34,623 nt of DNA from contig JAHFFP010000005.1 in assembly GCA_023247895.1 (NCBI GenBank), forward strand, positions 1 to 34,623. The letters are read 5' to 3'. This stretch comes from Candidatus Omnitrophota bacterium (lineage in GTDB: Bacteria; Omnitrophota; Gorgyraeia; Gygaellales; UBA12090). This document shows, piece after piece, positions 1 through 34,623 of this stretch (positions are counted from its first letter, which is position 1; every line of letters starts with the position of its first letter). A program made the translations under genes and the position numbers. Under the pieces are notes generated by a model. That model saw only the letters and a program-made list of their open reading frames with translations. It was not told the DNA's origin and did not search any database.

Positions 1-102
1 GCGTATTGCACTGAATACGCCTGCGGTTCTTTTGCGCGCAAGCCTTGTCCGGATAAAGATTTAGGCCATTTTCCTCAAAACCTAACGCAAAATCTGGGTT
101 AA
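1..102 (+). CDS. possible C-terminal fragment of an upstream Cys-containing protein (AYCTEYACGSFARKPCPDKDLGHFPQNLTQNLG*)
   Basis: Frame 1 is open from the window edge to TAA at 100-102; too short to assign a family, and the last ~15 nt match a repeat found after acsB. Confidence 0.25.
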   Translation, partial: AYCTEYACGSFARKPCPDKDLGHFPQNLTQNLG

Positions 103-177
103 ACGGCGGGAGAGCCCTATTACACGCTTAAATCAATAGGAAAATTTAAGCAGTTTGTAGCGGGCAGGGAGGATATA

Positions 178-2085
178 ATGGCAGAAAATAAATTTTACGG
201 AGATAGTGCAACCCAGGAAATGCGCCAGGTTGCCGAAGATTTAAATATCCAGACTATCTGGGATAGAGAACTGATGCAGGAGCCTCATTGTGGTTTTGGC
301 ACGCTTGGAATCTGCTGCAAAAACTGTAACTTGGGCCCTTGCAGGATTGACCCTTTTAATCCTGACGGCCCCAAGGTGGGGGTGTGTGGTGCGGATGCGG
401 ATGTTATCTCTGCGCGTAATCTTCTTCGCCATATTACCGCCGGCGCCGGATGCCATAATGATCACGGCCGCGAGATTACCAAGACCTTTCTTATGACCGC
501 AAAAGGCGAGGCTCAGGGGTATAAAATTCAGGATGAGCAAAAACTAAAGGTAGTGGCACAGGAATACGGTATCACTATTGAAGGTAAAAGTGTTCAAGAT
601 ATTGCTATTGAATTGGGAAAGAAAATTTTTGCCGAATACGGCCAGCAGGAAGGAGAGCTTGCCCTTATCCAGCGCGCCCCCAAAAAACAAAAAGAGCTTT
701 GGCGAAAGCTCGGGGTAATGCCACGTGGCATAGATAGGGAAATCGTTGAGGCTTTAGCCAGGACTAATATGGGTGTGGACAATGACTATCGTTCGCTCAT
801 GCGTCATGGAATTAAAGTTGCCCTTGGCGACGGCTGGGGCGGCTCAATGATTGCGACCGAACTATCCGATATCCTCTTTCGTTCTCCGCGTCCTTTATCG
901 GGGCAGTCAAATCTTGGCGTATTTAAGGAAGATGAAGTGAATATCGGCGTTCACGGACATGTGCCGGTATTATCCGATATGATTGCTCAGGTGGCATCCG
1001 ACCCTGAGGTTTTAGCGTATGCCAAAACAAAAGGGGCGCATGGTATTGTTGTTGCGGGTATTTGCTGCACTGCCCTGGAGAGCCTGATGCGCCGAGGTAT
1101 GCCGGTTGCGGGAAATTTTCTGCAGCAGGAATTAGCCATCATTACCGGCGCGCTTGAGATGTTGATTGTGGATTTACAGTGTGTTTTGCCGTCGCTTCCC
1201 ACTATTGCAAGTAATTTCCACACTAAGGTTATCTCTACAAACCCAAGAGCCCATTTTCCTGGGACAGAATATATAGAATTCAAAGAAGAGAAAGGCTATG
1301 ATATTGCCAAAGAGATTATAAAGAAGGCAATAGATAATTTTCAGAACCGCAATAAGGCCAAGGTGCATATACCAAAGCAATCTGCGCCGCTCGTTCCCGG
1401 CTTTACCACTGAGTATGTCTTTGATATGTTAGGTGGTAAAACCCGTTTTACCTACAGGCCGCTCAATGATGGGATAATTATGGGAAGAATTCGAGGGATT
1501 GCCGGAGTGGTCGGCTGCGATAATCCCAAGATGCAAAGCGGCGAAAGCCATGTAAAACTGGTGAAAGAATTGCTTAAGAATGATGTCTTAGTGGTGCAGA
1601 CCGGTTGTGCCGCAACTGCCTGCGCCAAAGAAGAATTGTTGACTCCTGAGGCAGCGTTTAAATATGCGGGAAAAGGCCTTCAGGAAATCTGCGAAGCAGT
1701 GGGATGCCCTCCGGTGTTACATTTAGGGCCTTGCGTTGACAATTCCCGAATACTCACTGCTTGCTGTGAGATCGTCAAAGAAGGCGGTCTGGGAGTAGGG
1801 TTGGATGAGCTTCCGATTGCAGGCGCTGCTCCTGAGTGGATGTCGGAAAAGGCAATTGCCATTGGCTGGTACTTTGTGGCATCGGGGGCATTGGTAGTCT
1901 TTGGGACGCCGTATCCTTTGTACGGCTCAAAGAATTTAACTCACTTTGTCACTAAGGAAGTAGAAGAGTGGACCGGCGGAAGATGGGCATTTGAGCCTGA
2001 CCCAATGAAGATGGCCAAGATTATGATTGACCATATTAACGCAAAGCGAAAAGCCTTGAATTTGAGGCCGATGATGTACCAATAA
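178..2085 (+). CDS. cooS: anaerobic Ni-containing carbon monoxide dehydrogenase, catalytic subunit
   Basis: 635 aa; N-terminal Cys pattern CGFGTLGICCKNCNLGPCR (B/D clusters) and C-cluster-type motifs VHGHVP, GICCTALE, TGCAATAC, GPCVDNSR. Confidence 0.95.
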   Translation: MAENKFYGDSATQEMRQVAEDLNIQTIWDRELMQEPHCGFGTLGICCKNCNLGPCRIDPFNPDGPKVGVCGADADVISARNLLRHITAGAGCHNDHGREITKTFLMTAKGEAQGYKIQDEQKLKVVAQEYGITIEGKSVQDIAIELGKKIFAEYGQQEGELALIQRAPKKQKELWRKLGVMPRGIDREIVEALARTNMGVDNDYRSLMRHGIKVALGDGWGGSMIATELSDILFRSPRPLSGQSNLGVFKEDEVNIGVHGHVPVLSDMIAQVASDPEVLAYAKTKGAHGIVVAGICCTALESLMRRGMPVAGNFLQQELAIITGALEMLIVDLQCVLPSLPTIASNFHTKVISTNPRAHFPGTEYIEFKEEKGYDIAKEIIKKAIDNFQNRNKAKVHIPKQSAPLVPGFTTEYVFDMLGGKTRFTYRPLNDGIIMGRIRGIAGVVGCDNPKMQSGESHVKLVKELLKNDVLVVQTGCAATACAKEELLTPEAAFKYAGKGLQEICEAVGCPPVLHLGPCVDNSRILTACCEIVKEGGLGVGLDELPIAGAAPEWMSEKAIAIGWYFVASGALVVFGTPYPLYGSKNLTHFVTKEVEEWTGGRWAFEPDPMKMAKIMIDHINAKRKALNLRPMMYQ

Positions 2086-2173
2086 TAGCGTAGAGCGTTT
2101 AGCGCATAGCGGATAGACAGTAAATTTTCTATCCGCTAAACGCTATCCGCTAAACGCTATCCGCTATCCGCTA
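2086..2173. repeat. heptamer array A: two inverted arms of ~7-nt units (AGCGNNN ... inverse) around an AT-rich loop
   Basis: Left tagcgtagagcgtttagcgcatagcggataga, loop cagtaaattt, right tctatccgctaaacgctatccgctaaacgctatccgctatccgctat; central stem TAGCGGATAGA/TCTATCCGCTA (11 bp). Confidence 0.9.
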
Positions 2174-2174
2174 T

Positions 2175-2612
2175 ATGAAGAAGCTATATTACGATCCCAA
2201 AAAATGCACTGCCTGTAAGACCTGCGAGATTGTCTGCGCGATAGGTCATTCTCCTTCACAGGATTTATATACGGCAATACTTGAAGAAAACGTCGCTTTG
2301 CCTAGAGTGAGAGTCTCTGTGGGGAAGGAAGGCAATTTTCCTCTTGCCTGTAGGCATTGTAAGGACCATCCTTGTGTGAATGCCTGTATTGCCTCTGCCC
2401 TTACATACGACAAGGAAGAGGGGTTGCTTTTTGATAAGGAAAAATGTGTAGGTTGTTGGATGTGCATTATGGCTTGTCCTTATGGCGCGGTGCGCCATGA
2501 CAGCCGGAACAATAAATCGCAAAGGTGCGATCTTTGCGCGGATATTCATGACCCGCGCTGCGCCAAGAATTGCCCGACAAAGGCGATTGTTTATAGGGAA
2601 GAGAAGACATGA
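2175..2612 (+). CDS. 4Fe-4S ferredoxin-type electron transfer protein, CooF-like
   Basis: 145 aa; four Cys motifs (CTACKTCEIVC, CRHCKDHPCVNAC, CVGCWMCIMACP, CDLCADIHDPRCAKNCP), directly after cooS. Confidence 0.88.
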   Translation: MKKLYYDPKKCTACKTCEIVCAIGHSPSQDLYTAILEENVALPRVRVSVGKEGNFPLACRHCKDHPCVNACIASALTYDKEEGLLFDKEKCVGCWMCIMACPYGAVRHDSRNNKSQRCDLCADIHDPRCAKNCPTKAIVYREEKT

Positions 2613-3871
2613 AACATCTTCTTATAATCGGTAATTCCGCCGCAGGGATATCCTGCGCGGAGAATGTACGAAAGAAAGATAAAGAGATAAAAATAACCAT
2701 TCTCTCTAAGGAAGATTATACAGGGTATAATCGCTGCCTCATTTCGTATTATTTGGCAGGAGACATCAAAGAGGATAGGTTAGTGTATCGGGCAAAGGAT
2801 TTTTATAAAGATAACAATATTGAGCTTCTTCTTAACAAAAAAGCCGTACGCATAGATGCCAAAAAAAATCAGGTAGTGTTGGAAGACAAAAGCCGCTTGG
2901 ACTACGATATCCTGCTTTTATCCAATGGCGCATCCCCTAAATTCCCTCAAGATATTAAAGGTATTCAGAAAAAGGGCGTCTTCGGCTTTCGCACTATTTC
3001 TGATGCGAAGGAAATGCTGGATTTAGCCTTGGTAAGCCAAACCGCCTGTATCTTAGGAGGAGGCTTGATTGGTTTAAAGGCTGCCTACGGGCTTAAAAAA
3101 AGGAATTTGGATGTGAAAGTGATTGTCAAATCGTCCCAGGTTTTATCCCAGATTTTGGATAAAGAATCCTCTGAAATGTGTAAAAGGCGCCTTGTGGAGC
3201 ATGGGATTGATATTATGACCGGCGCCGATGTTCAGGAGATTATCGGAAACGGAGACTGCAAGGCGGTAAAATTAGATTCCGGTAAAGTGATAGCTTCTTC
3301 TATTGTGGTTGTGGGAAAGGGAGTGAAGCCTAACACGGAATTAATTGAGGATTCAGCCATAAAGCTCGCTGAAGGGATATTGGTTGATGAATATATGAAG
3401 ACGAATATTCCTAATATATACGCCGCAGGCGATATTGCCCAGGCGTATGATCCTATTTTAGAGGAAACTACCGTAAATGCCCTTTGGCCGAATGCCATTG
3501 AGCAGGGAATGGTTGTTGCAAGCAGCATCCTGGGCGAAAATAAGAAATATGGCGGTTCTGTGGGAATGAACTCGGTAGAATTCTTCGGCCTGCCGGTGAT
3601 TTCTTTTGGTATCACCCGAGCCCCGCAAGACGGCTATGAGGAAATTGTTTCTAGAGATGTACCCCAAAATATTTATAAGAAGGTTATCTTAAAGAATAAC
3701 GTTATTAAGGGGGCGATATTTGCCAGCAGGATTGAGAATATCGGCATACTGCTTAAGCTTGCGAAACTTAAGATTGATGTTTCAACGATAAAGGATACCC
3801 TGCTGAAGGCCGACTTTAATTTTTCCGTTACCAAAGATTTGCAATACGAGAAAGAAGAATTTTATCTATAA
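2609..3871 (+). CDS. FAD-dependent NAD(P)H oxidoreductase (CODH-associated FNOR-like)
   Basis: 420 aa; N-terminal dinucleotide fold LLIIGNSAAGISCAENV, second Rossmann motif CILGGGLIGLKAA, FAD motif NIYAAGDIAQ; overlaps the ferredoxin gene by 4 nt. Confidence 0.85.
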   Translation: MKHLLIIGNSAAGISCAENVRKKDKEIKITILSKEDYTGYNRCLISYYLAGDIKEDRLVYRAKDFYKDNNIELLLNKKAVRIDAKKNQVVLEDKSRLDYDILLLSNGASPKFPQDIKGIQKKGVFGFRTISDAKEMLDLALVSQTACILGGGLIGLKAAYGLKKRNLDVKVIVKSSQVLSQILDKESSEMCKRRLVEHGIDIMTGADVQEIIGNGDCKAVKLDSGKVIASSIVVVGKGVKPNTELIEDSAIKLAEGILVDEYMKTNIPNIYAAGDIAQAYDPILEETTVNALWPNAIEQGMVVASSILGENKKYGGSVGMNSVEFFGLPVISFGITRAPQDGYEEIVSRDVPQNIYKKVILKNNVIKGAIFASRIENIGILLKLAKLKIDVSTIKDTLLKADFNFSVTKDLQYEKEEFYL

Positions 3872-3891
3872 GGGTATGGAGGATTTGAAAA

Positions 3892-6072
3892 ATGTCTAAG
3901 ATTGTGGCGAGTGCGGCGATACGGGGAGCAAAGGCGATTGTCAAAGAGGCGGAAGATTTCTTGACTAAAGCCATTCAAGAAAAGAGCGCGGATACAAAAA
4001 TAGGTTTCCCTGAGACGGCATTCTTCCTACCGATGGCGAATGCGCTTTTGGGTGCGGAAGTTAAGACCCTGAATGAGGCAGTGCCCGTATTAAATTATGC
4101 CAAAAGCCTGCTGCCGCAAGTCCCAAAAGAAAAATTATGGCTTCCCTATCTTGGCGATGCTTTGGATGCGGGGATTGCGACTATGCTTTCAGAAGAGATA
4201 ATTATGGTGTTACGCTATCTTTATAATCAAGAGCCTCAAGCCGACTGTAATGGATTTTTTACCGATACTATTTTACGTTCTTTAGGAATTCAGCTTGTTG
4301 ACGGAAGGATGCCCGGTTTTGCCGCGATTTTAGGGGCAGCTCCCAGCAATGAGATTGCCGTTGAGATTGTGCGGCAGTTACAGGAAAGAAATATCCTGAT
4401 TTTTGTAGGCAGTTCATCAGGCGGGCGTTCCATTATTGACCAGCTTAAGGAATCCGGCGTTGAGATGGGCTGGGATAATTACATTGTTCCTTATGGCAGG
4501 GATACGGTGAGTGCAATTTATCCTCTGAATTGGGCAATACGTTCAGCAATGACCTTCGGCGGCCTCAAGGCAGGCCAAGCCAAGAAGTGTTTACTCTATA
4601 CCAAGGAACGTGTGTTTGCTTTTGGGTTGGCGTTAGGCTTAGTTGATGACTATAAGTATGCCACCGGCGCGGGGGCAATTAATATGGGTTTCCCGGTTAT
4701 CGCTGATACGGATATTCCAGAAATTAAACCTTCAGGAATTACCACTTATGAGGCTTTGGTAAAAGAGTTTGATTATAAAAAGATTGTCCCGCGTTGTATT
4801 GAGGTAAGAGGGGTTAAGGTAAAGGTTTCTAAGATCCCGATTCCTGTGCTTTATGGCGCTGCCTTTGAAGGCGAACGGGTCAGGCGCGAGCAGCTGTATG
4901 CAGAGTTTGGCGGAAAGTCCTCACAGGCGTTTGAGTTGATTACCACAAAGGATGGCGCCGAGATAGAGGATGGAAAGATAGAATTAATCGGGCCGGATAT
5001 TGACCAGCTGCCTGAAGGGAAGAAATCTCTTCCTCTTGGGGTATTGGTTGAGATTGCCGGAAGAAAGATGCAGAAAGAGTTTGAGCCTATCCTTGAGAGG
5101 CAATTACACAGATTCTTTAATTACAGTATGGGTGTTATGCATATCGGCCAGCGCGATATGAATTGGATACGTATCAGCAAGGATGCCTTTGCCAAGGGGC
5201 TTCGCCTGAAGCACTTGGGGATTGTGTTGCATGCAATGATTCATGAAGAATTCGGCGCTATTGCGGATAAGGTGCAGGTGAAACTTTTTACCAATGAAGC
5301 GGATGTGCAAAGAGAGCTTGTGCTTGCGCGAAAAGCATATGAAGATCGTGATGAGCGTTTAAGCGGAATGACTGATGAAAGCGTGGATACCTTTTACTCG
5401 TGTGAATTATGCCAGTCTTTTGCCCCTAATCATATTTGTGTTATTACGCCGGAAAAGGTTGGTTTATGCGGTGCCTATTCCTGGTTAGATACCAAGGCAG
5501 CCTATGAAATTTCACCAAGCGGCGGCAATAGGCCTATCCCTAAGGGCGAGTGTATAGATTCGGTTACGGGAGAATGGGCTTCAGTGAATGCCTATGTTAG
5601 TTTGCGCTCTAACCGGACCGTTGAGCGTTTTTCTATGTATTCTATTGTGAATAATCCTTCTACGTCGTGCGGCTGTTTTGAGTGTATTTTAGCGTTCGTC
5701 CCCGAGGCAAACGGGATTATGGTGGTACACCGTGATTTCGCGGGGATGACCCCCTGCGGGATGACCTTTACCACGCTTGCAGGCTCCGTCGGAGGAGGGA
5801 TACAAACTCCGGGATTTTTGGGTGTGGGGAAGATTTATTTAACCAGCAAGAAGTTTATCTCAGCTGATGGGGGCTTAAAAAGAATAATCTGGATGCCTAA
5901 AGAATTAAAAGAGTTGTTGGGCGAAAAATTAACCAAAAGGGCCCAGGAGATTGGAGTGCCTGATCTTATTGAGAAAATTGGGGATGAAACCGTTGCTACC
6001 ACTTCTGAAGAATTGATGCCATTTTTAGAGAAAGCAGGACACCCTGCGCTTACCATGCCGCCATTGATTTAA
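3892..6072 (+). CDS. acsB: CO-methylating acetyl-CoA synthase (ACS beta subunit)
   Basis: 726 aa; A-cluster motifs CELCQSFAPNHICVITPEKVGLCGAYSW and TSCGCFECI; SD GGAGG upstream. Confidence 0.95.
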   Translation: MSKIVASAAIRGAKAIVKEAEDFLTKAIQEKSADTKIGFPETAFFLPMANALLGAEVKTLNEAVPVLNYAKSLLPQVPKEKLWLPYLGDALDAGIATMLSEEIIMVLRYLYNQEPQADCNGFFTDTILRSLGIQLVDGRMPGFAAILGAAPSNEIAVEIVRQLQERNILIFVGSSSGGRSIIDQLKESGVEMGWDNYIVPYGRDTVSAIYPLNWAIRSAMTFGGLKAGQAKKCLLYTKERVFAFGLALGLVDDYKYATGAGAINMGFPVIADTDIPEIKPSGITTYEALVKEFDYKKIVPRCIEVRGVKVKVSKIPIPVLYGAAFEGERVRREQLYAEFGGKSSQAFELITTKDGAEIEDGKIELIGPDIDQLPEGKKSLPLGVLVEIAGRKMQKEFEPILERQLHRFFNYSMGVMHIGQRDMNWIRISKDAFAKGLRLKHLGIVLHAMIHEEFGAIADKVQVKLFTNEADVQRELVLARKAYEDRDERLSGMTDESVDTFYSCELCQSFAPNHICVITPEKVGLCGAYSWLDTKAAYEISPSGGNRPIPKGECIDSVTGEWASVNAYVSLRSNRTVERFSMYSIVNNPSTSCGCFECILAFVPEANGIMVVHRDFAGMTPCGMTFTTLAGSVGGGIQTPGFLGVGKIYLTSKKFISADGGLKRIIWMPKELKELLGEKLTKRAQEIGVPDLIEKIGDETVATTSEELMPFLEKAGHPALTMPPLI

Positions 6073-6126
6073 CCCAAATTTTGCCTGCCCCGCCTCGCCC
6101 CGCAGGGCAGGCAAAATCCGGGTTAA
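6069..6126. repeat. GC-rich palindromic element overlapping the acsB stop codon
   Basis: TTAACCCAAATTTTGCCTGCCC ... GGGCAGGCAAAATCCGGGTTAA inverted arms; the distal part gcaaaatcYgggttaaa also occurs at 89-105. Confidence 0.8.
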
Positions 6127-6145
6127 AAAAACTTTTAAAAAAGTC

Positions 6146-6174
6146 TTGACCTATATAGAGTTATGTATTATATT
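6146..6174 (+). promoter_or_regulatory. candidate sigma70 promoter for the TPR gene
   Basis: TTGACC - 17 nt - TATATT, upstream of the ATG at 6201. Confidence 0.6.
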
Positions 6175-6200
6175 AAAATCAATAAGAAACAAAATACCTT

Positions 6201-6920
6201 ATGGCCCACCCAGCCAAACATTTCCTATATACTTTAAAAATAATAATTAGTATGGCTTTCTTTTCTATAAGCGGCCCTGCCTTTTGCGAAGGATTGCTTA
6301 AGGATCAGGCTTTAGAATACCGTCATAAAGGCTATGAAGCTCAAAGGGCAGGCATGCTGGGTGAAGCGTTGAGTTATTACCAAAAAGCAGTGCAAATAGA
6401 CCCGTTCTCGGCATTTATTTACAATGACTTAGGAGTGGTGTATGAATTATCAGGTAAACCCGATATCGCAGAGCAAGCGTATTTAAAGGCTATCAATATA
6501 AATTCTAATTACGGAAATGCCTATTATAACCTTGCGCTGTTATATGAAAGTAGAGGTGATTTACGCCAGGCTGCAAAATATTATTTAAAACTTCTGGGCA
6601 TAGATGGCGTAGAAGATGCCCTTATTGAAAAAGCCCATCAGAGGGTTTTTGAGATTGGGAGAGTTATTCCAGAGGTAAGGAAAGAGTATTTAGTGTCAGA
6701 AGCATCGTTTCTGGATAATCAGGTAACGTCGCTTAAGCAAAGGCTATCCTCTGATGATAAAGCGCTTGCGCAATTTTATGTTGAAACAGCCGACAGCTTT
6801 ATGAAAAAGAGAAATTACGTAAGGGCGTTACAGCTATACCTCGATGCCAAGCAATTAGACCCTCTCAATGGCCAAATAGATACCCTGATTGAAACAACGC
6901 AGAAGAAAGTGCTTCTGTAG
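6201..6920 (+). CDS. TPR-repeat protein with N-terminal signal/hydrophobic segment
   Basis: 239 aa; repeats such as ALSYYQKAVQIDPFSAFIYNDLGVVYE and AEQAYLKAININSNYGNAYYNLALLYE. Confidence 0.8.
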   Translation: MAHPAKHFLYTLKIIISMAFFSISGPAFCEGLLKDQALEYRHKGYEAQRAGMLGEALSYYQKAVQIDPFSAFIYNDLGVVYELSGKPDIAEQAYLKAININSNYGNAYYNLALLYESRGDLRQAAKYYLKLLGIDGVEDALIEKAHQRVFEIGRVIPEVRKEYLVSEASFLDNQVTSLKQRLSSDDKALAQFYVETADSFMKKRNYVRALQLYLDAKQLDPLNGQIDTLIETTQKKVLL

Positions 6921-7064
6921 CGTTTATTTCCTCATACGTCCCAAGAGAATCCCTGGATGAGAATTTCCCAAAGAATAATAGCTGACGAAACAATAGCTTT
7001 AGCCTTCAACTAAGACCCCAAAAAACATTCAGCGTGTTTCTCAATAACCTTCTAACATAGTTTT

Positions 7065-9617
7065 ATGGCGAGTAGTACCTTATACCTTATCGATGCTTCG
7101 GGGTTTTGCTATAGGGCGTATTATGCCTTGCCCAGCCTTGTTACTTCATACGGGCAGCCTACAGGTGCTGTTTATGGATTTATCAATATCTTAAATAAGA
7201 TTTTAAAGGATAAGCCTGAGTACGTGGCCTGTTGTTTTGATGTTTCAAGAGAAACCTTTCGCCAAAAGAAATATGCCGCGTATAAAATGCAAAGGCCCCA
7301 AACGCCTGTTGAATTGGCAAGCCAAATGCAGCTTATCAGGCAAGTCGTATCCGCATATAATATTGCTGTCTTGGAATTGGCCGGATATGAAGCGGATGAT
7401 GTAATCGCGAGCTTCGCTCAAAAGGCAAAGGAAAAGCAGCTTGAAGTGGTAGTCATCAGCTCTGATAAGGATATATTGCAATTAGTAGATGAAAGGGTAA
7501 AGGTGCTTGACCCTAAGAAAGATAATGAGGGGTTTTTGTACGATAAAGAAAAGGTAAAAGCGCGTTATGGCGTGAGCCCTGAGCGGTTACTGGATATCTT
7601 TTCACTTGCAGGTGATGCCGTAGATAATATCCCCGGAGTCAGAGGGGTGGGTGAGAAAACCGCGGGCGCGTTAATTCAGGAATTTGGCAGTGTAGAACAC
7701 TTGATTGAAAATGTTGAAAGGGTAAAATCAGAAAACGTGCGGCAGGCTATTAAAGATACTCGTGATACTATCCGTTTGAATTACGAATTATTGAGGCTTG
7801 TGCGCGATCTTGATATTACTCTTGATTTAAACACATTAGCCTATAAAGAGCCGGATTATGACGGCTTATTTCTTTTGTTTAAAAAACTTGAATTTAACAG
7901 CTTGCTTAAGAAACTTCCTGTGCACACTCCTCACAATACGCAAAGAGCACAAAAAGCCCAGCCGTTAGAAGGCAGCCGCGAAAAAGAAAAAGTATTAAGC
8001 CTCTTACGCGATGCAAAAGAGTTGTTATTCGTGCTTTCGGAGGATAGGGTTTATTTTTCTCTAAACCAGTCCCTTTATAGCGTTACGATTGAAGATACGG
8101 AATTACAAAATGTTCTCGCGGACCCTGGGGTGAGAAAAATAAGCCATAATCTTAAAGAGGCCGAATACCGCCTCTTACGCATAAAAAGCGCGTTTTCTGG
8201 TATGTATTTTGACACGATGCTTGCGGCCTACCTGCTTGCGCCTTCTTTGCCGGATTTTAGCGTAAAGGAATTGGCTTTTACTTATTTAGAGAAACGTTAT
8301 TCTCAGGATGTGTTGGCTCCCGAAGATAGTTTAGCCGCGGTAAGTGAGCTTTTTCCTATTCTAGAAAAGAAACTTAAAGGTCAGGGTTTAGATAAGCTTT
8401 TGTATGAACTTGAATTGCCTCTGGCAAGCGTATTAGCCTCAATGCGGGCCTATGGCGTAAAGATAGACGCTAGTAAATTGGGCGTTTTATCCCAAGAGCT
8501 TGAGAAGAGGTTGATACTTCTAAGAAAAGAGATTTATAGCTTAAATTCAGGAGACGAATTTAACCTCAATTCCCCCAAGCAATTATCGGATGTGCTTTTT
8601 AAGAAATTAAAACTGCCTGTCGTGAAGAAAACAAAGACCGGCCTTTCTACGGATGAAGAAGTGCTGCGAAAATTGTCGACAGAGCATGAGTTGCCGAAGT
8701 TGATCTTGGAATACCGCAGCTTTTCTAAACTTAAAAACACCTATGTTGACGCGCTTCCGGCATTAGTTGATGAGCGCACACAGCGTATCCATGCTACCTT
8801 TGACCAGGTGGGGACTGAAACGGGGAGGCTTTCCTCAAATAATCCTAACCTGCAGAATATCCCGGCCAAGGGAGAGATTGCAAGCCTTATACGTAAGGCT
8901 TTTGTCGCAGAGCGAGGCGCGTATTTAATTTCTGCCGATTATTCGCAAATAGAGCTGAGGTTTTTAGCGGATTTTTCAGGAGATGAAAATCTTATTGCCG
9001 CATTTAAAGAAGATATAGATGTCCATCGCTATACTGCGGGGCTTATTTTTGGGGTTCCTGAGGGCATGGTTTCGGATGAAATGCGCGACAGCGCAAAAAG
9101 AATTAATTTTGGTATTATTTACGGGATGAGCAGCTTTGGTTTATCCAAAGATTTGGGAATCTCTCCCCAAGAGGCTCAGGCTTTTATTGATAGTTATTTT
9201 TCTCGTTACCCAAAAGTAAAAACTTTCATTGAATATCAGATAGAGTCAGCGAGAAAGTTAGGGTATGTGAAAACGCTATTAGGAAGGCGGAGATATTTAC
9301 CTGAAATAGGCAATAAGAATAACGCCATCCGTTCGTTTGCCGAGCGCCAGGCAATAAACTCACCTATCCAAGGCTCTGCGGCTGACCTTATCAAACTTGC
9401 CATGGTGCATATTCATGCACATCTTAAGGAAGAAAAACTAAAGTCAAAAATAATTATGCAAATTCATGATGAGTTGGTATTTGAGGTTCCAGAAAATGAG
9501 GGGGAAGGGTTGATTGAGGTGGTGCGGGATAAAATGGAAAATGCCTATACGCTAGAAGTGCCGATAAAAGTAAACATAAAAAAAGGCATGAATTGGCAGG
9601 ATATGGAGCCTGTATAG
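7065..9617 (+). CDS. polA: DNA polymerase I
   Basis: 850 aa; 5'-nuclease domain motifs (GYEADDVIAS, SSDKDILQLV), polymerase motifs (SADYSQIELR, RDSAKRINFGIIYGMS, MQIHDELVFEV). Confidence 0.96.
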   Translation: MASSTLYLIDASGFCYRAYYALPSLVTSYGQPTGAVYGFINILNKILKDKPEYVACCFDVSRETFRQKKYAAYKMQRPQTPVELASQMQLIRQVVSAYNIAVLELAGYEADDVIASFAQKAKEKQLEVVVISSDKDILQLVDERVKVLDPKKDNEGFLYDKEKVKARYGVSPERLLDIFSLAGDAVDNIPGVRGVGEKTAGALIQEFGSVEHLIENVERVKSENVRQAIKDTRDTIRLNYELLRLVRDLDITLDLNTLAYKEPDYDGLFLLFKKLEFNSLLKKLPVHTPHNTQRAQKAQPLEGSREKEKVLSLLRDAKELLFVLSEDRVYFSLNQSLYSVTIEDTELQNVLADPGVRKISHNLKEAEYRLLRIKSAFSGMYFDTMLAAYLLAPSLPDFSVKELAFTYLEKRYSQDVLAPEDSLAAVSELFPILEKKLKGQGLDKLLYELELPLASVLASMRAYGVKIDASKLGVLSQELEKRLILLRKEIYSLNSGDEFNLNSPKQLSDVLFKKLKLPVVKKTKTGLSTDEEVLRKLSTEHELPKLILEYRSFSKLKNTYVDALPALVDERTQRIHATFDQVGTETGRLSSNNPNLQNIPAKGEIASLIRKAFVAERGAYLISADYSQIELRFLADFSGDENLIAAFKEDIDVHRYTAGLIFGVPEGMVSDEMRDSAKRINFGIIYGMSSFGLSKDLGISPQEAQAFIDSYFSRYPKVKTFIEYQIESARKLGYVKTLLGRRRYLPEIGNKNNAIRSFAERQAINSPIQGSAADLIKLAMVHIHAHLKEEKLKSKIIMQIHDELVFEVPENEGEGLIEVVRDKMENAYTLEVPIKVNIKKGMNWQDMEPV

Positions 9618-9620
9618 AAC

Positions 9621-11006
9621 GTGAGAGTATTATTTTGCGCAAGCGAAGCGCATCCTTTTGTGAAAACAGGGGGCTTAGCGGATGTCGCGGGAGCGCTTCC
9701 TGTGGCATTAGAAGCGCAAGGCATAGAAGTGAGCATTGTGATGCCGAAATACAAAACGGTCCATAGTCCACGGTCCACAGTCCACGGCAGGGATGTAGAA
9801 GTTGCTAAAATAGGGAAAAATATCCTGGTTTATTTGATAAAGAATGATACCTATTTTAATCGGGAGGGATTGTATGGCGATAGCCATGGTGATTATCCTG
9901 ATAACTTAGAGAGGTTTTCTTTTTATTGTAAGAGGGTATTAGAGCTGTTGAAAGAAATACAATGGCAACCTGATATTGTTCATTGCCATGACTGGCAGAC
10001 AGCGCTTATTCCTGTTTACTTAAAGAACACTTATTCAGAAGATACTTTTTATAACAAAATAAAAGCTATTTTTACCATTCATAACCTTGGCTATCAAGGG
10101 GTGTTTCCCAGGGAGGAATATCCAACGCTGGGGTTAGACGGGGCATTATTCAGTATTGATGGCCTTGAATTCTACCACAAGATAAATCTTTTAAAAGGAG
10201 GCTTGCTTTTTAGCGATATACTCACGACCGTAAGCCCTACCTATGCCAAAGAAATCTTGACTAAGAAATTCGGCTGCGGCCTTGAGGGGATATTACACAA
10301 AAGGCAGAAAGAGCTTTTTGGCATACTCAATGGCTTGGATTATGGATATTGGAACCCCGAAACAGACACGTATATCGCTAAGGCATATTCTGGGAAGAGT
10401 ATAGAAGACAAGGCGATTAATAAAGAAGCGCTTCAAGAACAATGCGGATTAGCCGTTGACGATCGTATTCCTCTTTTAGGGGTTGTAGGAAGGCTTGTTG
10501 AACAGAAGGGGATAGATTTGATTGTAGAAAGCGTGGATAGTTTAATAACGCATAGCCCTCTGCAGCTTGTTGCCTTGGGCAAGGGAGAAACTAAATACGA
10601 GAAGCACTTAGAGGCGCTGGCAAAAAAATACCCTCATAACGTGAGCGCGCGTTTTGATTTCGATGAACCTCTCGCGCATAAGATTTATGCAGGATGCGAT
10701 ATGTTCCTAATGCCCTCACGCTATGAACCCTGTGGATTAGCTCAGATGATTGCCTTACGTTATGGCGCTATACCGATTGTGTTTAAGACAGGGGGGTTAG
10801 CGGATACAGTTTCTGAAGGTAATGGTTTTGTTTTTGAGCATTATACCGAGAAAAATTTTTTGATAACGGTGAAAAAGGCGCTTACGGCGTATCAAGATAA
10901 GAAAAAGTGGCTTTTACTTATACAGAAGGCGCTCTCCTATAATTTCTCATGGGAAGTATCCGCAAGAGAGTATGGCAAGCTCTATCAGAGGCTTTGTAAC
11001 GGATGA
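9621..11006 (+). CDS. glgA: glycogen (starch) synthase, GT5
   Basis: 461 aa, GTG start; CASEAHPFVKTGGLADVAGALP and PSRYEPCGLAQMIALRYGAIPIVFKTGGLADTV. Confidence 0.95.
   Translation: MRVLFCASEAHPFVKTGGLADVAGALPVALEAQGIEVSIVMPKYKTVHSPRSTVHGRDVEVAKIGKNILVYLIKNDTYFNREGLYGDSHGDYPDNLERFSFYCKRVLELLKEIQWQPDIVHCHDWQTALIPVYLKNTYSEDTFYNKIKAIFTIHNLGYQGVFPREEYPTLGLDGALFSIDGLEFYHKINLLKGGLLFSDILTTVSPTYAKEILTKKFGCGLEGILHKRQKELFGILNGLDYGYWNPETDTYIAKAYSGKSIEDKAINKEALQEQCGLAVDDRIPLLGVVGRLVEQKGIDLIVESVDSLITHSPLQLVALGKGETKYEKHLEALAKKYPHNVSARFDFDEPLAHKIYAGCDMFLMPSRYEPCGLAQMIALRYGAIPIVFKTGGLADTVSEGNGFVFEHYTEKNFLITVKKALTAYQDKKKWLLLIQKALSYNFSWEVSAREYGKLYQRLCNG
9758..9787. repeat. heptamer array G inside glgA (GGTCCAT AGTCCAC GGTCCAC AGTCCAC GG)
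   Basis: Four consecutive 7-nt units, translated in frame as part of TVHSPRSTVHGRD. Confidence 0.9.
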
Positions 11007-11578
11007 TACTAGGCGTTACGGGGAGTATCGGCGCGGGTAAAACTACCGTCGCCATGCTGTTTAAGAAGCTAGGCGCGTATGTTATCGATGCCGATAAGAT
11101 AGTGCATCAATTACTCGATGAGCCTACGCGTAAGCGCTTGGGAAGTTTTATCTTTGAAGATGATATGGCGCTTAAGAAACTTTGCACGCTGCTTCACCCC
11201 ATAGTAAAAAAAATCATCCTTTTGAAAGCGCAAAAGAATATATCAGAAAAGATAATCGTTATTGATGCACCTCTCTTAATAGAAAGTTCGCTGCATAAAA
11301 AATGCGATTATGTAGTGGTGGTAAAATCACCTTATAAAAAACAATTAGAACGCGCGCGCAAGAATCTGTCGATATCCGTGTATCAGATAAGAAAACGACT
11401 GCAATTGCAAATGTCTTTAAGGGAAAAATTGGCGGTGGCAGATTTTGTGATTGATAACAGCGGTTCATTCAAGAATACAGAAAAGCAGGTAAAAGAGGTA
11501 TGGAAAAAAATACAGCCGGCAAAAGGAGTAAAAGGAAACAGACTGCCTTTTAAGAAGAGGATCAATTCCTGCCTGTAG
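11003..11578 (+). CDS. coaE: dephospho-CoA kinase
   Basis: 191 aa; ILGVTGSIGAGKTTVAMLFKKLGAYVIDADKIVHQLL P-loop and DAD motif. Confidence 0.93.
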   Translation: MILGVTGSIGAGKTTVAMLFKKLGAYVIDADKIVHQLLDEPTRKRLGSFIFEDDMALKKLCTLLHPIVKKIILLKAQKNISEKIIVIDAPLLIESSLHKKCDYVVVVKSPYKKQLERARKNLSISVYQIRKRLQLQMSLREKLAVADFVIDNSGSFKNTEKQVKEVWKKIQPAKGVKGNRLPFKKRINSCL

Positions 11579-11586
11579 CAGGTAGG
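11568..11586. repeat. short palindrome whose loop is the coaE stop codon
   Basis: CCTGCCTG-TAG-CAGGTAGG: 8-bp stem including one G-U, loop TAG at 11576-11578. Confidence 0.7.
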
Positions 11587-11634
11587 CGCGCATTGACTTA
11601 GGTTCGCGTACTTTGTTCGCTCCATAAGTCAAGC
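11587..11634. repeat. imperfect inverted repeat in the coaE-rho junction
   Basis: gcgc-a-ttgacttagg ttcgcgtactttgttcgct ccataagtcaa-gcgc; arms TTGACTTA-GG and CC-A-TAAGTCAA plus GCGC ends. Confidence 0.7.
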
Positions 11635-11651
11635 GCTCATTGAGGAGAGTT

Positions 11652-12908
11652 ATGGAAAAAGTAGATATCGGAAATTTAAAGGAAATGAAGATTACGGAAT
11701 TAACCAAGTTTGCAAAGGGATTGAATGTAAATGGAGTAAGCGGTTTAAGAAAACAGGACCTTATTTTTAAGATTTTACAGGCGCAGGCGGAAAAGGAAGG
11801 GTTGATGTTTGGCGAAGGGGTGTTAGAAATCCTCTCGGAAGGTTTTGGCTTTTTGCGCTCGCCTAATTATAATTATCTCCCCTGCCCGGATGATATCTAT
11901 ATTTCGCCCTCACAAATTCGTAAGTTTGACTTAAAGACCGGGGATACGGTAAGCGGGCAAATCCGCCCTCCCAAAGAAGGCGAAAAGTATTTTGCCCTGC
12001 TTAAGGTTGAGGCGGTAAACTTTGAGAACCCAGAGGATTTAAAGGAAAAGGTCTTTTTTGATAATCTCACCCCCGTATATCCACATGACAGGTTTGTCTT
12101 AGAGGCGAGCATTACGGAAATCTCCATGCGAATTATGGATTTGCTTGCTCCTATCGGAAAAGGGCAGCGCGGTCTGATTGTTGCTCCTCCCTATAGCGGC
12201 AAGACCGTGCTTTTGCAGAAAATAGCAAATTCCATTATGCAGAATAATCCCGATGTGATTTTGATTGTGCTGCTGATTGACGAGCGCCCTGAAGAGGTTA
12301 CCGAGATGCAGCGTATTGTCAAGGGCGAGGTTATTTCCTCGACCTTTGATGAGCCTCCGGAACGCCATGTGCAGGTTGCCGAAATTGTGTTAGAGAAAGC
12401 AAAGCGCCTGGTAGAGCACAAAAAAGACGTGGTGATACTATTAGACAGCGTCACGCGTTTAGCGCGGGCATATAACTCAGTGGTGCCCCATAGCGGAAAG
12501 ATCCTTTCAGGAGGCGTGGATTCCAATGCCCTTCAAAAACCAAAGCGTTTCTTTGGCGCGGCACGAGCGATTGAGGAGGGGGGGAGTTTAACCATTATTG
12601 CCACCTCTCTTGTAGATACGGGAAGCCGCATGGATGATGTCATTTTTGAAGAGTTTAAGGGCACAGGCAATATGGAAATTCAGCTTGACAGGAACCTTTT
12701 TCAGAGGAGAATATATCCTGCGATAGACATTAAGCGTTCCAATACGCGCCATGAGGAATTACTTCTAAAACCTGATGAAATGAATAAGATTTGGATTTTG
12801 CGCAAAGTCCTTAATGAATTAAATAATGTGGAATCAATGGAGCTGTTGATTGAGAAGCTGTCAAAGACAAAATCAAATACAGAATTCTTAAACAGCATGA
12901 ATCGTTAA
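11652..12908 (+). CDS. rho: transcription termination factor Rho
   Basis: Start revised from the track's TTG at 11640 to ATG at 11652 with SD GAGGAGA; Walker motif [40 protein letters not shown]. Confidence 0.95.
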
Positions 12909-12931
12909 CAAAAACAATGGGAAATAATGAA

Positions 12932-13013
12932 GAGCCGATAGTTGAAGAGTCTATAGTCAATCGCCCGCAGGAAAGGAAACCGTAGACTACCGGCTATAGA
13001 CTATAGGCCCGGA
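12932..13013. repeat. heptamer array E in the rho-rpmE junction (AGYCNAT-type, inverted arms)
   Basis: Left agccgatagttgaagagtctatagtcaatcg; right cgtagactaccggctatagactataggcc (mostly 7-nt steps, inverted). Confidence 0.75.
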
Positions 13014-13036
13014 TATTACTTACATAGGAGGTAGAA

Positions 13037-13234
13037 ATGAAAACAGAAATTCACCCAAAGTATCAAGAAACAACCATTATTTGTGCCTGTGGTGAGGTAA
13101 TCCACACGCGTTCAACCAAGCCAAGTATTCGCGTAGAGATATGTTCGAAATGTCATCCTTTCTTTACCGGCAAACAACGATTAGTGGATTCCGCAGGCAG
13201 AGTGGATAAGTATATGAAAAAGTATAAGAAATAG
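13037..13234 (+). CDS. rpmE: 50S ribosomal protein bL31
   Basis: 65 aa; [28 protein letters not shown]...[26 protein letters not shown], zinc-binding Cys type; SD AGGAGG. Confidence 0.95.
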
Positions 13235-13324
13235 CGTATAGCGTATAGCGTATAGCGTATAGAGAAAGTAGAAAAATAAAGTTCTTTTATACGCTAAACG
13301 CAATACGCAAAGCGCTATACGCTG
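13231..13324. repeat. heptamer array B between rpmE and prfA (inverted arms of AGCGTAT-type units)
   Basis: atagcgtatagcgtatagcgtatagcgtatag ... atacgctaaacgcaatacgcaaagcgctatacgct; begins inside the rpmE stop codon. Confidence 0.93.
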
Positions 13325-13327
13325 CTA

Positions 13328-14404
13328 ATGATTGAAAAATTAGAGAGTATAGAAAAGCGCTATAAAGAGCTTGAGCAAAGCTTAGCGGATGCAACCCTTA
13401 TTCAGGATAAAGCGCAATATCAAAAGCTTGCAAAAGAGTTTTCGGATCTGGGAGAGGTAGTAAAGAAATATCGCCAGTATAAGGCTATCGCCGCGGAATT
13501 AGCGGAATTAGAGCATTTACTCAAAGAGAAAACTTCTGACGCGGAATTCTTAGCTTTAGCGAAAGAGGAAATCCCTCATCTGAAAGGAAGAATTGCCTCT
13601 TTGGAAAAGGAATTAGCGCAGGCGCTCAAGACTGAAGACAAGGATGAGAATAAGGATATTATTGTCGAAATCCGCGCAGGTACAGGGGGAGAAGAGGCAA
13701 GCATCTTTGCCGCGGATTTATTCAGGCTGTATAGCAAATATGCGCTTAATCGTGGTTGGAATACAGAGGTTATGTCTGTACATCCTACAGAATTAGGAGG
13801 GTTAAAAGAAGCCATCTTTTCAGTCAAAGGAAAAGGCGCCTATAAGCGCCTTAAGTATGAATCCGGCGTGCATCGCGTGCAGCGGGTTCCCGTTACTGAA
13901 GCCTCAGGTAGAATTCATACCTCAACAGCCACGGTTGCGGTAATGAGGGAGGCCCAGGACATTGAGGTGGTTATTGACCCTAAGGATTTAAAGATAGACG
14001 TCTTCAGGTCTTCGGGGCCGGGAGGACAGTCGGTCAATACTACAGATTCGGCGGTGAGAATTACCCATATCCCCACAGCCATGGTGGTTACCTGCCAGGA
14101 TGAACGTTCACAGCTAAAAAATAAAAATAAGGCGCTACGGGTTTTGAAGACGCGGCTTTTAGATAAAATGCAGCAGGAAGAATTAGCCAAGATGACTCAG
14201 GAACGCCGCTTACAAATCGGCACCGGCGACCGCAGCGAGAAGATACGCACGTATAATTTTCCTGACCGAAGGGTTACGGATCATCGGGTGGGGGTGACGG
14301 TGTTTCAATTGGAAAAAGTGATGGAAGGCCAGATAGATGAATTCATCGATGCCTTATTGGTAGAAGAAGAGAAAAATAAATCAGCAGAGGCTCTTTCATT
14401 ATAA
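13328..14404 (+). CDS. prfA: peptide chain release factor 1
   Basis: 358 aa; RSSGPGGQSVNTTDSAVRITHIPT GGQ motif and RF1-type context. Confidence 0.94.
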   Translation: MIEKLESIEKRYKELEQSLADATLIQDKAQYQKLAKEFSDLGEVVKKYRQYKAIAAELAELEHLLKEKTSDAEFLALAKEEIPHLKGRIASLEKELAQALKTEDKDENKDIIVEIRAGTGGEEASIFAADLFRLYSKYALNRGWNTEVMSVHPTELGGLKEAIFSVKGKGAYKRLKYESGVHRVQRVPVTEASGRIHTSTATVAVMREAQDIEVVIDPKDLKIDVFRSSGPGGQSVNTTDSAVRITHIPTAMVVTCQDERSQLKNKNKALRVLKTRLLDKMQQEELAKMTQERRLQIGTGDRSEKIRTYNFPDRRVTDHRVGVTVFQLEKVMEGQIDEFIDALLVEEEKNKSAEALSL

Positions 14405-14420
14405 AGCAAAGAATATACTC

Positions 14421-15260
14421 ATGACCGAAAAAGAAATCTTGCTTACCTCAATTTTACAGTGTTCGCGAAGCGTGTTATACACGCAAAGGCCTTCTCTGGA
14501 TTCTTTGCAGCTTGAGAAATTCAATGAAGCCCTCGCCTTACGGGCGCAGGGAGTGCCTTTACAGTATATTTTAGGTGAGGTAGAGTTTTACGGGCTTACC
14601 TTTAAGACGGATAAACGCGCGCTTATCCCTAGGCCTGAGACGGAAGTTTTAGTTGAAGCAGCAATGAAGAAGATTGAGAATAGAGGATTGAAAACAGAAA
14701 CGATTCTGGATATTGGCACAGGTTCTGGCTGCATCGCTGTCAGTATAGCGAAATTCTCACCCATGGTAAAAGTTACCGCGGTGGATATTTCATTTGAGGC
14801 TCTGTCTCTTGCCAAAGAAAATGCGATACTACATTCTGTAAACGATAGAATAAACTTTATTCAATGCGATTTGCTGTCAGCTCTCCCCGCCGAAGGCGGG
14901 TCCCTGCCTGACCGGCAGGCAAGCGCCTGCGGCGGAAGCTTTCAGTTTTTGGCGTTTGATTTTATTATATCCAATCCTCCTTATATACGCTCGCATGAAA
15001 TAAGAGGCCTACAGCCTGAGCTCGGCCATGAACCAAGGATTGCGCTTGAGGGGGGTAAGGATGGCTTGGTTTTTTATCGTCGAATTATTAAGGATGCGCA
15101 TACGCTTTTGAAAAAAGGAGGCCTGCTTTTAATAGAGATAGGTTTTGCGCAGCGAAAGGCCATAGAGAAAATTTCCGCAAGGCAAAATAGCTTAAAACTT
15201 GTAGAGGTAATAAACGATTATTCCGGCATAGAAAGGATTATGGTTTTTAGATATGGATAA
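14421..15260 (+). CDS. prmC: release factor glutamine methyltransferase
   Basis: 279 aa; ILDIGTGSGCIAVSIAKF and FIISNPPYI (NPPY motif), follows prfA. Confidence 0.93.
   Translation: MTEKEILLTSILQCSRSVLYTQRPSLDSLQLEKFNEALALRAQGVPLQYILGEVEFYGLTFKTDKRALIPRPETEVLVEAAMKKIENRGLKTETILDIGTGSGCIAVSIAKFSPMVKVTAVDISFEALSLAKENAILHSVNDRINFIQCDLLSALPAEGGSLPDRQASACGGSFQFLAFDFIISNPPYIRSHEIRGLQPELGHEPRIALEGGKDGLVFYRRIIKDAHTLLKKGGLLLIEIGFAQRKAIEKISARQNSLKLVEVINDYSGIERIMVFRYG
14879..14941. repeat. in-frame GC-rich palindromic element inside prmC
   Basis: agctctccCCGCCGaaggcgggtCCCTGCCTGACCGGCAGGcaagcgcctgCGGCGGaagct; nested hairpins and inverted ends; encodes low-complexity ALPAEGGSLPDRQASACGGS. Confidence 0.85.
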
Positions 15261-16515
15261 ATTAGTAATTGAGGGGGGGGTGAGTTTAAAAGGTACTACG
15301 CAGGTAAGCGGCGCTAAGAATTCAGTCTTACCGCTTTTAGCCGCATGCCTCTTGACTAATGAGCGCTGCCGTATAAAAAACGTCCCGAACTTGCGCGATG
15401 TAAACACGATGATTAAGATATTGCGTTCATTAGGGGCGTACGCGGAATTCTCTAATGGAGAGGTGGTGGTTGAGGCCAAGAATTTAAAGAGCCATAGCGC
15501 GGATTATAAGCTGGTTTCCACTATGCGCGCGTCTTTTTGTGTGTTAGGGCCGCTTTTAGGCAGGCTGCGCAAGGCCAAAGTATCTTTGCCAGGAGGCTGC
15601 ATTATCGGCGTAAGGCCGGTTGACCTTCATGTAAAAGGCATAGTATCCCTTGGGGCAAGGGTTGAGGTGCAGGGAGGGTATGTGGTAGTTGAGGCAAAAA
15701 GCTTGCACGGGGCAAATATGTATTTGGGGGGGGCGTTTGGCTCTTCAGTGTTAGCGACCGATAATGTGATGATGGCAGCAGTGCTTGCCAAAGGTAAGAC
15801 CGTAATTGAGTCTGCCGCGTGTGAACCTGAGGTGGTGGATTTGGCTAATTTCTTAAATAAAATGGGCGCCAAGATTAAAGGCCATGGCACTCCATGCATT
15901 GAAATAGAAGGCGTGCGGCATTTACACGGTACAGATTATCATGTTATCCCTGACCGTATTGAAGCAGGGACCTTTATTTTGGCAACGGCGATTACTAAAG
16001 GCGATTGTATCATAAAAGGAGCATTTAAAGAACATTTAGGGGCATTGCTAGACAAACTTATTGAAGCCGGAGTCAAAATTGAAGACGCTGACGGAGGTTT
16101 ACGGGTAAGGCCGCGCAAGAATTTAAAACCGGTTAATATTACGACATTGCCTTATCCCGGGTTTCCCACCGATATGCAGGCGCAGGTGATGTCGCTGATG
16201 AGCGTAACTCCGGGGATAAGTATTATTACAGAAAAAATTTACCCAGATAGGTTTATGCATGTGGCAGAGCTTAATCGTATGGGTGCGAATGTAATGAGGG
16301 AAGGGCCTCATGCGATTGTTTCAGGGAAAAAATCATTGTCTGGGGCCCCTGTGATGGCCTCAGACTTGCGCGCCTCAGCGGCATTGGTTTTGGCGGGGCT
16401 TATTGCCAAAGGACGCACTGAGATATCCCGTATTTACCATCTTGACCGCGGGTATGAAAATTTGGAATTAAAATTACAAAAGTTAGGGGCGAGGGTTTGG
16501 AGAGAGAAGGAATAA
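15253..16515 (+). CDS. murA: UDP-N-acetylglucosamine 1-carboxyvinyltransferase
   Basis: 420 aa; GAKNSVLPLLAACLLT and active-site loop SLPGGCIIGVRPVDLH (catalytic Cys retained). Confidence 0.95.
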   Translation: MDKLVIEGGVSLKGTTQVSGAKNSVLPLLAACLLTNERCRIKNVPNLRDVNTMIKILRSLGAYAEFSNGEVVVEAKNLKSHSADYKLVSTMRASFCVLGPLLGRLRKAKVSLPGGCIIGVRPVDLHVKGIVSLGARVEVQGGYVVVEAKSLHGANMYLGGAFGSSVLATDNVMMAAVLAKGKTVIESAACEPEVVDLANFLNKMGAKIKGHGTPCIEIEGVRHLHGTDYHVIPDRIEAGTFILATAITKGDCIIKGAFKEHLGALLDKLIEAGVKIEDADGGLRVRPRKNLKPVNITTLPYPGFPTDMQAQVMSLMSVTPGISIITEKIYPDRFMHVAELNRMGANVMREGPHAIVSGKKSLSGAPVMASDLRASAALVLAGLIAKGRTEISRIYHLDRGYENLELKLQKLGARVWREKE

Positions 16516-16522
16516 TAAAAAA

Positions 16523-16599
16523 TTAGCGTATAGGGTATAGGGTATAGCGGATAGAATAAATTTCCGCTAAACGCTAAACGCTAAACGCTAAACGCTAAA
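16523..16599. repeat. heptamer array C between murA and trpG
   Basis: ttagcgtatagggtatagggtatagcggataga ataaattt ccgctaaacgctaaacgctaaacgctaaacgctaaa; inverted arms, 7-nt units. Confidence 0.93.
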
Positions 16600-16600
16600 G

Positions 16601-17167
16601 ATGATTTTAATGATTGATAACTATGACTCTTTTACCTACAACTTAGTCCAGTATTTGGGCGAGTTGGGGCAGAATCTTAAGGTATTTCGTAACGATAAGA
16701 TTTCTATAGAAAAAATCAGGAAACTCAAGCCTGAGAGGATTGCAATTTCTCCAGGCCCCGGAACGCCAAGTGACGCAGGGATATCAAAAGACGTTATCAG
16801 GGAATTTGCCGGTAAAATACCTCTCTTGGGAGTATGTTTAGGGCATCAATGTATTGGCGAGGTTTTCGGGGGAAAGATCATTCAGGCAAAGAAGCTTATG
16901 CACGGAAAAACCTCCATGATTTATCATAATGAAAAAGGGATTTTTCGAGGTATCCCTAACCCTTTTGAGGCAACGCGCTACCATTCCCTGCTTGTAGAAA
17001 GAAAAAGCTTACCCAATGCCCTCGAAATAACCGCGTGGACAAAGCAAAACGAGATTATGGGCCTAGAGCATAAGCAGTATCCTTTATTCGGGGTGCAGTT
17101 TCACCCTGAGTCTATCTTGACTAAAGAGGGAAAGAATATCCTTAAAAATTTCCTAAAAATAAAATAA
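16601..17167 (+). CDS. trpG: anthranilate synthase glutamine amidotransferase subunit
   Basis: 188 aa; [50 protein letters not shown]. Confidence 0.93.
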
Positions 17168-17222
17168 GTGTTGCCTACGGCGTATTGCGTATAAGGTAGA
17201 GCGTATTGTGTTAAACGATAAA
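17168..17222. repeat. degenerate single-arm heptamer array D in the trpG-trpD junction
   Basis: gcgtattgcgtataaggtagagcgtattgtgttaaacg: degenerate GCGTATT units. Confidence 0.5.
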
Positions 17223-17226
17223 AAGT

Positions 17227-18237
17227 ATGATTAAGGAAGCGATTAATCAGTTAGCCGAAAAAAAGAGCCTTACTCAAGTTCAAATGCAAAAGTCTGTGGA
17301 AGAGATTATGCGTGAGGCTGCTACTCCGGCCCAGATTGCCGCATTCTTAATGGCGCTGCGGATGAAGGGTGAAACCGTCGATGAAATTACCGGCGCCGCC
17401 AGAGCAATGAGGGAATTTGTAAAGCGGATACATGTTGCGGAGGATGTGGTGTTAGATACCTGCGGCACGGGTGGAGATATTAAACATACGTTTAACATTT
17501 CGACAATTTCAGCCTTTGTCGCCGCAGGATGCGGTTTGGTAGTTGCCAAGCACGGCAATAGGGCGGTATCCAGCCGTTGTGGAAGCGCTGACCTCTTAGA
17601 GGCATTAGGGGTAAACATTAATATTGACAAGCAGAAAGTGGAGGAGTGTTTAAAGAAAGTGGGTATAGGATTCTTGTTCGCCCAGAATTTGCATCCGGCA
17701 ATGAAGAGCGTCGCAGCCATACGTAAGGAATTAGGCCTACGAACTATCTTTAATCTCCTGGGGCCGTTAACCAACCCGGCGTTTGCCACGCATCAATTAT
17801 TGGGGGTATATGATCCGGCATTACTGAAAATTATGGCAAAGGTTCTGGGTAATTTAGGGATACGACACGCGATGGTCGTGCATGGGGCTGACGGCCTGGA
17901 TGAAATTACTACCACGGCAAAAACGCAAGCCTGTGAATTAAAGAATAAGAAGGTGCGCTGTTATACTCTTAACCCCTCGGAATTTGGAATCAAAAAAGCC
18001 CGGCTTAAAGATTTAGAGGGTGGAAACACGGATGATAACGCCCGTATTGCTTTAGCTATACTTCAGGGAGAAAAAGGGCCTAAACGGGATATCGTAGTAT
18101 TCAACGCAGGTTGTGCCGTATATACGGCGGACAAAACGAAGTCAATTAAAGAAGCCATACTCTTGGCAAAGGAAGCGATAAATTCAGGGAATGCGTTACG
18201 GAAGTTAGAGGGGTTGAGGGAGATTACGAACAGGTAG
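17227..18237 (+). CDS. trpD: anthranilate phosphoribosyltransferase
   Basis: 336 aa; DTCGTGGDIKHTFNIST, KHGNRAVSSRCGSADLLEALG. Confidence 0.95.
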   Translation: MIKEAINQLAEKKSLTQVQMQKSVEEIMREAATPAQIAAFLMALRMKGETVDEITGAARAMREFVKRIHVAEDVVLDTCGTGGDIKHTFNISTISAFVAAGCGLVVAKHGNRAVSSRCGSADLLEALGVNINIDKQKVEECLKKVGIGFLFAQNLHPAMKSVAAIRKELGLRTIFNLLGPLTNPAFATHQLLGVYDPALLKIMAKVLGNLGIRHAMVVHGADGLDEITTTAKTQACELKNKKVRCYTLNPSEFGIKKARLKDLEGGNTDDNARIALAILQGEKGPKRDIVVFNAGCAVYTADKTKSIKEAILLAKEAINSGNALRKLEGLREITNR

Positions 18238-18253
18238 GGATTAAAATATAAAA

Positions 18254-19108
18254 ATGGATTTTTTAAAAGAAGTATTATTAGAGAAGCAAAAGGCGGTAAA
18301 AGAGGCAAAACGGGTTTATCCTGAAGATGAACTGCGTAAGAAATTGGAGGAGCCGCGCATCTACAGGCCTTTTAAGCAGGCAATAAGCGAGCCGGGGAAA
18401 CTGCATATTATCGCTGAGATAAAAAAGGCTTCGCCGTCAGAAGGGCTGTTCAGGGAGCATTTTGACCCTGTCCAGATATCCCGGCTTTATCAAAATGCGG
18501 GGGTAAGCGCGGTATCTATTTTGACAGAAGAAAAATATTTTCAGGGAAAGATTGCCTATCTTAATCAAGTGCGTAAGATTATCGAACTGCCCATTTTAAG
18601 GAAGGATTTTATTTATGAGCCGTATCAGCTCTACGAATCTAAATTCTTTGGGGCTGACGCCGTGCTTTTGATTGCTGAAATTTTAAAAGAGGGAAAGCTT
18701 TCCGAGTTTCTTGCTTTAGCCAAAAGGCTTGAGCTGGATTGCCTGGTTGAAGTGGCCAGTAGAGTTGAACTTGCGTACGCGCTTACGCAAGGCTCTGAGA
18801 TTATCGGAATAAATAACCGCAATCTTCATAGCCTGGAGGTGGATACGAAATTAGCCGCCTCGTTAGTAAAAGATATTCCCGAAGGTAAGGTTATCGTGGC
18901 AGAGTCAGGGATCAAGACCCATCGCGAATATGAAGCTTATAAGAAACTCAAAATGAATGCCCTTTTAATCGGCAGTGCCTTTATGAAGGCAGAAGATATT
19001 AAACAAAAAATAAAAGAGGTTGTTGATGGCAAAGAGCCTAAAAAGAAGAAAACGGCTCAAAAGGTAAAACCTGAGAAAGTTAACCGCAAAAGGGCAAGCA
19101 AAAAGTGA
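18254..19108 (+). CDS. trpC: indole-3-glycerol phosphate synthase with Lys-rich C-terminal tail
   Basis: 284 aa; IAEIKKASPSEG, LRKDFIYEPYQLYES, IGINNRNLHSLEVD, VAESGI. Confidence 0.94.
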   Translation: MDFLKEVLLEKQKAVKEAKRVYPEDELRKKLEEPRIYRPFKQAISEPGKLHIIAEIKKASPSEGLFREHFDPVQISRLYQNAGVSAVSILTEEKYFQGKIAYLNQVRKIIELPILRKDFIYEPYQLYESKFFGADAVLLIAEILKEGKLSEFLALAKRLELDCLVEVASRVELAYALTQGSEIIGINNRNLHSLEVDTKLAASLVKDIPEGKVIVAESGIKTHREYEAYKKLKMNALLIGSAFMKAEDIKQKIKEVVDGKEPKKKKTAQKVKPEKVNRKRASKK

Positions 19109-19746
19109 TATCTCAACAGAAGGCGGAGAAGGCAAAGGTAAAGATTTGCGGAATAACTAACCTTGAGGATGCCCTCGCCGCTCAGGAAGCAGGCGCGGAC
19201 GCACTTGGCTTTGTGTTCTATCCTAAAAGCCCGCGATACATGAGGCCTCAAGGCGCGCGCAAAATCATTTCTTGCCTCAAGAAAAAAATCAAGAAAATCG
19301 GAGTCTTTGTCAATCCTTCGTTGCCATATGCCAGGCGCATTGCTTACTCTTGCTATTTGGATATGCTCCAGTTCCATGGGGAAGAGCCGGCGGCATTTTG
19401 CCAGAATTTCCCTGGATATAAGATAATTAAGGCATTTAGAATTAAAAATAAAGAGAGTTTAGAATCCCTTAAGGAATATAGAAGAGTTAATTATTATTTG
19501 TTCGATGCTTTTCATAAGGATGCCTTCGGAGGCACAGGGAGAAAATTCAAGTGGACGTTACTTAAGAACCTTCAAATTGAGAAGCCTTTTTTTCTCTCCG
19601 GAGGATTAACTATCCAAAATGTTGTTTTTGCGGTTAATGCCCTGCGTCCTGATTGGGTAGATGTTTCAAGTGGAGTGGAAGTGTCTATAGGAATTAAAGA
19701 TAAGAATTTGATAAAAGAATTTATTGCCAAGGTAAAGGGGACATGA
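19105..19746 (+). CDS. trpF: phosphoribosylanthranilate isomerase
   Basis: 213 aa, GTG start overlapping the trpC stop; VKICGITNLEDALAAQEAGADALGFVFYPKSPR, LSGGLTIQNV, VDVSSGVE. Confidence 0.94.
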   Translation: MISQQKAEKAKVKICGITNLEDALAAQEAGADALGFVFYPKSPRYMRPQGARKIISCLKKKIKKIGVFVNPSLPYARRIAYSCYLDMLQFHGEEPAAFCQNFPGYKIIKAFRIKNKESLESLKEYRRVNYYLFDAFHKDAFGGTGRKFKWTLLKNLQIEKPFFLSGGLTIQNVVFAVNALRPDWVDVSSGVEVSIGIKDKNLIKEFIAKVKGT

Positions 19747-21140
19747 CAGCAACTATTACTTTTTGCGGCGGGGTGCGTACGGTTACCGGCTCAAGCCATT
19801 TGCTTGAGGTGGAGGGAGAAAGGATAGTTATTGATTGCGGCTTATTCCAGGGCCATCGCGAAGAGTTCTATAAAATTAATTCACATTTTTGTTTTAACCC
19901 CGTATCAATTGATGCCCTTGTGACTTCGCACAGCCATATTGACCACTGCGGAAATCTGCCTAATGTGGTAAGAAATGGTTATAAAGGAAAGATTTTCGTT
20001 ACCAAACCTACCAGGGATCTTATGAAACTGATGCTTTTAGATAGCGCCAAGATTCAGGAGGAAGATATCAAGTTTGTAAATAAGATTAACGCCCGCAGGG
20101 GGCTCCCTCTTCGTCAGCCATTATACACCATTGAAGATGCCACGAAGGCATTAAAGAAACTCAGGGCAATGGATTATCGTAAGAAATTTAAGCTCACGCC
20201 CCATATCAGTTGCGCCTTTTATGACGCAGGGCATATCTTAGGTTCATCGATACCTCTTTTAGAGATGCGTTCTCATAATCAAACCATGCGAATGGCCTAT
20301 TGCGTTGATTTGGGGCGTAATGGTATCCCTTTGCTAGAAGATCCCGATATCTTGGAAAACATAGATTATCTTATTATTGAAAGCACCTACGGAGGAAGAG
20401 CCCATGAGTTAATTGCCGATGCCAAAATGCAGCTAGCAATGACTATTAATCGCACGCTAGAGCGGGGGGGGAAAGTAATCATTCCGGCGTTTGCCCTTGA
20501 GCGTACCCAGGAAGTAGTCTATTACTTGGGGCAGTTAATAAAGGAAAAAATAATTACACAGGTTCCTATATATGTAGATAGCCCTCTCGCTTGTAATATT
20601 ACGGATGTATTTATGGAAAATAGCGCAAGCCTTGACGATGAAGCTAAGAGCCTGATACGTAAAAAGGCCGATCCTTTCGGCCTTAATTCCATCCGCTATA
20701 TTCGAGATAATGAAGAATCAAAAAAGCTCAATTCTGATAAACAGCCGATGATTATTATTTCAACCTCCGGCATGTGCGAGTCAGGAAGAATCCTGCATCA
20801 TCTGCGCAATAATATTGAGGATGAGCGTAATACCATCGTGGTCGTTGGGTACATGGCAAAGAATACCCTTGGCAAAAGGATAGTTGAGCGCCATAAAAGG
20901 GTAAAGATTTTTGGCGAGAGTTTCGAGCTTAAGGCAGAGGTTGAGGTCATCAATGCCTTTAGCGCCCATGCGGATAAGAATGAATTGCTCGAGTATGTCC
21001 TAAAAACCAAAGGCAGGCTCAAGAAAATCTTTATTGTGCATGGGGATATGGACCAATCTGAGGCCTTGGCTTTGAACCTGAAGAATAACGGTTTCAATGC
21101 CTATATCCCTAAGAAGTTTGAAACTGTAGCATTACCTTAG
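19743..21140 (+). CDS. MBL-fold/beta-CASP RNA-processing exonuclease (COG1236-type)
   Basis: 465 aa; SHSHIDHCGNLP, DAGHILGSS, IIESTYGGR, ISTSGMCESGRILHHLRN, FSAHADKNELLEYV. Confidence 0.88.
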   Translation: MTATITFCGGVRTVTGSSHLLEVEGERIVIDCGLFQGHREEFYKINSHFCFNPVSIDALVTSHSHIDHCGNLPNVVRNGYKGKIFVTKPTRDLMKLMLLDSAKIQEEDIKFVNKINARRGLPLRQPLYTIEDATKALKKLRAMDYRKKFKLTPHISCAFYDAGHILGSSIPLLEMRSHNQTMRMAYCVDLGRNGIPLLEDPDILENIDYLIIESTYGGRAHELIADAKMQLAMTINRTLERGGKVIIPAFALERTQEVVYYLGQLIKEKIITQVPIYVDSPLACNITDVFMENSASLDDEAKSLIRKKADPFGLNSIRYIRDNEESKKLNSDKQPMIIISTSGMCESGRILHHLRNNIEDERNTIVVVGYMAKNTLGKRIVERHKRVKIFGESFELKAEVEVINAFSAHADKNELLEYVLKTKGRLKKIFIVHGDMDQSEALALNLKNNGFNAYIPKKFETVALP

Positions 21141-21190
21141 TATGCATAGAGGGCCTATTTGCTTTGGATTTTAGGAACCTATAAGGAGGC

Positions 21191-21219
21191 TTGAAAAAAG
21201 TTTATTTTTAAGGTATACT
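21191..21219 (+). promoter_or_regulatory. sigma70-type promoter for the candidate ncRNA
   Basis: TTGAAA - 17 nt - TATACT. Confidence 0.7.
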
Positions 21220-21225
21220 TTAATT

Positions 21226-21415
21226 AGGAAGGCAGAGAGAGAAGTAGAAGGTGGACTTTGAGGTATTCTGCTTTCCACCGGTAAAGGCAAGCCTCGAGAG
21301 TGAAGTAGAGGCGAAGCAGAGATGCAAGAAAACGAAGAAGGTGATGGAAAGGCTCACCTTTATCGGTAGTTTCTATGAGAATACGAAAGCACCCGATTTC
21401 TCGGGTGCTTTTTTA
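21226..21415 (+). ncRNA. candidate structured ncRNA or leader of unknown family
   Basis: Promoter plus terminator, no plausible ORF between; helices 21250-21255/21274-21279, 21267-21273/21314-21320, 21291-21295/21308-21312, 21338-21344/21354-21360 and 21278-21287/21357-21366. Confidence 0.65.
21386..21415 (+). terminator. intrinsic terminator
   Basis: aaagcacccga-tttc-tcgggtgcttttttatttt: perfect 9-bp GC-rich core stem followed by a T run. Confidence 0.88.
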
Positions 21416-21479
21416 TTTTAGGGGCAATGTATTTATGCTATACTTATCGAAGATGAAATATAATGAAATTAGGAAAACT

Positions 21480-22628
21480 ATGAAAAAACTTATTTTCTGC
21501 GTAAGTATCCTTACAGTACTGTTACTATCAATTTCTTATTCAATAAAGCCTTTAGTGTTATCTTTTGCTAAAGTAAAGATAAAAGATACCTTTAGCGCAA
21601 GCGCGGTTTCTATCCGGGATTGCGAAGTTAACCCTTTACGAGGAGTTGTCTTCTCCAATATAGAAATTAGACGAGGCAGTCTGTATGATTTTAAGCTACA
21701 AAAGCTAAAGATTGCATATGCGCTGCCGCATATAATCAAAGGTGCTATTTCAAAAGTATCTTTGGAAGGCGCAAGTATCAAAGTGAATATGGGAAATAAG
21801 GATATCCATGAATTCCTTACCTATTGCAACTTTTCTTCTAAAGGAACAGCTTTCTTCGTAGAGGCCTTAGAGTTGTCAGAACTAACGTTAGACATAAAGA
21901 GCGCTAATGTCAATATCGGCGCCCATGTTTCATTGGATTTTTCTTTGGCAAAACGCACTTTAGATTTTATTGATTTAGAAATTAGCCAATTTAATAATAA
22001 TAATATAAACGTGCAGGATTTGAGCTTAAACATAGGCCGTAATAAGGCTCTTCAAGGCCTTTATATAAGAGAAATAGGATACGACAAAATTAAGGTAAAA
22101 GAAGTTAAGTCAAGAGTGAATTATAACGCTGAAGCGATTGCATTTGATCCTTTATCTGCTGAAGTCTTAAAAGGGAAGATAAATGCGGTGGTGAATGTAA
22201 CCTTGGGAAAAACAATCGCCTACACCCTTGACTTGAAGGCGTGTAATCTGGACTTAGAGAATTTAGCCGAAGATTTGAGATTGGTTGAGAAATTTCAAAT
22301 GAGCGGAAAAGTGGGAGGAAGCCTTAAGGCTAAGGGGCAAGGGTTGGCAATAAGTATTATTGAAGGAGCATTTTCCATAACAGAGCCTGGCGGTGTCTTG
22401 AGTATTAAGGATAAAAAGGTTATTGAAAACATCGCACGAAGCTCCAAAATGCCCTACGAGATATTAGTAGAAGGTTTTAAGAATTACCGCTATAATAATG
22501 GAAAGGTTGCTTTGGCGTTACAAGGAAGCGATGTGGTTCTCTCTGCCGCTTTTGAGGGAGATGCGGGGAATCGTGGTTTTGATATCAGATGGCATAATCC
22601 CGGATTTTTCAATATAGGAAAGGAGTAG
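21480..22628 (+). CDS. AsmA/YdbH-like envelope protein with N-terminal membrane anchor
   Basis: Start revised to ATG 21480 (MKKLIFCVSILTVLLLSISYSIKPLV, SD AGGA); AsmA-like beta-rich repeats; C-terminal LVEGFKNYRYNNGKVALALQGS resembles YdbH C-terminal segments. Confidence 0.65.
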   Translation: MKKLIFCVSILTVLLLSISYSIKPLVLSFAKVKIKDTFSASAVSIRDCEVNPLRGVVFSNIEIRRGSLYDFKLQKLKIAYALPHIIKGAISKVSLEGASIKVNMGNKDIHEFLTYCNFSSKGTAFFVEALELSELTLDIKSANVNIGAHVSLDFSLAKRTLDFIDLEISQFNNNNINVQDLSLNIGRNKALQGLYIREIGYDKIKVKEVKSRVNYNAEAIAFDPLSAEVLKGKINAVVNVTLGKTIAYTLDLKACNLDLENLAEDLRLVEKFQMSGKVGGSLKAKGQGLAISIIEGAFSITEPGGVLSIKDKKVIENIARSSKMPYEILVEGFKNYRYNNGKVALALQGSDVVLSAAFEGDAGNRGFDIRWHNPGFFNIGKE

Positions 22629-22631
22629 GCA

Positions 22632-23216
22632 ATGAAGATGATTTTTCTGATGCTTTGGGCATTCGCAATGGCTTTTGGCTGTGCAAGGATAAAGGTAGAA
22701 GCTCCTAAGGAGCCGATAAAGATGGATATCTCGATGCGCCTCGATATTTATCAGCATGTGGCCAAGGATATTGATAATATTGAGGATATGATTTCAGGCC
22801 CTTCAAAACAAACAAAACCAAATAATTCCCAGAGTAAGTTGTTTGATTATCTTATGCCTTGTGCTTATGCCCAGGAGGCCTTAAGCCCTGAAATAGAAGC
22901 CGCGGTATCCGGGCGTAAACAGAGGCGCGCGGAATTAGTAACTTGGGAGCAAAAAGGCGTGGTGGGAGAAAATAGCTTAGGCTTGGTGGTGATAATGGCC
23001 TCTGAAAGCGTGGATGGTTTGGTAAAGGAATTAGTGAATGCCGAAAATAGCGATCGAATGGTTATTTATCAGTCGGTGTCAAAGAAGAATAATGTCCCTA
23101 TAGAAGAGGTGCAAAGATTATACGCTAAACGCCTTCAGGATGACGCACCGGCAGGTACGCCGATAGAGATTTTAAGCGAGAAGAGCGTAACCTATGAGTG
23201 GGCAATAAAAAAATAG
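22632..23216 (+). CDS. YnbE-like lipoprotein fused to YdbL-like (DUF1318) domain
   Basis: 194 aa; N-terminal GCARIKVEAPKEPIKMDISMRLDIYQHVAKDIDNIE (YnbE-type) and C-terminal GVVGENSLGLVVIM..VDGLVKELVNAENSDRMVIYQSVSKKNNVPIEEVQRLYAKRL (YdbL-type). Confidence 0.7.
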   Translation: MKMIFLMLWAFAMAFGCARIKVEAPKEPIKMDISMRLDIYQHVAKDIDNIEDMISGPSKQTKPNNSQSKLFDYLMPCAYAQEALSPEIEAAVSGRKQRRAELVTWEQKGVVGENSLGLVVIMASESVDGLVKELVNAENSDRMVIYQSVSKKNNVPIEEVQRLYAKRLQDDAPAGTPIEILSEKSVTYEWAIKK

Positions 23217-23251
23217 GAAGGAAGATAACGGTTAGCTTATATGGTTATCAA

Positions 23252-23279
23252 TTGCAAAGTTTACATGGTCTGTTATAAT
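23252..23279 (+). promoter_or_regulatory. extended -10 sigma70-type promoter upstream of the HtpX-like gene
   Basis: TTGCAA - 16 nt - TATAAT, with TGT immediately before the -10. Confidence 0.65.
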
Positions 23280-23398
23280 GGGTAAAAAATACGTTACATG
23301 GTTATGGAGCGGGAAACGTTTGAAGGTGAACGTTGAAGGCAGGAAATAAACAAGCCTACGTAACCGTTTGACGAATATGACGTAAGGAAGGAGTAGAA

Positions 23399-24373
23399 AT
23401 GTCATTAGCCGGTTTAAAATTAAGAATGGCGCTTTTAGTAGCTATTCTCTTTAGTATTGTATATGGTATCGTGGTTGCGGTGGGATATTCTTTAGGTATA
23501 GCCAATTTTTGGTTTTACCTTTTCATATCGTTGGTGATGCTTTTTATCCAATATATGGTTGGCCCAAAACTTATTGAGTGGAGTATGCGTATAAGATATG
23601 TAAACGAGCCGGAATATCCGCAGCTTTATGCAATAGTAGGTGATTTAGCCGTCAAAGCAAAAATACCCATGCCAAAAATTGGGATTGCGGATGTGGCTGT
23701 TCCTAATGCCTTTGCCTTTGGCCGTTGGAAGAGCGATGGGAGAGTGTGCGTTACCAGAGGGATTATGAGTTTGTTGAGTGAAGATGAACTGCGCGCAGTG
23801 TTAGGCCATGAGATTTCGCATCTTAAAAATAGGGATGTGCTTACGATAACCTTGCTTTCAGTTATCCCGATAGTCTTATACAGAATTGCCATAAGCACGC
23901 TGTATTACGGAGGCAATCGCAGGCGAGAGGGAGGTAGTAATGCTGCCTATATCGGTATGGCGGCAATGCTTTTCTATTTTATTACCAATCTCTTGGTCTT
24001 GTACGCCTCAAGGATTAGAGAGTATTTTGCTGATAGGGGTGCGGTGGGGTTAGGGTGCGCGCCTAAGAATTTGGCTTCTGCATTATACAAACTGGTGTAT
24101 GGATCAGCAAGAATGGATAAAGAAAGTTTGAGAGAGGTGGAAGGGCTCAAAGCCTTTTTTGCCAATGACCCTTCTCGGGCGCTTAATGAAATCAAGGAAT
24201 TGCGGCAAGTGGATTTGGATAAGTCAGGGACTATCGATGCAAGCGAATTAGCAGCCTTAAGCAAAAAACAATTGAAGGTCGGTTTTGCCGAAAGGCTTTT
24301 AGAGATAATGAGCACCCATCCGAATATGCTCAAAAGGATCAAACAATTGTCAACATACAAAATAGGAACATAA
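23399..24373 (+). CDS. htpX: M48 zinc metalloprotease, HtpX-like, with C-terminal EF-hand loop
   Basis: 324 aa; LGHEISHLKNRDV (HExxH), membrane segments, REYFADRGAV; DLDKSGTIDASE near the C-terminus; SD AGGAG. Confidence 0.87.
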   Translation: MSLAGLKLRMALLVAILFSIVYGIVVAVGYSLGIANFWFYLFISLVMLFIQYMVGPKLIEWSMRIRYVNEPEYPQLYAIVGDLAVKAKIPMPKIGIADVAVPNAFAFGRWKSDGRVCVTRGIMSLLSEDELRAVLGHEISHLKNRDVLTITLLSVIPIVLYRIAISTLYYGGNRRREGGSNAAYIGMAAMLFYFITNLLVLYASRIREYFADRGAVGLGCAPKNLASALYKLVYGSARMDKESLREVEGLKAFFANDPSRALNEIKELRQVDLDKSGTIDASELAALSKKQLKVGFAERLLEIMSTHPNMLKRIKQLSTYKIGT

Positions 24374-24376
24374 TTA

Positions 24377-24447
24377 TGGGTCTATAGTCCATGGTCAATA
24401 GTCGATAGAAAGATTAAGGAAGGCTATAGCCTATTGATTATCGACCC
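24377..24447. repeat. heptamer array F between htpX and trpB
   Basis: gggtctatagtccatggtcaatagtcgataga ... ggctatagcctattgattatcgaccc; inverted arms, 7-nt units. Confidence 0.88.
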
Positions 24448-24464
24448 TTATATTTTTAATAAAT

Positions 24465-25655
24465 ATGCTACCAGATAAATCAGGCCATTTTAACGGTTTT
24501 GGGGGGAAGTTTGTTCCTGAAGTGTTGATGTCCGCACTTTCTGAGCTTGAAAAAGAATACCAAAAGGCGAAGAAGGATAAGGCATTTAGAAAGGAGCTGG
24601 AGTATTACCTTTCTTGTTATTGTGGAAGGCCTACCGCGCTTTATCCTGCCCGTAATTTAAGCAAGGCGTTAGGTGGGAAATTACGAATTTATCTTAAACG
24701 CGAAGACTTGTTGCATACCGGAGCGCACAAGATAAATAATACAATAGGCCAGGCTTTGCTTGCCTTGCGCATGAAGAAGCCTCGGGTGATTGCTGAAACA
24801 GGGGCAGGCCAGCACGGAGTAGCTACGGCTACCGTGGCAGCGCTTTTTGGTTTAGCGTGTGATATCTTTATGGGTGAAGAAGATATTGTGCGCCAGGAAT
24901 TAAACGTCTTCCGTATGAAACTCTTAGGTGCGAGAGTGATTCCCGTTACCGCAGGAAGCAAGACCCTAAAAGATGCGATGAATGAGGCAATCCGCGATTG
25001 GGCAACCAATGTGCGTCATACCCACTACATTATTGGTTCAGTGGCAGGGCCTCATCCTTATCCTATGATGGTGCGGGATTTTCAATCGATAATCGGCAAA
25101 GAGGCAAAACAGCAGATTCTGGAAATGGAAGGGCGACTGCCGGATTATTTGGTTGCTTGCGTGGGAGGCGGCAGCAATGCCATGGGTTTGTTCCATTCCT
25201 TCTTTAGGAATAGGCAAGTGAAATTTATCGGAGTTGAGGCAGCAGGTTTAGGGCTGCATACTTCGCATTATGCGGCGACTTTAACTAAAGGAAGGGTGGG
25301 AGTGCTGCACGGCTCAAAAAGCAAGGTGCTTCAAGATAAAGACGGCCAGATTGCTATTGCTCACTCAATAGCTGCCGGGTTAGATTATCCCGGGGTAGGC
25401 CCTGAACATAGTTATTATCAAAAGATAAAGCGCTCTGAGTACGTAAGCGTGGCTGATAGCCAAGCCTTAGAAGGCCTAAAGTTGCTTTCAGAGAGTGAAG
25501 GCATTATCCCTGCGCTTGAAACTGCCCATGCGGTATATTATCTTAAGGAATTAGTCAAGAAAGTAAAATCAAAGAAGATTGCCATACTTTGTCTTTCAGG
25601 CAGGGGCGATAAGGATATCGGGATAGTCAGGCAGCATATCAAATTCCGGGTGTAA
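24465..25655 (+). CDS. trpB: tryptophan synthase beta chain
   Basis: 396 aa; [64 protein letters not shown]. Confidence 0.96.
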
Positions 25656-25672
25656 TGTATGGGCTATAGGTA

Positions 25673-26461
25673 ATGAACAGAATTGACGCAAAGTTTAAAG
25701 AATTACAATCTAAGGGTAAGAAGGCGCTTGTTGTTTATATCACCTGCGGATATCCCGATATAGCTATCACTGAAAAGTTGGTTTTTGAGCTTGCTAAAAG
25801 AGGCGTGGATATTATTGAGTTAGGGGTGCCTTTTTCCGACCCTCTTGCGGACGGCCCCATGATTCAGGAGGCCTCTGCGTATGCCTTAAAAAAGAAAATC
25901 AATCTTCATCATATCTTTTCCTTGGTCAAGCGCATAAGGGCAAAAAGCCAGATTCCTCTTTGCCTCATGGGCTATTATAATCCTGTATTTTCTTTTGGAC
26001 AGGTTAATTTTGTCAACGAGGCAATAGTCAGCGGAGTTGATGGGGTAATCATCCCTGACCTTCCGCCTGAAGAAGACCTTTGGTTAGTTTCTTTAGCTAA
26101 AAAGGCAAGCCTAAAAACTATCTTTTTTCTCTCTCCCACGAGTTCTTTAGAGCGGATAAAATATATCAGTAAAGTTTCAACCGGTTTTATTTATTATGTT
26201 TCACTCACCGGGGTAACCGGAGCAAGGCAGGCCTTGCCTGAGGATTTAAAACAGAACATCACAATGATTAAACACTATACCAAAAAGCCTGTATGTGTTG
26301 GTTTTGGCATATCTAATGCCCAGCACGTGAAAGAAGTCCTGAGAATTGCAGATGGGGCAATTGTGGGAAGCGCAATAATGAAGGTGATAAAAGATACTAT
26401 GGGTAAGGGGAATGTAGTCGAAAAAATAGGAGCCTTTACAAGGAGTTTAAGAAATGTATGA
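25673..26461 (+). CDS. trpA: tryptophan synthase alpha chain
   Basis: 262 aa; VVYITCGYPD, IELGVPFSDPLADGPMIQEAS, GVIIPDLPPEE, YYVSLTGVTGARQ. Confidence 0.95.
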   Translation: MNRIDAKFKELQSKGKKALVVYITCGYPDIAITEKLVFELAKRGVDIIELGVPFSDPLADGPMIQEASAYALKKKINLHHIFSLVKRIRAKSQIPLCLMGYYNPVFSFGQVNFVNEAIVSGVDGVIIPDLPPEEDLWLVSLAKKASLKTIFFLSPTSSLERIKYISKVSTGFIYYVSLTGVTGARQALPEDLKQNITMIKHYTKKPVCVGFGISNAQHVKEVLRIADGAIVGSAIMKVIKDTMGKGNVVEKIGAFTRSLRNV

Positions 26462-27719
26462 GAAATCGACTTTAGATAACGGTTTACGCTTAGTCACCCA
26501 CAAGATGCCCGAAAGAAATTCAGCAGCCTTAGGTATTTGGATTGGGGTGGGTGGCAGATACGAAGAAAAGGCAAATAAAGGCATCGCTCATCTCATCGAG
26601 CACCTTTCTTTTAAAGGCACCAGGAAATATTCCGCCAACAAAATAAAGGAAACGATTGAGGGTGTGGGAGGCTCTTTGAATGCCTTTACCTCAGAAGAAT
26701 TTACCTGCTATTTGACCAAGATTATTTCCAAACACCTGCCGCTTGCATTGGATGTGCTTTCCGATATGATTTTAGAGCCTCTTTTTGCCGAAAAAGACTT
26801 AGAAAAAGAAAAGGCGGTGATTTTAGAAGAAATCAAGATGTACCGCGACCTGCCGCAGGCGTATGTGAATGAATTATTAGAAGAGCTGCTTTGGCCGGAG
26901 CATCCCTTGGGGATGAATTTAGCCGGGACGTTTGAGTCAGTGAGCCTGATGAAGCGTTCGCGCGTATTGAGTTTTCAGAATGCATTTTATCATCCCGCCA
27001 ATATTGTGGTTTCGGTAAGCGGCAATATTGAGCATAAGAAAATATACGAGTATATAGCGAAAGCCTTTTCTAAAATAAAGGCAAAAGAAAATATCCCCTT
27101 TAAAAAGGCTCCTGTACATCAAGAGGCTTCGCGCGCCAAATTCTTTCATAAGGATACCCAGCAGAGCCATTTGGCTTTTGGGTATCATGGCTATAAACGA
27201 AATCATCCTGACAGGCATGCGCTAGGGCTTTTGCATATCATTTTGGGCGCGAATATGTCCAGCCGCCTGTTTAACGAAGTGCGCGAAAAGAAAGGCCTTG
27301 CCTATGAGATAGGTACTCATCTACGGTATTTTTATGACACAGGCGCGTTCTTTATTCACGCAGGGGTGGATAACCGCAAAGTAAGCGCTGCAATCATAAC
27401 GATACTTAAAGAAATGCGCAAGATAGCCAAAGAGCCGGTTACAAAAAATGAATTTTCCCGCGCGAAAGAATATTATATGGGGCAGCTCCTGATGAGTTTG
27501 GAAGATACCCTTGACCATATGATTTGGATGGGAGAACAGGAGGGCGCTTTACGGCGCATAAAAAGCGCTCAGGATATTCTTGATGAAATACGCAAGGTGA
27601 CTATTGAAGACGCGCAAAGAACCGCACGAGATATTTTTAGGAATAGTAATTTGAGTTTAGCCGTCATTGGGCCCCAGAAGGAAAAGGAGCAGGATGAAAT
27701 GCGACTCATGCTAGAATGA
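26454..27719 (+). CDS. M16 family zinc peptidase
   Basis: 421 aa; inverted zinc motif HLIEH in GIAHLIEHLSFKGTRKYSA plus downstream EKAVILEEIKMYRD. Confidence 0.92.
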   Translation: MYEKSTLDNGLRLVTHKMPERNSAALGIWIGVGGRYEEKANKGIAHLIEHLSFKGTRKYSANKIKETIEGVGGSLNAFTSEEFTCYLTKIISKHLPLALDVLSDMILEPLFAEKDLEKEKAVILEEIKMYRDLPQAYVNELLEELLWPEHPLGMNLAGTFESVSLMKRSRVLSFQNAFYHPANIVVSVSGNIEHKKIYEYIAKAFSKIKAKENIPFKKAPVHQEASRAKFFHKDTQQSHLAFGYHGYKRNHPDRHALGLLHIILGANMSSRLFNEVREKKGLAYEIGTHLRYFYDTGAFFIHAGVDNRKVSAAIITILKEMRKIAKEPVTKNEFSRAKEYYMGQLLMSLEDTLDHMIWMGEQEGALRRIKSAQDILDEIRKVTIEDAQRTARDIFRNSNLSLAVIGPQKEKEQDEMRLMLE

Positions 27720-29161
27720 ACCAAGGGAACCTTACCAACAAGGTTAACACAACTCATAATCATCGCCACCGCTCTATTACCGGGCCAAGCAGCTTTGCCC
27801 TTTTCCTGCCCGAGGTGAGGGAATTCTTGCAGAATAAAGATTTTTTCCTGGTAAAAGACCTCTTAAAGAAAATTCATTCCATAGACTTAGCCGAGGGCTG
27901 GACTAAGCTCACCCCACAGGAAAAGCTGCTTATCTTTCGCCTTCTAAGCTCACGCCGCGCAGTTGAGATTTTTGAGGACTTGCGTTTTGAAGAACAGTCA
28001 TATCTCTTGAATAATCTCGATAATCAGGAAATGGTTTCCGTGGTAAATGAGATGGCGCCCGATGAACGCGTAAGGCTTTTTAAGGATTTAAGCCCTAAGA
28101 CCGTCAAGAAACTCTTTACCGTGATGAAGAAAGAAGCAGTTGACGATGTGCGAAAGCTGATGACTTTTAAGGAAGGCCTTGCCGGAAGCATTATGACTAC
28201 CGATTTTGTGGAGCTAAAGAAAAATATGACCGCGCGCCAGGCAGTGCTTCGGATACAGGAGACCTATAAGGCAGGGCAAATCCCCAACATATATTCCATA
28301 CATGTTGTTGATGATGACCATAAGCTTATCGGAGGACTAAGCCTTCAAATGCTTATTAGCGCTCCGTCTGATATTTTGGTGAAGGATATTATGTCTGACG
28401 TGGACTTTATCAAAATGGACTGCCACATGCTTAAGGAAGACGTGGCAAAACAGTTTACCAGATACGATTTATTGGATGCCCCGGTGGTTGACGATACTAA
28501 CCAGTTGCTGGGCATTATTACCATTGACGATGTGGTGGATTTAATCAATAAGGAGGCTACCAAAGAGATATATGAACTTGGTAAGATGGGTTCTAAAGGA
28601 GGCGAGGAAATCCGTTATGCCACGGCGACGGTGAAGGAATTAGTAAAACGCCGCGCGCCGTGGCTGGTATTCTTGCTTATATTTGATTTTCTTACCGGGA
28701 CGGTATTGAAGAATTTCGAACATTCCCTGGGGACCGTTGTCGCGCTTTCCTTTTTTATCCCGATGCTTTTGGATACAGGAGGTAACGCCGGGGCGCAGAC
28801 CTCTATTACGATTATCCGCGGGCTTGCCACGGGAGATGTTACGGTAAAGAATGTCTGGAGGATAGCCCGTTTAGAGATTAGCACTTCTCTTCTTATGGGC
28901 GCTCTTGTAGGAGTGGTGGCATTCCTACGCGCCCTTTTATTGCAAAAAGATTTATTCTTAGGATTAGTGGTTGGTTCAACAATGAGCTTGATAGTGCTCT
29001 TGGCGATAGCCACAGGGGTATGTTTGCCGTTACTTTCTAAAAAACTTGGGCTTGACCCTGCGGTGCTCGCCGGGCCGATTACCACGAGTATCGTCGACGT
29101 TGCAGGGTTGATTATTTACTTTAACATTGCCAAGGCATTTATTCCTACGCTTAATCATTAA
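27716..29161 (+). CDS. mgtE: magnesium transporter MgtE
   Basis: 481 aa; MgtE N domain, CBS pair (PNIYSIHVVDDDHKLIGGLSL, DAPVVDDTNQLLGIITIDDVVDLI), membrane region with LLDTGGNAGAQTSI. Confidence 0.94.
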   Translation: MNQGNLTNKVNTTHNHRHRSITGPSSFALFLPEVREFLQNKDFFLVKDLLKKIHSIDLAEGWTKLTPQEKLLIFRLLSSRRAVEIFEDLRFEEQSYLLNNLDNQEMVSVVNEMAPDERVRLFKDLSPKTVKKLFTVMKKEAVDDVRKLMTFKEGLAGSIMTTDFVELKKNMTARQAVLRIQETYKAGQIPNIYSIHVVDDDHKLIGGLSLQMLISAPSDILVKDIMSDVDFIKMDCHMLKEDVAKQFTRYDLLDAPVVDDTNQLLGIITIDDVVDLINKEATKEIYELGKMGSKGGEEIRYATATVKELVKRRAPWLVFLLIFDFLTGTVLKNFEHSLGTVVALSFFIPMLLDTGGNAGAQTSITIIRGLATGDVTVKNVWRIARLEISTSLLMGALVGVVAFLRALLLQKDLFLGLVVGSTMSLIVLLAIATGVCLPLLSKKLGLDPAVLAGPITTSIVDVAGLIIYFNIAKAFIPTLNH

Positions 29162-30169
29162 ATGCACATTTTCTTATCCATTCCTGGCCTTATAATTCTG
29201 ATGGTATTGTCAATATTGTCATTTTTCTTTTCACTCTCAGAAACATCCCTGATTTCCTTAAATAAGATTAGGGCAAGGCATTTGGTAAATAAAGGAGTGA
29301 GAGGGGCACAGCCAGTGTTACGGCTTATTGCTAAATTGGATAAAGTCGTGGCCGCCATTTTAATAGGCAATAATTTTGTCAATGTCGCCATGTCAAGTTT
29401 AGCTACCATGATCTGTGTGGGCATTTTTGGGGCTAATTGGGGTGTGGTGATTGCAATGGTAAGCATGACGTTATATATATTACTCTTTTGTGAAATATGC
29501 CCTAAGACATTGGCTATCCGCTATTCTGAAAGAACAGCCTTGCTCACCGCGCCTTTCCTGGAGATGTTTGTTAATAGTTTTACTACCCTGATTTCTCTTT
29601 TTACCGGCATAAGCAATAGTTTTCTTAGGGCATTTGGTATGCAGCCTGAAAAACGCTCTCCCTTAATTAGCGAAGAAGAGTTAAGGCTGATGATTGAGGT
29701 AGGCAAGGAGGAGGGGGTGCTTTCGGATGAGGAGCGTAAGATGTTGCATCGTATCTTTGAATTCGGTGATACAAGGGTGGATGCGGTAATGGTGCCTAAA
29801 GAGAAAATAATCGCGATAGATAAGTCTTCAGACGGTGAAAAATTGCTTAATGTGCTTGTTGAAGAAGGCCATGCGCGTATTGCGGTCTATGAGGGGTCTG
29901 TCGATACTATTATTGGAATTATCTATGCCCGAGATTTACTCTATATCTGGCGTAACAAAGGCTTAGTGCTTTTAGAGGATTTGATTCACCCTGCCTATTT
30001 TATTCCGGCGCATAAACGCGTAAATGAGCTTTTGCGCGAATTTCAGCTTAAACGCCTGCAAATAGCGATAGTGGTGGATGAAAATAAGAAGACCTTGGGG
30101 CTGGTGACCCTTGAGGACCTGTTTGAGGAAATAGTGGGAGAAATTGATGAAAATCCCGCCGTCATTTAA
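29162..30169 (+). CDS. CNNM/CorC-like DUF21 plus CBS-domain membrane protein
   Basis: 335 aa; FFSLSETSLISLNKIRARHLVNKG, EGVLSDEERKMLHRIFEFGDTRVDAVMVPKEKI, CBS domains. Confidence 0.9.
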   Translation: MHIFLSIPGLIILMVLSILSFFFSLSETSLISLNKIRARHLVNKGVRGAQPVLRLIAKLDKVVAAILIGNNFVNVAMSSLATMICVGIFGANWGVVIAMVSMTLYILLFCEICPKTLAIRYSERTALLTAPFLEMFVNSFTTLISLFTGISNSFLRAFGMQPEKRSPLISEEELRLMIEVGKEEGVLSDEERKMLHRIFEFGDTRVDAVMVPKEKIIAIDKSSDGEKLLNVLVEEGHARIAVYEGSVDTIIGIIYARDLLYIWRNKGLVLLEDLIHPAYFIPAHKRVNELLREFQLKRLQIAIVVDENKKTLGLVTLEDLFEEIVGEIDENPAVI

Positions 30170-30245
30170 GCGTTAGAAGAAAAAGCATCCCTTATTTAGA
30201 GAGCGCAACAATTTTGATTCATTCAGGGGTGAAGTAAGGAAATAA

Positions 30246-30274
30246 TTGACAGATAAAATGTGTTGTGTTAGTAT
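30246..30274 (+). promoter_or_regulatory. sigma70-type promoter upstream of the zinc-ribbon gene
   Basis: TTGACA - 17 nt - TAGTAT. Confidence 0.7.
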
Positions 30275-30296
30275 TAAAAACATTGTGGTCTAAACT

Positions 30297-30360
30297 AGTA
30301 GGGGCAAACCTGCGTGTTCGCCCGAATGATAACGGGCAGACACATGGGGCTGCTTCTACT
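30297..30360. repeat. palindromic element in the 5' leader of the zinc-ribbon gene
   Basis: agtaggggcaaacctgcgtgttcgcccgaatgataacgggcagacacatggggctgcttctact; ends AGTAGGGGCA/TGCTTCTACT complementary at 8 of 10 positions; inner arms TGTTCGCCC/GGGCAGACA. Confidence 0.75.
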
Positions 30361-30377
30361 TACCAAGGAGGAAGACA

Positions 30378-30527
30378 ATGGCTGAAAAAGGGTATTGCGT
30401 AAAATGCAAGGCAAGCAAAGAAATGGTGGATGCAAAAGAAGTGACGATGAAAAACGGCCGCAAGGCTATGAAAGGAAAGTGTCCTGATTGTTCTACCGGA
30501 ATGTATAAGATATTAGGTAAAAAATAA
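30378..30527 (+). CDS. small zinc-ribbon protein (DUF5679-like), absent from the ORF track because it is short
   Basis: 49 aa MAEKGYCVKCKASKEMVDAKEVTMKNGRKAMKGKCPDCSTGMYKILGKK; CxxC pair; SD AAGGAGG 8 nt before ATG. Confidence 0.85.
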   Translation: MAEKGYCVKCKASKEMVDAKEVTMKNGRKAMKGKCPDCSTGMYKILGKK

Positions 30528-30552
30528 GTTTTGGGCATGTTTTTTTCTTCGA

Positions 30553-30584
30553 CTCTGCCTAAAGCGCACTATGCATAGGCAGAG
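30553..30584. repeat. 9-bp stem hairpin upstream of rsfS
   Basis: CTCTGCCTA aagcgcactatgca TAGGCAGAG; no T run follows on the + strand. Confidence 0.6.
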
Positions 30585-30590
30585 CCGAAT

Positions 30591-31040
30591 GTGTTATATA
30601 ATGAGGTAATAATTGTTACAAGGAGAGAGCAAATAGATTCGCTAAAGAAAGCATATATAGTTGCTCGTCTTGCGCAGGATAAGAAGGCAGAAGATATAAA
30701 AATCCTGGATATGCGCACGGTGAGCAACTTTTGTGATTTTTTCATTCTTTTGACCGCAGCGTCAAACCGTAGGGCAGAGGCTATTGCAGATGCAATAAAG
30801 GACGGGCTGCATAAAAAGGAGATAGCCCATAGGGCCCAGGAAGGCGGGATTGATTCCGGTTGGCTGCTGGTGGACCTTTTTGATGTGGTCGTACATATAT
30901 TTGATACCGGCTCAAGAGAATACTTTAATCTGGATAAACTTTGGGCTGATGCCCCGGTCGTGGAATTGCCCCTAAGGAAACATGCCTCTATGCAAGATAG
31001 AGCAGCTTCTAAGCGAGTTGCTCGTCAAAATTCTAAATGA
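30591..31040 (+). CDS. rsfS: ribosomal silencing factor RsfS
   Basis: RsfS-type DKKAEDIKILDMRTVSNFCDFFILLTAASNRRAEAIAD and VDLFDVVVHIFDTGSREYFNLDKLWADAP; start uncertain (GTG 30591 or possibly ATA 30633). Confidence 0.9.
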   Translation: MLYNEVIIVTRREQIDSLKKAYIVARLAQDKKAEDIKILDMRTVSNFCDFFILLTAASNRRAEAIADAIKDGLHKKEIAHRAQEGGIDSGWLLVDLFDVVVHIFDTGSREYFNLDKLWADAPVVELPLRKHASMQDRAASKRVARQNSK

Positions 31041-32670
31041 AACACTTAAAATACCTGAATCATTCTTTGAAAGTGCGCCTTCCCTCTTAGAATCTCCCAA
31101 GGAAGAAGCCTTTGGCGATAGTGCTACCTCGATCGCCTTGAAATTAGCATCTTGTCTTAAGCGCCCTCCGAGAGAAATTGCCAAAGAGATAGTTGCCTCT
31201 CTTCATAAAAAAATTCCTGTATCTGCGTTACAAGGTTGTATTGAGAAAATTGATATTGCGGGCGCCGGGTTTATTAACTTTTATTTCTCTCAAGAGTATT
31301 TTTCTTCTCTCCTTAAAGAGGTTATCGCTTCCGGAGAGCCTTTTGTTGCCCGAGGCAAGAAACGCAGGCGCGCCTTGGTAGAATTTGTGAGCGCGAATCC
31401 TACAGGTCCGCTTTCCGTTGCCCATGGCCGCCAGGCAGCAGTGGGGGATGCTCTTAGCAATCTGCTTGCCTATGTAGGTTATGAGGTTACCAGGGAGTAT
31501 TATCTTAACGATAAAGGGAACCAGATTAATATTCTTGGTAACTCTGTCTATTTACGTTTGCAGGAATTGGAAGGAAAAACAATAGAATTCCCTGAGGACC
31601 ATTATCAGGGGGAATACATTATTGATTTGGCAAAGGAATTATTAGAGAAACCAGAAACCTCTGCTGCAGGCGCCTGCGGCGCAAGTAACCAGAAACAAGA
31701 ATATTGCAAAGAATACGGAGTAAAAAGGATCCTGGAGATAATTAGAAAAGAACTTGAGGATTTTGGGGTAACTTTTGATTCGTGGTATAGCCAAGGAAGT
31801 TTAGAGAAGTCAGGAAAGATTGAAGAAACAATTTCTTTCTTGAGGGAAAAAGGCTATATTTATGATAAAGACGGAGCGGTCTGGTTTCAATCGACAAAAT
31901 TCGGCGATGATAAGGACCGGGTAGTAATTAAATCCGATGGTTCATATACTTATTTAGCTCCGGATATTGCCTATCATCAGGATAAATTTACGCGCGGGTT
32001 TGACTGCCTGATTAACCTTTGGGGGCCTGACCATCATGGATATATCCCGCGGATGAAGGCAGCGGTTGAGGCCTTAGGCAAAGAAAAAGATGCATTACAC
32101 GTTATTATTGTGCAGCTGGCAACGCTTTATAAAAACGGCAAAGTAGTGTCAATGTCAACCCGTAAAGGTGAGTATGTGACGTTACGCCAGGTGATTGATG
32201 AAGTGGGAGTAGACGCGGGGCGGTTTTTCTTTTTGATGCGTAAGACCGATAGCCATCTGGACTTTGATTTGGAGCTTGCCAAGAAGCAAAGCTCCGAGAA
32301 TCCTGTGTATTATATCCAATATGCCCACGCCCGGATTTCCAATATTTTAACCAATGCGGGAATAACGCTTGCGCAAATAAAGAATTCAGATATGTCTTTA
32401 CTAAAGGAGAAGGAAGAGCTTGGGCTGCTTAGGGCTATTGCAAAGTTTGAAAATTGCCTTAAGGTCGCGGAGCTTCAGCTTGATCCTTACTGCGTGACGA
32501 GCTATCTTCAAGAATTGGCTGAAAGTTTTCATCGCTTTTATGATACGCACAGGGTTTTAGTTGACGATGCCCCGCGAAAGTGCGCGCGCCTAAGCCTTAT
32601 TTTAGGCGCTAAGACCGTTATTGCCGCAGGATTAAAGCTCTTAGGTGTGCACGCGCCGGAAAAAATGTAA
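30982..32670 (+). CDS. argS: arginyl-tRNA synthetase
   Basis: 562 aa; EFVSANPTGPLSVAHGRQAAVGDALSNLL, LWGPDHHGYIPRMKAA, MSTRKGEYVTLRQVIDEVGVDAGRFFFL; overlaps rsfS by 59 nt. Confidence 0.95.
   Translation: MPLCKIEQLLSELLVKILNETLKIPESFFESAPSLLESPKEEAFGDSATSIALKLASCLKRPPREIAKEIVASLHKKIPVSALQGCIEKIDIAGAGFINFYFSQEYFSSLLKEVIASGEPFVARGKKRRRALVEFVSANPTGPLSVAHGRQAAVGDALSNLLAYVGYEVTREYYLNDKGNQINILGNSVYLRLQELEGKTIEFPEDHYQGEYIIDLAKELLEKPETSAAGACGASNQKQEYCKEYGVKRILEIIRKELEDFGVTFDSWYSQGSLEKSGKIEETISFLREKGYIYDKDGAVWFQSTKFGDDKDRVVIKSDGSYTYLAPDIAYHQDKFTRGFDCLINLWGPDHHGYIPRMKAAVEALGKEKDALHVIIVQLATLYKNGKVVSMSTRKGEYVTLRQVIDEVGVDAGRFFFLMRKTDSHLDFDLELAKKQSSENPVYYIQYAHARISNILTNAGITLAQIKNSDMSLLKEKEELGLLRAIAKFENCLKVAELQLDPYCVTSYLQELAESFHRFYDTHRVLVDDAPRKCARLSLILGAKTVIAAGLKLLGVHAPEKM
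31662..31686. repeat. in-frame GC-rich palindrome inside argS
   Basis: Perfect 12-nt palindrome GCAGGCGCCTGC (31666-31677); shares GCGCCTGCGGCG with the prmC element (14923-14934). Confidence 0.65.
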
Positions 32671-32683
32671 GGGATAGGCCAGG

Positions 32684-34372
32684 ATGCGAAAAGTATGGAA
32701 AGTTAAGAAACCGGATAGCTCCTTACAAAAAAAAATTAAAGATGAATTAGGTATCTCATCAGTTTTAGCCCAGATCCTTATAAACCGCAATCTTACCTCA
32801 AGCCAAGCCGCAAAGGTGTTTCTAAATCCCCACATCTCTTCTTTTCATGATGCGAACCTTTTGCCGGATATAGAGAAAGCAAAAGATAGAATCCTTAGAG
32901 CGTCAAAGAATAAGGCAAAGATATTATTATTTTCCGATTATGATGCCGATGGCATAACTTCTTTGGCTATCCTTAAGATTGCTTTTGAAAGGTTAAGAAT
33001 AGCGCACGAGCATTATATCCCTCACAGGTTAAGGGAAGGCTATGGCCTAAGCGAACACGCGCTTGCCTATTGCCGCAACCAAGGGGTTACCCTGATAATT
33101 ACCTTAGATTGCGGAATAAGTAACTTTAAGGAAATTGAGGAGCTTAACCGGCTAGGCATTGACGTTATCGTTATTGACCATCATTCTTTGCTTTCAACTG
33201 AAGAACTACCTCCCGCCTATGCTGTTATCAACCCTAAACGCCAAGATTCACGTTATCCTTATGTAGATTTAGCAGGAGTGGGGCTCGCCTATAAGTTTGC
33301 TGGTTATCTCTTACAGGATGCACTAGAAGAAGAACTTGATTTAGCGTGTTTAGGCACTATTGCCGATGTGGTTCCTTTGATAGGAGAAAACCGCATTATT
33401 GTAAAAGAAGGATTGAAAAAGCTTAACAGCACCAGGCGTGTGGGGTTAAAGTCTTTAATTGAGGCCTCCGGAATAAAAAATAAGGCGATAACGGCAGAAC
33501 ACGTGAGTTATATCTTGGCACCCCGCATTAATGCCTGCGGCAGGATAGGTTCTTCAGAAATTGCCCTTGAACTATTGTTATGCGCATGTCCTGAGAAGGC
33601 AAAGGCCTTGGCAAATGAATTACATTCTAAGAATAAAGAACGCCAGCGTATTGAAAGCAAAATCTTGGATGAGGCGTTGAACAAGGTAGAAACAGAGATT
33701 GATTTGGCAAAGGAGCGGGTTATTGTGTTGCATAAGGATAACTGGCACCATGGGGTATTAGGGATAGTGGCGGCGAAAATAACCGACAGGTTCCATCGGC
33801 CTACGTTTGTGGTGTCGTTTGCTGATGAGGTGGGTAAAGGTTCCGGCCGTTCTATTGAAAACTTCCATTTGTTTGAGAGTTTGCTTGAGTGCAGCCCTTA
33901 TCTTTTAGGCTTTGGCGGCCATAAACGGGCGTGCGGGCTAAGTATTTTAAGGAAGGAAATAGAGAACTTTAGGAAAAATATCAACAGGCTTGCCTTTGAA
34001 CGCTTAAGCCTTGAAGATTTGTTACCCAGTGTGAATATTGATATAGCGCTTCAATTGTTTGAGGTAACTATGGAGGTATTAGAGGAGCTAAATCAATTAG
34101 AGCCTTTTGGAAATGGGAATCCCAAGCCGATATTTGCCAGCAATAATCTTTATGTGAAATCCAAACCTATAATTATGGGTAAAGACACCCTAAAATTTTG
34201 GGTGAGTGATGGGAAAGTAACTTATCAGGCATTAGGCTTTGGAATGGCGCGCTACTATGATTTAGTCAATTGCGCCTCAGCAGTTAATCTTGCCTACAGG
34301 ATATCCTTAGACACCTGGAATGGAAATAATCAACTCCAGCTTGAGATAGAGGATATTCGTTTAGCTGAATAA
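32684..34372 (+). CDS. recJ: single-stranded-DNA-specific exonuclease RecJ
   Basis: 562 aa; LLFSDYDADGITSLAIL, VIDHHSL, FGGHKRACGLSI. Confidence 0.94.
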   Translation: MRKVWKVKKPDSSLQKKIKDELGISSVLAQILINRNLTSSQAAKVFLNPHISSFHDANLLPDIEKAKDRILRASKNKAKILLFSDYDADGITSLAILKIAFERLRIAHEHYIPHRLREGYGLSEHALAYCRNQGVTLIITLDCGISNFKEIEELNRLGIDVIVIDHHSLLSTEELPPAYAVINPKRQDSRYPYVDLAGVGLAYKFAGYLLQDALEEELDLACLGTIADVVPLIGENRIIVKEGLKKLNSTRRVGLKSLIEASGIKNKAITAEHVSYILAPRINACGRIGSSEIALELLLCACPEKAKALANELHSKNKERQRIESKILDEALNKVETEIDLAKERVIVLHKDNWHHGVLGIVAAKITDRFHRPTFVVSFADEVGKGSGRSIENFHLFESLLECSPYLLGFGGHKRACGLSILRKEIENFRKNINRLAFERLSLEDLLPSVNIDIALQLFEVTMEVLEELNQLEPFGNGNPKPIFASNNLYVKSKPIIMGKDTLKFWVSDGKVTYQALGFGMARYYDLVNCASAVNLAYRISLDTWNGNNQLQLEIEDIRLAE

Positions 34373-34383
34373 TAATCCGATAT

Positions 34384-34614
34384 TTAGAGGGCTTTTTTGA
34401 CTTTTCCAGCCTTGATGCATTTGGTGCAGGCAAAGACAGAAGCTACTTTGCCTGCTATATTTGCCCGGATATGCTGCAGGTTTGGCAGGATCAACCTATT
34501 ATTCCTACGGGATATCTTGCTCCCGGTTCCGCCTTTTGCTTTGTATTGGCCTTTACGGGACATTACCTTTCCCGCAAGAGGTTTTTTGCCGCAATAATAA
34601 CATATTTTACGCAT
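34384..34614 (-). CDS. rpmB: 50S ribosomal protein bL28
   Basis: 76 aa; MRKICYYCGKKPLAGKVMSRKG...RLILPNLQHIRANIAGKVASVFACTKCIKAGKV. Confidence 0.92.
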   Translation of the reverse strand: MRKICYYCGKKPLAGKVMSRKGQYKAKGGTGSKISRRNNRLILPNLQHIRANIAGKVASVFACTKCIKAGKVKKAL

Positions 34615-34623
34615 TTTTAATCA

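Follow-up and report, generated by a model that had tools for sequence, protein, structure and literature searches.

What does a metagenome-assembled genome (MAG) of the Omnitrophota (G000) encode between the gene for an MBL/beta-CASP/RMMBL protein and that for an AsmA/YdbH-like protein, where a promoter and a terminator enclose about 190 nt? A preliminary description of the window (the whole 34,623-nt stretch of a G000 contig analysed here) had recognized a structured orphan unit without a convincing reading frame, whose helices exclude one another, and had left the choice between a small RNA and a terminator-controlled leader of the envelope genes downstream. The orphan unit is borne out by our analysis, and a separate small RNA appears to be its most likely role. 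We propose, with a probability of about 0.7, that it is an orthologue of a stand-alone c-di-GMP-I RNA, which has lost its aptamer and would now act as a separate, ligand-blind small RNA.

A predicted transcription unit with competing helices

The promoter and the strong terminator lie where they had been described (Table 1). Taken only as matches to a consensus they carry little weight: the 4 kb scanned contain 14 promoter-like sites and one terminator, where shuffles give 10.1 and 3.1. That promoter, competing helices and terminator all recur in homologues indicates that the transcription unit is real. The copy in G001, a member of the same genus, is 84% identical to the window across the promoter (45 nt) and 78% identical across the 3' 92 nt of the RNA; the promoter is conserved also in G005 and G007 and in the wider class introduced below, and a homologous terminator follows all five family copies. 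In G004 the -35 element is TTGCTT, a poor match to the consensus, in a promoter otherwise common to the family members. The RNA is presumably transcribed, with a start near 21226 predicted from the promoter, and its fold (21226-21416) scores better than every shuffle (z = -4.4).

Table 1. Features of the RNA locus and its neighbours (positions in the window)
Feature	Positions	Strand	Remarks
MBL/beta-CASP/RMMBL protein	19743-21140	+	upstream neighbour, syntenic in G004
RNA promoter	21191-21219	+	-35 TTGAAA 21191-21196, 17-nt spacer, -10 TATACT 21214-21219; consensus match, conserved in homologues
Predicted RNA, ~190 nt	21226-21416	+	promoter-to-terminator span, fold z, R1 match
5' hairpin	21227-21276	+	11 bp, 21227-21237/21266-21276; pair probabilities mostly >0.97
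5' arm	21277-21287	+	ACCGGTAAAGG; formerly the 5' strand of the c-di-GMP-I aptamer, class consensus GCCGATAAAGG
Collapsed aptamer region	21288-21332	+	5-bp remnant stem 21291-21295/21308-21312
Linker hairpin	21337-21361	+	21337-21344/21354-21361; alternative state sequestering the 3' arm
3' (anti-aptamer) arm	21357-21367	+	CCTTTATCGGT; pairs with 21277-21287
Intrinsic terminator	21385-21420	+	12-bp stem 21385-21412 and U tract TTATTTTAG
Promoter of the next gene	21436-21455	+	extended -10 TGCTATACT 21436-21444, ATG 21453 8 nt on; apparently leaderless
AsmA/YdbH-like protein	21453-22628	+	downstream neighbour; weak Pfam match below cut-off
DUF1318 lipoprotein-like protein	22632-23216	+	downstream neighbour
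HtpX-like M48 peptidase	23399-24373	+	syntenic marker

All four pairings named in the preliminary description are present in the sequence. The longest of them, given there as 10 bp (21278-21287/21357-21366), was found to comprise 11 bp, formed by the arms ACCGGUAAAGG and CCUUUAUCGGU. It had also been regarded as a pseudoknot across a pairing of 21267-21273 with 21314-21320; however, this topology is not required, because 21267-21273 is held far more stably in the 5' hairpin, beside which the long arm pairing nests cleanly. On the other hand, the long pairing does compete with 21338-21344/21354-21360, as postulated, and this competition is conserved throughout the class; the linker hairpin of the window has a z of -3.5 against shuffled linkers. 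The two states of the window RNA differ by only about 1.2 kcal/mol (-44.1 vs -42.9 kcal/mol), and by 0.9 kcal/mol in both G005 and G007. The terminator stem is overlapped by none of the competing helices. We picture an RNA whose promoter and terminator would make it a transcript distinct from those of the surrounding genes, and that would be closed when the 3' arm forms the long-range helix with the 5' arm, or open when the 3' arm pairs instead within the adjoining linker.

Rfam searches at the gathering threshold returned no family in the window, 6S, SRP, RNase P and tmRNA included, and at relaxed thresholds the best sub-threshold matches were shared terminator hairpins only. The c-di-GMP-I model (RF01051, gathering threshold 35 bits) gives no match in the window RNA, and none of its weak matches in G000 falls at the locus. 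A search of the G000 genome for 6S gave no match, and a search for similarity to phages gave none either. A short open reading frame from the AUG within AAGGUGAUG (26 codons in the window) was considered and rejected: the AUG that follows the hairpin opens different reading frames in the homologues (in G248 it is reduced to AUG-UAA), so that the RNA is not coding.

Neighbouring genes and the leader model

The idea that the RNA is a terminator-controlled leader, switched by the competing helices, draws on two features: the RNA immediately precedes the AsmA-like gene, in the same orientation, and it ends in a terminator. For the window we consider this model unlikely, because the switch helices leave the terminator untouched and the AsmA-like gene is served by a separate, apparently leaderless promoter; the G001 orthologue of AsmA possesses the same promoter, more than 200 nt from the RNA terminator. 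Nor is the downstream gene conserved: in the wider class it varies by family and mostly has a promoter of its own (TGNTATAAT about 8 nt before the ATG), with AsmA-like proteins in the window's genus, GH1-like proteins (as judged from translations) in family f3, and a protein of 100 aa in several other families. A specific tie of the RNA to the AsmA gene was rejected, as G002 contains an AsmA orthologue without the RNA. In G005 and G007, however, only about 6 nt, without an apparent promoter, separate the U tract from the ATG of a response-regulator gene, which speaks for the leader model, and a cis role is possible in these two genomes.

With respect to the small protein, it is conserved after the RNA at L215, L221, L222 and L226, where it has about 100 aa (MSQKLIRVYHELDLQEVTDHLLVYGDLSGACAHC...) and an apparently leaderless TATAAT promoter. 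In the window the trp genes are split into trpG/trpD/trpC/trpF (16601-19746) and trpB/trpA (24465-26461), which flank the MBL gene, the RNA and the AsmA-like, DUF1318 and HtpX genes (16601-26461 in all), an order partly kept in G004. Farther upstream (178-6072) there are genes whose translations resemble a carbon monoxide dehydrogenase/acetyl-CoA synthase cluster.

Orthologues with and without the aptamer

When 58 related genomes were searched at the DNA level, G001 and G007, the latter from the same family, proved to contain the promoter together with the 3' third of the RNA; in G005 the promoter was detected. A pattern of the hairpin and the 3' arm confirmed these three genomes and added G248 and G257 from a sister family, with no match for the reversed control; in the two additional copies a c-di-GMP-I aptamer is found between the arms, scoring 51.7 and 51.9 bits with RF01051, above the Rfam cut-off. 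An exact pattern scan of genome contigs gave 41 matches, of which three are G001, G005 and G007, and the other 38, scattered over unrelated taxa, were taken as chance. The covariance model R1, built from 15 compact members of the class, matches the window at 21277-21367 with 28.5 bits (E = 1.4e-4, R1 E-values being rough) and with the aptamer interior deleted; the next-best site in the window scores 14.7 bits, about 14 bits lower. The window, G005 and G007 reach 28.5-30 bits through the arms alone, and G001 reaches 29 bits.

The connection is provided by G004, from another genus of the same family, which has an aptamer-bearing copy (87.7 bits with R1; 30.3 bits with RF01051, below the cut-off) located between the MBL orthologue and htpX, in the order trpC-trpF-MBL-RNA-...-htpX-trpB, as in the window. 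The core of the c-di-GMP-I aptamer (P2 with its GNRA loop, the GACGCAAAGC junction, P3 and the closing GGGTTGCC strand) is present in G004 and in the parent class, partial in G001, and absent in the window, G005 and G007; the window interior contains neither the GCAAAGC core nor the 3' GGGTTGCC strand. G001 retains GCAAAGCCTCAGGCCTAAA and the AAGCCGTA...GAGGCA part of P3, while the closing strand is gone. RF01051 gives no match at E <= 0.1 on the loci of G001, G005 and G007; at the exact locus of G001 its score is 14.1 bits. The homology, the synteny and the loss of the aptamer are direct results of these comparisons. On the synteny of G004 and the intermediate state of G001 rests our identification of the window RNA as the syntenic orthologue of a free-standing GEMM (c-di-GMP-I) RNA; because the aptamer has been lost, we file it as a derived orthologue rather than as a full member. 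The earlier failure to match it to common riboswitches is correct for the window copy itself, but overlooks where the RNA came from: its orthologues carry the c-di-GMP-I aptamer. The G000 genome has two good c-di-GMP-I elements at other loci.

Of the genera in the window's family, g1 and g5 have lost the aptamer. In the sampled genomes of g2 and g3 no copy of the RNA turned up, MAGs being incomplete, and no remnant of it in their htpX region. The simplest history would be that the aptamer, and here and there the whole RNA, disappeared within this family. Such a distribution, with the aptamer intact in g4 only, partial in G001 and gone in G000, G005 and G007, is also what one would see if the stand-alone RNA were decaying in the family and the window copy were a transcribed but functionless relic, to which we assign roughly one chance in five. 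This possibility is opposed by the pattern of conservation: the interior is unalignable and unconserved between G000, G001 and G005/G007, whereas the promoter, both arms, the linker hairpin and the terminator are conserved between g1 and g5, and the 3' part of the RNA is as similar between G000 and G001 as stated above. Moreover, the arm changes in G001 and in the window all keep pairing. In the window the outer pair is A21277-U21367 in place of the G-C of the class, a compensatory change, and an inner A-U has become G-U, so that the two arms still pair even as the former 5' strand of the aptamer changes in sequence. That the ends are conserved and the interior is not argues for a retained function.

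Could that function be the sensing of c-di-GMP, or of another ligand, by a drastically shortened aptamer? The short remnant stem stands where P2 was, and the bistable platform is kept; nevertheless, the interior is not conserved among G000, G001 and G005/G007, no Rfam riboswitch matches it, and we regard such a sensor as very improbable. We favour a ligand-blind small RNA: in the window's lineage it would no longer respond to c-di-GMP by the known mechanism, and would be constitutive or triggered otherwise. The 5' hairpin, which separates the 5' arm from the start site, is an addition peculiar to the family; G004 likewise has a hairpin at this position, of unrelated sequence.

A class of stand-alone c-di-GMP-I RNAs in Omnitrophota

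In the order to which the window belongs, c-di-GMP-I elements above the cut-off occur in 118 of 128 genomes. A pattern of the promoter and the 5' arm gave 52 matches in 48 of the 128 genomes (13 for the reversed control), about 40 of which form one coherent class with the layout TTGAAA-17-TATACT, 6-8 nt, GCCGATAAAGG, c-di-GMP-I aptamer, linker, CCTTTATCGGC and terminator. The members are spread across many families, mostly measure about 120-280 nt from arm to arm, and often have large insertions in P2 and P3. R1 matches 101 of 386 sampled genomes of the phylum at E <= 1e-12 (about a quarter), almost always in one copy; outside the order, about four of the 25 matches examined resemble ordinary c-di-GMP-I leaders.

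The arm helix is 98.6% paired across the 52 aligned matches, although the pattern used to assemble the initial class set included the 5' arm, so that the arm invariance in A1 and A2 is partly by construction, a selection bias that the A3 and R1 searches lessen but do not remove. In the 25 matches from other families of the phylum the helix is 97% paired, far above slid and shuffled controls, and double changes are found at six of the 11 arm pairs; the arms covary. Other c-di-GMP-I copies in the same genomes mostly lack such arms, with nine of 38 reaching 10-11 of 11 pairs in a free search. In 26 of the 39 members tested, the linker hairpin folded better than did shuffled linkers (p <= 0.05).

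The window copy has in common with the parent class the 5' strand, the linker, the anti-aptamer arm and the layout of promoter and terminator: its 5' arm resembles GCCGATAAAGG and is complementary over 11 bp to a 3' arm of the CCTTTATCGGC type, a linker hairpin competes for the 3' arm, and the predicted TTGAAA-17-TATACT promoter, its own terminator and a separate promoter of the next gene are all present. It departs from the class in the lack of the aptamer between the arms and in the distance from the -10 element to the 5' arm, 57 nt rather than 6-8 nt, a 5' extension common to the window's family including the aptamer-bearing G004. RF01051, represented above its cut-off by G248 and G257, does not match the window RNA, which is without the aptamer core. 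The class itself differs from RF01051 in being a predicted separate transcript, not an evident leader of a single gene, and in having a 3' arm complementary to the extreme 5' end. From general knowledge of c-di-GMP-I aptamers and from the mutual exclusivity of the helices we infer that the aptamer-bearing relatives bind c-di-GMP, which would take the 5' strand and thereby favour the open state.

This Omnitrophota-wide family of free-standing, presumably c-di-GMP-sensing RNAs is previously undescribed; a literature search without most subscription journals found no paper joining Omnitrophota or Omnitrophica with riboswitches. The closest precedent found is merRNA of Bdellovibrio bacteriovorus, a free-standing non-coding RNA of 445 nt with a c-di-GMP-I element and no conserved downstream gene; those who described it saw it conserved nowhere beyond the Bdellovibrio lineage and proposed that it serves as a c-di-GMP reservoir (PMC3627812). 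The Omnitrophota class is likewise free-standing and without a conserved downstream gene; however, it is mostly shorter, spans many families and has a bistable end, and the window copy differs further in having lost the aptamer. It is tempting to speculate, at somewhat less than even odds, that the class comprises conserved, single-copy sensors or reservoirs akin to merRNA, with a bistable closing helix, and that in the window's family they became ligand-blind small RNAs with another input. Omnitrophota, like Bdellovibrio, have been proposed to include predators or parasites (PMC10066038), a parallel that is worth testing and proves nothing.

The phylum-wide class, with about one copy per genome, offers a comparative handle on the roles of such RNAs, and its aptamer-less orthologues with conserved ends constitute a natural experiment: should the RNA function in the absence of its sensor, mere storage of c-di-GMP would not account for its role. 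To our knowledge, riboswitches other than gene leaders have rarely been described.

Several of the c-di-GMP-I RNAs exhibit peculiarities of their own. At L128, L165, L067 and L034 a hairpin-like sequence around CCCCGTTAGAAATAACGGGG / TTTCTAACGGGG is repeated within the P2 region, as if a small palindromic repeat had been inserted into the c-di-GMP-I aptamer. A P3 insertion module resembling AAGCCGTATCC...GGATAGTTAGGCA is found in many members (L126, L129, L137, L164, L202, L008) and kept in G001 despite the broken aptamer; it is possibly a tertiary-contact motif. Finally, at L213-L216, L220, L223, L233 and L225, from other families, the 3' arm runs directly into the U tract, so that the arm helix itself could be the terminator stem there, in contrast to the window's family, where the two are separate.
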